From an uncultured Pelagibacteraceae bacterium (GTDB lineage Bacteria > Pseudomonadota > Alphaproteobacteria > Pelagibacterales > Pelagibacteraceae), in contig CACIZB010000002.1 in assembly GCA_902591025.1 (NCBI GenBank), forward strand, positions 62,001-126,000: a DNA stretch of 64,000 bases, in the 5' to 3' direction. Within the stretch, counting starts at the first letter, position 1; each line of letters opens with the position of its first letter. The notes beneath the pieces are model-generated. The model made no database searches. It had not been told where the DNA came from and was given only the letters and a program-made list of their open reading frames with translations. A program made the translations under genes and the position numbers. Of this stretch, positions 1 through 64,000 are shown piece by piece.

Positions 1-1777
1 AATCAATAGACAGTGAATTATTTCCAAAAAAATTAATAAATTTATTAAATTGCGAGTTGGAAAGTATCGGACTATTTAAAACGTATATATTTTCCTTTGT
101 TAAAGTATCAAAGTCAAGAATGTTGCCTAAATTTCCAAATCTTGTTTTTAGACTCATGACTTTATTTTCACGTAGAGAGTCTATCGGTGGATTTGTTACT
201 TGACTAAAGTTTTGTCTAAAGAAATGATAAAGTGGTCTATATTTATCAGATAAAACTGCTAGAGGTGTATCATCTCCCATAGAACCGGTTGCTTCTTTTG
301 CATCTTCTGCCATTGGGTGTAAGATTAATTCTAAATCTTCTAAACTTACCCCAAACGCATGTTGTCTTCTTCTTAACTCATCTCCACTAAATTGATTTTT
401 TTCATTAGCGATCGTTAACTTTTCATCAAGGTCAATTATTTGCGAGTTAAAATGTTTAAATTCTTTAGCTAAGTAATCTTTAATTTGATCATTTGAAAAA
501 ATTTTTCCTTTTTCAATTTTTATACCTATAATTTCACCTGGGCCTAATCTACCTTTAGAAAGAATTTTTTTTTCATTAAGTTGGATCATGCCTGTTTCAG
601 ATCCAGCAAAAAGTAGTTTGTCTTTAGTGATTGCATATCTTAATGGTCTTAAACCGTTTCTATCATTAGCAGCAATTACCCATTCATTATCTGTAGCAGC
701 TATTGCTGCAGGTCCATCCCACGGTTCCATTGTGCTATTTAAAAAGTTAAATAATTGTTGATGACTTTTTGGTAAAGTTTTATTCTTTTTTGACCAAGCA
801 TCGGGCACTAACATTAATTTAGCTAAAGGTGCAGGCTGTCCTGATTTATTTAATAGCTCAAAGACATTATCTAATGCAGCAGAGTCAGATACTCCTTTTC
901 GAATTACAGGCTTTAAATTATTTATATCCTCAAAAAGTGGGCTCTTCATCTCTTGTTCATGAACCTTCATCCAGTTTTTATTTCCCCTGTACGTATTAAT
1001 TTCTCCATTATGAGCAACAGCTCTAAAAGGCTGAGCTAAACTCCAACTTGGAGCGGTATTGGTTGAAAATCTTTGGTGAAAGATTGCAAATCTGGAGACA
1101 AATCTTTTGTCTTTCAAATCTAAATAGAAATCAGAGATAGCCTCAGCTAAAAACATTCCTTTATAGATTATAGATTTTGAACTGAAAGAGCATATGTAAA
1201 AATTGTTTAAAGATTGCTCAAAAGCTTTATTCTCAATTTTTTTTCGAGTTTCGTAAATTTTTCTCTCTAGTTCTTTGTCAACTAAGTTTATGTCGTTGGA
1301 TTTAAATAAAACTTGAATTATTTCAGGCATTGTTTGTAAAGCCTTTTCACCCAGGACTTTTGGGTCAACTGGAACTTGTCTCCATCCGTAGATACTAAAA
1401 TGATTTTTGGTCAACTCACTTTCTACAATAGTTTTGCAACTTTCTTGTGAGGAATAGTCATTCCTTGGTAAAAAAATCATACCAACACATATATCTGCAT
1501 TATCATAGTCATGACCTGTAACTTCAATTTTTTCTATAAAAAAATCTTTTGGTATCTCCAAATGTATTCCGGCTCCATCACCTGTTTTACCATCAGCGTC
1601 CACAGCTCCTCTATGCCAAACCGCTTTTAGCGCTTCAATTCCATAATCAACAACAGTTCTTGATTTTTTTCCCTCCGTAGAGGCAATAAGTCCTACTCCA
1701 CAGGCATCATGCTCCATTTCTTTGGAATAGATATTATTCTTACTTAATAGTTCTAAGTTTTTTTTATATATTTCCAT
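1..1777 (-). CDS. gltB: Glutamate synthase large subunit, N-terminal part (runs off left edge)
   Basis: Minus-strand frame opens with MEIYKKNLELLSKNNIYSKEMEHDACGVGLIASTEGKKSRTVVDYGIEALKAVWHRGAVDADGKTGDGAG, typical GltB Cys-nucleophile amidotransferase N-terminus; ATG overlaps gltD stop. Confidence 0.95.
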   Translation of the reverse strand, partial: MEIYKKNLELLSKNNIYSKEMEHDACGVGLIASTEGKKSRTVVDYGIEALKAVWHRGAVDADGKTGDGAGIHLEIPKDFFIEKIEVTGHDYDNADICVGMIFLPRNDYSSQESCKTIVESELTKNHFSIYGWRQVPVDPKVLGEKALQTMPEIIQVLFKSNDINLVDKELERKIYETRKKIENKAFEQSLNNFYICSFSSKSIIYKGMFLAEAISDFYLDLKDKRFVSRFAIFHQRFSTNTAPSWSLAQPFRAVAHNGEINTYRGNKNWMKVHEQEMKSPLFEDINNLKPVIRKGVSDSAALDNVFELLNKSGQPAPLAKLMLVPDAWSKKNKTLPKSHQQLFNFLNSTMEPWDGPAAIAATDNEWVIAANDRNGLRPLRYAITKDKLLFAGSETGMIQLNEKKILSKGRLGPGEIIGIKIEKGKIFSNDQIKDYLAKEFKHFNSQIIDLDEKLTIANEKNQFSGDELRRRQHAFGVSLEDLELILHPMAEDAKEATGSMGDDTPLAVLSDKYRPLYHFFRQNFSQVTNPPIDSLRENKVMSLKTRFGNLGNILDFDTLTKENIYVLNSPILSNSQFNKFINFFGNNSLSID

Positions 1778-3216
1778 TATGCTACTCTTGTTTTTTTCAA
1801 TTCGATATCTTTAAGATAGTTTTTCATTGCTTGTGCCGCATCCCGTCCATCTTTGATAGCCCATACTACTAATGAGGCTCCTCTAACAATATCTCCAGCT
1901 GCAAAAACACCATCTAGATTTGTTTGCATTGTATCAAAATCTGTCTTGATAGTTCCCCATTTAGTAACTTGTAATTCTTTTGCATCAAATAAATGGGGTA
2001 AATTCTCTGGATCAAAACCTAACGCTTTAATTACCATATCGGCTTTTATCTCAAAATCAGATCCCTCTTTTATTACTGGTTTTCTTCTTCCAGACTCATC
2101 AGGTTCACCAAGTTTTATTTGGTCAATTAATAAACTTTCAATTTTATTTTTCCCCTTAAATTCTTTAGGACTCGATAACCATACGAACTCAACACCTTCC
2201 TCTTCAGCATTTGCTACTTCTCTGGCAGATCCAGGCATATTTTCTTTATCTCTTCTGTAGAGACATTTAACTGATTTAGCTTTTTGTCTAATTGATGTTC
2301 TTACGCAATCCATTGCTGTGTCTCCTCCTCCTATTACCACAACATCTTTGCCTTCAGCATTTAAAACACCTTTGTCAAATAATTCTACTTTATCTCCTAA
2401 ACCTTTTTTATTGGAAGCTGTTAAAAAATCCATTGCTGGAAAAATATTTTCTAAATCATTGCCAGGTAGATCAATTTCCCTAGGTTTATAAACACCAGTT
2501 GCAATTAAAATTACATCATGTTTTTTTCTTAATTGTTCTAAAGTAGCATCTTTCCCAACTTCAAAATTTTGGACAAATTTTATACCTCCATCTTTTAGAA
2601 GCTTAGTCCTTCTCTCAACTACATGTTTTTCCAGTTTAAAGTTTGGAATTCCATAAATTAACAAACCACCTGCGCGATCGTATCTATCATAAACTGTAAT
2701 TTGATAACCATCTTTTCTTAATTGTTCAGCTGCAGCTAATCCAGCTGGTCCAGCACCAATTACACCTACACTTTGATTTTTTTCAAACTTCACTTCAATT
2801 GGTTTGATCCATCCTTGTTCCCAGGCATTATCAGTAATATATTTTTCCATAGAGCCAATTGTTACTGTTCCATGGCCAGATTGTTCTATTACGCAGTTGC
2901 CCTCACATAACCTATCTTGGGGACAAATTCTTCCACATACCTCGGGCATATTATTTGTACTTTGGGATAGTTCATAGGCTTCCTTTAGTCTTCCTTCAGC
3001 TGTTAATTTTAACCAATCAGGAATATTATTGCTTAATGGACAATGAACTTGACAAAAAGGGACTCCACACTGTGAGCATCTGCTAGATTGCTCTTGGGCT
3101 TTTTGATTAATAAATTCGTCATATATCTCCTTAAAATCGTCTTTCCTAGTATCAATATCCCTTTTAGGTGGAGTTTGTTGACCTATTTCCACAAACTTAA
3201 GCATTTTATCAGTCAT
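1777..3216 (-). CDS. gltD: Glutamate synthase small subunit
   Basis: 479 aa; Fe-S cysteines and FAD/NAD Rossmann motifs (GVIGAGPAGLAAAEQL, VVVIGGGDTAMDC); adjacent to gltB. Confidence 0.96.
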   Translation of the reverse strand: MTDKMLKFVEIGQQTPPKRDIDTRKDDFKEIYDEFINQKAQEQSSRCSQCGVPFCQVHCPLSNNIPDWLKLTAEGRLKEAYELSQSTNNMPEVCGRICPQDRLCEGNCVIEQSGHGTVTIGSMEKYITDNAWEQGWIKPIEVKFEKNQSVGVIGAGPAGLAAAEQLRKDGYQITVYDRYDRAGGLLIYGIPNFKLEKHVVERRTKLLKDGGIKFVQNFEVGKDATLEQLRKKHDVILIATGVYKPREIDLPGNDLENIFPAMDFLTASNKKGLGDKVELFDKGVLNAEGKDVVVIGGGDTAMDCVRTSIRQKAKSVKCLYRRDKENMPGSAREVANAEEEGVEFVWLSSPKEFKGKNKIESLLIDQIKLGEPDESGRRKPVIKEGSDFEIKADMVIKALGFDPENLPHLFDAKELQVTKWGTIKTDFDTMQTNLDGVFAAGDIVRGASLVVWAIKDGRDAAQAMKNYLKDIELKKTRVA

Positions 3217-3381
3217 AATTTTTAAAAATTTATAGCAGAATATACTTTGTTTTTATTAGTAAAAGAACTTTTTAGGTCAATATATATGACTTATATTTGA
3301 CTAAAATTAGCTTTAATTAAAGATATTTTAGTTTTTGCATATCTATTATGTAAAAATCGAATTGTTTAAAATGAAGTTTTT

Positions 3382-4164
3382 TTGAGCTACGACATTATTA
3401 TGTTCCAAGAATTTATAGAAATTTTTATTCTCTCTGCTATTCAAGGAATATCAGAATTCCTTCCAATTAGCTCATCAGCACACTTAATTTTGGTCTCAAA
3501 ATTTTATGAATTAAAAACAGCTTCACTAATAATTGATATAAGTCTTCATTTAGGATCGTTGTTAGCAATAATCTTTTATTTCAGGAAAGACTTGATAAGT
3601 ATAAAAAATGATAAAAAAATTTTAAATTTAATTTTATTTGGATCAATACCACTTATTTTTTTTGGATATATTATCTATGCTTCAGAAATAATTTACCATT
3701 TAAGAAATATTAAAGTAATCACCTTTACAACTTTTCTTTTTGGTTTAATTCTCTTTTATTCTGATCAAAAAAAAGTTAATAAAAATATTTCAGTCAATTT
3801 AAACTTAAGATCAATACTTTTTATAGGTTTTTTTCAAATTTTAGCGTTAATACCCGGTGTAAGCAGAGCTGGTATTACATTGACTGCAGCGAGATTTTTA
3901 GGTTTTAGTAGAGTTGAGTCTAGCAAAATTGCTTTTTTTTTATCAATACCAGCTTTAGCCGGTGCAAGTTTTCTAAATCTTAAAGATATGTTCCAAAAAT
4001 CATTTGAAATTAACTTTTTAGTAATTTCAGCAGTTTTTTTGTCTTTTGTATTTTCATATATGACTATAAAGTATTTTTTAATATTTATTAATAAATTTTC
4101 ATTAAATGTTTTTGTAATATATAGACTACTAATATCACTTATTTTGTTTTTTATAATTTACTAG
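3382..4164 (+). CDS. uppP: Undecaprenyl-diphosphatase, UppP/BacA family
   Basis: Motifs AIQGISEFLPISSSAHLIL and PGVSRAGITLTAARFLGFSR; start may be TTG at 3382 or a downstream ATG. Confidence 0.93.
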   Translation: MSYDIIMFQEFIEIFILSAIQGISEFLPISSSAHLILVSKFYELKTASLIIDISLHLGSLLAIIFYFRKDLISIKNDKKILNLILFGSIPLIFFGYIIYASEIIYHLRNIKVITFTTFLFGLILFYSDQKKVNKNISVNLNLRSILFIGFFQILALIPGVSRAGITLTAARFLGFSRVESSKIAFFLSIPALAGASFLNLKDMFQKSFEINFLVISAVFLSFVFSYMTIKYFLIFINKFSLNVFVIYRLLISLILFFIIY

Positions 4165-5050
4165 GTTGGTTTTTTAAAACGGGGAGTAGTTGCGATAATA
4201 AAACTCCTATCAAAATTAAAAGACATCCAACTAGATTATTGACATCTAAGATTTGGTTAAGTAAAAACCAAGCTGAAACTGTTGCAAAAACACCCTCTAA
4301 TGAAAAAATTATTGCTGCGGGTGCGGGTGTAATATTTTTTTGAGCATATATTTGTAATACAAAAGCTAAGCCACCGGATAAAACACCAGCGTACAAAATA
4401 GAGTCTATTTCTTTGTATATATTCTCAAAAACAAATTCTTCATAAATTATCCCAACTATGAATGAAAAAAAAGCTACTAAAAAAGTTTGGATTGCTCCAA
4501 TTGTAAGCGGAATATTAAATTTAGCGATCATAATTCCTACAAAAATTATGTGTGTGCTCCAAAAAAGGGCTCCAAGTAACACCAAACTATCACCTAATCT
4601 TACTGTTGCATCATGAAAATTTGTTAACAAATATCCACCAATTAAACATAAAACTACTGATGGCCATACACTCCAATGGATAGAGTCCTTTCTAAATAAA
4701 AAAATTATAATTGGAACCATAGGAACATAAAAGATTGTAAAAAAAGCTGCATTTGCTACATCAGTGTAAAGTAATGATACTTGTTGCAAAGCTGAAGCCA
4801 AAAAAAGAGAAAATCCAATAAAAAAAGATAATCTAAAAAAATATTTGATATTTAATTTCAATTCTTCTTTTAATTTCTTAAGCTCAAATAAAAATACTAA
4901 AGGAAGTATTGCCAAAAAACCTACGAAAAATCTTACTGCATTAAAGGTAAATGGACCAATATCATCCATACCTGTATCTTGAGCAACAAATGTAGTTCCC
5001 CAAATAAATGTGCACAATAGTGCACTAAACAAAGAAATAGTTTTAGACAT
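4151..5050 (-). CDS. DMT superfamily (EamA) transporter
   Basis: 299 aa multi-TM protein with two EamA-like halves (LLCTFIWGTTFVAQ..., ...FSLEGVFATVSAWFLLNQ). Confidence 0.85.
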   Translation of the reverse strand: MSKTISLFSALLCTFIWGTTFVAQDTGMDDIGPFTFNAVRFFVGFLAILPLVFLFELKKLKEELKLNIKYFFRLSFFIGFSLFLASALQQVSLLYTDVANAAFFTIFYVPMVPIIIFLFRKDSIHWSVWPSVVLCLIGGYLLTNFHDATVRLGDSLVLLGALFWSTHIIFVGIMIAKFNIPLTIGAIQTFLVAFFSFIVGIIYEEFVFENIYKEIDSILYAGVLSGGLAFVLQIYAQKNITPAPAAIIFSLEGVFATVSAWFLLNQILDVNNLVGCLLILIGVLLSQLLPVLKNQPSKL

Positions 5051-5057
5051 TAATTAT

Positions 5058-6317
5058 TTAAACAGCCAATTTGTAAGCAAAGTTTTTACCCAAATTTTCT
5101 CTTAATTCGTTATTAAATCTTGCAGCCTCAGCGCCATCAATTATTCGGTGATCATAAGATAAAGATAATGGAAGCATTGTTCTTACTACAAATTTACCAT
5201 TTATATAAACTTGCTTTTTTTGTGATTTTCCAATTCCCAAAATTGCTACCTCAGGAAAATTAATGATTGGAGTAAAAAAAGATCCTCCAATACCCCCTAA
5301 GCTTGTAATTGTCATCGATCCGCCAAAAAGATCTTTTTTATCTATCCTCAAATTTCTACATTCATCACTAATTTTTTTTAACTCTGTGGCGATTGAATTG
5401 ATATCTTTTTTATCAGTATTCCTTAGCTTGGGCACCATTAGTCCATGGGGAGTGTCTACAGCTATGCCAATATGAAAATACTTTTTTAAAGTCATTTTAC
5501 CTAGATCAATTTGGTCAATCGAGGAATTAAAACTTGGAAATTTTTTTAATGTTTTTGTCAAAGCTTTTACAATAAATGCCAAAGGAGTGATCTTTTTCTT
5601 TTGACCAGTATAAATATCTGTTAATGAATTTCTAAATTCTTCCATTTCTGTTATATCTGCTTCATCGTGGTTAGTTACGTGAGGAATATTTGTCCAAGAG
5701 TTCATCAAGTATTTTGATGATAATTTTTTAACTCTGGGTATATCTTTAATTTCTACTTCTCCAAATTCTGAATGAAGATATTCTTGTTTTATTTTTTTAT
5801 TATCTTTATTTTCGTAATTTACTAAATTATTTGATTTCGAAGCTACAAATAATTTTACATCATTCTCAATAACTCTTCCTCCTCTCTCACTACCACTAAC
5901 TTGATTTATATCTACTCCTAGCTCTCTAGCAAATTTTCGAACCTTAGGACTTGCAGATGAAATACCTATAAATTTATTTTGGTTTGATAATATTTGCTTA
6001 GCCTCGGGTTTCACGACCTGAATTTTTTCAGATTCTTTTTTAATTATTGGTTTTTCATAACCCTTTTCTTTTTTTTGATTTGAGATTTCTAAAATTAATA
6101 TTAAATCACCTTCTGAAACTTTATCTCCAACTTTTAATTTTAAAGATTTGATTTTGCCTTCAAAGTTTGATGGAATTTCAACACTAGATTTATCACTTTC
6201 TATTGTTATTAGAGGATCACTTTTTTTTAATGTTTGACCCTCAGATACCAAAACTTCTATAACTTCAACATCTTTAAAATCTCCAATATTAGGAACTTTA
6301 ATCTCTATAGTTGACAT
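5058..6317 (-). CDS. aceF: Pyruvate dehydrogenase E2, dihydrolipoamide acetyltransferase (single lipoyl domain)
   Basis: N-terminal lipoyl domain (TIESDKSSVEIPS), peripheral subunit-binding domain (SPKVRKFARELGVD), catalytic SYDHRIIDGAEAARF. Confidence 0.93.
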   Translation of the reverse strand: MSTIEIKVPNIGDFKDVEVIEVLVSEGQTLKKSDPLITIESDKSSVEIPSNFEGKIKSLKLKVGDKVSEGDLILILEISNQKKEKGYEKPIIKKESEKIQVVKPEAKQILSNQNKFIGISSASPKVRKFARELGVDINQVSGSERGGRVIENDVKLFVASKSNNLVNYENKDNKKIKQEYLHSEFGEVEIKDIPRVKKLSSKYLMNSWTNIPHVTNHDEADITEMEEFRNSLTDIYTGQKKKITPLAFIVKALTKTLKKFPSFNSSIDQIDLGKMTLKKYFHIGIAVDTPHGLMVPKLRNTDKKDINSIATELKKISDECRNLRIDKKDLFGGSMTITSLGGIGGSFFTPIINFPEVAILGIGKSQKKQVYINGKFVVRTMLPLSLSYDHRIIDGAEAARFNNELRENLGKNFAYKLAV

Positions 6318-9300
6318 TATAGTTTAGTTGGCATCGGTTTAGTTATGTCTATTTTATATTTCTTAATAGCTTCTTTTGCATATTTAGAGGCAATTAATTG
6401 TTCTTTGGCTAGCACACTTAAGCCAAAAGTAACAACATGCTCTTTATCTACTTCAAAAAATTTCCTTAAATTTTTTCTTGTATCACTTCTTCCAAATCCA
6501 TCTGTCCCTAATGAATAAAAACTTTTGTTAACATATGGTCTTATTTGATCAGAGTTCATTCTCATATAATCAGAAGCAGCCAAAATAGGCCCTTCCACTT
6601 TGCCTAAACATTTCTCAACATAAGATTTTTTAGGTTCTTTGTCTGGATTCAAAAGATTATATCTTTCAACTTCTAATCCATTTCTTCTTAGCTCATTGAA
6701 ACTTGTTACACTCCAAACCTCACTATCTATTTGATATTCCTCTTGAAGTATTTCAGCCCCTGCTATCATTTCTCTTAGAATTGTCCCAGATCCCAAAAAT
6801 TGAATTTTTGTTTTTTTATACTTATTAAATTCTTTTACTTTATACATACCTTTTAAAATTCCCTCTTCACAAGACTTGTCTTTCGGCATAGAGGGGTGAT
6901 GGTAATTTTCATTCATGGTAGTAATGTAATAAAAAACATTCTCTTTTTTTTCATGCATTCTTTTCAATCCTTCTCTAAAAATGACTGCAAGTTCATAATG
7001 AAATGTAGGATCATAGGATACACAATTTGGTATTGTGGATGCCATAAGATGACTGTGCCCATCTTGATGTTGTAGTCCTTCACCAGCTAAGGTTGTTCTT
7101 CCAGCTGTTGCTCCAATTAAAAATCCTCTAGACTGACTATCTGCACCCGCCCAAGCAAAATCCCCAATTCTTTGAAAACCAAACATTGAATAAAAGAGAT
7201 AAATAGGTATCATTTCAATATCATGATTCGTGTATGAAGTGCCTGCAGCGATCCAAGAAGACATCGCACCAGCCTCGTTAATTCCTTCCTCCAAAACTTG
7301 TCCACTTTTCTCCTCTCTGTATGAACTCAATTGAGCAGAATCTTCAGGCTCATATTTCTGTCCTTCATGAGCATAAATACCAATTTTTTGAAAGAAACCT
7401 TCCATTCCAAAAGTTCTAGCTTCATCAGGAATAATCGGTACCAATCTAGGAGCAACATTTTTATCTCTTAAAAGATTTGTAAGCATTCGAACTAAAGCCA
7501 TCGTTGTAGACATCTCTTTTTTTCCTGTAGACTCTTTCATGTTGTCAAAAATATCTTTTGGTGGGGCTTTAATTGGTTTTGCATAAGTAGTTCGCTCTGG
7601 AATGAATCCACCTAATTGAAGTCTTTTTTCTTTAAGGTACTTTATCTCTGGGGAATTTTGACCTGGTTTATAATACTCAATATTTTTAACCTGCTGATCT
7701 GTAAGAGGCACATCAAATCTATCTCTGTAGTACATCAAATCATCGATATCCAGCTTTTTAGTTTGGTGAGTTGTGTTAACACTTTCTCCACTTTTGCCCA
7801 TGCCATAACCCTTTATAGTTTTTGCAATTACGACAGTTGGGCTTCCAATATTTTTTGATGCTTTATCATATGCAGCAAAAACTTTGTGAGGGTCATGTCC
7901 ACCTCTATTCAATCTCCAGATATCTTTATCTGAAAGACTAGAGACCAATTCAGAGGTTTCTTTGTATTTACCAAAAAATTTTTCTCTCACGTAAGCACCA
8001 TCTCTTGCTTTCATGGCTTGATATTCACCATCAACAGTCTCGTTCATAGTTTTTATTAGATGGCCTGTTTTGTCATTAGCTATTAGTGGGTCCCAATATG
8101 ATCCCCATATCACTTTAATCACATTCCATCCTGCACCTCTAAAAATCCCCTCCAATTCCTGTATAATCTTTCCATTACCTCGGACCGGTCCATCTAATCT
8201 TTGTAAATTACAATTCACCACAAATATTAAATTATCTAAATTCTCTCTTGCCGCTAAACCGATAGCACCTAAAGACTCAGGCTCATCCATCTCTCCATCT
8301 CCTAAAAAAGCCCAAACTTTTCTTCCTTCATCTTTAATAAGTCCTCTATTTATTAAATATTTCATATATCTAGCTTGATAGATTGCCAACATTGGGCCTA
8401 GACCCATAGACACAGTTGGAAATTGCCAAAAATTCGGCATTAACCAAGGATGTGGATATGAAGATAATCCACCAGGATTTACTTCTTGTCTAAAACTGTC
8501 TAATTGTTTTTCATTTAATCGACCTTCAAGAAAAGCTCGTGCATACATACCTGGTGCACTATGACCTTGAAAATAAACTAAATCACCTCCAAATTTATTA
8601 TTTTTAGCTCTCCAAAAATGATTCATTCCCACATCGTAAAGAGTTGCAGCAGAGGCGAATGTTCCTATATGACCACCAAGTTCAGGAAATTTTTTATTTG
8701 CTCTTACTACCATCGCAGCCGCATTCCATCTTATTAATGATCTTATCCTTCTTTCTATATTTTGATCACCATTAGATTTTTTTTCCTCATTCGCTGGAAT
8801 AGTATTTATATATGGTGTGTTTTGAGTATACGGAATATTAGCACCTTCCATGTAAGCTTTATTAATTAATTCTTTTATCAAATAATGAGCTCTTTGATTG
8901 CCATCTTTTTCAATAACAGCAGACAGCGACTCTAACCACTCATTTGTCTCTAATGGATCAATATCTTCCTTATTTACAACTTGAATAATTTTTTGTTTTT
9001 CTTTTTGTATATTTTGAATAATTTTTTTTGGTTCTGGATTTTTTTTTAAAGAATTTTCAGCCTCTTGAATTAAATTTTCAGTATTTTTAGGTACTTCATT
9101 AGTTGATTGAGATGTATCGTTAAAGTTAGTAATATTCAAAAGCAAGTCACCTTTAGAAACTTTATCTCCAACTTTTACTTTAATAGATTGGATTTTGCCC
9201 GATAAAGTAGATGGTATTTCCACGCTAGATTTATCACTCTCTATGGTAACCACTGGGTCATTCTTGCTAATTTCTTGTCCTTCTTTAACAAGCAGTTCTA

Positions 9301-9355
9301 TGACCTCTACATTTTCAAATTCACCAATATCAGGAACTAATAATTTTTCTGTCAT
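6317..9355 (-). CDS. aceE: Pyruvate dehydrogenase E1, homodimeric type, with N-terminal lipoyl domain
   Basis: 1012 aa; residues ~1-77 are a lipoyl domain (IESDKSSVEIPS), remainder AceE (GGHIGTFASAATLYDVGMNHFWRA, GDGEMDEPESLGAI). Confidence 0.93.
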   Translation of the reverse strand: MTEKLLVPDIGEFENVEVIELLVKEGQEISKNDPVVTIESDKSSVEIPSTLSGKIQSIKVKVGDKVSKGDLLLNITNFNDTSQSTNEVPKNTENLIQEAENSLKKNPEPKKIIQNIQKEKQKIIQVVNKEDIDPLETNEWLESLSAVIEKDGNQRAHYLIKELINKAYMEGANIPYTQNTPYINTIPANEEKKSNGDQNIERRIRSLIRWNAAAMVVRANKKFPELGGHIGTFASAATLYDVGMNHFWRAKNNKFGGDLVYFQGHSAPGMYARAFLEGRLNEKQLDSFRQEVNPGGLSSYPHPWLMPNFWQFPTVSMGLGPMLAIYQARYMKYLINRGLIKDEGRKVWAFLGDGEMDEPESLGAIGLAARENLDNLIFVVNCNLQRLDGPVRGNGKIIQELEGIFRGAGWNVIKVIWGSYWDPLIANDKTGHLIKTMNETVDGEYQAMKARDGAYVREKFFGKYKETSELVSSLSDKDIWRLNRGGHDPHKVFAAYDKASKNIGSPTVVIAKTIKGYGMGKSGESVNTTHQTKKLDIDDLMYYRDRFDVPLTDQQVKNIEYYKPGQNSPEIKYLKEKRLQLGGFIPERTTYAKPIKAPPKDIFDNMKESTGKKEMSTTMALVRMLTNLLRDKNVAPRLVPIIPDEARTFGMEGFFQKIGIYAHEGQKYEPEDSAQLSSYREEKSGQVLEEGINEAGAMSSWIAAGTSYTNHDIEMIPIYLFYSMFGFQRIGDFAWAGADSQSRGFLIGATAGRTTLAGEGLQHQDGHSHLMASTIPNCVSYDPTFHYELAVIFREGLKRMHEKKENVFYYITTMNENYHHPSMPKDKSCEEGILKGMYKVKEFNKYKKTKIQFLGSGTILREMIAGAEILQEEYQIDSEVWSVTSFNELRRNGLEVERYNLLNPDKEPKKSYVEKCLGKVEGPILAASDYMRMNSDQIRPYVNKSFYSLGTDGFGRSDTRKNLRKFFEVDKEHVVTFGLSVLAKEQLIASKYAKEAIKKYKIDITKPMPTKL

Positions 9356-9564
9356 ATTTTTATGTTTTATACACTATTAAAATAGAGTTAATTGCAAATT
9401 TTACCACATTCTGCTCAATTTTTTGACACTCTTTGTAAGTATGCTTCAAATATGATTAAAAAATTATTAAAAATACTTATTCAACCAAAAATTAGTGCTT
9501 ATAAAGACACCAAAATTTGGATACAAAAAATTTTATTGGAACAAAAATACGGTAAGATTAATTC

Positions 9565-10746
9565 CTAAATTCTTTCGACACACAGAGCTATGCCCATGCC
9601 TCCACCTATGCAAAGTGTTGCGCAGCCCTTATCTTTTTTTTGTCTTTTCATTTCATGTATTAAAGTTACAAGTATTCTTGCTCCTGATGCACCAATAGGA
9701 TGGCCGAGAGCAATAGCTCCTCCATTAACATTCACTTTATTTTGATCAATACCTAATTCACGAATCACTGCAATACTTTGGGCTGCAAAAGCTTCATTAA
9801 TTTCAAATAAATCAATCTCATCTATGCACCATTTTGCTTTTTTTATGGCTTCACGGACTGCCTCTATTGGCCCTAGACCCATTAAACTAGGATCAACTCC
9901 AACTGAAGCCCAAGACACTATTTTTACTAAAGGCTTTAAAGATCTTTTTTTCGCATGTTCTAAAGATGTCAATAATAAAGCTGCAGCGCCATCATTTATC
10001 CCTGAAGAATTACCTGGTGTAACAGTTCCATTATTTTGAAAAACTGATTTTAACTTTTCTAAGTCAGAAATTTTTAAATTAAATCTAGGATGTTCATCTC
10101 TATCTAAAAAATTACCATCATGATTAACTTTAATTATTTCATTATCAAATTTATTGCTATTGAAAGCTTGCTCTGTTTTTTTTTGAGAATTTAAAGCAAA
10201 TTCATCTTGATCTTGTCTTGATATACCAAATTTTTTTGCAACATTTTCTGCTGTTACACCCATGTGATAATTATTGAATGCATCTAATAAACCATCATGA
10301 ATCATTGTATCCAACAGTTTGTCTTCTATTATTTTTTTTTCTTCTCTATAAAAAATTGAATGAGGAGTAATTGACATGTTTTCTTGACCACCAGCAATAA
10401 CACTTTTTGCATCTCCTAATTTAATTGAATTAAAACCAGATACAACAGCCCGTAAACCAGATCCACATACTTGATTTACTATGTGAGCAGGTTTTGAAAT
10501 CGATATACCTGCATTAATTGCAGCTTGCCTGGCAGGATTTTGTCCTCCTCCTGTAGTTAAAACTTGACCCATAATTACTTCATCTATCTCATTTTTATCA
10601 AATTTTGATTTTTTTAAAATTTCACTTATAACTATCGAACCAAGTTGATCTGCTCTCATTTTTCTTAGTGAGCCTTTAAACGTGCCAATAACTGTTCTGA
10701 CGGCACCAACAATAACAACTTCCTTTTCATTTAATTTATTAGTCAT
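9565..10746 (-). CDS. Acetyl-CoA acetyltransferase (thiolase)
   Basis: 393 aa; NQVCGSGLRAV, NEAFAAQ, NVNGGAIALGHPIGASGARI, CIGGGMG. Confidence 0.95.
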   Translation of the reverse strand: MTNKLNEKEVVIVGAVRTVIGTFKGSLRKMRADQLGSIVISEILKKSKFDKNEIDEVIMGQVLTTGGGQNPARQAAINAGISISKPAHIVNQVCGSGLRAVVSGFNSIKLGDAKSVIAGGQENMSITPHSIFYREEKKIIEDKLLDTMIHDGLLDAFNNYHMGVTAENVAKKFGISRQDQDEFALNSQKKTEQAFNSNKFDNEIIKVNHDGNFLDRDEHPRFNLKISDLEKLKSVFQNNGTVTPGNSSGINDGAAALLLTSLEHAKKRSLKPLVKIVSWASVGVDPSLMGLGPIEAVREAIKKAKWCIDEIDLFEINEAFAAQSIAVIRELGIDQNKVNVNGGAIALGHPIGASGARILVTLIHEMKRQKKDKGCATLCIGGGMGIALCVERI

Positions 10747-10816
10747 AAAATTTTAAAATTGTTTTATCATAAAAATACATTAAAAATTAATATACTTTAA
10801 AAATTATACTAAAGAT

Positions 10817-10893
10817 GCGCCTGTAGCTCAATTGGATAGAGCGCTTGGCTACGGACCAGGAGGTTCTGGGTTCAACTCCTAGCAGGCGCACCA
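10817..10893 (+). tRNA. tRNA-Arg (anticodon ACG), CCA encoded
   Basis: Manual cloverleaf: acceptor GCGCCTG/CAGGCGC, anticodon stem CTTGG/CCAGG with loop CTACGGA, T arm with GGTTCAACTCC-like sequence, terminal ACCA. Confidence 0.97.
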
Positions 10894-10910
10894 CAAAAAA
10901 AGGAGTAAAT

Positions 10911-11009
10911 ATGTTTAAATGGTTACTTGATGCCTCCCTTCAATTATCTGTGATTTACTTTTTTATAATTATTTTTATCATTTTATTAATATTAACTTTT
11001 ATATTATAA
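10911..11009 (+). CDS. Putative 32-aa single-TM small protein
   Basis: MFKWLLDASLQLSVIYFFIIIFIILLILTFIL*; AAGGAG Shine-Dalgarno immediately upstream; follows tRNA-Arg; below the supplied ORF size cutoff. Confidence 0.55.
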   Translation: MFKWLLDASLQLSVIYFFIIIFIILLILTFIL

Positions 11010-11015
11010 AAAAAT

Positions 11016-11417
11016 ATGTCCGAAGAATTTAAACAAATTAGTTTAAAGCCAGGTTTTATGAAGCATAACGGTGGGGTCATGTTTAAAACTATTTCCGATA
11101 CTGAATATGAGTTTAAATCAACTATAAAAGAAAATCATTTAAATGCTGCAGGCATTACACATGGGGGATATCTGTCAGCATTAATCGATGCAGGTGCTGG
11201 AACAGCAGCACACAGATCTGCTGAAAATGCTCCTTGTGTTACTATTTCTTTAGACTTAAAATTTATAGGAGCATCAAGAATTGGTGATGAAATAATTGGC
11301 AATGTAAAAATTTTAAAAAAAACAAAAACTTTAATCTTTTTATTTTGTGAGTTAAAATGTAATAATAAAACAATAACATCAGCTTCAGGAGTTTGGAAAA
11401 TTTTAAAAGTAAAATAG
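11016..11417 (+). CDS. PaaI-family hotdog thioesterase
   Basis: 133 aa; ITHGGYLSALIDAGAGTAAHR motif of acyl-CoA thioesterases. Confidence 0.85.
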   Translation: MSEEFKQISLKPGFMKHNGGVMFKTISDTEYEFKSTIKENHLNAAGITHGGYLSALIDAGAGTAAHRSAENAPCVTISLDLKFIGASRIGDEIIGNVKILKKTKTLIFLFCELKCNNKTITSASGVWKILKVK

Positions 11418-11525
11418 TGAAATGAGAACTTTTATTTGGTCGATTCGGTCATGTTTTAGTCTATTTTTGTTCTTTAAGACTAACTACATCTGGTAGAAAT
11501 AAAAAAATATATACCAAAGATTGAA

Positions 11526-14006
11526 ATGAGAAAAAACAAAATTACTGCTGTTTTAGGTCCAACGAATACTGGTAAAACTCATTTGGCAATAGAGACGATG
11601 CTGTCTTTTGAAAGTGGAATGATCGGATTTCCTTTGAGATTACTTGCTAGAGAAGTTTATGACAAAGTAGTTAAAAAAACTGGTTTGAACAATGTTGCTT
11701 TAATAACTGGTGAAGAAAAAATAATACCAGACAATGCAAAATACTTTTTATGCACAGTCGAGTCTATGCCTATCGATAAACAGTTAGATTTTGTTGGTGT
11801 AGATGAAATTCAGATGTGTGCAGACCATGAAAGAGGTCATATTTTCACTGACCGATTATTGAACATGAGGGGTGAAAAATTAACTATGCTCATGGGATCT
11901 AATACTATAAGAAAAATTATTTCAAAATTGGATGATGATGTAGAGTTTGTTAATAGAAACAGGTTATCAAAACTTAGTTATTCAGGTCACAAAAAGATCT
12001 CAAGAATAAATAGGAAAACAGCTATTATCGCTTTTTCTGCGGAAGAGGTTTATGCGATCGCTGAGTTAATAAGAAGGCAAAAAGGAGGTGCTGCCATTGT
12101 GATGGGATCCTTAAGTCCAAAAACCAGGAATGCTCAAGTGAATTTATATCAGTCAGGCGATGTTGATTTTTTGGTTGCGACGGATGCTATCGGTATGGGA
12201 ATTAATATGGATATTGATCATGTTTACTTTTCTAACTTAAAAAAGTTTGATGGAAAAAAATTAAGAAAACTTAATTTATCAGAAATAGGACAAATTGCAG
12301 GAAGAGCAGGAAGATACTTAAACGATGGAAATTTTGGGGTAACTGGAATTTGTAAAGAAATGAATGATGAAGAAGTAGATCTACTAGAAAATCATAAATT
12401 TGATGATATACAAACTTTGTTTTGGAGAAACTCAAATTTAAATTTTAATAATCCTTTAGCGTTAATTAAATCCTTAGATGAAAGACCCCAGAAAAGTTGG
12501 TTGAGAAAAATACATGAGTGTGTTGATGAGAAAGCACTCAAATATTTTTTAAGAGACAAAAACTTAGAAAATGTTGAATTACATAATAATAATTTAAGCC
12601 TTTTATGGGAATGTTGTCAAATACCAGATTTTGTAAAAAAGACTTATGGCCACCACTATGAGGTAATAGGTAGTGTATTTGGATATTTGAATAGTAATAA
12701 AGGTAAAATTACAGATGATTATATGAGACTAAAGCTGATCAAATTGGACAAATTAGAAGGAAATGTCGATTCTTTATCAAATAGAATTGCAAATGTCAGG
12801 ACTTGGTCATATGTTTCGAATAAAAATAATTGGGTAGAAAATCAAAATTATTGGATAGAAAAAACAAAACTATTAGAAGATAAACTCTCAGATAGACTTC
12901 ATGAAGAACTTTCAAAAACTTTTATTGACAAGAGAGCTAGTGTTCTTGCAAGGGGGTTAAAGCAAGATATGGAATTAGATACTAAAATTTTAGAAAATAA
13001 TGAAGTGATGATTGAAGAGCAGTTTATCGGTAGAATTAAAGGTTTGAAATTAGAATTAGATTTAAAAAAAGGTGCTTTAGAGACTGATATAAAGTCTCTT
13101 AAAAAAGCAGCAAGACAGACTGTCGGTCCTGAATTAGAAAAAAGGGTTCAAAAAATAATCGATACTGGTTTAGTAGAGTTAGCCGATGATTTTAAAATTT
13201 ATTGGGACAAATCTTCAATAGGAAGATTAATACCTGGCAAAGATTATCTGAATCCTGGCTTAGAATTAATTGTTGATGATATTTTAGATTATGATCAAAA
13301 ACAAAAATTAATTACATTTTTAAAAAAATGGCTTAAAAGTAAAATTAATAATATTTTAAAAAGTCTTGTAGATATTAAAAATCTAGACGAAAAAAATACA
13401 TCAATTAAAGCTCTAGCATACCAACTTTATGAAAATAATGGAGTTCTTAGAAGAGATCAAGTTTCTGAATATCTAATAAATCTTAAACAAGAAGATAGAA
13501 AGATATTAAGGGATCTTGGAGTAAAATTTGGAAGATATCATATTTTTTTACACAAACTTATTAAACCAGAGGCTGTCTCTTTAAGAACTATGCTATGGAA
13601 AAATTTTCATCAAAAATATTTTAATCTTAAACCTCCTGCCTTTGGCTTGAATTTTTTAGAAGATAGGAGCAAAAATAATAAATATTTTATGCTATTGTGT
13701 GGATTTGAGCAGTTTGATAATTTTTTTGTAAGAATAGATATTTTAGAAAGGTTATTTATGAAGATTATAAATTCAAGTGAAGAAAAAAATAAAAATACGA
13801 AAATTACTCCAGAGATGCTCAATCTGTTAGGATGTAACAAGGAAAATTTTAAAAAACTGTTAAAAAAAATGGGATATAAGATTAAAGATATAGAAAATGA
13901 AACTTTTTTTAGATATTACCCACCAAAAATTTTAAAAAAAACGTTTGATAAAAAAACTTTGAAAGAGAGTCCATTTGGCATCCTAAAAGACCTTAATTTA
14001 AGTTAA
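11526..14006 (+). CDS. Suv3-like DEAD/DEAH-box RNA helicase
   Basis: Walker A GPTNTGKTHLAIE, GVDEIQMCAD, ATDAIGMGINMDI, GQIAGRAGRY; 826 aa. Confidence 0.9.
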   Translation: MRKNKITAVLGPTNTGKTHLAIETMLSFESGMIGFPLRLLAREVYDKVVKKTGLNNVALITGEEKIIPDNAKYFLCTVESMPIDKQLDFVGVDEIQMCADHERGHIFTDRLLNMRGEKLTMLMGSNTIRKIISKLDDDVEFVNRNRLSKLSYSGHKKISRINRKTAIIAFSAEEVYAIAELIRRQKGGAAIVMGSLSPKTRNAQVNLYQSGDVDFLVATDAIGMGINMDIDHVYFSNLKKFDGKKLRKLNLSEIGQIAGRAGRYLNDGNFGVTGICKEMNDEEVDLLENHKFDDIQTLFWRNSNLNFNNPLALIKSLDERPQKSWLRKIHECVDEKALKYFLRDKNLENVELHNNNLSLLWECCQIPDFVKKTYGHHYEVIGSVFGYLNSNKGKITDDYMRLKLIKLDKLEGNVDSLSNRIANVRTWSYVSNKNNWVENQNYWIEKTKLLEDKLSDRLHEELSKTFIDKRASVLARGLKQDMELDTKILENNEVMIEEQFIGRIKGLKLELDLKKGALETDIKSLKKAARQTVGPELEKRVQKIIDTGLVELADDFKIYWDKSSIGRLIPGKDYLNPGLELIVDDILDYDQKQKLITFLKKWLKSKINNILKSLVDIKNLDEKNTSIKALAYQLYENNGVLRRDQVSEYLINLKQEDRKILRDLGVKFGRYHIFLHKLIKPEAVSLRTMLWKNFHQKYFNLKPPAFGLNFLEDRSKNNKYFMLLCGFEQFDNFFVRIDILERLFMKIINSSEEKNKNTKITPEMLNLLGCNKENFKKLLKKMGYKIKDIENETFFRYYPPKILKKTFDKKTLKESPFGILKDLNLS

Positions 14007-14007
14007 A

Positions 14008-14421
14008 ATGATATTTTTCAAAAAAAAAGAAAATATTGATGACAATCAATTAGTAAAAATTGGAGCATTATTAATACATGCAGCTAGAATAGATGAGGAT
14101 TTCACTCAAGAAGAAGAAAATATTATTAAACAAACACTAATAAACTTAGATGCAAGAAATGAAAATATAGATGAAGTCATTGAAAAAGCAAAAAAGATGG
14201 AAGAAAGTTCTAATCAAATTTTAGATTTCACAAAAGAAGTTAAAAATATGGAGGAAAATAAAAAAATAAAGATTGTTAAAACTTTATGGAAAATTATTTT
14301 CTCTAATAAAAAAGCTGATGTATTCGAGGCTAATCTCATGAGACGACTTGCTGGATTGCTATACATTGACAGTAAAATTATGGGGGATATAAAAGAACAA
14401 ATAAAAAAAGAAAATTCTTAA
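14008..14421 (+). CDS. TerB-family protein
   Basis: 137 aa acidic helical protein resembling the TerB domain ([46 protein letters not shown]). Confidence 0.7.
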
Positions 14422-14747
14422 TGACATACATTGTTAATGATAAATGCATCAAATGCAAACTAATGGATTGTGTTGAGGTTTGCCCAGTAGATTGTTTTTA
14501 TGAGGGTAAAAATATGCTTGTAATTAAACCTGATGAGTGTATAGATTGTGGCGTTTGTGAGCCTGAGTGTCCCGTTGATGCTATTAAAGCAGATACAGAA
14601 CTAGGTTCTGAAAAATGGCTTGAAATAAATGAGAAATACTCAAACATCTGGCCCAATATAAATACAAAAAAGGATCCACCTTCGGATCATGAGAAGTATA
14701 AAGATGAAGAAAATAAGTTTGAAAAATATTTTAAAGAAAACATTTAA
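14421..14747 (+). CDS. fdxA: Ferredoxin, FdxA type
   Basis: [29 protein letters not shown]...[16 protein letters not shown] cluster-binding motifs. Confidence 0.93.
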
Positions 14748-15573
14748 AAAAAAATCAAAAAAAATCATCAAAAAAAACTTAAAAAAGTCATCCAAAAAAA
14801 ATATTTTAAAATCAAAAAAAAAAATATCCAAAAAACTTTTAAAGCCTAAACTTAGAAAAGACCTTGAAAAAAAACAAAATATTAAAAATAATAAGGTATC
14901 TGAGTCAAATAAAGAAAACCTAAGAATTTCAAAAACAAATGAGTTAAAGCCTGAAATTAAAAAAGTTAAGAAACAAGAAACTGAAAAAAGAAACTATAAA
15001 ATTAAAGATTATATTGTTTATCCTAAACATGGAGTAGGTCAAATAACAGAGTTTAAAAAAATTAACATAGGTGGTATCGATGTGGAAACTTATGTCATAA
15101 AATTCGAAAAAGATAAGGCAAATGGAATGGTGCCCGTTAATAAACAATCGCATCTTCGCCCCCTAGCGACTATTAATCAAGTTAACAAATGTATTTCGAT
15201 TTTAAAAAGTAAACCAAAAATTAAAAGATCAATGTGGAGTAGGAGAGCTCAAGAATATGAGGCGAAAATCTCATCTGGAAAAATTTATGAATTGGCAGAG
15301 GTAGTTAGAGATTTAAATAAAGGTGATGACCTTATGGTTGATCAGTCCTATAGCGAAAGACAGCTTTTTGAAAAAGCATATGAAAGAATTTTATCTGAAT
15401 TTAAGATAATATTAAACTTTTCTATGGAAGAAACACAAAAAAAATTGGATAAAGCATTGAAAAGGAATTCAGAAAATTCTCAAAATGTAAAGCCAGATCC
15501 TATAAAAACTGTTTCAACAGACCTTTCGGATGATGAGCCTGTCACTGAAACTGAGGAAAATTTAGAGCAATAA
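14689..15573 (+). CDS. carD: CarD-family transcription regulator with Lys-rich N-terminal extension (start may be 14704)
   Basis: [40 protein letters not shown]... CarD core; ~100 aa Lys-rich preface; overlaps fdxA 3' end. Confidence 0.88.
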
Positions 15574-15574
15574 A

Positions 15575-15614
15575 AAAACGCTTCTCACACGTAAATCGTT
15601 ATGAGAAGCGTTTT
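15575..15614 (+). terminator. Rho-independent terminator after carD
   Basis: AAAACGCTTCTCA ... TGAGAAGCGTTTT perfect 13-bp stem immediately after the carD stop. Confidence 0.85.
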
Positions 15615-15634
15615 AATTTAAGAATACTAAGTTT

Positions 15635-15712
15635 TTATCTTCTTCTTCTTTTTTTAGCTTTTTTCTTAGCTTTTTTCTTAGCCTTCTTCGCTTTTTTTCT
15701 TCTCTTAGGCAT
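15635..15712 (-). CDS. Putative 25-aa extremely basic micropeptide
   Basis: Frame checked codon by codon: MPKRRKKAKKAKKKAKKKAKKRRRR*; upstream TAAGGGAGCTAAAG-ATG provides a Shine-Dalgarno. Confidence 0.65.
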   Translation of the reverse strand: MPKRRKKAKKAKKKAKKKAKKRRRR

Positions 15713-15909
15713 CTTTAGCTCCCTTATTTAGTTAAACGAATCAAAATGATTCGTTATTAACTTATTTTTATTTTTTTATACACGTTATGTCAATTATTTA
15801 ATTGAAGTAAAAATTTTAAAAAAAAATGTTAAATAAAAAAATTTTAAGAAAATTTTTAATGTGGAAAAAGTTAATGTTTATGCGCTTTATAATCTATTTT
15901 TAAGTTAAA

Positions 15910-17649
15910 TTAATAAAGTTTTTCTAAATCTTCTTTATATTTTTCTAAAATTTTTTTTCTTTTTATTTTTAAAGTTGGGGTTAACATTCCATTTTCAATT
16001 GTAAATTCGTCATAAATTAATTTAAATTTTTTAATTTTTTCAGTTATTGACAAGTTTTTATTTAAGTTTTCAATGTAAAGTTGGATTTCTTTATTATTTT
16101 TTTCACTTTCGGTCACAATTAGGGAGACTAAGTAAGTTTTTTTATCTCCATAAACGAAACTTTGTTTGATTTTCTCATTAAGGCATAACAAATTTTCAAT
16201 TTTTGATGGTGAGATGTTATCTCCACCGAGATTAACTATTATTTCTTTTTTTCTATCAGTAATTTTTAAATTTCCCTCTTTAGTTATCTCACCGATGTCG
16301 CCTGTATGCAACCAACCATCTTTTAAAACCTCGTCAGTTTCTTTTTTCATATTCCAGTAACCAAGCATTACATTTTCACCTTTTACTAAAATTTCTCCGT
16401 CTTCGGCAATTTTTACTTTATTTGTTTTAAAAGGCGGACCAACAGTCTCGATTTTTATTTTCCCTGGAATATTACAGCTCACTACAGGAGAAGTTTCTGT
16501 CAAGCCATACCCTTGTAAGGTTGGCAAACCTATAGAATTCAAAAATTCACCTATTTTTTGATCTAAGGCCCCACCACCAGAAACAAAGGCCTCTAGTTCT
16601 CCACCAAACTGATTTTTGATTTTTCTTCTCACTAAAATTTCACAAAAAAAATTCGTAATTTTTTCTCTAAGATTTAATTCCTGTTTATTTAAATTTTTAG
16701 TGCCTATTAAAATAGTATTTTCTATTAATTTTCTTTTTAATCCTTTTTGTTTTGAAAAATTGAGAAAAATTTTACTATATAAATTTTGATAAAATCTTGG
16801 TACAGCAGTCATAATGGTAGGTTTTGCAATAGCCATATTAGGTAACAGTTTTTCTAAACTTTCAGCATAGTAAATTTTTGATCCAAATAAAATTTGGACA
16901 TATTGAACAGTATGTTCGTATGAATGGGACAATGGAAGCCATGTTAAAAAAACAGGTTTTTTATCTTTAACTAATAATTCTAGAATTTCTTTTGCACCTT
17001 CACAATTTGATAGAATACCTCCATGACTTAACATTACTCCTTTTGGATACCCAGTAGTCCCTGATGTGTAAATAATACAGGCTAAATCATTTCTTTTTAA
17101 ATCTTTATTATAAAGGTTAATATTCTTAAGAAAATCTTCAGAGTAAGGTTCTGCTATTGAAAAAATATCTTCAAAGAATTTTATTTTTTTATCAAATTTG
17201 TCGATTGAAATAACGATCGTGTTTTCCCTTATATGATTTTTAATTTTATCAAATTGAAAAGAATTCGAGACAATACAAACTTTTGGGGCACAATCATTAA
17301 TAATATATTCATAGTCATTTTCAGAATAGGTTGTAAAAAGTGGAACAGTTACCCCACCTGCATTCATTATTGCTATATCAGATATCAACCATTCAGGTCG
17401 ATTTTCTGATAATAGAACACACCTATCACCCTTAGAAATATTTTTTTTCAAATAGTTTGATAATATCTTTATTTTTAAATAAATATTTGCCCACGAATAT
17501 GAAAATGGTCCAGAATTAGTATCTGAAAAATCTTTATTTTTAAGTGAAACTAAAAAAGTTTCTTTATGAACATTAATTTTTTTAGAAAAATTTTCTTCGT
17601 ATTTAAGAAAAAAAAGCTCAACTAAACTATTTATCTCTTTTAATTCCAT
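15910..17649 (-). CDS. AMP-dependent long-chain acyl-CoA synthetase
   Basis: 579 aa; IIYTSGTTGYPKGVMLSH, GYGLTETSPVVS, GWLHTGDIGEI, DRKKEIIVNLGGDNISP. Confidence 0.93.
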   Translation of the reverse strand: MELKEINSLVELFFLKYEENFSKKINVHKETFLVSLKNKDFSDTNSGPFSYSWANIYLKIKILSNYLKKNISKGDRCVLLSENRPEWLISDIAIMNAGGVTVPLFTTYSENDYEYIINDCAPKVCIVSNSFQFDKIKNHIRENTIVISIDKFDKKIKFFEDIFSIAEPYSEDFLKNINLYNKDLKRNDLACIIYTSGTTGYPKGVMLSHGGILSNCEGAKEILELLVKDKKPVFLTWLPLSHSYEHTVQYVQILFGSKIYYAESLEKLLPNMAIAKPTIMTAVPRFYQNLYSKIFLNFSKQKGLKRKLIENTILIGTKNLNKQELNLREKITNFFCEILVRRKIKNQFGGELEAFVSGGGALDQKIGEFLNSIGLPTLQGYGLTETSPVVSCNIPGKIKIETVGPPFKTNKVKIAEDGEILVKGENVMLGYWNMKKETDEVLKDGWLHTGDIGEITKEGNLKITDRKKEIIVNLGGDNISPSKIENLLCLNEKIKQSFVYGDKKTYLVSLIVTESEKNNKEIQLYIENLNKNLSITEKIKKFKLIYDEFTIENGMLTPTLKIKRKKILEKYKEDLEKLY

Positions 17650-17653
17650 AATT

Positions 17654-17738
17654 TGGTGGGCGAAGAGAGAATCGAACTCTCATTTCTTTCGAAACACGAT
17701 TTTGAGTCGTGCGCGTCTACCAATTCCGCCATTCGCCC
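17654..17738 (-). tRNA. tRNA-Leu (anticodon CAA), CCA encoded
   Basis: Reverse complement GGGCGAATGGCGGAATTGGTAGACGCGCACGACTCAAAATCGTG...GAGTTCGATTCTCTCTTCGCCCACCA; acceptor GGGCGAA/TTCGCCC; loop CTCAAAA; long variable arm. Confidence 0.97.
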
Positions 17739-17797
17739 CTAATTGTTTATTAATTTATTAAATAGTATAAGAACTAAAATTATATTAAAACCAAAAA

Positions 17798-18403
17798 ATG
17801 TTTAAAAGTCTTTACAAAAAATGTTTAGATTTAGCGGCCCATAAAAGTTCTAAATATTACTTGGCAATAGTATCATTTATTGAGAGCTCTTTTTTTCCTA
17901 TTCCTCCTGACGTAATGATAATTCCAATGGTGATTTCAAAGAAAAAAAATTTCATAAAAATTTTTCTCATCACAACAATTTTTTCAGTTTTAGGGGGAAT
18001 TTTAGGTTATTTAATTGGGGCATTTTTTTTTGATTTTGGATCAGAAATTATGAATTTTTATGGTTATGAAAATAAATTATCTGACATCAAAAATAATTTA
18101 GTAAATAGTGACGGTTTTTATGCCTGGTTAAGTATACTTTTTTTAGCAGGTTTCACTCCACTTCCTTATAAAGTTTTTACTATTGCAAGTGGTTTGATAG
18201 GTTTCAACTTTTTAATCTTTGTTTTAATAAGTCTTATTTCAAGAGGATTAAGATTTTTTATTGTATCATTTCTCTCCTATAAGTTTGGAAATTTATTTAA
18301 TGAATTTATGGATAAACATGGGTCAAAATGGTCTACAATAATTGGAATATTAATTGTTATTATTGGTTTTGTCATTTATCTAATTTTTAAATCTCATGTT
18401 TAA
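17798..18403 (+). CDS. YqaA/DedA (VTT-domain) membrane protein
   Basis: 201 aa multi-TM; SFIESSFFPIPPDVMIIPMV and AGFTPLPYKVFTIASGLIG. Confidence 0.85.
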   Translation: MFKSLYKKCLDLAAHKSSKYYLAIVSFIESSFFPIPPDVMIIPMVISKKKNFIKIFLITTIFSVLGGILGYLIGAFFFDFGSEIMNFYGYENKLSDIKNNLVNSDGFYAWLSILFLAGFTPLPYKVFTIASGLIGFNFLIFVLISLISRGLRFFIVSFLSYKFGNLFNEFMDKHGSKWSTIIGILIVIIGFVIYLIFKSHV

Positions 18404-18881
18404 CCTTAAAGCTGAAATTTACCTAAAAATAATTTTTTTATTTAGTTTAATTGCATTAATTTCTGCTTATTTTATAGAACATGTACTTGGCCACCAACCA
18501 TGTAATTTATGTTTGATACAAAGAATACCCTACGGGTTTAGTATAATTTTGATATCCATTTTATTTCTTATGAAGAAAAATGAGAAATTTTTTATTTTAC
18601 TAATAATACTTACTTTTATTTTTTCTTTTGCGATTTCATTGTATCATTTCGGCATAGAACAGGGTTTTTTTAAGGAATCAGCAGTTTGTGGTGTAGAAAA
18701 TTTTTTTGAAAATATTACCAAAGAAGAATTACTCAATAAATTGAGTAAAAAGACAATTAGCTGTAAAGATGTGACATTTAGGGTTTTTGGATTATCTCTG
18801 ACTACTATTAATATTGTAGTCAGCTTATTATTCATTATAACACTGGGTAAATTTTTTATAAATTATGAAAAAAACAAATAA
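18396..18881 (+). CDS. dsbB: Disulfide bond formation protein, DsbB family
   Basis: 161 aa multi-TM; HQPCNLCLIQRIPY CXXC motif and second loop cysteines. Confidence 0.88.
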   Translation: MFNLKAEIYLKIIFLFSLIALISAYFIEHVLGHQPCNLCLIQRIPYGFSIILISILFLMKKNEKFFILLIILTFIFSFAISLYHFGIEQGFFKESAVCGVENFFENITKEELLNKLSKKTISCKDVTFRVFGLSLTTINIVVSLLFIITLGKFFINYEKNK

Positions 18882-19395
18882 TAGAGTTGAGGAATTTATT
18901 CGAGTTGATCATGCAGGTGAAAGAGGCGCGGTTAAAATTTATGAAGGTCAGTTATTGGCATTAAACACAATTATAAAGAATGAAAACTTGAAAAAAACAA
19001 TAGAGGATATGAAAGAACACGAGTTGGAGCATTGCCAATTTTTTGAAAACGAAATAAAAAAAAGAAATATTGAACCAACAAAATTTTTACCTTTGTGGGA
19101 TTTATTAGGAGTAGGTTTGGGGTTTGGTTCAACTTTATTAGGAAAGAAAGCAGCAATGTTATGTACAGCTTCAGTTGAGGAAGTAATCGATAAGCATTAT
19201 TTAGATCAAATTAATCAATTGGGTCCAGATGAAAAGGAGTTAAAAAAAAAAATAACTAAATTTAGACAGGATGAACTAGATCATAAAAACATTGCTTATG
19301 AGGAAGGAGCTTCAAAAAAAGGGCTCTACTCTATTATGGATAAAATGATTAAAACTGCCTCTAAAATTGCAATTCGTATTTCAGAAAAAGTCTAA
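18865..19395 (+). CDS. coq7: Demethoxyubiquinone hydroxylase, COQ7 family
   Basis: FIRVDHAGERGAVKIYEGQLLAL, EHELEHCQFF, ASVEEVIDKHY, DELDHKNIA di-iron ligands. Confidence 0.94.
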   Translation: MKKTNNRVEEFIRVDHAGERGAVKIYEGQLLALNTIIKNENLKKTIEDMKEHELEHCQFFENEIKKRNIEPTKFLPLWDLLGVGLGFGSTLLGKKAAMLCTASVEEVIDKHYLDQINQLGPDEKELKKKITKFRQDELDHKNIAYEEGASKKGLYSIMDKMIKTASKIAIRISEKV

Positions 19396-19397
19396 TC

Positions 19398-19967
19398 TTA
19401 AGCTTCTAATTCAACATCCCAGTATAAATAGTCCATCCAGCTTTTATGTAAAAAATTTGGAGGAAAATTTTTACCATTTTTATGTAAGTCTTCGGTGGTT
19501 GGTTGGAAAGGATATTGGGACAATTTCATTCCAGAAAGTTTTAATAATTTGCCTCCTTTTTTTACATTGCAAGTTGAGCAAGCAGTGACTACGTTATCCC
19601 AGTTGGTTTCACCACCTTTTGATCTTGGAAGTAAATGATCAAATGTTAACTCTTCACCACTTCCACAATATTGACATGAAAATTTATCTCTTAGAAATAC
19701 ATTAAACCTTGTAAAACTAGGTTTTGATTGAGGAACAATATAATCTTTTAATGCTATGACGCTGGGTAATTGCATATTAAATGATGGGCTTCGTACAATT
19801 CTGTCGTAAGTGCTTACTATTGTTACTCGATCTAAGAAAACCGACTTTACAGTATCTTGCCAAGACCATAAAGATAGAGGATAGTAACTCAATGGTCGAT
19901 AATCAGCATTTAAAACTAATGCTGGACATTTTTCTAAAGATACTTCTTGTTCAAGAAAACTATTCAT
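19398..19967 (-). CDS. HNH endonuclease
   Basis: FSCQYCGSGEELTFDHLLPRSKGGETNWDNVVTACSTCNVKKGG. Confidence 0.9.
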   Translation of the reverse strand: MNSFLEQEVSLEKCPALVLNADYRPLSYYPLSLWSWQDTVKSVFLDRVTIVSTYDRIVRSPSFNMQLPSVIALKDYIVPQSKPSFTRFNVFLRDKFSCQYCGSGEELTFDHLLPRSKGGETNWDNVVTACSTCNVKKGGKLLKLSGMKLSQYPFQPTTEDLHKNGKNFPPNFLHKSWMDYLYWDVELEA

Positions 19968-20015
19968 AGGATATTTTTAACTTAAAAAAAAAGTTATTTC
20001 AATAATAAGAGATAA

Positions 20016-20666
20016 TTAAATTTTTTTTAAGATATAATTTAATGCTATACTTGATGCTTCAATAGGAATATGATGGTCGCAGTTTTTAATTAAATGAGTG
20101 TCTATTTCTATATTATTTCTTATAAAAAAATCTTTTGCTTCTAGTAAAAAATTAGGTGAAACAATTTGATCTGAATCACCGTGAACAAGTAAGGTACTAG
20201 TTGAAACTTTTTTTCTATTTTTTAAATCCTCTTGGTTAATTATTTTTCCTGAAAAACCAACTATACAATTGTATTTTTCCTCTGATACAAGTCCAATATT
20301 TATTGACATCATACATCCTTGGCTAAAGCCGGAAAGACAAATTTTATTTTTTTCTAAATTGAATTCTTTTTTGATTTCATTAATAAATAAATTAAGTTTT
20401 TTTTCAGCTTTTAAGGATTCTTGTAAAATATAATCTGTGTCATCTTTTGTTAAATCAAACCATTGAAAACCATTAGGATTAATTTCACATTTTTCTGGAG
20501 CATTTGGACATATAAAAACTGTATTCGGTAGATGTCTTTTCCAATTTAATGTCAGGATACTTATATCCTTTCCGTCTCCACCATACCCATGAAGTAGTAC
20601 AACTGCATTTAGTATTTTAGCATTATTTAATGGTTTAACGATGATTGTATCTAGACAAAATGTCAT
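20016..20666 (-). CDS. Phospholipase/carboxylesterase-type alpha/beta hydrolase
   Basis: GFSQGCMMSI nucleophile elbow, VHGDSDQIV, DHHIP. Confidence 0.85.
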   Translation of the reverse strand: MTFCLDTIIVKPLNNAKILNAVVLLHGYGGDGKDISILTLNWKRHLPNTVFICPNAPEKCEINPNGFQWFDLTKDDTDYILQESLKAEKKLNLFINEIKKEFNLEKNKICLSGFSQGCMMSINIGLVSEEKYNCIVGFSGKIINQEDLKNRKKVSTSTLLVHGDSDQIVSPNFLLEAKDFFIRNNIEIDTHLIKNCDHHIPIEASSIALNYILKKI

Positions 20667-20715
20667 ATAAAATTATTTATGTTTTTTTATTTGAAAAACA
20701 TTCTACAATACAAAT

Positions 20716-20919
20716 ATGATTTCTGGAATATTTGTTAAATTACTTTCAATCGTTTTGTTATGTGCCGTAGGAGTAGTTTTAATACTTGGTATTGGTACTT
20801 TGTTCAAAGGTGGAGAAACAAGTAAAAAATATTCAAATAAGTTAATGCAGTTAAGAGTTCTACTTCAATTTATTGCAATCATAGCTTTAGTGGGTTTTGC
20901 TTATTTTTTTAAAAATTAG
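20716..20919 (+). CDS. HIG1-domain small membrane protein
   Basis: 67 aa, two TM helices; SNKLMQLRVLLQFIAIIAL resembles the HIG1 core. Confidence 0.75.
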   Translation: MISGIFVKLLSIVLLCAVGVVLILGIGTLFKGGETSKKYSNKLMQLRVLLQFIAIIALVGFAYFFKN

Positions 20920-21425
20920 TTGTATCTACTAAGCCAATCTATAAATTTTTCATCATTAAAATCTATTGATCCAATAATTCTTGCAAATTCGAATCCATTT
21001 TTATTAAATAAAATTGTTGTAGGTATCCCTCTTAATCCAAATTTTTTAGCTAAAGTAATTTTAGAATCAAAATAAAATTCTAAGTTTTTAATTTCCAATT
21101 TTTTAAAAAAAGCCTTTGCTTTTTGATGATTTTCTTGTCCCACGTTAATTGGAAATATCTTTAAATTATCTAGATTTTTATTATTTTTTAATTTGTCTAA
21201 AGATGGCATTTCTTCTTTGCAAGGTAAACACCACGTTGCCCAGAAATTCAATAAAATCAAATTTCCATCATAATCCTTTAAATTTATAATATCATTTTTA
21301 ATGTCTAAAAACGTTAAACTATCATATCTTTTAGGTTCTTTATTAATTACAAGATTTTTGATGTCCATTGCTTCATTGGCAAAAGAGTTAGACATTAACA
21401 AAATAAATACTATTAATAATCTCAT
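20916..21425 (-). CDS. TlpA-type thioredoxin-like protein
   Basis: NFWATWCLPCKEEMPSL active site, RGIPTTILFNKNG; signal-like N-terminus. Confidence 0.9.
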   Translation of the reverse strand: MRLLIVFILLMSNSFANEAMDIKNLVINKEPKRYDSLTFLDIKNDIINLKDYDGNLILLNFWATWCLPCKEEMPSLDKLKNNKNLDNLKIFPINVGQENHQKAKAFFKKLEIKNLEFYFDSKITLAKKFGLRGIPTTILFNKNGFEFARIIGSIDFNDEKFIDWLSRYN

Positions 21426-21449
21426 ATTAAACAGTTATAACTAATTATC

Positions 21450-22841
21450 ATGTCAAAAAATAAAAACAACGAGACAATATGGGGGTCAAGAATAAAAAAA
21501 AATACTTCCACCCTTTTTAGAAAAGTAGGAAATTCTATTGATATAGATAAAAGACTTTATAAAGAGGACATTGCAGGATCTATAGCGCACGTAGAAATGT
21601 TGTTTAAACAGAAAATAATTTCTTTCAAAATAAAAAATAAGATCATTTATGGCCTCAATAAAATAGAAAAAGAAATCAAGAATAAAAAATTTGAATTTCA
21701 AAAAAAATATGAGGATATTCACATAAATATAGAAAAAAGACTTTTTCAAATTATTGGAGAAGAGGCAGGTTATATTCACACTGCTAGATCAAGGAATGAT
21801 CAAGTAATAACTGATTTTAAAATGTGGATTAAATCAGCAACTAAAGAAATAAATAATAATTTAGATAGGTTGATTAAAAGTATAATTAAACTAGCTGAAA
21901 AAAATATTTATACTATTATGCCTGGTTTTACTCATCTCAAAAATGCTCAGGCTATTTCATTTGCACATTATTTAATGGCACATGTTGAAATGTTTAATAG
22001 AGATAAAAAAAAGTTTAATAGTAATCTAGATAATCTAAATGAAAATCCATTAGGAGTAGCAGCTTTAACTGGAACTTCTTTTAATATAGATAGAAATTAT
22101 ACCTCAAAAAAACTTGGTTTTAAAAAACCAACAAATAATTCTATAGATACAGTTTCTGATAGAGACTTTGTTTTGGATTTTTTATACGCTGTATCAGTTT
22201 GTTCAATGCATATTTCTAGAATTGCAGAGGACTTTATCATTTGGAATTCAGATGCTTTTAATTTGATAAATTTATCAGATAAAGTAGTGACAGGTTCATC
22301 AATAATGCCTCAAAAAAAAAATCCAGATTTATTAGAGTACTTAAGAGGAAAGTCTGGAAACAGTTATGGAAATTTACTTTCTATGCTCACAATTTTAAAA
22401 GGATTGCCTCTCTCATATTTTAAAGACCTTCAAGATGACAAGGAAATTGTTTTTAAATCAAATGACACTCTAATAGACTCTATAAAAATATTAGATGAAA
22501 TATTAAAAAATTTGAGTCCAAATAAGAAAAGAATGTTAGAACTTGCAAAATCTGGCTACATAACTGCTACTGATTTAGCAGATTATCTTGTAAAAAATCA
22601 TTCAATGTCTTTTAGAGAAGCTTATCAAAAGACAGCTGTTATTGTTAATTTTGCAGAAAATAAAAAAAAGAAACTCAATGAATTAAGCTTAGACGAATTA
22701 AAAAAAATTGAACCAAAGTTAAATAACAATGTTTTAAAAGTATTTAATTTAGAGAATTCTGTGAATTCAAAAAAATCTTACGGAGGAACATCTTTTGATA
22801 ATATAAAAAAGATGATAATGAAATATAAAAAACAAAAATGA
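21450..22841 (+). CDS. argH: Argininosuccinate lyase
   Basis: TARSRNDQVITDFKMW, GSSIMPQKKNPD signature. Confidence 0.97.
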   Translation: MSKNKNNETIWGSRIKKNTSTLFRKVGNSIDIDKRLYKEDIAGSIAHVEMLFKQKIISFKIKNKIIYGLNKIEKEIKNKKFEFQKKYEDIHINIEKRLFQIIGEEAGYIHTARSRNDQVITDFKMWIKSATKEINNNLDRLIKSIIKLAEKNIYTIMPGFTHLKNAQAISFAHYLMAHVEMFNRDKKKFNSNLDNLNENPLGVAALTGTSFNIDRNYTSKKLGFKKPTNNSIDTVSDRDFVLDFLYAVSVCSMHISRIAEDFIIWNSDAFNLINLSDKVVTGSSIMPQKKNPDLLEYLRGKSGNSYGNLLSMLTILKGLPLSYFKDLQDDKEIVFKSNDTLIDSIKILDEILKNLSPNKKRMLELAKSGYITATDLADYLVKNHSMSFREAYQKTAVIVNFAENKKKKLNELSLDELKKIEPKLNNNVLKVFNLENSVNSKKSYGGTSFDNIKKMIMKYKKQK

Positions 22842-22966
22842 TTAAAAAAATATTTTTAATTTTATTTATACTTTGTGCTGCAGTTTCTTGTGGAAAAAAA
22901 GGGGATCCCCAATATAAAGAACCAGAGAAAAAGACTAAACTTCCAAATATCATCTTTAAAATTTAA
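22838..22966 (+). CDS. lptM: LptM/YifL-like small lipoprotein (42 aa)
   Basis: MIKKIFLILFILCAAVSCGKKGDPQYKEPEKKTKLPNIIFKI*; lipobox plus CGKKGDP motif; overlapping stop/start with both argH and lysA; canonical argH-lptM-lysA synteny. Confidence 0.85.
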   Translation: MIKKIFLILFILCAAVSCGKKGDPQYKEPEKKTKLPNIIFKI

Positions 22967-24180
22967 TGAAATACATCGATAAAAAATTAACAATTGAAAA
23001 TACAAAAATACAAAATATTGCATATAAATTTGGTACACCTGTATATTGCTACTCTTTTAGTCAACTAAAACAAAATATAATTAATTTCAAAAGAAGCTTT
23101 CAGTCTTTTTCACCGATAATATGTTTTTCGATAAAATCAAATAGTAATTTAAATTTACTGAGAGAAATAGGAAAATTAGGTTTAGGTGCAGATGTAGTAT
23201 CAATGGGTGAATTAATGCTTGCTGTCAAAGCTGGTATTAAGCCAAAAAAAATTGTTTTTTCTGGAGTAGGAAAAACCTCAAATGAAATAAGTTATGCTAT
23301 AGATCGAAAAATCTTATTAATTAATGCCGAATCAATTAGTGAAATAAAAGAAATTGAAAGAATTGCTAAATCTAAAAAAAGAAAAGTGAAAATTGGTATA
23401 AGGTTAAATCCCAATACTGATGCTAATACTTTAAACCAAATTTCAACAGGAAAGAAAGATGATAAATTTGGAGTAAATAAAAAATCTTTTATAAAAGTTA
23501 TTGAATATTGTAAAGATTCTAAAAATCTTGAACTTGAGTGTTTGAGTGTTCATATAGGAAGTCAAATTTTAGATTATAGGCCTTACGAAAAAATGTTAAA
23601 GGTAGTTGATAATATTATAAAAAAAATAGATTTTAAATTTAAATATATTGATCTTGGTGGTGGCATGGGAATCCCTTACAATAAAAATAGTAAAAAACTT
23701 AATTACACAAAATATAATTCTATCATTAAAAAATTTTTAAAAAAAAATAAATCAAAAATCATATTTGAGCCTGGAAGGTCAATAATAGGTAATGCTGGTA
23801 TATTAATTTCTAAAGTTATTTATATCAAAAATAGCGAAAGAAAGTGTTTTATCATTTTAGATGCTGGAATGAATGATTTAATGAGACCAGCTCTATATGG
23901 AGCAAATCATAGAATATTACCATCAATTAAAAATTCAAAAATGTCAAAAAAAATTTACGAATTTGTTGGACCAATATGTGAAAGCACAGATAAATTTTCA
24001 ACTTTAACAAAATTTCAAGAACTTAAAGAAAAAGATTTTATTGCTATATGTGATACTGGTGCATATGGAATGTCACTAAGCTCAAATTATAATATAAGAC
24101 CTAAAGTAACAGAATTATTAATAAAAAAATCAAAAATTAAAGTAATTAGAAAAAGGCAAAAGTACAAAGACTTAATTTAA
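22966..24180 (+). CDS. lysA: Diaminopimelate decarboxylase
   Basis: FSIKSNSNLNLLREIGKLGLGADVVSMGEL PLP site; GGGMGIPY; EPGRSIIGNAG. Confidence 0.97.
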   Translation: MKYIDKKLTIENTKIQNIAYKFGTPVYCYSFSQLKQNIINFKRSFQSFSPIICFSIKSNSNLNLLREIGKLGLGADVVSMGELMLAVKAGIKPKKIVFSGVGKTSNEISYAIDRKILLINAESISEIKEIERIAKSKKRKVKIGIRLNPNTDANTLNQISTGKKDDKFGVNKKSFIKVIEYCKDSKNLELECLSVHIGSQILDYRPYEKMLKVVDNIIKKIDFKFKYIDLGGGMGIPYNKNSKKLNYTKYNSIIKKFLKKNKSKIIFEPGRSIIGNAGILISKVIYIKNSERKCFIILDAGMNDLMRPALYGANHRILPSIKNSKMSKKIYEFVGPICESTDKFSTLTKFQELKEKDFIAICDTGAYGMSLSSNYNIRPKVTELLIKKSKIKVIRKRQKYKDLI

Positions 24181-24183
24181 CTT

Positions 24184-24894
24184 TTGATTGAAATGATTAG
24201 AAATTTAGTATTTTCAATTTTCTTTTTTACAGGAGTTATAATTATTTCTTTGATATTTCTACCTACTCTTTTTTTTCCTCAAAAAATCGTTTTAATAGGA
24301 GGAAAACTAATGGGTAGTTGGGCTAGTTTTTGCTTAAAGTTTTTCTTATCAACAAAAATTATCATTAAAGGAAAAGAAAACATTATTCATAATGAAAAAT
24401 TTTTTATAGCATCGTCACATCAATCTATGTTTGAAACATTTTTCCTACAAACTATTTTCAATTCACCAGTTTTCATTCTCAAAAAAGAGCTTCTTTTAAT
24501 ACCAATCTTTGGTTGGTATCTTAAAAAGATTGGATCCATATCAGTTAAAAGAGATCAAATTTCAAAAGATAATTTAGGTTTCTTTGAAAATATAACAAAG
24601 ATTATTTCACAATCTGAAAGGCCTATAATTATTTTTCCACAAGGTACTAGAGTGCTACCGAATGAGAGACCCCAATTTAAAAAAGGAGCTTCGAGAATCT
24701 ACGAAGAATTAAAGATAAAATGCCAACCAATTGCTATTAACTCAGGTTATGTTTGGCCCAAGAAAGGTTTTAAACAAAGTGGAAGAACAATAACAGTATC
24801 AATTTTAAAGCCAATAAAAGTTGGTTATTCTAAAGAGGAATTTTTAAAACTTTTACAAAAAAATATTTATGCAGAATTAAGCTCTTTAAATTAG
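24184..24894 (+). CDS. plsC: 1-acyl-sn-glycerol-3-phosphate acyltransferase
   Basis: SSHQSMFETFF (HX4D-like) and FPQGTRVLP motifs. Confidence 0.88.
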   Translation: MIEMIRNLVFSIFFFTGVIIISLIFLPTLFFPQKIVLIGGKLMGSWASFCLKFFLSTKIIIKGKENIIHNEKFFIASSHQSMFETFFLQTIFNSPVFILKKELLLIPIFGWYLKKIGSISVKRDQISKDNLGFFENITKIISQSERPIIIFPQGTRVLPNERPQFKKGASRIYEELKIKCQPIAINSGYVWPKKGFKQSGRTITVSILKPIKVGYSKEEFLKLLQKNIYAELSSLN

Positions 24895-26003
24895 CCTTTC
24901 ATCGGCATCACAACAAAAATACTATCGAAATCGCCTGGATCTTTAATTAAAGCAGGTGAACCTGTGTCATTCAAAAATAATTCTATTTTTTCTCCATCAA
25001 GTTGTGAGGCTATATCTATTAAATATTTTGAATTAAAACTTATTTCTAAATCATGCTCAAATTTAACTGAAATAGTTTCTTTTCCATCTCCACTATTAGC
25101 GTTATTTACTGATAATTTTAAAGAATCTTTAGTGAGACTAAATTTAACTCCATCTTTTTTGTCTAAAGACACAGAAGCAACTCTGTCAACAGAACTTAAA
25201 AATAATTTTAAGTTTATCTCTAATTTTTTTTGATTATTCTTTGGTATTACTTGTATATAATTTGGAAACTTTCCATCTATTAATTTCGAAATTAAAATAC
25301 TTTTATTTAGTTCAAATTTTATTTTGGATTTAATATTTGATATTTTTACATCTCCATCATAATTTTCTAATAAAGAACATAGTTGAAAAATAGTTTTTTT
25401 TGGTAATATAATTGGTTCAAAATCAATTTTTTTTTCTAATCTTATTTTTGAGATAGACATTCGATGACTATCTGTAGCGACCGCAGTAAGATAATTTTTA
25501 TCTTCGTATTCTGTTTGGTGTAAGTATATTCCACTTAAATAATGTCTTGTTTCATCATTAGATATAGAAAATTTACACTTATTTAACAACTTCAAAAGAT
25601 GCTTAGATTTTATTAAAAATTCATTTTGATCAAAATTTTCATCTGTCAAAGGAAATTCTGTGGCACTGATACAATTAAGATTAAAAATAGACTTTTCAGA
25701 CTCTAAATGAAGTTTACTTACCTCAGTAAGAGTTAAATTAATTTTTTTTCCTGAGGAAAATTTTCTAATAATATCATACATAATAGATGAGGTTGTCGTC
25801 GTTTTTCCCTCTTCAAAAACTTCTATATCACTTAATCGATGTATAAAAATCAAGTCTAAGTCAGTCGCTGTAATTGTAAGACTAGAATTTTTTACATCTA
25901 ATAAAATATTTGATAAGATTGGTAACGTGCTTCTTTTTTCAATAACACCCTGACAATAATTGAGTGCTTGTTGTAAATCCTGTTGATTAGCGTTAAATTT
26001 CAT
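24891..26003 (-). CDS. dnaN: DNA polymerase III beta subunit (sliding clamp)
   Basis: 370 aa; LPILSNILLDVKNSSLTITATDLDL; C-terminal VVMPMKG. Confidence 0.97.
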   Translation of the reverse strand: MKFNANQQDLQQALNYCQGVIEKRSTLPILSNILLDVKNSSLTITATDLDLIFIHRLSDIEVFEEGKTTTTSSIMYDIIRKFSSGKKINLTLTEVSKLHLESEKSIFNLNCISATEFPLTDENFDQNEFLIKSKHLLKLLNKCKFSISNDETRHYLSGIYLHQTEYEDKNYLTAVATDSHRMSISKIRLEKKIDFEPIILPKKTIFQLCSLLENYDGDVKISNIKSKIKFELNKSILISKLIDGKFPNYIQVIPKNNQKKLEINLKLFLSSVDRVASVSLDKKDGVKFSLTKDSLKLSVNNANSGDGKETISVKFEHDLEISFNSKYLIDIASQLDGEKIELFLNDTGSPALIKDPGDFDSIFVVMPMKG

Positions 26004-27411
26004 TATGTTTATTATTATACAATATTTGGTTTTTTAATTTATTTATATTGTCGACCATATCTGGATCCTTTTCTTTCAATTTTTCGATGGTCCTCACTGA
26101 ATGTATTATTGTTGTATGATCTCTATTTGAAAATTCTCTTCCAATTTCAGGTAATGATTTAGAGGTTAATATTTTTGTTAAATAAATAGCTGTTTGTCTT
26201 GGTCTTACTAAATATCTTGATCTTCTAGAAGAAAGCATTTCATTTTTACTAATTTTAAAAAACTTGCAAACTATAGTTTGTATTAAATCTATTGTTACCT
26301 TGTTTTCAAACAAGTTTAACAAATCTTTTAAAATTATTTTTGTTTCAGATAGGTTTGGGTTCTTATTATAAATTCTTGAGAACGATACAACTCTATTTAG
26401 GGCACCAACTAACTCTCTGACACTATTGACTATTTCTCTGCTGATAAATTCCTGTATTTCCTCTGAAATTTTTACCTGACCAGAATATAAAACATTTAGC
26501 TCTTCAATTTTTTTTTTGATAATTTTTTTTCTTAATTCAGTATCTGGTTTTTGTATATCTACAACTAAACCACCAGAAAACCTGGACTTTATTCGTTCTT
26601 GAATTCTTGAAAGTTTATTTGGAGCCCTATCAGCTGTAACAATTATTTGGGAGCCTTTGTCTAATAATGCATTAAAAGTATGAAAAAACTCTTCCTGCAT
26701 TGCCTCCTTGCCATTCATAAACTGGATATCATCAATTAATAAAACATCTGTATTTCTGAAATATTCTTTAAACTTAACCATATCATTTGTCTTTATTGAT
26801 TTTACAAATTGATACATGAATCGTTCTGCTGAAATAAACATAACTTTATTTTCTTTTTTAAGCTCAAATCCAATAGAGTTAAGTAAGTGTGTTTTACCTA
26901 ATCCTACACCTCCATAAATATAAAGAGGGTTATAATGTGAAATATTTTCTGAAACTTTAAGTGAGGCTTCATAAGCAAGCTTATTGCTTGAGCTTGTTAT
27001 GAAATTATCAAATCTTCTATTAGGATCTATACGATTATACTGAAGATAAGAGTCTTTTATAAATGATACATTTTTACCCGTATCTCGGACTTTACTAGTT
27101 GTTTGGGCATCTATGTTTTTGATTTCTTGCTCTATGATTTTAAATTCAATTCTAATTATTTCTTTTTTATAACTTTTTACTGTTTGTAAAATTTGATCTA
27201 AATATCTTGAAGTTATCCAGTCACGAATAAATCTTGTTGGTACTGACAGTAAAATATAATTGTTAAATTCATCTATAAAACTAATTTTTCTTAACCAACT
27301 TTCATAAACTTCTAAACCCAACTTATTCTTCATTTCAATCTGAATTAAATTCCAATCGAACTTTTGAGGTTTTAAGTTATTAAATTTGTTATTTTTATTA
27401 GTATTGCTCAT
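25993..27411 (-). CDS. dnaA: Chromosomal replication initiator
   Basis: NPLYIYGGVGLGKTHLLNSIG, DVLLIDDIQF, RDHTTIIHSVRTIEKL. Confidence 0.98.
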   Translation of the reverse strand: MSNTNKNNKFNNLKPQKFDWNLIQIEMKNKLGLEVYESWLRKISFIDEFNNYILLSVPTRFIRDWITSRYLDQILQTVKSYKKEIIRIEFKIIEQEIKNIDAQTTSKVRDTGKNVSFIKDSYLQYNRIDPNRRFDNFITSSSNKLAYEASLKVSENISHYNPLYIYGGVGLGKTHLLNSIGFELKKENKVMFISAERFMYQFVKSIKTNDMVKFKEYFRNTDVLLIDDIQFMNGKEAMQEEFFHTFNALLDKGSQIIVTADRAPNKLSRIQERIKSRFSGGLVVDIQKPDTELRKKIIKKKIEELNVLYSGQVKISEEIQEFISREIVNSVRELVGALNRVVSFSRIYNKNPNLSETKIILKDLLNLFENKVTIDLIQTIVCKFFKISKNEMLSSRRSRYLVRPRQTAIYLTKILTSKSLPEIGREFSNRDHTTIIHSVRTIEKLKEKDPDMVDNINKLKNQILYNNKHNEI

Positions 27412-27481
27412 ATTTGTGGGGAACTTCAGTTAAAACCTCTTAACAAAGTTTTTGCAACAAATAATTTTGAGAATTAAAAAA

Positions 27482-27570
27482 AAAATAAAATCTACGATTG
27501 TGTCAAAACTTTTATTTGAAACTGTGCTTTTATAAAAAAATTATTTAAAAAAAAATGAAATTTACGATTG
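27482..27570. repeat. Imperfect 19-nt direct repeat pair upstream of dnaA
   Basis: AAAATAAAATCTACGATTG (27482-27500) and AAAATGAAATTTACGATTG (27552-27570), 17/19 identical, offset 70 bp. Confidence 0.8.
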
Positions 27571-27606
27571 AAAACGATCTGGAAAAATAATTTACTAAGT
27601 CTAAAT

Positions 27607-27664
27607 ATTGTAAATTGAAAATTACAATTCATATATAAAGCGTATGCTTTGAGTTGAATCAACT
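27607..27664. repeat. Three tandem dyads in the dnaA-rpsT intergenic region
   Basis: ATTGTAA-N8-TTACAAT (27607-27628); AAAGCGTATGCTTT (27637-27650); AGTTGAATCAACT (27652-27664). Confidence 0.75.
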
Positions 27665-27681
27665 GCAGCAGGTATAAACAA

Positions 27682-27942
27682 TTATATAGAGGATATTTTT
27701 TTAGTAATTCGCGAAATGTTTCTTGCAGCGTTCTGTTTTTTTATGATGCCAGTTTTAGCAATCTTCATAAGTTCAGAATTCAACTTAGGTAAGAATTTTA
27801 ATGCTTCAGATTTCTTTTTTTCAACTAATAATAAGTTCATCTTTTTTAAAGCGTTCTTATACCTGCTTTTCCTCGCCTTATTAACAATTGTTTGTTTTGA
27901 TATTCTTCTAATTCTTTTGATTGCAGATTTAGTATTAGCCAT
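27682..27942 (-). CDS. rpsT: 30S ribosomal protein S20
   Basis: MANTKSAIKRIRRISKQTIVNKARKSRYKNALKKM... Confidence 0.97.
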   Translation of the reverse strand: MANTKSAIKRIRRISKQTIVNKARKSRYKNALKKMNLLLVEKKKSEALKFLPKLNSELMKIAKTGIIKKQNAARNISRITKKISSI

Positions 27943-27992
27943 ATGCGCAGGGGTATAACTTGAGAATTAATATTGGTCAATCAAATAATCAT

Positions 27993-28856
27993 CTATTTTT
28001 GACAGTTGCTACAATAAAAAGTGGATCTATTGGAGATAACTTTTTTTTTAATTATCCCTTGGCATCTTAATCTTTTACAATTCAAACCATTTCTTCCATA
28101 AACATTAAATTTTTTTTGAAAATTACCTTTTTTACCTAATGTATTCTTAAAATCTCTTATACTGGATCCTCCTTTCTCAATTGCATCTCTAAGAACTTTT
28201 TGAGAATTTTTAATAATTTTTTTACAATCTTTTTCATTTAATGTTGCTCCCTTTTGCGTAGGTCTAATCTTACTTAGAAATAAAATTTCATTTGCATATA
28301 TATTTCCAATCCCCGAAACAAAATTTTGATCAAGTAAAAAGTTTTTAATATTTTTTTCTTTATTTCTTAATGATGAAGAGATATATTTTTTGTTAAATTT
28401 TCGATCAAAAGGCTCTGGGCCTAAGTTTAAAAATCTTTTTCTCAAAGAATTTTCATCCTTAAGTATCTGAAAAAAACCAAATCTTCTTGGATCATTATAA
28501 ACTAGTCTTAAATTCTTAAAGATAATTTCTACGTGATTATGTTTTTTTGGTAATGTAGGGGAGTTATAAAAACTTGTATTTGTCACTAAATTCTTTTTTC
28601 TTGAGTATAATAAATGGATAGTTCCCGACATTCCCAGATGAAGTAAACAAAAACTTTTATTAGATAATTTAAAAATAAGATATTTAGAAAATCTACTTAC
28701 CTCTAATATTTTTTGATACCTTAAAAAATTTTCAAAATTTAAGGGAATTTTAAACCTTAACCTCCTGTTTCTTACTATTACATTTTCAACCTTTTTTTGT
28801 CTAATTTTTTTATTTAGTGACTCTCGTACAATTTCTACTTCTGGTAATTCTGGCAT
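27993..28856 (-). CDS. mutM: Formamidopyrimidine-DNA glycosylase
   Basis: MPELPEVEIVRESL N-terminus and C-terminal zinc finger CKRLRCQGIIKKKVISNRSTFYCSNCQ. Confidence 0.97.
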   Translation of the reverse strand: MPELPEVEIVRESLNKKIRQKKVENVIVRNRRLRFKIPLNFENFLRYQKILEVSRFSKYLIFKLSNKSFCLLHLGMSGTIHLLYSRKKNLVTNTSFYNSPTLPKKHNHVEIIFKNLRLVYNDPRRFGFFQILKDENSLRKRFLNLGPEPFDRKFNKKYISSSLRNKEKNIKNFLLDQNFVSGIGNIYANEILFLSKIRPTQKGATLNEKDCKKIIKNSQKVLRDAIEKGGSSIRDFKNTLGKKGNFQKKFNVYGRNGLNCKRLRCQGIIKKKVISNRSTFYCSNCQK

Positions 28857-28885
28857 TTAATACTATATTCAATATATAATTTAAT

Positions 28886-29590
28886 ATGCAACAATATCTT
28901 CAAAATAAAAAAGGGCTGGTACAAAATGTCTTTGATAAAGTCTATAGTCAATATGATTTGATGAATGATTTTATGTCCTTAGGAATTCATAGGATTTGGA
29001 AAAAAAATCTTTTAAACATGATGAACCCTCATCATAATCAAAATTTAATTGATGTAGCTTGTGGAACAGGAGATATAGCAAAACTTTTTTTAAATCTCGT
29101 TAATAAATCTTCACATATAACTTGTGTAGATCCAAACAAAGGCATGATACAGAAAGGTAAAGAGAAATTAAAAGACTTTAGAAATTTAAAATGGCTTAAT
29201 GCATCAGCTGAAAATCTTCCAATAATAGACGATTGTTTTGATTTTTATACAATTAGTTTTGGGTTGAGAAATACAAAAAATTTAAATCGTGCTTTAAAAG
29301 AAGCTTACAGAGTGTTGAAACCAGGTGGACGTTATTTCTGTCTTGAGTTTTCGAAAATACAAAATTCAAGTCTTAATTTTCTTTATAAAAACTATTCAAA
29401 AATTATTCCCTCAATTGGTAAAATTATTGTCGGGGACTCAGAACCATATGATTATCTTATAAAAAGCATTGAAGAGTTTGTGAGTCAGGAGGAATTACTC
29501 GATTTATTAAAAAAGAATAATTTTAAAAAATGTTCTTATAGAAACTTATCTGGGGGAATAGTTTCAATACATAGTGGGTGGAAAATTTAA
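28886..29590 (+). CDS. ubiE: Demethylmenaquinone/ubiquinone C-methyltransferase
   Basis: VFDKVYSQYDLMNDFMSLGIHRIWK; LIDVACGTGDIAKLF; PGGRYFCLEFSK. Confidence 0.97.
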   Translation: MQQYLQNKKGLVQNVFDKVYSQYDLMNDFMSLGIHRIWKKNLLNMMNPHHNQNLIDVACGTGDIAKLFLNLVNKSSHITCVDPNKGMIQKGKEKLKDFRNLKWLNASAENLPIIDDCFDFYTISFGLRNTKNLNRALKEAYRVLKPGGRYFCLEFSKIQNSSLNFLYKNYSKIIPSIGKIIVGDSEPYDYLIKSIEEFVSQEELLDLLKKNNFKKCSYRNLSGGIVSIHSGWKI

Positions 29591-31158
29591 TGATTAAGAA
29601 AATAATTACTCTATTCAAACTTGGTAGAAAAATTGCAAAATCAGATATACTTAATATAGTTTCAAAATTTCAAGAACCTCCTTTTATAATTAAAATATTG
29701 TTTAAAATATTGTCGTTTTCAATAATTTCTCAAAAAAAAGTAGAAGTTGCTCAAGATGAGGGTGAAAGACTTTCAAATTCACTAGAGTCTATGGGAACCA
29801 CTTTTATTAAACTTGGACAATTTCTCGCTACGCGACCAGACATTATTGGGGAAGAGCTTTCAAAAAAATTGGAAAATCTCCAAGATAAACTTCCCGCATT
29901 TTCGCTAAGCCAAGCACAAGAGATTATAAAAAATGATTTAGGAGAGGGCACTTATAATTCTATTATTAATTTAAGTGAGCCTGTTGCTGCAGCTTCTATA
30001 GCACAAGTACATAAAGCACAGATAAACGATAATAAAACAATTAAAGATGTTGCAATTAAAATTCTTCGTCCAGATATAAAAAGAATTTTTAATGAAGAGA
30101 TTGATGCGATGATGCTTTTTGCTTTTTTAATAGAGTCTTTTATTAAAAAAACAAAAAGACTCAAATTAGTTGAAGTAGTTTTTTTGTTAAAAGAAATTAC
30201 AAATCTAGAAATGGATCTTAGATTTGAGGCTGCAGCTGCGAATGAGTATGCTGAAAATACAAAAAATGATGTTGGTTTTAGAGTTCCAAAAATTTATTGG
30301 AATTTTACAAGCGAAAATGTAATGACACTCGATTGGATAGATGGTATCTCAATTAGAGAAACTGATGAACTAAAAAAAAGAAATCTAAATACTAAAAAAA
30401 TTGCAGAAGATATAATTCAAAACTTTTTGAGACATGCTGTTAGAGATGGTTTTTTTCACGCAGATATGCACCAGGGAAATGTCTTTATAGACAATAATGG
30501 TTTTATAGTCCCAATCGATTTTGGAATAATGGGAAGACTAGATAAAATGAGTAAAAGATTTTTGGCTGAAATTTTATTTGGTTTTATTCAAAGAGATTAC
30601 CGTAAAGTAGCAGAGGTTCATCTGGTAGCTGGACTAGTTCCAAAACAAGTTCCAATTGATGATCTGGCACAAGCATTAAGATCTATAGGAGAGCCTATTT
30701 TTGGACAAGCAGTCAAAGATATTTCAGGGGGAAAATTATTAAAACAATTATTTGATGTGACCGAAAAATTTAATATGCAAACTCAACCTCAACTTCTTAT
30801 GTTGCAAAAAACAATGGTAGTGGTTGAAGGAGTGGCAAGAAAATTGAATCCTGATACAAATATTTGGACAACCTCCAAACCTGTACTTGAGAATTGGTTA
30901 AAAGAGACAAAAAATCCAATGACAGCACTAAATGAAACACTGCAAAACACATCTGAAGTAATTAAAAGATTACCAGAATTTCCTGAGATAATGGATAAAG
31001 CTAATCAAGCACTTACTTATTTGGCTAGTGGGCAAATTCCTCAAAATTCAAATTCTTTTACAGCTTTAAATACTAAAAAATCTGAAATGATGGCCTTTAG
31101 AAATCAATCTATAATGGGAATATTAATACTTGTAATTTTTGGACTATTGGTATTTTAA
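29590..31158 (+). CDS. ubiB: Ubiquinone biosynthesis protein UbiB (ABC1/ADCK family)
   Basis: MGTTFIKLGQFLATRPDI KxGQ motif; FFHADMHQGNVFI; ATG at 29590 overlaps ubiE stop. Confidence 0.95.
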   Translation: MIKKIITLFKLGRKIAKSDILNIVSKFQEPPFIIKILFKILSFSIISQKKVEVAQDEGERLSNSLESMGTTFIKLGQFLATRPDIIGEELSKKLENLQDKLPAFSLSQAQEIIKNDLGEGTYNSIINLSEPVAAASIAQVHKAQINDNKTIKDVAIKILRPDIKRIFNEEIDAMMLFAFLIESFIKKTKRLKLVEVVFLLKEITNLEMDLRFEAAAANEYAENTKNDVGFRVPKIYWNFTSENVMTLDWIDGISIRETDELKKRNLNTKKIAEDIIQNFLRHAVRDGFFHADMHQGNVFIDNNGFIVPIDFGIMGRLDKMSKRFLAEILFGFIQRDYRKVAEVHLVAGLVPKQVPIDDLAQALRSIGEPIFGQAVKDISGGKLLKQLFDVTEKFNMQTQPQLLMLQKTMVVVEGVARKLNPDTNIWTTSKPVLENWLKETKNPMTALNETLQNTSEVIKRLPEFPEIMDKANQALTYLASGQIPQNSNSFTALNTKKSEMMAFRNQSIMGILILVIFGLLVF

Positions 31159-31163
31159 TTTGA

Positions 31164-32372
31164 TTGATGAAAAATATATTAAGCAAAAAAATTCTATTTA
31201 TCATTTGCGGAGGAGTCTCGGCTTATAAAAGTCTTGAAACAATAAGATTATTTAGGAAAAATGGTTTTGAAATTAAAACGATTTTAACAAAAGCGGCTAA
31301 AGAATTTGTTACTCCTTTATCTGTTGCCTCTTTGTCACAAGGAAAAGTTTATGAAGATCTTTTTAGCTTAGAAAATGAAACTGAGATGGACCATATTTCT
31401 TTATCAAGATGGGCCGATGTAGTAGTTGTTGCTCCCGCAACTGCTAACACTCTTTCAAAGTTAAGTATGGGTTCGTCTGAAGACTTGGCTGCAGCAGTAA
31501 TTCTTGCATCTAACAAACAAATATTTTTAGTTCCAGCAATGAATGTGAGAATGTGGGAACACCAATCAACAAAGAATAATTTTAAAATTTTAAAAGATTA
31601 CGGATACAAGTTTATCGGTCCAGAAATAGGAGATATGGCTTGTGGTGAGTATGGTGAAGGCAAAATGTCTGAACCGTTAAATATTTTTAATGAAATTTCG
31701 AATTATCTTAATCTGAAGAAAAAAAATAATAAGATAAAAGCTCTTGTCACTGCTGGACCAACCAATGAATATATTGATCCTGTAAGATTTATTACAAATA
31801 AATCAAGTGGTAAACAAGGTTACCAATTAGCAAAATCTTTGTCTAAAAGAGGATTTGATACTACACTAATTTCTGGTCCTACCAATTTAGATATCGAAGA
31901 TAATATTAAATTAATTAAAGTTCAAACAGCTAAAGAAATGTTTGAAGCTACGCAAAAAAATCTACCAACTGATATTGCAGTATTTACTGCAGCTGTAGCT
32001 GATTTTAAAATAGTTAATCAGAAAAAAAATAAAATTAAAAAAAATGAGGATTTTTTTCTTAAATTTGAAAAAAATATTGACATACTAAATTATGTTTCAA
32101 AACATAACTCTATGAGACCTAAATTAGTTATAGGTTTTGCTGCAGAAACTGATGAACTAGAAAAAAACGCAACTACTAAATTATCTGATAAAAATTGTGA
32201 TTGGATTATAGCTAATGATGTTTCAAAAAAAGACGCTGGTTTTAATTCAGATCATAATGAAGTAACTATTTACTATAAAGACAAAAAAATTCAAAAAGAA
32301 AATCTTTCACTTAAGAAAAAATCAGAAATAGCAGAGGAAATTGTAGATAGGATAGTGGCTCAAATAAATTAA
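31164..32372 (+). CDS. coaBC: Bifunctional phosphopantothenoylcysteine decarboxylase/synthetase
   Basis: IICGGVSAYKSLETIRLF; VVVAPATANTLSK; ALVTAGPTNEYIDPVRFITNKSSGKQG. Confidence 0.96.
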   Translation: MMKNILSKKILFIICGGVSAYKSLETIRLFRKNGFEIKTILTKAAKEFVTPLSVASLSQGKVYEDLFSLENETEMDHISLSRWADVVVVAPATANTLSKLSMGSSEDLAAAVILASNKQIFLVPAMNVRMWEHQSTKNNFKILKDYGYKFIGPEIGDMACGEYGEGKMSEPLNIFNEISNYLNLKKKNNKIKALVTAGPTNEYIDPVRFITNKSSGKQGYQLAKSLSKRGFDTTLISGPTNLDIEDNIKLIKVQTAKEMFEATQKNLPTDIAVFTAAVADFKIVNQKKNKIKKNEDFFLKFEKNIDILNYVSKHNSMRPKLVIGFAAETDELEKNATTKLSDKNCDWIIANDVSKKDAGFNSDHNEVTIYYKDKKIQKENLSLKKKSEIAEEIVDRIVAQIN

Positions 32373-32809
32373 TGGTTAAAGTGTTAATAAAAAAGTTAGA
32401 TCCTTCTGTAAAATTGCCTGAATACAAAACCATTGGTGCTTCTGGAATGGATCTTATTGCATTTATAAGAGAACCACTAGAATTAAAACCACAGATGTCT
32501 TGTATAGTCCCGACAGGTCTTGCTGTAGCTTTTCCAGAAAATTACGAAATTCAAGTAAGACCTAGGTCTGGTTTGGCCTCAAAAAACAACATAAGTATTT
32601 TAAACACTCCTGGAACGATTGATAGTGACTACAGAGGAGAAATTAAAGTTATTATGTATAATCATGGGAATAGAAATTTTGTTATAAATAATGGTGACCG
32701 CATAGCTCAAATGATATTGTGTCCAATTGTTAAGATGAGATTGGAAGAGGCAATTGATTTACCCAAAACAATTAGAGGACAGAGCGGATTTGGATCTACG
32801 GGTAAATGA
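32372..32809 (+). CDS. dut: Deoxyuridine 5'-triphosphate nucleotidohydrolase
   Basis: GASGMDLIA; VRPRSGLASKN; NTPGTIDSDYRGEI; RGQSGFGSTG. Confidence 0.97.
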   Translation: MVKVLIKKLDPSVKLPEYKTIGASGMDLIAFIREPLELKPQMSCIVPTGLAVAFPENYEIQVRPRSGLASKNNISILNTPGTIDSDYRGEIKVIMYNHGNRNFVINNGDRIAQMILCPIVKMRLEEAIDLPKTIRGQSGFGSTGK

Positions 32810-33552
32810 ATTTGAAATTAAACAAAAATCAAATTGAACGTTTTTCAAGACAGATCATTATGAGAGATATTGGAGCTATAGGACAAAAAAAAATTATAGA
32901 GTCCAAAGTTTTAATTATTGGTATGGGGGGTCTTGGGTGTCCAGTTGCAGAATTTTTAATAAGGGCAGGGATTGGTACTTTAGGGATTGTTGACTCAGAT
33001 AGTGTTAACTTATCAAATATACACCGACAAAGTCTATATAATATTAAAGATTTAAAAAAATTAAAAGTCTTTGTTGCTCGAGAGAAACTAAAAAAAATAA
33101 ATTCAAAAGCAAAAGTTAATTGTTATAAAATACGACTCAACTCTAAAAATTATCAAAAAGTAATAAATAATTATGATTATATAGTTGATGGAACAGATAA
33201 TTTTAAAACAAAATTTTTGATCAACGATATTTGTAAAATCTCAAAAAAATTTCTCGTAGCAGGCGCCATAAATAAGTTTGATGGACATATTTTTACTTTT
33301 GATTTTAAAAATAAGAAAACCCCTTGTATTAGAAGCTTTTTTCAAGAAAAAGAGATTTCAGATGAAATATTAAATTGTGAATATGAGGGAATTTTAGGAA
33401 CAGTAGCAGGTATTATTGGCACCTTACAAGCAAATGAAATATTAAAAAAAATTTTAGATATAGGTAAAAGTCTTAATGGTAATATTTTAATTTTAGATTT
33501 ATTGAATTTAAATTTTAGAAAAGTAAAATTAAGTAAACTAAAAAATGTTTAA
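32806..33552 (+). CDS. MoeB/ThiF-family E1-like adenylyltransferase
   Basis: RFSRQIIMRDIGAIGQKKI, VLIIGMGGLGCPVAEFLIRAGIGTLGIVDSD, NIHRQ. Confidence 0.93.
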   Translation: MNLKLNKNQIERFSRQIIMRDIGAIGQKKIIESKVLIIGMGGLGCPVAEFLIRAGIGTLGIVDSDSVNLSNIHRQSLYNIKDLKKLKVFVAREKLKKINSKAKVNCYKIRLNSKNYQKVINNYDYIVDGTDNFKTKFLINDICKISKKFLVAGAINKFDGHIFTFDFKNKKTPCIRSFFQEKEISDEILNCEYEGILGTVAGIIGTLQANEILKKILDIGKSLNGNILILDLLNLNFRKVKLSKLKNV

Positions 33553-34003
33553 AAAAATATTTTTGAGAAATATTTTTATAATTTATTTTGCTTTGTTTTC
33601 TTTTTCTCTCTCAAGTGCAGAAGATATTTTTTTATCTTTAAAGAAAAGTAAAGTTAATGTTAGATATGGACCGGGTTTTGACTCACCAATAAAGTACATT
33701 TACAAAAAAATTAATCTTCCAGTAAAACAAATTGATAAAAAAGAGAATTTTCGAAGAATAATTGATTTTAAAAATAATAGTGGTTGGATACATATTTCAC
33801 AATTAAAAGATGTAAGTTCAGTAATTCCTAGATCTGACGTAGTACTTTTTAAAAAACCATCTAATTTCTCGGAACCACTGGTCAATATAAAAAGAGGAAG
33901 AGTCCTTGTGATTATTAAATGTAGTGAAAACTGGTGCAAAGTTAAAACAGATAAATACGATGGATGGATAAATAGTAAGAATCTTTGGGGAAAGATCAAT
34001 TAA
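33545..34003 (+). CDS. Exported SH3-domain protein
   Basis: Signal peptide followed by bacterial SH3-like repeats (KVNVRYGPGFDSPIKYIYKK; WCKVKTDKYDGWINSKNLWG). Confidence 0.85.
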   Translation: MFKKIFLRNIFIIYFALFSFSLSSAEDIFLSLKKSKVNVRYGPGFDSPIKYIYKKINLPVKQIDKKENFRRIIDFKNNSGWIHISQLKDVSSVIPRSDVVLFKKPSNFSEPLVNIKRGRVLVIIKCSENWCKVKTDKYDGWINSKNLWGKIN

Positions 34004-34021
34004 TATTTAAACTCTATAAAA

Positions 34022-34201
34022 TTATTTTTGCTGTAAACAAACGTCCTTAATAACAGGCACGTTTGCACAATCTCCACATTTAGTAAGCTGCACAATACAC
34101 CCATCATCTAAAACTTTTACATCTACAGTCCTATCACATTTAGAGCAAGTAGATGCAATTGTAAGTCCGCACTTTTTACAATTAAAATTTTCTAATCTCA
34201 T
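34022..34201 (-). CDS. 59-aa cysteine-rich putative zinc-ribbon protein
   Basis: MRLENFNCKKCGLTIASTCSKCDRTVDVKVLDDGCIVQLTKCGDCANVPVIKDVCLQQK*; paired CxxC motifs; just under the ORF cutoff. Confidence 0.7.
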   Translation of the reverse strand: MRLENFNCKKCGLTIASTCSKCDRTVDVKVLDDGCIVQLTKCGDCANVPVIKDVCLQQK

Positions 34202-34303
34202 ATTAAAAAAAATAATTACAAAAAGATAAACTTCAAGAAAAAAACATGCAAATGATAATTGTTTGCAAAAAAAAAATTTTTTATGGGATTATTTGCTTTT
34301 AAT

Positions 34304-34326
34304 AATAATCATTATCAATGATTATT
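34304..34326. terminator. Hairpin followed by T-run at 3' end of the DUF2061 gene
   Basis: AATAATCAT-TATCA-ATGATTATT then TTTT; overlaps the minus-strand stop codon. Confidence 0.5.
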
Positions 34327-34564
34327 TTTTAGATTTACTTGCCCACCATTTATCTAAAATAAAATACCAAACTGAATTTGCAATAGGTTCAACTATAGCG
34401 TCAGTAAGAGCAATAATAAAAGATACATCTGCAACTAACATTAAAACTGTAATTGCTATCGCAAAATGACCAATAGTATAAACAATTGTTCTTAATATTG
34501 AGCCTCTATTATTAGTGTATATTTCTTTACTTGCTTCAAATATACCCTTTGTAACTTCGACCAT
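34322..34564 (-). CDS. DUF2061-type small membrane protein
   Basis: 80 aa; RTIVYTIGHFAIAITVLMLVADVSFIIALTDAIVEPIANSVWYFILDKWW. Confidence 0.75.
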   Translation of the reverse strand: MVEVTKGIFEASKEIYTNNRGSILRTIVYTIGHFAIAITVLMLVADVSFIIALTDAIVEPIANSVWYFILDKWWASKSKK

Positions 34565-35176
34565 TTACCCAAAAGGACTATCTAAAACACATGCCACTAA
34601 ATGTATTCTAGACTGTTCTCCTCCGTTAAAGAAATTGTGATATTTAGTATTATTTGTAATCCACACTTTACCATCTGCTGGTAAGTGTTTAGCAACATTT
34701 TCAATTACCATTGAGCAACCTTGATTTGTAATAATTGGAACGTGCAATCTACATTCAGGATCTTTATGCCAGCTAAGAGTTGATCTTGGTTCTTTTAGCA
34801 AAAGTCTTACTCTTCCGAGCTTAAATTTTTTACGTAACGTTTCATAAACTTCTTTAAAATAAGTTTTTTCAAACTCAGGTAAAAGTTGTGTATATTTCGA
34901 CTCATCTATATCAACATCTCTAGAAACTTCTTTTCCACTTTCATCAGCAATAGTCCAGTATCTACCTCTTATATTATTTCCATTAATTGAATTTACGTCG
35001 TTTGGAATCTGATTCAGTGGAATTGCACCGAAATGCGTAACTCCTGGTGTGTTAAATTTTTTTTCTTTTAAGATTAATTCTAAATCTTTTCTAAGTCTAC
35101 TTATATCAAATTTAAGATTAGGAACTTCATAAAAGTCTTCAAAAGATACTTTGGGATTGTTTAATGCAGTTTCCAT
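34565..35176 (-). CDS. Aspartyl/asparaginyl beta-hydroxylase-family protein
   Basis: 203 aa; LSWHKDPECRLHVPIITNQGCSMVIE and WITNNTKYHNFFNGGEQSRIHLVACV iron-ligand pattern. Confidence 0.75.
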   Translation of the reverse strand: METALNNPKVSFEDFYEVPNLKFDISRLRKDLELILKEKKFNTPGVTHFGAIPLNQIPNDVNSINGNNIRGRYWTIADESGKEVSRDVDIDESKYTQLLPEFEKTYFKEVYETLRKKFKLGRVRLLLKEPRSTLSWHKDPECRLHVPIITNQGCSMVIENVAKHLPADGKVWITNNTKYHNFFNGGEQSRIHLVACVLDSPFG

Positions 35177-35182
35177 ATTTTG

Positions 35183-37432
<2,250 letters not shown>

Positions 37433-37455
37433 TTAGAAATGGATGTTTATTTTAG

Positions 37456-37472
37456 TTTATAATGATTCTAAA
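37456..37472. promoter_or_regulatory. Irr/Fur-family operator-like palindrome upstream of katG
   Basis: TTTATAATGATTCTAAA, one mismatch to the palindrome TTTAGAATnATTCTAAA (recalled Irr-box consensus). Confidence 0.55.
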
Positions 37473-37516
37473 AAGGTGTCAATTGTATAAAAATGACGCT
37501 AATTATTTTAGAACAA

Positions 37517-37915
37517 TTAATCTTCAAGCTTTACAAGGACTTCAACAGATTTAATTTTTTTTCCGTTAATTTTTTTAAGAATATTTATGGGTCCTACATC
37601 TGAGTTTTTTAAATCAATTAATTTCTCTTCTTTTAGATCATAAAAGTGATGATGATCAGTAACATTAGTATCAAAATAAGCTTGACCAGAATTTATTGGA
37701 ATTTGCTTTAAATATCCTTTTTTTTCAAAGGCATGAACTGTATTGTAAAGCGTTGCTAAAGAAATTTTTTTACTTGTCTGTTTTTTGATTTTTTCTGATA
37801 AATCATTTATTGTGAAATGAAAGGTTTTATTGGTATTGAATAGAACCTCACATATCTGAAGTCTTTGTTTTGTTGGTCTTAATCCAGAATTTCTTAATTT
37901 TTCTAAATATTTCAC
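37517..37915 (-). CDS. irr: Fur-family regulator, Irr-like
   Basis: 132 aa Fur fold; LRPTKQRLQI, KISLATLYNTVHAFEKKGYL, DHHHFYDLKEEKLIDL; next to fabA-fabB-fabI as in other alphaproteobacteria. Confidence 0.8.
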   Translation of the reverse strand: MKYLEKLRNSGLRPTKQRLQICEVLFNTNKTFHFTINDLSEKIKKQTSKKISLATLYNTVHAFEKKGYLKQIPINSGQAYFDTNVTDHHHFYDLKEEKLIDLKNSDVGPINILKKINGKKIKSVEVLVKLED

Positions 37916-38009
37916 AGTTTAAACATATTGTTAGTTAAAATTGTTTTAAACTAGTATTATAACTATATTATATCATTTTAAAATCAAGTAAATATGATTA
38001 CTTATTTTT

Positions 38010-38510
38010 ATGAAAAAAAATTCATACTCATACAACGAGTTAATTAATTGTGCTAATGGTGAATTGTTCGGCAAAGGTAATGCAAAGCTACCACTTCCAC
38101 CAATGTTGATGTTTGACAGAATAACCGAAATTAATGATAATAAAGGAAGCTTTAATAAAGGTTCTCTTGAAGCTGAGCTAGATATTAAGAAAGACCTTTG
38201 GTTTTTTGACTGTCATTTCAAAGAAGATCCTGTTATGCCTGGTTGTTTAGGTCTTGATGCTATGTGGCAATTAGTTGGTTTTTATTTGGGTTGGATTGGA
38301 AATCCAGGGAAAGGAAGAGCTTTAGGTGTCGGCACTGTAAAATTCACAGGAGAAGTTTTACAAAATATTAAATTAGTAAAATATGAAATTGAAATGAAAA
38401 AAATTATGTCACCAGGAGGTACAACTGTAGGATTAGCTAACGGGTTGGTGCTAGCTGATGGAAAAAAAATTTACTCAGCTGAAAATTTAAAAGTAGGATT
38501 GTTTAAATAA
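38010..38510 (+). CDS. fabA: 3-hydroxydecanoyl-ACP dehydratase/isomerase
   Basis: [39 protein letters not shown]. Confidence 0.97.
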
Positions 38511-39721
38511 TGAGAAGAGTAGTAATTACTGGATTGGGAATAGTATCTTGCTTAGGTAATAATCAAGAAGAAGTTTATCAATCTCTATTAAATTCAAAAT
38601 CAGGAATTTCATATTCTGACGAATATAAAGAACATAACTTAAAAAGTCATGTCCATGGAAAACCAAAAATAAAACTTGAGGATCATGTAGATCGAAAAAC
38701 TATAAGATTTATGGGTTCTGGTTCTGCATACAACTATATAGCAATGAAAGAAGCTATTAAAGACTCGGGGTTAGAAGAAAAAGAAGTAAGTAATTTTAAA
38801 ACTGGTATAGTTATGGGTTCTGGAGGACCTTCAATAGAAAATGTTATATTAGCTGCTGATAAAACTAGAGCAAAAACTCCTAAATTAATGGGACCTTTTA
38901 TTGTTCCAAGAACAATGGCAAGTACAGCTTCAGCAACACTCGCTGTCCCTTTTAAAATAAAAGGAACCAATTATACAATGAGTTCAGCTTGTGCAACAAG
39001 CGGACATTGCATAGGAAATTCTATGGAATTAATTCAAATGGGCAAACAAGATATTGTCTTCGCGGGTGGAAGCGAGGAAATACACTGGGCGATGACCGCA
39101 ATGTTTGACGCAATGACTGCTTTATCATCAAAATATAATGATACTCCAGAAAAAGCTTCAAGAGCATACGACAAAACAAGAGATGGTTTTGTTATTGCTG
39201 GTGGAGGGGGAGTACTTGTTCTTGAAGAGTATGAGCACGCTAAAGCCAGAGGAGCGAAAATATATGCAGAATTAACTGGCTACGGAGCTACGTCAGATGG
39301 GTACGATATGGTGGCACCCTCAGGTGAAGGAGCTGTAAGGTGTATGCAAATGGCAATGACCACAGCTAAAAACAAAATTGATTATATTAATACTCATGGG
39401 ACTTCTACTCCCGTTGGAGATATCACTGAACTAAATGCTGTTAAAAGTACATTTGGAGATAATATTCCTAAAATAAGTTCAACCAAATCTTTATCGGGTC
39501 ATCCTTTGGGAGCTGCATCGGTGCACGAAGCTATCTATTGTTTAATTATGATGAAAAAAAATTTTATTGCAGGATCAGCGAATATAAATGAAATTGACGA
39601 GGACGCCAAAAAATTTCCAATTATTGAAAAAACTGAAACTGGTGTAACCTTAAACACTGTTATGTCTAACAGTTTTGGTTTTGGCGGAACTAATGCCGCT
39701 TTAATTTTTGAGAAAGTATAA
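38510..39721 (+). CDS. fabB: 3-oxoacyl-ACP synthase I
   Basis: [56 protein letters not shown]. Confidence 0.97.
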
Positions 39722-39724
39722 ATT

Positions 39725-40510
39725 ATGAGTCTAATGAAAGGAAAAAAAGGGTTGATCATGGGTGTTGCCAATGAAAGATCTATTGCATGGGGTATTTCCC
39801 AAAAACTAGCTGAAGCTGGAGCAGAGCTTGCATTTACTTACCTAGGAGATGCATTAAAAAAAAGAGTAATACCTTTGGCTGAAAAATTAAATTCAAAGAA
39901 AACTTTCAGTTGCGATGTTGAAAAAAAAGAAGAAGTAATCAAATTATTTGAAGATATTAAATCTCAGTGGGGAGAAATTGATTTTGTAGTTCATGCCGTG
40001 GCATTTTCAGATAAATCAGAATTGTCTGGTGAATATTTAAATACAACAAGAGAAAATTTTCTAAGAAGCATGTTGATTTCATGCTTCTCATTTACTGAAG
40101 TCGCTAAAGAAGCTTCAAAAATAATGAAAAGTGGTTGCAGTATGTTAACTTTGACTTATGAATCAACCAAAGCTATTCCAAATTATAATGTAATGGGTGT
40201 TTGTAAATCTGCTCTTGAGGCAAGTGTAAAATATCTTGCAAGGGATTTGGGCTCAAAAGGTATAAGAGTAAATGCAATTAGTGCTGGACCTATTAAAACA
40301 TTGGCAGCATCTGCAATCGGAGATGCAAAATTTTTATATAAATGGAACGAAGATCACTCTTTTCTCAAAAGAAATGTAGACATAAATGATGTAGGAAATT
40401 CAGCATTATATTTGCTTAGTGAACTTGCAAATGGTGTAACTGGCGAAATTCATTATGTGGATGCTGGTTATAATAAAGTTGGAATGCCAGATCCAAAAAA
40501 CATAGTTTAG
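39725..40510 (+). CDS. fabI: Enoyl-ACP reductase (NADH)
   Basis: GLIMGVANERSIAWGISQKLAEAGAELAFTY; SAGPIKTLAASAI. Confidence 0.97.
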   Translation: MSLMKGKKGLIMGVANERSIAWGISQKLAEAGAELAFTYLGDALKKRVIPLAEKLNSKKTFSCDVEKKEEVIKLFEDIKSQWGEIDFVVHAVAFSDKSELSGEYLNTTRENFLRSMLISCFSFTEVAKEASKIMKSGCSMLTLTYESTKAIPNYNVMGVCKSALEASVKYLARDLGSKGIRVNAISAGPIKTLAASAIGDAKFLYKWNEDHSFLKRNVDINDVGNSALYLLSELANGVTGEIHYVDAGYNKVGMPDPKNIV

Positions 40511-40518
40511 AAAATATT

Positions 40519-40641
40519 TTAAAAACCCATATTTGACCAATTATCTTTGTCATTATATCTATCGAGTTCTTTTTTTGTAATTGGCCTAAAAAGAACCCAT
40601 AATACAACTACTGCCAATAATAATATTATCCAAGTCTCCAT
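40519..40641 (-). CDS. Putative 40-aa single-TM small protein
   Basis: METWIILLLAVVVLWVLFRPITKKELDRYNDKDNWSNMGF*; fills the fabI-pnp gap. Confidence 0.5.
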   Translation of the reverse strand: METWIILLLAVVVLWVLFRPITKKELDRYNDKDNWSNMGF

Positions 40642-40682
40642 TACCAAAAATTTAACTTGAATTATTTTTTTTAAAATGCGAC

Positions 40683-42755
40683 TTAATCTATCGCTTGTTT
40701 CATGGAAAGCTTTACTTTACCTCTATCAAAACCAATTACTTTTACTCTAACTTCATCACCTTCATTGACAATGTCAGTAACTTTTGCAACCCTTTTTTCT
40801 GCAAGTTCTGAAATATGAACAAGTCCATCTTGTTTTCCTAAAAAATTAACGAATGCACCAAATTCCATTATCTTCATAACTTTACCTGAATAAATTTTAT
40901 TTAGCTCTGCTTTTGCAGTGATATCTTTAATCATTTGCATTGCTTTATTTCTAGACTCCTCATCTGGTGCAGCAACTGTGACAACACCTTCATCGTTGAC
41001 ATCTACTTTGGCGCCTGATTTTTCGACAATCTCTCTAATAGTTGCCCCACCTTTTCCAATAACAGCAGCTATATCTTTTTTATCAACATTAATTTTTACC
41101 ATCTTTGGAGTATGTTTTCCAACTTCTGCTCTTGAAGCCGAGAGTGCTTTGTTCATTTCTCCTAAAATATGAACTCTTCCATCTTTAGCTTGACTTAATG
41201 CCTGCTCCATAATTTCAAACGTGATACCGGTAATTTTGATATCCATTTGTAACGAGGTAATTCCATTTTTAGTGCCAGCAACTTTAAAGTCCATATCACC
41301 TAAATGATCTTCATCACCTAAAATATCAGAAAGAACACTAAATTCATCACCCTCCTTAATTAGTCCCATTGCAATACCTGCAACTGGCTCCTTGATTGGC
41401 ACTCCGGCATCCATCAGTGCTAATGATGTTCCACAAACAGTAGCCATAGAGGAAGACCCATTAGATTCAGTGATTTCAGAGACAACTCTAAAAGTATATG
41501 GAAATGACTCTTTTGAGGGTAATGAGGAGTGAATAGCTCTCCACGCTAACTTACCATGACCTATTTCTCTTCTTCCTGTTCCAATTCTTCCAGTTTCCCC
41601 TACAGAGAATGGAGGAAAGTTATAATGAAGCATAAATCTTTCTTTTTGTAATCCATCTAAACTTTCTATTCTTTGCTCGTCATCAGATGTTCCTAAAGTG
41701 GCTGTTACAATTGCTTGAGTTTCTCCTCTAGTAAATAAAGCTGAGCCATGAGTTCTTGGTAAAATACCAACTTCACATGAGATTGGCCTGACGTCAGACA
41801 AACCTCTACCATCAATTCTATTCTTATTCTTCAATATATCTGTTCTAACAATTGACTTTTCTAAGTTTTTCAACTGGGTATTTACATCTAGGTCTGTGTA
41901 GTTTTCATTTTCTTCATAAAGCTTCTTGGCTTTATCGCTGACCTCTGAAATTTGATTTGATCTATCTTGTTTATTTTTAGTTGCAAAAGCTTTTTTAAGA
42001 TCTTCGGTAAATTCTTTTTCAAGCTTGGTCTTTACCTCTGATAAATCCTTTTTTTCAACTATCCACTCAGGTTTTCTACAATCTTTTGCAAGCTTTTCAA
42101 TCATTGTAATTACTGGTAGAAATCCCTCATGACCAAATTTGACCGCATTTAACATTTCTTCCTCTGTTAAACCATTTGCCTCAGACTCAACCATAAGCAC
42201 AGCGTCTTTCGTACCTGCAACGACCAAATCTAATTTGGATTTTTCTAACTCAACTTTCGATGGATTTAAAACATATTTACCATCTATAAAACCAACTCTT
42301 GAAGCTCCTACAGGTCCCTTAAACGGCATACCTGATATAGCTAAAGCAGCTGATGAGGCAATAATTGACAAAACATCAGCTTCATTTTCTTTATCATATG
42401 AAATTACTGTAGGCAATAATTGAACTTCATTTTTAAATTCGTCAGGAAACAATGGTCTGATTGGTCTATCAATTAACCTTGAAATTAAAGTTTCACTTTC
42501 AGTTGGTCTTGCCTCTCTCTTAAAATATCCACCTGGAATTTTTCCAGCTGCATAATATTTTTCTTGGTAATTAACAGACAGTGGGAAATAATCCACATCT
42601 GGATTTACTTTTTTCGCTCCTACAACCGTTGCCAAAACAACTGTTTCACCACATCTTGCTATAATTGCTCCGTCTGCTTGTCTTGCTATTTTTCCTGTCT
42701 CTAAACTTAGTTTTTTTCCTGCTACTTCAATTTCCTTTTTATATATTTTAAACAT
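40683..42755 (-). CDS. pnp: Polyribonucleotide nucleotidyltransferase
   Basis: 690 aa; two RNase PH domains, KH ([15 protein letters not shown]) and S1 ([18 protein letters not shown]). Confidence 0.98.
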
Positions 42756-42800
42756 TTCATTTCCATTTCGTTTCGTTCGTTTCGTTCCATTCCGTTCTAT
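42756..42800 (-). repeat. Purine-rich GAAC/GAAAC-type tandem repeat in the pnp leader
   Basis: Minus strand ATAGAACGGAATGGAACGAAACGAACGAAACGAAATGGAAATGAA immediately before the pnp ATG. Confidence 0.75.
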
Positions 42801-42812
42801 CTAACTTGATCT

Positions 42813-43061
42813 TTACTTTCTTAAATTCAACTTCGACAAGACGTTTTTGTAAGAATCCATTTTATTCTTTTTTAAATATTCTAACAATTTTTTTCTTCTA
42901 TTTACCGCTCTAAGTAATCCAACAGAAGAATGTTTATCTTTTTTAAACTTTTTAATATGGTTTGAGAGAGTTTCAATTTTATCAGTCAACAATGCAATCT
43001 GGATTTCTGAAGATCCAGTATCTTTATCGTGTGTTGCTAACTCTTGTGCTTTTTTAATCAT
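42813..43061 (-). CDS. rpsO: 30S ribosomal protein S15
   Basis: ELATHDKDTGSSEIQIALLTDKIETLSNHIKKFKKDKHSSVGLLRAVNRRKKLLEYL. Confidence 0.97.
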   Translation of the reverse strand: MIKKAQELATHDKDTGSSEIQIALLTDKIETLSNHIKKFKKDKHSSVGLLRAVNRRKKLLEYLKKNKMDSYKNVLSKLNLRK

Positions 43062-43073
43062 ACTTTATCTTTC

Positions 43074-43442
43074 CTATTTATTTCTTTGTTTAATTAAATT
43101 TTCAATTTTTTCAGCATATTCAAATGACTCATCTTTCTTAAAAAGAATTTTGGGTAAAAATTTCATATCCACTTTTTTTGACAAAATTTTTCTAATTAGG
43201 AAAGAGTATTCTTTCAAAATATTAATTATTTCTTCTGCATTTTTTCCACCCAATGGAAGCACATAAGCTTTAGCAATTTTCAAATCTTGACTCATTCTAA
43301 CTTCTGTTACTGTTATCGTATTAGTTTCTAAATTTGGCACCTTAGCTTCATTTCTTATAAAAATCATGCTTAAAGATTGTTTAATCATTTCTCCAACTCT
43401 TAACTGTCTTTGTGACACCGTTTTTCCTATTCTGTCAGCCAT
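43074..43442 (-). CDS. rbfA: Ribosome-binding factor A
   Basis: SQRQLRVGEMIKQSLSMIF...ITVTEVRMSQDLKIAKAYVLPL. Confidence 0.94.
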   Translation of the reverse strand: MADRIGKTVSQRQLRVGEMIKQSLSMIFIRNEAKVPNLETNTITVTEVRMSQDLKIAKAYVLPLGGKNAEEIINILKEYSFLIRKILSKKVDMKFLPKILFKKDESFEYAEKIENLIKQRNK

Positions 43443-45655
43443 TAGATTGACCTCGCAGTGGATGTAACATTAAAAGCCTCTATTGTATCATTTTTTTGAA
43501 AATCAATATAATCTTTAACCGTTATACCACATTCTTGGCCATTACTTACCTGTTTTACCTGGTTTTTTTCCCTAAAAAGAGTTCCAACTTTACCCGTATA
43601 AATAATAGCACCATCTCTAATAATTCTTACCTCTGATACGCTTGTGATTTCTCCCTCCGTCACTTTTGATCCGGCAACTTTTCCTGCTCCAGAGACTTTA
43701 AAAATTTCTAATATTTGAGCAGTTCCTGTTACAGTTTCTTTGAGATCGGGTGTTAGTAAACCTGACATCCTCTGCTTTATAAAATCAAGAACTTCATAAA
43801 TAATATTAAATGATGAAATTTTAATTTTTTCATTTTCAGCAAGTTTTTTTGCCTCTTTGCTTGGTTTAACATTGAAAGCAATTAAAACTGCGTTAGATGC
43901 TTTTGCTAAGGTAACATCAGTCTCTGTAACCATTCCGATGTCAGCTAAAATTATTTTTGGTTTTACCTCTAAATGTTTGATTTGACTAATAGCATTTTTT
44001 ATAGCTTCAGATGAACCATGAACATCAGATTTCAATATCAAATTTAGTTCCTCTACAGACTTATCTGAAAAAGCAGATTCTTGTGTTGCGAATGTTAAAG
44101 GATTTTTGTTTTCTTTTTTTTCCTGTGCTCTATTTTCACTTAAATTCTTTACTTCTTTTTCATTATCAAGAACAATAAAATCATCTCCTGATTTTGCAGC
44201 ACCATTAATCCCTAGAATTTCTATTGGTGTTGAAGGCGAAGCTTGATCTATATTTTTTCCTTTATCGTTTATAATTGCCCTTATTTTGCCCCATCTTAAA
44301 CCACTGACAAAAAAGTCTCCTTTCTTCAAAGTGCCAGAGGTAACAATTATCGTGGCTACGGGACCTCTTCCAACATCAATTTTTGACTCTAAAACAGTTC
44401 CTGTAGCTTTAGACTCAAAGTCTGTTTTTAAATCTAAGATCTCAGCTTGTAGTATTATTGCTTCAATTAACTTATCCAAGTTTAATTTCGTTTTTGCTGA
44501 AATTTCAACCATCAAAGTATCTCCTGATAACTCTTCAGCGATTAGCTCATGTTCTAATAATTGATTTTTTATTTTTTGCGGATCTGCCTCTGGTAGGTCA
44601 CATTTATTTATAGCTACCACAATTGGAACTTTTGCCGCTTTAGCATGTTTAATAGACTCTATTGTCTGCGGCTTAACTCCATCATCAGCAGCAACAACCA
44701 AAACTACAATATCGGTTAACTTTGAACCTCTCGCTCTCATTTCTGTAAAAGCAGCATGGCCAGGAGTATCTATAAATGTTATTTTATCGGATTTATTTTG
44801 TACTTGGTAAGCTCCAATATGTTGTGTAATCCCACCAAATTCACCTGACACAACATTTGCACTTCTTAAAACATCTAAGACTGAGGTTTTGCCATGATCA
44901 ACATGTCCCATAACAGTTACTATGGGTGGTCTATTTTTTAAATTTTCAGATCTTGATTCTTTAATCTTTTTAATTATTTCCTCAGCTTTTTCTTCTCTTA
45001 TTGGATTATGTCCAAATTCTTTAACCAGATATTCGGCTGTGTCTGCAGCTAAAGTTTGATTGATTGTCACTGTAACGCCCATATCAAATAAAAATTTGAT
45101 TACATTACTTGATTGTTCAGCCATTCGATTTGCAAGTTCTCGAACAGTAATTGCCTCTGGAATATTTATATTTCTTTTTACAGGTTTTAGATTTTCTTTG
45201 TTTTCTTCTTTTGCGGAATTCTTCAACTCTTTTTGCCTAGCTCTTTTGACAGACGCAAGACTTCTTTCTCTTATCTCTATTTCATCACTAAGAGCCCTGG
45301 AAACAGTAAGTTTAAGTTCTCTTTTTTTTGATCCAAGCTTTGATTTTTTATCTTTTATTTCTTTGTCATCCTTTAATCTTTTGGTAGCTCTTTGCTCTGC
45401 CAACTTACGTTTTTCAAAATCGCTTGTAGCTGTAGAAATTTTAGGTTGTAAATTTGATTTAAAATTTATTCCTCTCTTAAAATTTGATGTAGATTTTGAT
45501 GCAAAAGATTTGCTAAAATTACTTTTATTGACAGGTTTGTTTATCTGCCTCTCTATAATCACAGTCTTTTTTGGTTGATTTTTCGATGCATCAAAATTTT
45601 TAAATGATTTTTTTGGATTTCCAGAAATTGTGAGTTTTGTTTTTTTTTTCTCCAT
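43442..45655 (-). CDS. infB: Translation initiation factor IF-2
   Basis: [49 protein letters not shown]. Confidence 0.98.
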
Positions 45656-45665
45656 TTATCATCTC

Positions 45666-47219
45666 TCAATCTTTATAAATTATTTTTCTAGCTGACATTA
45701 TTAATTCATCAGCCTCATTTTTAGATAAGGCAAAATCTTCAAGATATCCCTGGATTTTGACTCTTTCGCCTTTTACCGTATCAAAACCTCCAGTCAACTC
45801 ATCAGAAGCCAAATCTGAGAAATCTTGCAGTGTTAATATTTTTTGTTCCCCGAGTGTGACTAGCATACCGGGTGTCAATCCTTTAAGATTTATTAAATCA
45901 TCTGCTAACCCTAAATCTTTAATTCTTTGAGATATATCTTCTTGATCCTTCTCATAGAATTCTTTTGATCTTTCAATCAAAGCCCTTGCAGTGTCTTGCT
46001 CTATACCTTCTATCTTAGTCAAACTTTCAATGGTACTATCTTTAATATCATCGATTGTTGAAAATCCCTCTGCAACCAAAAGCTGACCAAGAGTTTCATC
46101 AAGTTCTAAATTCTTCACAAAGTTATCTGTCTTTTCTTTGAAATCTAATTGTCTTCTCTCTGAGTCTTCTTGATCAGTCATTATATTAATTTCAAAGTTT
46201 AATAATTTAGTAGCGAGCCTTACATTTTGACCTCTTCTCCCTATCGCCTTACTTAAATTCTCTTCAGTAAGAATTACATCAAGTTTTTTTCTTTCGTTGT
46301 CAACATTAACTCTTTGCACTTCTGCTGGTGACAATGCATTTGAAACTAGAATTGCAGGATCTTCAGACCAATTAACGATATCGATTTTTTCACCTTGCAA
46401 CTCATTTACAACGGCCTGAACACGCGATCCTCTCATACCCACACAAGCACCAACTGGATCCAAAGAAGTATCGACTGCTTTAACACAAATCTTTGCTCTA
46501 CTACCAGGATCTCGTGATGAGGACTTTATCTCAATTAATCCATCATAAATTTCTGGAACCTCTTGAACAAAGAGTTTTTCCATGAACTTATTATGAGCTC
46601 TCGATAAAAAAATCTGTTGTCCTCTTGACTCTCTCCTTACATCCTGACAGTAAGCTTTTATTCTATCTCCAGGTTTTATATTTTCTCTGGGGATAAGCTC
46701 ATTTTTCTGAATTATTGCTTCTGTTCTACCAAGATCTACAATTACATTTCCAAATTCTAGCCTTTTAACAATACCACTTAAAATTGTATCTTTTTTATCT
46801 ATAAAATCACTGTACTGTTTTTCACGCTCAGCTTCTCTTACATTTGTATTAATCACTTGTTTGGCTGTTTGTGCAGCTATTCTACCGAAATCAAATGAAG
46901 GTAATGGTTGCAATATTTCATCCCCAATCTTTTTGTCTTTATAAGTCTGATTAAGATTAATTGCATCCTCTAACTTAATTTCTATGTTGGCATTTTCAGG
47001 ATTTTCTGAAATCACTAGTTTTCTAAATATTTCGATATCACCATTCTCTCTATTTATTAAAACCTTAATTTCATTATCGTGACCAAATTTTGATTTTGCT
47101 GCTTTAGCAATCCCAGTTTCCATTGATGTAATAATTAATTCTTTATCAATAGATTTTTCTAAAGCTACAGCTTCAGCAATTCTTAGTAATTCTAATTTGT
47201 CTGCTCTTTTATTAAGCAT
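45666..47219 (-). CDS. nusA: Transcription termination/antitermination factor NusA
   Basis: MLNKRADKLELLRIAEAVALEKSIDKELIITSMETGIAKAAK; S1 and KH domains (DPVGACVGMRGSRVQAVVNEL, AIGRRGQNVRLA); ORF-track start at 47273 includes a terminator, so 47219 is preferred. Confidence 0.96.
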   Translation of the reverse strand: MLNKRADKLELLRIAEAVALEKSIDKELIITSMETGIAKAAKSKFGHDNEIKVLINRENGDIEIFRKLVISENPENANIEIKLEDAINLNQTYKDKKIGDEILQPLPSFDFGRIAAQTAKQVINTNVREAEREKQYSDFIDKKDTILSGIVKRLEFGNVIVDLGRTEAIIQKNELIPRENIKPGDRIKAYCQDVRRESRGQQIFLSRAHNKFMEKLFVQEVPEIYDGLIEIKSSSRDPGSRAKICVKAVDTSLDPVGACVGMRGSRVQAVVNELQGEKIDIVNWSEDPAILVSNALSPAEVQRVNVDNERKKLDVILTEENLSKAIGRRGQNVRLATKLLNFEINIMTDQEDSERRQLDFKEKTDNFVKNLELDETLGQLLVAEGFSTIDDIKDSTIESLTKIEGIEQDTARALIERSKEFYEKDQEDISQRIKDLGLADDLINLKGLTPGMLVTLGEQKILTLQDFSDLASDELTGGFDTVKGERVKIQGYLEDFALSKNEADELIMSARKIIYKD

Positions 47220-47239
47220 ATTTTTGTTTGCTCCAAAAA

Positions 47240-47261
47240 AAAATGGGCAAAAGCCCATTTT
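47240..47261 (-). terminator. Hairpin between metK and nusA
   Basis: AAAATGGGC-AAAA-GCCCATTTT perfect 9-bp stem; T-rich flank on minus strand. Confidence 0.75.
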
Positions 47262-47320
47262 GTAATTTAACAATTTTTATTGAAATATAATAAAGTTTTT
47301 TTTTAATTCAACATAAACTA

Positions 47321-48493
47321 TTAAGAAAAATAGCTTATTTTATCAGTTTTTTCCCATGAAAAAGAGCCATCATCTTCAGGGTTTCTACCAAAATGGCCGT
47401 AGGCAGCTGTTTTTTCATAAATTGGCTTATTTAAATTTAACATTTTTCTAATACCCCTTGGGCTTAAATCAAAATTACTTTTTATTTTTTCCACTACAAA
47501 TTTATTTTTCTCTAAGTTACTATCAAATAAGTCAACATAAATTGACAATGGTTTAGATACACCAATTGCATAAGATAACTGTATTAAACATTTGTCTGCT
47601 ATCTTAGAAGCAACAACATTTTTTGCAATATATCTTGCTGCATAAGCTGCTGATCTATCAACTTTTGTTGGGTCTTTTCCTGAAAAAGCACCGCCACCAT
47701 GAGGAGCTGCACCGCCGTATGTGTCAACAATTATTTTTCTTCCCGTTAATCCACAATCTCCATCAGGCCCACCGATGACAAAATTTCCAGTGGGATTTAC
47801 ATAAAACTCATCCTCATTAAAACTTTCAAGAAAACTTTCTGGAACAGCTTTTAAAATATAAGGTCTTAGCAACTCTCTAACTTGGGACTGATTAACATTG
47901 GGAGAATGTTGAGATGATATAACCACAGATTTAATTTTGGTGGGCTTTCCGTCTATATACTCAAATGTTACTTGACTTTTTGAATCTGGCTCAATATCTT
48001 TTAATTTCCCTAATTTTCTATCCTCTGCCATTAATCTTAGAATTTTATGAGAATAATGAATTGGCGCAGGCATTAATTCCTCGGTTTCGCTACACGCATA
48101 TCCAAACATAATTCCTTGGTCTCCTGCTCCCTCATCTTTATTTCCAGATGAGTCTACTCCTATTGCTATATCCGCTGATTGAGAATGTAAGTGACTTTCT
48201 ATTTTAGTTGCTTCTTTCCAAGTAAATCCTTCCTGATCATAACCAATATCCCTAATACAATCTCTAACTTTTTCTATCAATTCTTTATCTCCAATTTTTG
48301 GACCTCTAACCTCACCAGCTAAAACGACTTTATTTGTAGTTGTAAGTGTTTCACATGCAACTCTTGAAAAAGGATCCTTTGAAAGATAAGTATCAACGAC
48401 CATATCTGAAATTCTATCTGAAACTTTATCAGGGTGACCCTCAGAAACAGACTCACTTGTGAAAAGATAATTTTTCAGATTACTCATTTTCAA
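47321..48493 (-). CDS. metK: S-adenosylmethionine synthetase (probable start at MSNLKNYL)
   Basis: [51 protein letters not shown]. Confidence 0.97.
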
Positions 48494-50024
48494 TTTTATT
48501 AAATGAAAAAATTAATAAAATATACAAAAAAATTAATAATCCAAAAATTTTATTTTTAAATTTTGAAAATATTGTTGGTTGTATTTTATTGATTTCATTA
48601 AGGTCTAAATAACCAGATTGACCAGAATCTACAATTTGTTCACTAACTCCAAGTGGGTTAATTATTGATGCAATTCCATTATTAGATGACCTAATCACGT
48701 ATTTTCCACTCTCAATCGCTCTCAATATACTATGAGAAAAATGTTGTTTCGGACCAATTGATCCACCGAACCAACCATCCTCTGAAATGTTAACAATAAA
48801 GTCAAAATCGGCTTTTTCAAATAATTTACCAGAATATATTATTTCATAACAAATAAGAGGTAAAATTTTTAACGAAAAATTTTTTTTCTCAATATTAATA
48901 ATTTTTCTTTCCTCTCCTCTTGAAAAGGATTGATAATTATTTGTCAATGATTTTAAACCTAATCTTTTAAGCACTTTTTCAAAAGGTAAAAATTCTCCAA
49001 AAGGAACAAGTTTTACTTTATTGTAGGAGGATAATAAATTTAATTTGTTATCGTATACAGATAGTGAGTTGAAAAATTTCTTAGATCCTTTATCTCTAAT
49101 TTCTGTGTTTGATCCTATTATAAACAAATGATTTCGACTAAAATTCTCTTCAATAATTTTGCCAAAACTACTAATTTGATCTTGAGAAAAAGTGGGTAAA
49201 ATTCCCTCAGGCCAAACAAAAATCGTTTTTTCCTCAGAAACGGGATTACTTATTTTGATTAACTCTTCTAAAATTGAGCTTGGATCCACATTCAGATAAA
49301 ATCTATCTAGACTAATATTAGACCCTATTAATCTTATCTTATAGTCAAAAAATTTTTTTTCCAAAGAAATAAATTTTTTTTCATAGTAAAATCCATAAAT
49401 ATAGAAAAGTATAAAACCAATTAAAAAAGTAAAACAAACAATTAAACCCTTTTTTGAGTCTCTTAATATAATTAATGCTGGGCTAGTAAATAAAGATATG
49501 CATAACAAATTAAATCCATAAGTTCCAATAATTGAAATTATGCTTAAAATTCTAAGTTGATCTGAAAAACTATATGCAATTAAATTCCACGGAAAACCTG
49601 TTAAAATTGATCCTCTTAAAAATTCTAGAATACTAAATAATAATGAAAAAATTAAAAAAGAGCTAATAAGTTTCTTTGATTTAAAGATTATGAATAACAA
49701 AAAAATTAAACCAAAAAATATACTTAAGAAGGCAGGTATCAAAAGTAAAGTAAGTGGAATTAAAAATTTAAAATTTTCATCAAATGTTAAAGAAAAAGAG
49801 ATCCAGTAAAGGTTTGTCATAAAAAAACCAAATCCAAATATCCAACCATAGAAAAAAAATAAATTTTTCTTTTTATGGATTTTTGCTTTTTTAATTAGAA
49901 AAATAAAAATCGATGTAAAAGTAAAAAAGTTAACAAAAAAATAATTATAAGGAGGTAAACTTAAAGAGGTAATACAGCCAATTAGAAATAAAAAAACACA
50001 ATCAATAATTAACTTTTTTTTCAA
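48480..50024 (-). CDS. lnt: Apolipoprotein N-acyltransferase
   Basis: Multi-TM N-terminus plus nitrilase domain ([39 protein letters not shown]). Confidence 0.95.
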
Positions 50025-50025
50025 C

Positions 50026-50487
50026 TTAATTTATTTTTGATATTACAGACTTAAATAAAATTTTTTCTCTTTTAAGCATTTTCTTATAATCATCATTTTT
50101 AATATGATCATATCCCAATAAGTGAAGAAAGCCGTGAATAAATGTTCTCACAAGTTTTTCTTTAAACACATTTAATCCTTGAGATTTAGGTTTATTCATG
50201 AAATCATAACTGATTATTATATCCCCTAAATATTTTTTTTTTGAAATTTTATTTTTTTTGTCAAATGGGAAAGATAAAACATCTGTAGATTTGTTTTTAT
50301 TTCTAAAACTTTTATTTAATTTTTTTATATTTTTGTTATTAGAAAGCATTAATGAAAGGCTTACTTTTTCATTTGGAAACTTATAGTTCTTTGGTAGAGA
50401 ATTACAAATTTTTTTAAAAAATAATTCCTTTTTTTTTAATTTTTTAGACCAAGCTTTCTCTTCAGAGAAAACATTTATATTAATCAT
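50026..50487 (-). CDS. ybeY: Endoribonuclease YbeY
   Basis: KSTDVLSFPFD; GDIIIS; HGFLHLLGYDH metal site. Confidence 0.95.
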   Translation of the reverse strand: MININVFSEEKAWSKKLKKKELFFKKICNSLPKNYKFPNEKVSLSLMLSNNKNIKKLNKSFRNKNKSTDVLSFPFDKKNKISKKKYLGDIIISYDFMNKPKSQGLNVFKEKLVRTFIHGFLHLLGYDHIKNDDYKKMLKREKILFKSVISKIN

Positions 50488-51475
50488 TTTTAGAATAAGC
50501 TTTAACTATTTTTGACACCAATGGGTGTCTAACAACATCTGAATGGTCAAAGTCTATAATTGAAATTTCATTCAAATGACCCAATAATTTCTTAGATTTT
50601 AAAAGACCTGACATACTTTTATTTTGCAAATCTATTTGGGATGGATCTCCGTTGACTACAATTTTTGAATTCTCTCCAATTCTTGTCAAAAACATTTTTA
50701 TTTGTATGTCAGTAGCATTTTGTGCTTCATCTAAAATTGCGAACGAATTTTTTAAAGTTCTACCTCTCATAAAAGCAAGTGGTGCTATTTCTATATCTCC
50801 AATTTCTATCATTCTTTGTATTTTCTCAAAATCAAATAAATCGTACAACGAGTCATATAAGGGTCTAAGATAAGGATCTACTTTTTCCTTCATATCACCA
50901 GGCAAAAAACCTAATCTCTCTCCAGCCTCAACAGCAGGCCTAGACAAAATAATTCTCTCAATCTTTTTTTCTAGCAACATTGTTAGACCTACAGCAACCG
51001 CAAGGAAAGTTTTCCCAGTTCCAGCTGGCCCAGCAGAAATTACAATATCACTTTGTCTTAGAGCTCTTACATAACTTTTTTGTTTTTCTGATCTAGGTAT
51101 AATAGATTTTTTTGGTGTTTTAATAACATCTGTCACATTATTTTTTTTTGCTTTTTCACTAATCATGAATTTATCTACTGAGGATACTATATCTTTATTT
51201 TCTATGCTTCCATTAATTATAAATTGATCAGCAAGAAATTGTATTGCATTTTTAATAATCTCATTTTTTTGTAAACTAGATTTAATAAGTATTGAATTTC
51301 CTCTTGAATAAAGATTTGATTGTGTAATTTTTTCTAATTCTTTTAAATTTTTGTTAAATTCTCCTACAACACCCATCAATAAATCATTGTTGTGGAAAAT
51401 AACACTTAATGTATTATTGTCAGAATAAACAAATTTAAGTGGGGAATTAATATTTTTTTTAATTATATTACTCAA
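50480..51475 (-). CDS. phoH: PhoH-like ATPase
   Basis: SAGPAGTGKTFLAVAVG; RPAVEAGERLGFLPGDM; FAILDEAQNA. Confidence 0.96.
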   Translation of the reverse strand: MSNIIKKNINSPLKFVYSDNNTLSVIFHNNDLLMGVVGEFNKNLKELEKITQSNLYSRGNSILIKSSLQKNEIIKNAIQFLADQFIINGSIENKDIVSSVDKFMISEKAKKNNVTDVIKTPKKSIIPRSEKQKSYVRALRQSDIVISAGPAGTGKTFLAVAVGLTMLLEKKIERIILSRPAVEAGERLGFLPGDMKEKVDPYLRPLYDSLYDLFDFEKIQRMIEIGDIEIAPLAFMRGRTLKNSFAILDEAQNATDIQIKMFLTRIGENSKIVVNGDPSQIDLQNKSMSGLLKSKKLLGHLNEISIIDFDHSDVVRHPLVSKIVKAYSKND

Positions 51476-51478
51476 TAT

Positions 51479-52843
51479 TTATGCTACCCTTTTGTCCGAA
51501 TTTCTAATTTTTTCTCCGAATAAAGTACTCCTATTACTTGTCTTTATTTTGACTGGTAAGATTTTTCCTATATCCGTCTTTGTACCCTCGAATATTACTG
51601 GAGTCATAAATTCAGTTCTTCCGAAAACATATTTTTTATTCTTTGCTAAATTTTCTACTAGTATGTTTAAAGTTTTATTTTCTAAAGATTTGTTCTTATT
51701 TAATTGATTATCAAATAACAAACTTTGAATTATTTCTAATCTTTCTAAAGATATTTTCTTATCTATCAATTTACAGTTCGCTGCTTTAGTTCCCGGTCTA
51801 GGACTAAAAATGAAAGAATATGAGTTTATAAATTTTACCTTTTCAACTACTTCCAAAGTATCTTTAAAATCCTGATCACTCTCACCCGGATAACCAATTA
51901 TAAAATCACTAGAAAATTCTAAATTAGGATTTATTTTTTTTAATTTTTCACATATCTCTAAGTAATCATTAATAGTGTGTTTTCTATTCATAAGTTTTAG
52001 TATTTTATCTGATCCACTTTGGACAGGGAGATGAATTAAGGGCATTAATTTTTTTGAATATTTATAAATATCAATTAAATCCTCTGTCATATCTTTTGGA
52101 TGAGATGTTGTGTATCTAATTCTTTTAATTTCTGGAATTTTTTCTAATTCAATTATTAAATGTGACAATTTATTACTACCGTCTTGATAAGCATTTACAT
52201 TTTGACCTAGAAGTATTATTTCTTTTGAACCATTTTTAGCTAATAATTTAGCTTCCTCAACAACGATTTTCATCGACCTTGAATACTCTGGGCCTCTTGT
52301 AAAAGGCACAACACAAAAGTTACAAAATTTATCACAACCTTCCTGTATTGTTAAAAAAGATGAAACCTTACTATTATTATTTTTTATCTTATCAAAATAA
52401 ACAAATTTCTGAATTGTATCGAAATCTGTTTCCTCAATTTTTTCTTTTGGATTAAAATTAGTGAGTATTTTATTTATTTTGTGATAAGACTGTGGTCCTA
52501 TAACAATATCTATATAGGGTTCTCTTTTTAAAATTTCTTGGTTTTCAGCTTGAGCCACACATCCAGCAATAATAACTACGGGTTTCTTTTTATTAATATA
52601 TAATTTTTTAACTCTGCCAACTTCATGATAAACTTTTTGTTTTGCTTTATCTCTTATGTGACAAGTATTTAATATATAACAGTCAGCATCATCTTGATTT
52701 AAAGTTTTTTTGTAACCTATCTTGTTTAAAGTATCATAAAGCCTATTTGAATCATATTCATTCATTTGGCACCCAAAAGTTTTTATAAATATTTTTTTGC
52801 TTATATCTTTACTCATTTTTTTAATACGTACTTGAGTTTTCAT
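51479..52843 (-). CDS. miaB: tRNA-2-methylthio-N6-dimethylallyladenosine synthase
   Basis: FIKTFGCQMNEYDSNR; EGCDKFCNFCVVPFTRGPEYSR radical-SAM CxxxCxxC; TRAM-like C-terminus. Confidence 0.96.
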   Translation of the reverse strand: MKTQVRIKKMSKDISKKIFIKTFGCQMNEYDSNRLYDTLNKIGYKKTLNQDDADCYILNTCHIRDKAKQKVYHEVGRVKKLYINKKKPVVIIAGCVAQAENQEILKREPYIDIVIGPQSYHKINKILTNFNPKEKIEETDFDTIQKFVYFDKIKNNNSKVSSFLTIQEGCDKFCNFCVVPFTRGPEYSRSMKIVVEEAKLLAKNGSKEIILLGQNVNAYQDGSNKLSHLIIELEKIPEIKRIRYTTSHPKDMTEDLIDIYKYSKKLMPLIHLPVQSGSDKILKLMNRKHTINDYLEICEKLKKINPNLEFSSDFIIGYPGESDQDFKDTLEVVEKVKFINSYSFIFSPRPGTKAANCKLIDKKISLERLEIIQSLLFDNQLNKNKSLENKTLNILVENLAKNKKYVFGRTEFMTPVIFEGTKTDIGKILPVKIKTSNRSTLFGEKIRNSDKRVA

Positions 52844-53459
52844 CTATTTTTGCATTAAAAGAAATTGATCGTCTTTCTTCATCAGTATCATAAAATGGAT
52901 AAACTGCATGCATCAAATAACTAGGGAACATATAGAACTCCCCTACTTTTGGTTTAATAATATAATTTGACTCTGAAAATAAATTTTTTGAGCCATGTAC
53001 TAAAACAAGCTTACCATTATTATTGGTTTTATTTTCTTGGTATGTATTCCCAAAACTATTAGGGACTTTTAAATATCCTACTCCAGAAATGTGTCCACTG
53101 TGCCAGTGTATTGGATTATATTCATGTTTAAATTGTCTCACAATCCAAGATTTTATAATTTGAAAACTTTGTAATTGTTTGTTTTGCTCATGCTTAAGCC
53201 ATTCTTTACAAGCTGATGCAAGAAATTCAGCCCACTTGATGCTTTTCATGTATTCTGTCTCTAAAAAAAATTCTTGATTTACATTTCCTGCTAAATCAGA
53301 ACCATGGTCAAGTTTTTTGATTTTATCATTATCTTTAATTATATCATCAACATATTTATTTAAACTTTGTAAAGTTTCATCTGGTATATTAAATTTAACC
53401 ACTGAAGGCCCGAAAGGTTTTATTATTTTCAATGATTGATTATTTTTTTTTGACTCCAT
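52821..53459 (-). CDS. Putative 2OG-Fe(II) oxygenase
   Basis: 212 aa; NPIHWHSGHISGVGYLKVP ... FPSYLMHAVYPFYDTDEERRSISFNA ligand pattern (HxS/D..H..R). Confidence 0.75.
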   Translation of the reverse strand: MESKKNNQSLKIIKPFGPSVVKFNIPDETLQSLNKYVDDIIKDNDKIKKLDHGSDLAGNVNQEFFLETEYMKSIKWAEFLASACKEWLKHEQNKQLQSFQIIKSWIVRQFKHEYNPIHWHSGHISGVGYLKVPNSFGNTYQENKTNNNGKLVLVHGSKNLFSESNYIIKPKVGEFYMFPSYLMHAVYPFYDTDEERRSISFNAKIDENSSTY

Positions 53460-53865
53460 ACAATTCTAATTTATGATCAACTAGTTTGTACCCATATTTT
53501 TCAGCTACTTTTTTTTTCAGCATTTCTATTTCTTCGTCTACAAATTCTATTATCTCTCCAGTTTTAACATTAATTAAATGATCATGATGCCCCTCTAAAA
53601 TTTGCTCATATCTTGCTTTGCCAGCTTTAAAATCATGTTTCATTAGTATTCCTGCCTCTTCAAGAATTTTTACAGTTCGATAAACTGTAGCTATACTAAT
53701 TTTAGTGTCTATTTTTGATACTCTATTATAGAGTTCATCTACATCAGGATGATCAGACTCACCATATCGCTCTTTTGATTCTGAGAGAACTTTTAAGATT
53801 ATTCTTCTTTGGTCGGTGAGTTTCACACCTTTTGATAAACATATTTGTTCAAGACTATCTGACAT
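53440..53865 (-). CDS. fur: Ferric uptake regulator-family protein (Fur/Mur)
   Basis: GVKLTDQRRIILKVLSESKERYGESDHPDVDELYNRV; KISIATVYRTVKILEEAGIL; GHHDHLINVKTGEIIEF. Confidence 0.92.
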   Translation of the reverse strand: MSDSLEQICLSKGVKLTDQRRIILKVLSESKERYGESDHPDVDELYNRVSKIDTKISIATVYRTVKILEEAGILMKHDFKAGKARYEQILEGHHDHLINVKTGEIIEFVDEEIEMLKKKVAEKYGYKLVDHKLELYGVKKK

Positions 53866-53873
53866 TTCTAATT

Positions 53874-54260
53874 TTAACTTATATAAATAGGATTAATCAA
53901 ATTCTTTTTGATTTTAAATTTGTCACATAAATCGGGTATATTCTCATACTTAATATTGCTAGGCTCTTCAAAATCCTCAAAACTAAAGCAATAATAATCA
54001 ATGTTATTGACGAAATGTATCGCCTGTATGGTGGAAAGCGAATTTCTTATTCCAGCAAAACTTCCAGGGCCTTTATTAACATAAAGCTTTGAAATATTCT
54101 TAATTTCTATATTTTTTGAGTTTAAAAACTCGTTTATCAAAATCATGATTTTTTCAAAATTTTTTTTAGTATTTTCATGAGTAATATAATAATTATTATG
54201 ATTATTAATGATCATAAAAAAAATTTTATCTTTAGTTGCGTCAATAATAAGTTTTATCAT
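53874..54260 (-). CDS. tsaB: Short TsaB (YeaZ)-like t6A biosynthesis protein
   Basis: MIKLIIDATKDKIFFMI...; LYVNKGPGSFAGIRNSLSTIQAI; 128 aa if started at MIKLIIDA (54260); position next to fur/miaB. Confidence 0.75.
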   Translation of the reverse strand: MIKLIIDATKDKIFFMIINNHNNYYITHENTKKNFEKIMILINEFLNSKNIEIKNISKLYVNKGPGSFAGIRNSLSTIQAIHFVNNIDYYCFSFEDFEEPSNIKYENIPDLCDKFKIKKNLINPIYIS

Positions 54261-55263
54261 TTTACAGTTATTTTTTTTAGTCAATTCTAATTCAGAGTCG
54301 AGTAATAGCAAATATTTTTCTCACGATAATGGAATATTGTCTGTTATGTATCATAGATTTAATGAAAATAAATATCCTTCAACTAACGTACGGATGGAAA
54401 TGTTTGAAAAACAACTTCAAATGATAAAAGAGCTTAATTATGATTTTTATGATCCTAAGAAGCTTATTCCTGAATTTGAAAAACCAAAAGAAAGAAAGAA
54501 AATTTTAATAACTATAGATGATGGATTTAAATCATTCTACGACGAAGCATGGCCATATTTAAAGAAAAATAGAATTCCATTTATACTCTTTATATCTACG
54601 GAACCAGTTGGAAAAAGGGGTTATATGGATTGGAGAGAGATTAAGGAAATTGAAAAATTTGATTTTGCCACAATTGGTCATCATTCTCATACACATGAAT
54701 ATTTAATTGAAATGAGTGAATCTGAATTTATCAGGGATATTGAAACTGCAACAAAAATTTTTAAAGATAATCTTGGATATGTTCCAGAAATTTTTTCTTA
54801 TCCTTTTGGAGAATATTCTGAATATATGAAAAAATACATTTCTAAAAATTTTAAAATTGCATTTGGACAACACTCAGGTGTTATCGATGTCAATAAAAAT
54901 AAATTTGAATTACCTAGATTTCCGATAAATGAAAAATATGGTGATCTGAAGAGATTTAAATCATTAATAGATTACTTACCTTTAGAATATAAAAAATTAG
55001 AACCTATAGAAAAAAAAATAAAAGAAAAAAATAATCCTCCACAAATAATAGTTACATTCTTTCCAGAACAAAAAAATATCAAAAATATAAATTGTTATGC
55101 AAATGATGGTGGGGAGTGGAGTAAACCAAATTTAAAATTTGAAAATGAGATCTTAAAAATAAATTTTGATAAAAAATTTTTACCTCGTAGAGGTAGAATT
55201 AACTGTTCATTGAATGATAACGGTAAATGGAGATGGTTTGGTACACAGTTTACAATTCAATAG
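54208..55263 (+). CDS. Exported polysaccharide deacetylase-like protein
   Basis: Signal peptide MIIKKILSLVASIISFIILQLFFLVNSNS; ILITIDDGFKSFYDEAWPYL; IGHHSHTHEYL; FSYPFGEYSEYM. Confidence 0.9.
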   Translation: MIIKKILSLVASIISFIILQLFFLVNSNSESSNSKYFSHDNGILSVMYHRFNENKYPSTNVRMEMFEKQLQMIKELNYDFYDPKKLIPEFEKPKERKKILITIDDGFKSFYDEAWPYLKKNRIPFILFISTEPVGKRGYMDWREIKEIEKFDFATIGHHSHTHEYLIEMSESEFIRDIETATKIFKDNLGYVPEIFSYPFGEYSEYMKKYISKNFKIAFGQHSGVIDVNKNKFELPRFPINEKYGDLKRFKSLIDYLPLEYKKLEPIEKKIKEKNNPPQIIVTFFPEQKNIKNINCYANDGGEWSKPNLKFENEILKINFDKKFLPRRGRINCSLNDNGKWRWFGTQFTIQ

Positions 55264-55265
55264 AA

Positions 55266-56336
55266 TTAAATTAAGCTTTCTAACTTAATACTTGAAGGGA
55301 GCAATCTAGCATCATCAAAATCTTTGAGATTATTTTGTTTAATAATTTTTTGTAAAACATCCACGTATTTTTCACCAGTTTCAGCATATTGATTTAAAAA
55401 CTTTACCAAAAGTAAACTATCTAAAGCTAATCCTTTGTCTCTTAATTCTGCTCGAGCTTTTCTTAAGTTCTTATAAGAGGAATGAGTGTTTAAGTTACGT
55501 TGATAAGCTCGGACAGAAGCTTGCAATACATTAAATTTCATTACTTTATGGCCTTTGCTTTTATCCGCATCTTTTGGTTTCAAGCCCTCACCTGACCATG
55601 TCCACTGTCCAAACAATGCATTTCCCTCCTGAGCAAATCTTGATGTTCCCCAACCAGTTTCTTTGGCTGCTTGGGCGATTGCAAGTGAAACAGGTATTTC
55701 ATCCATTCTAATTTTTAAGATTGATAATTCTTTAGATGGTATTCCATATTGCTTATATTTTTTTTCAAGCCATTTTTTTTCTAATTTTGTATTATTGTTT
55801 TTGTTAATAATACTGAAAAGTCTCTTTCTATCTAACCTAATATTATTATTTTCCTTAAGAATTAATGGTAATACAATTTGAATAAAGAAATCTTTTCTTT
55901 GTTTAGTATCTTCTATCATTTTAATTTCTGCAGGAAGCAATGTTAGTGCGACTGGTTTGACTAATTTTTTTTCTCTTACATCTTTCAGAGAATATTTAGT
56001 ATCTTCAAAAAGCTGTTTGATTGTTGAGGCATTTAATCTTACTGTATCAGTCTCCAAATCATTTAGACTAAAAATATCTTTTAATAAATCATTTTCATCC
56101 AGATAAGCCCCATCATCAGTCTCTAAATTCTTCCCATCATTGTTTAATGTGTAAGCTAATATTTGCTTAGAGTTATTTTCAAATACAAAAGTTTTATTTT
56201 TTGAATAATTTATTGCTATTGGCATGAGATAAAAAAAAGAAATAATTAATAAAGAGCTTAAAAAGATTTTATAAAAAGGCTTTAAACTTCTCTGATCTAA
56301 GACTTTTAAAAATTTGATAAACGATTTATTCATCAA
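55266..56336 (-). CDS. Bax-like glucosaminidase-domain membrane protein
   Basis: PVSLAIAQAAKETGWGTSRFAQEGNALFGQWTW...LNTHSSYKNLRKAR; N-terminal TM. Confidence 0.85.
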   Translation of the reverse strand: MMNKSFIKFLKVLDQRSLKPFYKIFLSSLLIISFFYLMPIAINYSKNKTFVFENNSKQILAYTLNNDGKNLETDDGAYLDENDLLKDIFSLNDLETDTVRLNASTIKQLFEDTKYSLKDVREKKLVKPVALTLLPAEIKMIEDTKQRKDFFIQIVLPLILKENNNIRLDRKRLFSIINKNNNTKLEKKWLEKKYKQYGIPSKELSILKIRMDEIPVSLAIAQAAKETGWGTSRFAQEGNALFGQWTWSGEGLKPKDADKSKGHKVMKFNVLQASVRAYQRNLNTHSSYKNLRKARAELRDKGLALDSLLLVKFLNQYAETGEKYVDVLQKIIKQNNLKDFDDARLLPSSIKLESLI

Positions 56337-56346
56337 TCATTTTTCC

Positions 56347-56886
56347 CTATATTGCCTCAACTTCTTTAACTTCTGGAATATAATGACATAAAAGATTCTG
56401 AACACCTTGTTTAAGTGTCATAGTAGAACTTGGACAACCAGAACAGCTCCCTTGTAATTGAACTTTCACCGTGCCATTTTTAAATTCTTTAAATTTAATA
56501 TCTCCACCATCCTTAGCAACTGCAGGTCTAATTTTTTGGTCAAGTATTTTTATTATTTTTTTTTCTATTTCCTCAAAATTTTCTTTATCTTCCTTTGGAC
56601 TATTTTCTATAACGCAGCTTTTGCCATTTGAGTAAAAATCATTTATTAGAGATATAACAATATGTTTTATTTCATCCCAAGAAAAATCATTTTGTTTGTT
56701 TATTGATATAAAGTCTTCACCCAAAAAAATGCTCTCAACTCCTTTGACCAATAGCAGACTTTTAATTAGCTCATTTTGTACATCATCTTTTTTGGTTATC
56801 TCAAAAGACCCATTTTTTGAAACAATTTTACCGGGTAAAAACTTTAGTGAATTAGGATTTGGGGTATTTTCAGTCTGAACAAACAT
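56347..56886 (-). CDS. NifU/Nfu-type Fe-S scaffold protein
   Basis: MFVQTENTPNPNSLKFLPG; LQGSCSGCPSSTMTLKQGVQNLL. Confidence 0.95.
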   Translation of the reverse strand: MFVQTENTPNPNSLKFLPGKIVSKNGSFEITKKDDVQNELIKSLLLVKGVESIFLGEDFISINKQNDFSWDEIKHIVISLINDFYSNGKSCVIENSPKEDKENFEEIEKKIIKILDQKIRPAVAKDGGDIKFKEFKNGTVKVQLQGSCSGCPSSTMTLKQGVQNLLCHYIPEVKEVEAI

Positions 56887-56940
56887 AACATATTATATAG
56901 TCAATAATTTCAAAAATGGTACTTGATAATAAAATTTTTT

Positions 56941-57942
56941 TCAAAAACCAATAATTTCATGAATTTTTTTCATCTTTTGGGATGCTATTTTATCTGCTTT
57001 TTCAGATCCATCTAAAAGAATTTTATCTAAGTAATTACTATCTTGTAATAATTTTTTAATCTCAACTGATATAGGAGTTATCTTATCAACTAAGACTTGA
57101 GATAAAGATTCTTTAAAATCAGAAAAATTTTTTCCAGAGAATTCTTTAATGACCTCATCAAAATTTAAATCTGTTAAACTTGAATAAATACCTATTAAAT
57201 TTTTTACTTCTGGTCTTTTTGATAATTCTTCACCACTAGACGGCATTGGTAAGGCATCAGTTTTAGCTTTTTTAATTTTGTTTATAATTTGATCTTTATC
57301 ATCTGTTAGATTTACTCGACTTTGATCTGATATCTCCGATTTACTCATTTTTTTTAAACCATCTTTTAGACTCATTATTCTTGAAAATTCTTTTTGGATT
57401 AGTGGTTCAGGGACTTTAAAAAAGTCATCTACATTGAAATCATTATTAAATTTCTGTGCAATATCCCTCGATAATTCTAAGTGTTGTTTTTGATCATCTC
57501 CAACTGGAACATGTGAAGTATCATAAAGTAATATATCTGCTGCCATTAAGACAGGATAAGAATAAAGACCTATACTTGCCTTTTCTTTATCTTTTCCAGC
57601 TTTTTCCTTAAATTGTGTCATTCTATTCAGCCATCCCATTCTAGCTATACAACTTAAAATCCAGGCTGCCTCTGAATGAGCACTTACTTTTGACTGACTA
57701 AAAATAATATTTTTTTCAGGATCAATGCCACTAGCGATGAATGTTGCTACTGTCTCTCTTATATTGTCTCTTAACTCTTTAGGATCTTGGCTCACTGTTA
57801 TTGCGTGAAGATCTACGACACAAAAAATACACTCGTTATTTTTATCTTTACTTAATTTAACAAAGTTCTTAATTGCACCCAAATAATTCCCTAAATGAAG
57901 ATTTCCTGTAGGCTGAACTCCTGAAAAAATTTTTTTTCCCAT
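56941..57942 (-). CDS. trpS: Tryptophanyl-tRNA synthetase
   Basis: [18 protein letters not shown] (HIGH-like), KMSKS motif. Confidence 0.97.
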
Positions 57943-57945
57943 AGA

Positions 57946-59475
57946 TTAATACTTTAATTGAAGATCTTTATAATTAAAAGCTTTGATAATAAGTGATAAT
58001 AAAAAATAGAAAACAAAACCTAATAAAACAGTTAAAAGTAGATAAAAAGATTTAAAGGCATAATCGTAGTTCAATCTTATTTCAAAAATAAAGATTAAAT
58101 ATTTAAAAAAAATACCCATCATTAAAGATGCAAACAGAATTTTCAAAAAACTTTTTAAGAATATTTTACTAAACTCAAATAAATTTCTTTTTTTAAGAAA
58201 AATAAATAATAAAATTGAATTAATCCATGATGAAATACTAGTTGCAATAGGGATAATTATAAACCCAATGCTCTTAAAATAAAAAAGACTAATAAAAATA
58301 TTTAGTAACACAGAAAATAGTGAAATATAAAAGGGTGTTTTCGTGTCTTGATTTGCAAAAAAGAATGTTGAAAAAACTTTTATCATCCCGAAAGCTGGAA
58401 GTCCTATACCAAAATAAAATAATGCCTTAGCAGAGTTTTTTACTGCATCAATACCAAATGAACCATATCCAAATAAGGCAGAGATTATTTCTTCTGATCC
58501 AGCAATTAAAGCTATAGACGCTGGTAAACTTAGAAACATACTTAGTTCTAATGCTTTATTTTGAATATCTAAAATTTTTTTTTTTTTCTTTAACAAAATA
58601 TGTTTAGAAAGCTGAGGTAAAACAACCACACCTATAGCAATTCCTGCAATAGCTAAATTAATCTGATAAATTCTATCAGCATAATACAAATAAGATACCG
58701 CATTTGCTTGAAATGAGGCAATAATAGTTCCAACAAGAATATTGATTTGAGTCACTCCTGATGAAAAGATGCTTGGTAAAAGTTTTTTAAAAAAAAATTT
58801 TACTTTATTATTTACCTTAATTTTTAAATTTAATTCAATTACATAATATTTTTTTACGAATATATACAAAAAAACTAGCTGTAAAAGACCAGCTATGGAT
58901 ACTCCAAATGACATAATATAAATCAGTTGATCACCAAGATATTTTCCGAAAATTAATATTGATATTAAAACAATATTAAGAATTATGGGCGCAGCAGATG
59001 CTGCTGCGAACTTATTATGAGAGTTTAGTATAGCTGCAAAGAAAGATGATAAACTTACAAACATTAAAAATGGAAATGTTATTCTTGTTAAATCAATTGC
59101 TAAATTAATTTTTTTTTGATCCTCTATAAAACCTGGTGCTATTAAGCTTACAAAAACTGGCATAAAAATTTCAATTATAATTGTTAAAAATAGTAAGCTT
59201 AAAAATAAAAGATTGAATATATCGTTTGCAAATTTTTTTGATTTAGATTTTTTTTTAACAAGCTCTGATGCATAACTTGGAACAAAAGCTGCATTAAATG
59301 TTCCTTCCGCAAATAATCTTCTAAATGTATTAGGAATTCTAAAAGCGACAAAAAATGCATCAGCAACAAAGCTCGCACCCAGAAATATAGCAATCAATAC
59401 ATCTCTTAGATAACCGAGTAATCTACTTATAATGGTATAAAACCCAAAAGTCCCTGTTGACTTAATTAAATTCAT
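57946..59475 (-). CDS. murJ: Lipid II flippase MurJ
   Basis: TIISRLLGYLRDVLIAIFLGAS; FRIPNTFRRLFAEGTFNAAFVPSY. Confidence 0.96.
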   Translation of the reverse strand: MNLIKSTGTFGFYTIISRLLGYLRDVLIAIFLGASFVADAFFVAFRIPNTFRRLFAEGTFNAAFVPSYASELVKKKSKSKKFANDIFNLLFLSLLFLTIIIEIFMPVFVSLIAPGFIEDQKKINLAIDLTRITFPFLMFVSLSSFFAAILNSHNKFAAASAAPIILNIVLISILIFGKYLGDQLIYIMSFGVSIAGLLQLVFLYIFVKKYYVIELNLKIKVNNKVKFFFKKLLPSIFSSGVTQINILVGTIIASFQANAVSYLYYADRIYQINLAIAGIAIGVVVLPQLSKHILLKKKKKILDIQNKALELSMFLSLPASIALIAGSEEIISALFGYGSFGIDAVKNSAKALFYFGIGLPAFGMIKVFSTFFFANQDTKTPFYISLFSVLLNIFISLFYFKSIGFIIIPIATSISSWINSILLFIFLKKRNLFEFSKIFLKSFLKILFASLMMGIFFKYLIFIFEIRLNYDYAFKSFYLLLTVLLGFVFYFLLSLIIKAFNYKDLQLKY

Positions 59476-59525
59476 AAATCATATTAGTCTTAATTTTACC
59501 CCATTTGTACAACTAATTAAGAAAA

Positions 59526-61811
59526 ATGAAAAAAACAAAAGTTGATCATTACACAGATAAGGAAGCTTTAGAATTTCACAGTCATGTCAAACCAGGCAAG
59601 ATTGAAATTTCCTCCTCGAAAAATATGACAACAAAAAGAGATTTGGCATTAGCATACTCACCAGGTGTAGCAGCTCCTGTAAGAGCTATAAGTGAAAATC
59701 CAGAGGCAGCTTTTGATTATACTAGCAAAGGTAATTTAGTTGCGGTTATAAGTAATGGTTCAGCTATTTTAGGTATGGGAAATCTTGGTGCCTTAGCTTC
59801 AAAGCCTGTAATGGAAGGTAAAGCAGTTTTATTCAAAAGGTTTGCTGATATTGACTCCATAGATCTCGAAATTGACTCTTCGGAGCCTACAGAAATTATT
59901 AATAGCATTAAAAACTTTGCTCCTAGTTTTGGTGGAATAAATCTTGAAGATATTGCTGCGCCCGATTGCTTCATAATAGAAGAGAAGCTTAAAGAAATAC
60001 TAGACATACCAGTTTTTCATGATGATCAACATGGAACTGCAATCATAACGACTGCCGCCCTCTTAAATGCTTTAGATATTAGTAAAAAATCTATTGATAA
60101 AGTTAAAATAGTTGTGAATGGTGCAGGAGCGTCTGCAATGGCTTGCACAAATTTATTCAAAAAAAGCGGGGTACCTCAAAAAAATATTACAATGGTTGAC
60201 AGAAAAGGAGTCATTTTTAGGAGTCGAGAAAATTTAAATCAATGGAAGTCAATCCATGCAATTGAGACTAATGATAGAACTTTAGATGATGCAATAAAAG
60301 ACGCTGATGTTTTTTTAGGTTTGTCAGCTAAAGGGGCCTTAACAAAAAACATGGTCAAAAAAATGGCAAAAAATCCAATTATATTTGCCTGTGCTAACCC
60401 AGATCCTGAAATCACTCCAGAGGAAATAGAGGAAGTAAGATCGGATGCTATAATTGCAACTGGAAGATCTGATTACCCAAACCAAGTTAATAACTTAATT
60501 GGTTTTCCATATATTTTTAGAGGGGCTTTAGATGTTAGATCAAAAACAATAAATGAAGAAATGAAGGTTGCTGCAGCTCATGCTATTGCAAATTTAGCCA
60601 AGGAAGATGTTCCAGATGAAGTTGTAGCTGCAATGGGCGGTGAAAGGCCACATTATGGTAAAGAATATATAATTCCATCCACTTTTGATCCAAGATTAAT
60701 AAGTGTTATACCAGCTGCAGTAGCAAAAGCTGCAATTGAAACTGGGGTGGCTAGAATTAAAATTGATAACTTTGAAACTTATAAGGAGCAATTAAAACAA
60801 AGGTTGGATCCTACTGTAACAATTATGCAAGGAATTAATAACTATATAAAGAAAAAACCGAAAAGAGTAGTTTTTGCAGACGGAGAAGATGAGAATATGC
60901 TTAAAGCCGCTATTGCGTTTAAGAACTCAAAATTAGGGACACCCATCTTGGTTGGAAAAGAGGAAAAAGTTAAGGAGCAAATTAAAAAAATTGGTTTTAA
61001 CGAAAATTTTGATATCGAAGTAATCAATTCTAAAAATACTGAAAAAAGAAAAAAATATGTTCAATACGTTTTTAAAAAACTACAAAGAGAACAGGGTATG
61101 CTTGAATGGGATTGTGATAGACTTGTTAGAAATGATAGAGTGGTTTGGTCAGCTTGTATGGTTGCTTGTGGTGATGCAGACGCTATGGTAACTGGGAATA
61201 CTAGAAGATATTCGTCCTCATTGGAGAAAGTTATTAAAGTTGTCGATCCAAGACCTGGTGAAATAATGTTTGGTTTAAATTTAATTGTTAACAGAGGTAA
61301 AACAATTTTTATATGTGATACATCTGTTATTGAATATCCTGAGGCTAATCAGTTGGCAGATATGGCAATTTCAGCAGCAAGAGTTGTAAGACTATTTGGT
61401 TTTGATCCCAAGGTGGCTTTTTTATCTCACTCAACTTTTGGTGAACCTGTAACAGACAGAACAAAAAGAATAAGTGATGCAGTTAAAATTTTAAAAAAAA
61501 GAAAAGTTGATTTTAAATTTGACGGTGAGATGCAGCCAGATGTTGCTTTAGAAGAATTATATAAAGAATTATATCCATTTTCTGAAATAGTTGGAAATTC
61601 TAATGTTCTAATAATGCCAAGTCAACATAGTGCCGCCATTTCATACAAAATGATAAAATCAATGAGTAGAGCCAAACTTATTGGTCCACTATTAATTGGC
61701 CTTGGACTTCCAATTGAAATTGCTCCTTTAAGATCTTCAACATCTGATATTATCAACCTAGCTTCAATAGCTGCTTATTCTGCTGACGTAATTAAATATA
61801 AAAAAAATTAA
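59526..61811 (+). CDS. maeB: NADP-dependent malic enzyme with phosphotransacetylase-like C-terminal domain
   Basis: LALAYSPGVAAPVRAI; FHDDQHGTAIITTAALLNAL; C-terminal PTA-like domain; 761 aa. Confidence 0.95.
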   Translation: MKKTKVDHYTDKEALEFHSHVKPGKIEISSSKNMTTKRDLALAYSPGVAAPVRAISENPEAAFDYTSKGNLVAVISNGSAILGMGNLGALASKPVMEGKAVLFKRFADIDSIDLEIDSSEPTEIINSIKNFAPSFGGINLEDIAAPDCFIIEEKLKEILDIPVFHDDQHGTAIITTAALLNALDISKKSIDKVKIVVNGAGASAMACTNLFKKSGVPQKNITMVDRKGVIFRSRENLNQWKSIHAIETNDRTLDDAIKDADVFLGLSAKGALTKNMVKKMAKNPIIFACANPDPEITPEEIEEVRSDAIIATGRSDYPNQVNNLIGFPYIFRGALDVRSKTINEEMKVAAAHAIANLAKEDVPDEVVAAMGGERPHYGKEYIIPSTFDPRLISVIPAAVAKAAIETGVARIKIDNFETYKEQLKQRLDPTVTIMQGINNYIKKKPKRVVFADGEDENMLKAAIAFKNSKLGTPILVGKEEKVKEQIKKIGFNENFDIEVINSKNTEKRKKYVQYVFKKLQREQGMLEWDCDRLVRNDRVVWSACMVACGDADAMVTGNTRRYSSSLEKVIKVVDPRPGEIMFGLNLIVNRGKTIFICDTSVIEYPEANQLADMAISAARVVRLFGFDPKVAFLSHSTFGEPVTDRTKRISDAVKILKKRKVDFKFDGEMQPDVALEELYKELYPFSEIVGNSNVLIMPSQHSAAISYKMIKSMSRAKLIGPLLIGLGLPIEIAPLRSSTSDIINLASIAAYSADVIKYKKN

Positions 61812-62401
61812 TTTTTTTGTATTCTTAAATTTTCCACTAACAAAATACTTGCTATTACATCTTTTACATCCAAGATTTCTTGAGCTTCTTTAATTACCTC
61901 ATCTTTTTCATCAGAAGTAAGTGCAATACCATAAATAAAAATTTTTTTTTTGTAAGTGTCGATTTGGTAATTGGTAGCTTTTATTTCATTATTTAATATT
62001 AAAGCGGTTCTTAACTGAGAAGTTATCAAAATATCTTTAGCTGATTGTCGAAAATTAAATTCTTCCTTAACCTTTATATCATTTCTAACAGAACGAACAC
62101 CATCAGTCTCCCAGGCTAATTTGGTCAATCTAAGTTTATCCTCTAAATCATCAATTTTTCCAGTAAGGAAAATTCTTCCATCTAGGACTTTAGTTTTAAC
62201 TGACACGATATATTTTTTATCTAAAAGAACTATTCTAGTAGTTAGATTTTTTTGCATTATTGAGTCATCAATTTGCGTGCCAACTGATCTTGGGTCAAAA
62301 GCTATACTCACACCTGTTCCAAAAATTCCTTTTGAAGATACTCCAGCACATGAAGTGAGTGAAATCGCAATTAGCATGATTAAAACAAATTTAATTTTCA
62401 T
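61808..62401 (-). CDS. BON-domain lipoprotein
   Basis: Lipobox LTSCAG; KVLDGRIFLTGKIDDLEDKLRLTKLAWETDGVRSVRNDI BON repeat. Confidence 0.88.
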   Translation of the reverse strand: MKIKFVLIMLIAISLTSCAGVSSKGIFGTGVSIAFDPRSVGTQIDDSIMQKNLTTRIVLLDKKYIVSVKTKVLDGRIFLTGKIDDLEDKLRLTKLAWETDGVRSVRNDIKVKEEFNFRQSAKDILITSQLRTALILNNEIKATNYQIDTYKKKIFIYGIALTSDEKDEVIKEAQEILDVKDVIASILLVENLRIQKN

Positions 62402-63242
62402 TTTTTAATTTGAGACAGTAATTATATATTTTTTTTTTAGAAACTTTATTATTTGAGTGAATTAGATTTGTGATTTCTTTAATACTAAATTTGCTTATCA
62501 TATTTTCAATAATTCTTTTATCTGATTCACTCAGTTCTTGGGAAGACTTTTTTCTTCCTTTTTTTTCAGAAATTACTATTGTTAATTCACCCTTTAGTTG
62601 TTGGTCAAAGACTTTTAGTTTATCTACTGAACATCTAATAAATTCCTCATAAAATTTACTCATTTCTCTACAAATTAAAATTTTTCTATCCAAAAAAAAA
62701 TTTTTAATTAAGGGAATAATTTTATTAAATTTTTTTGCTGAAATAAAAAAAACTAAAGAACTATCTAGATTAGATAATAATCTTAAATCTTCATCAATAG
62801 TTTTCAATTTTTCTGGAAAAAAACCGTAGAAAAAAAATTTTTCAGAAAATCCACTTACTGAAATCGCTGATGTTATAGCTGAAGCTCCTGGTAAAGGAAT
62901 TACATTGATATCATTTTTAAGACATTCGTTAATTAATATTGACCCAGGATCTGAAAGACATGGAGTTCCTGCATCTGATATTAAAGAAATAATGAATCCA
63001 GATTTTAAAAAATTAAGAATTTTTACCAAGTTTTTTTTTTCATTAAACTTATGATTAGAAATTAATTTTGAATTTATTTGGTATTTCTTTAAAAGGCTCT
63101 TTGAAGTGCGTGTGTCTTCACACAAAATAAAATCAGATTTTTTAAGTATTTCTATTGCTCTTAAAGTTATATCCCCTAAATTACCTATTGGTGTTGACAC
63201 GATATATAGACCTTTTTTTATGGATGTAGAATTTTCAAACAT
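62391..63242 (-). CDS. rsmI: 16S rRNA 2'-O-ribose C1402 methyltransferase
   Basis: LYIVSTPIGNLGDITLRAIEIL; CEDTRTSKSLL; SDAGTPCLSDPG. Confidence 0.96.
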   Translation of the reverse strand: MFENSTSIKKGLYIVSTPIGNLGDITLRAIEILKKSDFILCEDTRTSKSLLKKYQINSKLISNHKFNEKKNLVKILNFLKSGFIISLISDAGTPCLSDPGSILINECLKNDINVIPLPGASAITSAISVSGFSEKFFFYGFFPEKLKTIDEDLRLLSNLDSSLVFFISAKKFNKIIPLIKNFFLDRKILICREMSKFYEEFIRCSVDKLKVFDQQLKGELTIVISEKKGRKKSSQELSESDKRIIENMISKFSIKEITNLIHSNNKVSKKKIYNYCLKLKNEN

Positions 63243-63273
63243 AATTACAAATTAATAATATAGTATATTTTAA

Positions 63274-64000
63274 ATGAATAAAATTTTTAAAATAATCTTT
63301 ATACTTCATCTAAGTATTTTTTCCTTTCTTGAACTCGGTAATGCGGATGAGGAAAAAATTAAAATAGGTTTATTGGTACCAATCACAGGTGATAATAAAG
63401 ATTTGGGTCAACTAATAATTAAGTCAACAAGAATGGCTCTCAATGATATTAGAAGCAACAAAATTGAAATTTACCCAAAAGATACTAACTCAAATCCTAA
63501 TAAAACACTTCAGTCCGCACTTCAGCTTAAAGAGATGGGTATTAAAATTGTTATTGGTCCAATTTTTTATAAAAATTTAAAATCTTTAAACAATGTTGAA
63601 GGTATGACTTTTTTATCTTTAACAAATAAAACTGAAAATCTCCCAAACAACGTCGTTAGTAGTGGAGTAAACGCCACCTCCCAATTAAATGCTATTAAAA
63701 AATTTCTAGAATCAAATGGTTTTAAAAAAACAATTTTTTTGACTCCTCAGTTTGACTTTGAGACAGAAGTAAGAAAAAGTATCAAGGAATCAAAGATAAA
63801 AATTTCAAAACATTATATATATGATAAAGAACCAACCAAACTTACAGCGCAAATTGAAAAAATTACTAATTATAAAATAAGAAAACAAAATTTAGCTGAT
63901 GAAGTAAAAAGAGTAGAAAATTCAGAACTTGTAGATAAAGAGAAACAATTAAAAAAATTAGAAAAAAAATATACGATCGGTAGAGTCAATTTCGACTCAG
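63274..64000 (+). CDS. LpoA-like periplasmic-binding protein, N-terminal part (runs off right edge)
   Basis: MNKIFKIIFILHLSIFSFLELGNADEEKIKIGLLVPITGDNKDLGQLIIKSTRMALNDI...; divergent from rsmI as in typical lpoA-rsmI loci. Confidence 0.8.
   Translation, partial: MNKIFKIIFILHLSIFSFLELGNADEEKIKIGLLVPITGDNKDLGQLIIKSTRMALNDIRSNKIEIYPKDTNSNPNKTLQSALQLKEMGIKIVIGPIFYKNLKSLNNVEGMTFLSLTNKTENLPNNVVSSGVNATSQLNAIKKFLESNGFKKTIFLTPQFDFETEVRKSIKESKIKISKHYIYDKEPTKLTAQIEKITNYKIRKQNLADEVKRVENSELVDKEKQLKKLEKKYTIGRVNFDS

Follow-up and report, generated by a model that had tools for sequence, protein, structure and literature searches.

A very short Lys/Arg-rich peptide gene convergent with carD is conserved across the order Pelagibacterales (SAR11)

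RESULTS

A complete small gene downstream of carD

The stretch of DNA analyzed in this study (64,000 nucleotides, here termed the window) derives from a member of the genus Candidatus Pelagibacter and contains a 336-bp gap between carD (positions 14689 to 15573, plus strand), which was assigned on the basis of its Pfam domains CarD_TRCF_RID and CarD_C and by synteny, and a gene encoding an AMP-binding acyl-CoA ligase (positions 15910 to 17649, minus strand; Pfam AMP-binding). This gap holds a 25-codon open reading frame (ORF) on the minus strand (positions 15635 to 15712, stop codon TAA included), convergent with carD, whose product, MPKRRKKAKKAKKKAKKKAKKRRRR, comprises 13 Lys, 6 Arg, and 4 Ala among its 25 residues, with a sole Pro at residue 2. 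A first-pass annotation had described an intact ORF of this composition in a long intergenic gap convergent with carD, and the sequence at these positions reads MPKRRKKAKKAKKKAKKKAKKRRRR* exactly. The GGGAG Shine-Dalgarno (SD) sequence which it noted is also present, its distance from the ATG being 6 nt rather than the claimed 8 nt or so. The promoter, leader hairpin, and strong terminator described below did not feature in that annotation.

The SD and its spacer, GGGAGCTAAAG (positions 15713 to 15723, minus strand), are invariant across the 12 closest orthologues and are preceded by a predicted leader hairpin, AACGAATCA-TTT-TGATTCGTT (positions 15735 to 15755, minus strand), which is expected to lie at the mRNA 5′ end and to start 2 to 3 nt from the transcript terminus. 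Further upstream lies a promoter-like region (positions 15764 to 15793, minus strand; 10/12 matches), composed of TTGACA (15793 to 15788) and an A/T-rich -10 region (15770 to 15764), which is conserved among orthologues. The gene ends in an intrinsic terminator (positions 15572 to 15614, minus strand) predicted from its fold, with the stem AACGCTTCTCA...TGAGAAGCGTT followed by a T-run; it is kept by orthologues and is a back-to-back structure common to the peptide gene and the 3′ end of carD. The short spacer ACTTAGTATTCTT (positions 15615 to 15632), which separates the stop codon from the terminator, is well conserved in the closest orthologues. The 201-nt region containing the gene folds 4.6 standard deviations better than its shuffled counterparts (z = -4.6). 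The locus is, thus, a complete small gene with promoter, 5′ hairpin, SD, ORF, and terminator, and the acyl-CoA ligase gene, its upstream same-strand neighbor, forms a separate transcription unit. A role as a regulatory upstream ORF or leader peptide does not fit this arrangement, as it is the terminator and a convergent gene that come after the ORF.

The product of carD, an RNA-polymerase-binding regulator, carries a Lys-rich N-terminal extension here (window positions 14689 to 14860). This extension is long, occurs in the SAR11 genomes examined, and was also observed in some other alphaproteobacteria (e.g., loci L167, L169, L172, and L175). The listed carD start at position 14689 produces a 59-bp overlap with a ferredoxin gene (positions 14421 to 14747), and an internal Met (MKKISLKN), which matches relatives, may represent the true start.

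Distribution within the genus and across the order

A strict signature composed of the hairpin arms followed by the leader-SD-ATG segment (CGAATC-hairpin-GATTC...GGGAGCTAAAGATG) was found once each in 102 of the 117 sampled members of the genus, and the reversed-pattern control returned 0 matches. Among the 15 genomes without the strict signature, a looser pattern recovered four with intact genes: in G156 the SD is altered, and the genes of the remaining three differ in small ways. In G004, the locus is broken at a contig end, and in G091, G138, G164, and G176 the whole locus probably falls in an assembly gap, because the carD domain match is also missing from these genomes. The other six are G178, G183, G189, G205, G206, and G213.

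When carD was used as an anchor, a K/R/A-rich ORF convergent with it was present in 16 of the 16 genomes with enough downstream sequence, spanning 10 genera (Candidatus Pelagibacter and nine further) and two families, i.e., the Pelagibacteraceae (genera g1, g5, g6, g7, g8, and g9) and a sister family (g2, g3, g4, and g10). In a 17th carD-anchored genome (G029), the contig ends within the locus, yet the 3′ end of the same gene is visible. No K/R/A-rich gene was detected downstream of carD in any of 20 other alphaproteobacterial families; an Arg-rich ORF near carD in one GC-rich genome among these was judged to be unrelated. The sister-family forms (40 to 91 amino acids [aa]) start with ME[ED]LK.[IL]FA, after which KKAKKKAAPKKK repeats follow. 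Because they share the carD neighbor, TTGACA, the CGAATCA leader hairpin, and a G-rich SD, these forms are treated as orthologues on the basis of synteny and leader rather than peptide alignment. The gene is, therefore, a dedicated small gene conserved throughout the order Pelagibacterales (SAR11), and it is also carried by the cultured strain HTCC9565 (locus L087).

The tblastn-type protein search suggested in the first-pass annotation did find orthologues, yet it recovered only 7 of 41 relatives, as low complexity defeats tblastn scoring, and searches based on DNA similarity and synteny provided the rest. Contig 13 of another Pelagibacter genome, G017 (L027, approximately 1333 to 1760), encodes a distinct, strongly Lys-rich protein containing (K)nV/A repeats.

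The reading frame is under selection

The 68 distinct loci specify 46 peptides, among which 24 different lengths between 20 and 91 aa occur, and all are in frame; most of the Pelagibacteraceae have forms of 20 to 41 aa, and sister-family forms reach 91 aa. By contrast, the non-coding hairpin-to-ATG and stop-to-terminator distances show no preference for multiples of three. Some loci were gathered by patterns which required a start codon, an SD, and a hairpin, so that intactness is an unbiased observation only for those found by DNA similarity or carD synteny, and these are intact as well. No frameshift, loss of start or SD, or change of frame that would contradict the earlier proposal of a genuine micropeptide gene was encountered.

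A pooled, order-wide dN/dS of 0.47 was set aside as unreliable because the alignment of the repeats is ambiguous, and same-length groups were therefore used. The comparison of synonymous and non-synonymous change, as had been recommended at first pass, yielded 15 synonymous and 4 non-synonymous changes within these groups, where approximately 79% non-synonymous changes are expected under neutrality. The synonymous excess was significant (P < 0.01) in three of the four groups and not significant in the MAKRR27 group. Among the 12 closest sequences, variable columns amounted to 78% upstream of the -35 element, 0% (0/12 columns) in the SD, and 7.7% in the coding sequence. The reading frame of the peptide is under selection, and conservation of the gene strongly implies that the peptide is translated and plays a cellular role; the low divergence at synonymous sites indicates that the RNA may be constrained too. 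High expression was not supported by codon bias, since that of the peptide gene departs from that of ribosomal genes (AAG, 28.9% versus 16.6% in the ribosomal-protein cluster).

The leader hairpin

The hairpin was present in 60 of 60 distinct leaders, in which its stability exceeded that of at least 98% of composition-matched shuffles, with one exception at 92.5%. Its 5′ arm, CGAATC, is constant in 68 of 68 loci, approximately 30 of which were retrieved by a pattern requiring CGAATC and the rest without that requirement. The 3′ arm and the register shift among genera: the arm reads GATTCGT in Pelagibacter and GATTTGT in g8 and g9, and g6 and g7 form stems such as TCACTTAAA/TTTAAGTGA. The leader thus appears to behave as a selected RNA hairpin with an extra constraint on its 5′ strand.

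Two DNA-level explanations were considered and abandoned. This genome contains the palindrome CGAATC-N3-9-GATTC at a single location, and a transcription factor regulon was rejected because each of the four genomes tested has the paired CGAATCA site at one location only. The palindrome holds two GANTC sites, and methylation control via such paired sites was dropped as a general explanation because genera g5 to g7 keep one site only yet retain the hairpin.

Peptide composition, predicted shape, and relation to known families

The 39 distinct short-form peptides contain 60 to 86% Lys plus Arg (K+R) and no Asp or Glu. Their small residues (Ala, Thr, Gly, or Ser) avoid the i+2 position (5 observed versus 44 expected) and favor i+4 (90 versus 47), with preferred spacings of 3/4, 7/8, and 11. 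Such residues may sit on one face of a helix, a pattern which the 9/12-nt repeat and shared descent would also produce. AlphaFold2 modeled the 30-aa form as a single helix (pLDDT, 95), although single-sequence predictions of AKKK helices represent weak evidence; poly-Lys peptides usually remain unfolded in the absence of a binding partner.

The peptide has no match among the known families in the libraries searched. Neither the 25-aa form nor the 58- to 91-aa forms matched Pfam or NCBIfam, whose models are insensitive to low complexity, and a PDB search, similarly insensitive for such sequences, returned no match at E values up to 10. The peptide does not contain the PF00216 (HU/IHF) fold, and HU/IHF are encoded by separate genes, with two to three PF00216 matches per genome; they resemble the peptide as small basic nucleoid proteins of the same genomes and differ from it in constituting a folded family of approximately 90 aa.

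The closest resemblance is to H1-like proteins of the Hc2/BpH1/AlgP type, as the peptide displays Lys/Arg and Ala (Pro/Thr) repeats without acidic residues and size polymorphism by whole repeats with the frame retained. Charge is, as in Hc2 (hctB) and BpH1, spread along the repeats. Length differences within Hc2 (165 to 237 aa) and BpH1 (182 to 206 aa) arise from Lys-rich repeats; Hc2 condenses DNA and, by binding RNA, represses translation (PMC2848022). The SAR11 peptide is, in contrast, mostly 20 to 41 aa long and at most 91 aa in the sister family, lacks a Pfam match, and occupies a different gene context. The H1-tail-like K/A/P repeats of the C-terminal KPAA domain of AlgP/PhaF provide a second parallel, the sister-family form having AAPKKK repeats, and binding of KPAA peptides to DNA has been shown in vitro (PMC9239181). 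AlgP is, however, a 352-aa protein with a 124-aa N-terminal helical domain; no such domain was found at any of the 68 loci, the peptide having no other domain and its short forms being mostly without Pro. The likeness to histone H1 tails asserted at first pass is strengthened by the syntenic, K/A/P-rich forms of the sister family.

A search of the available literature returned no report of a Lys-rich peptide in SAR11. A 2019 intergenic survey of SAR11 strain HIMB5 predicted at least three unnamed short ORFs, which may include the carD-adjacent locus, and a carD-linked Lys-rich peptide is not described in the sections of that survey examined (PMC6429828). The main text of a structured-RNA survey of P. 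ubique makes no mention of histone, lysine, or CarD.

DISCUSSION

Proposed function and alternative explanations

The gene is envisaged to produce a free-standing polycationic peptide whose Lys and Arg residues would contact phosphate backbones, mainly those of DNA, without sequence specificity, thereby neutralizing backbone charge and compacting the nucleoid alongside HU/IHF; secondary RNA binding is plausible. The peptide may adopt, on a polyanion, a helix with Ala on one face, given that Ala positions recur at helical spacing. The 5′ hairpin probably serves to stabilize this short mRNA or to adjust its expression, perhaps through feedback by the product. We regard such a minimal histone-H1-tail-like role as having an even chance of being correct, and it is favored because composition and repeat behavior are closest to those of Hc2/BpH1 and the AlgP repeat domain. 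Binding to nucleic acids (DNA, RNA, or ribosomes) is, nonetheless, suggested by composition, and the same composition would bind rRNA, mRNA, and other polyanions; furthermore, the presence of canonical HU/IHF genes implies that the nucleoid is not short of proteins. The target could be DNA or rRNA, and the main rival is a ribosome- or rRNA-associated basic micropeptide which, like eL41 or bTHX, would stabilize rRNA or ribosomal subunits. These tiny basic ribosomal proteins have a fixed length and occupy specific rRNA pockets. A length of 20 to 30 aa (eL41 and bTHX being of approximately 25 aa), extreme basicity, a MAK(R)RKK start, and an RRRR end recall such proteins, and the SD is very conserved. 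The peptide is, by contrast, AKKK-repetitive and of variable length, and its 20- to 91-aa range, gain and loss of internal repeats, and Pro-rich sister forms are unlike the occupant of a fixed rRNA pocket; neither a constant length nor relatedness to a solved chain was found, the PDB search being insensitive to low-complexity queries. The more than fourfold range of lengths makes a role as an integral ribosomal protein less likely, and we consider the ribosomal explanation doubtful overall.

It is rather improbable that the transcript, with its 5′ hairpin, purine-rich body, and terminator, acts as a regulatory or dual-function RNA to which the peptide is secondary. The conservation of the hairpin, the strong terminator, the conserved spacer after the stop codon, and the very low divergence even at synonymous sites would suit such an RNA, yet changes of length by whole codons, the preservation of SD and start codon, and the synonymous excess indicate selection on the peptide, no acidic codon occurs despite the purine-rich stretch, and Rfam matched two tRNAs only in the window and nothing over the peptide locus. 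Binding to polyphosphate or another non-nucleic-acid polyanion appears more improbable still. It is suggested by the Lys-rich repeat domain of AlgP, which positions polyphosphate granules (PMC9239181), and by a polyphosphate kinase (PPK) gene in this genome. PPK (PF02503; sites at G000:C8:22885-23415 and L184) was, however, detected in just 3 of the 12 genomes tested, one of which is this genome, and a polyphosphate-only role is disfavored because it is absent from several complete genomes (G012, G043, G041, G044, G045, and G180; single contig, 99 to 100% complete), and the peptide gene is present in every one of them. A small cationic peptide gene with its own promoter and terminator might suggest an antimicrobial or toxin function, or part of a type I toxin-antitoxin system; this is very improbable here, as the short forms have no hydrophobic face and hence no membrane-active surface, no signal sequence is present, and the syntenic position is fixed across the order, unlike that of mobile toxin-antitoxin modules. 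The A-rich genome and low-complexity sequence could, finally, generate a spurious ORF in A/G-rich non-coding DNA, a possibility that we consider refuted. Among 241 ATG-initiated ORFs of 18 to 40 codons in the window, the next-highest K+R fraction was 0.36 (0.76 for the peptide), first-order Markov sequence (60 × 64 kb; 3.8 Mb) reached a maximum of 0.50 with none at or above 0.60 and so never approached the peptide, and SD, start, stop, and terminator are conserved in more than 100 genomes.

Extended to the whole order, the nucleoid proposal would make the peptide a protamine-like or H1-tail-like core nucleoid or charge-neutralizing factor whose level is set by the hairpin, possibly through binding of the peptide to its own leader; this broader version is tentative and falls somewhat short of an even chance. 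At down to 20 aa, the peptide would be, to our knowledge, the shortest dedicated bacterial nucleoid protein.

Implications for SAR11

SAR11 constitutes one of the most abundant groups of ocean bacteria, and its genomes are among the most streamlined of those of free-living bacteria. Despite this streamlining, almost all of the genomes examined, from two families, have retained this tiny gene together with a promoter, leader, and terminator of its own, and the presence of the gene in cultured strains such as HTCC9565 renders it directly testable. Should the proposed function be correct, very short basic genes can escape both family libraries and standard proteomics, the latter because trypsin would destroy the product. 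If the peptide does compact DNA or protect RNA, it would show how little sequence is needed to make a nucleoid-type protein.
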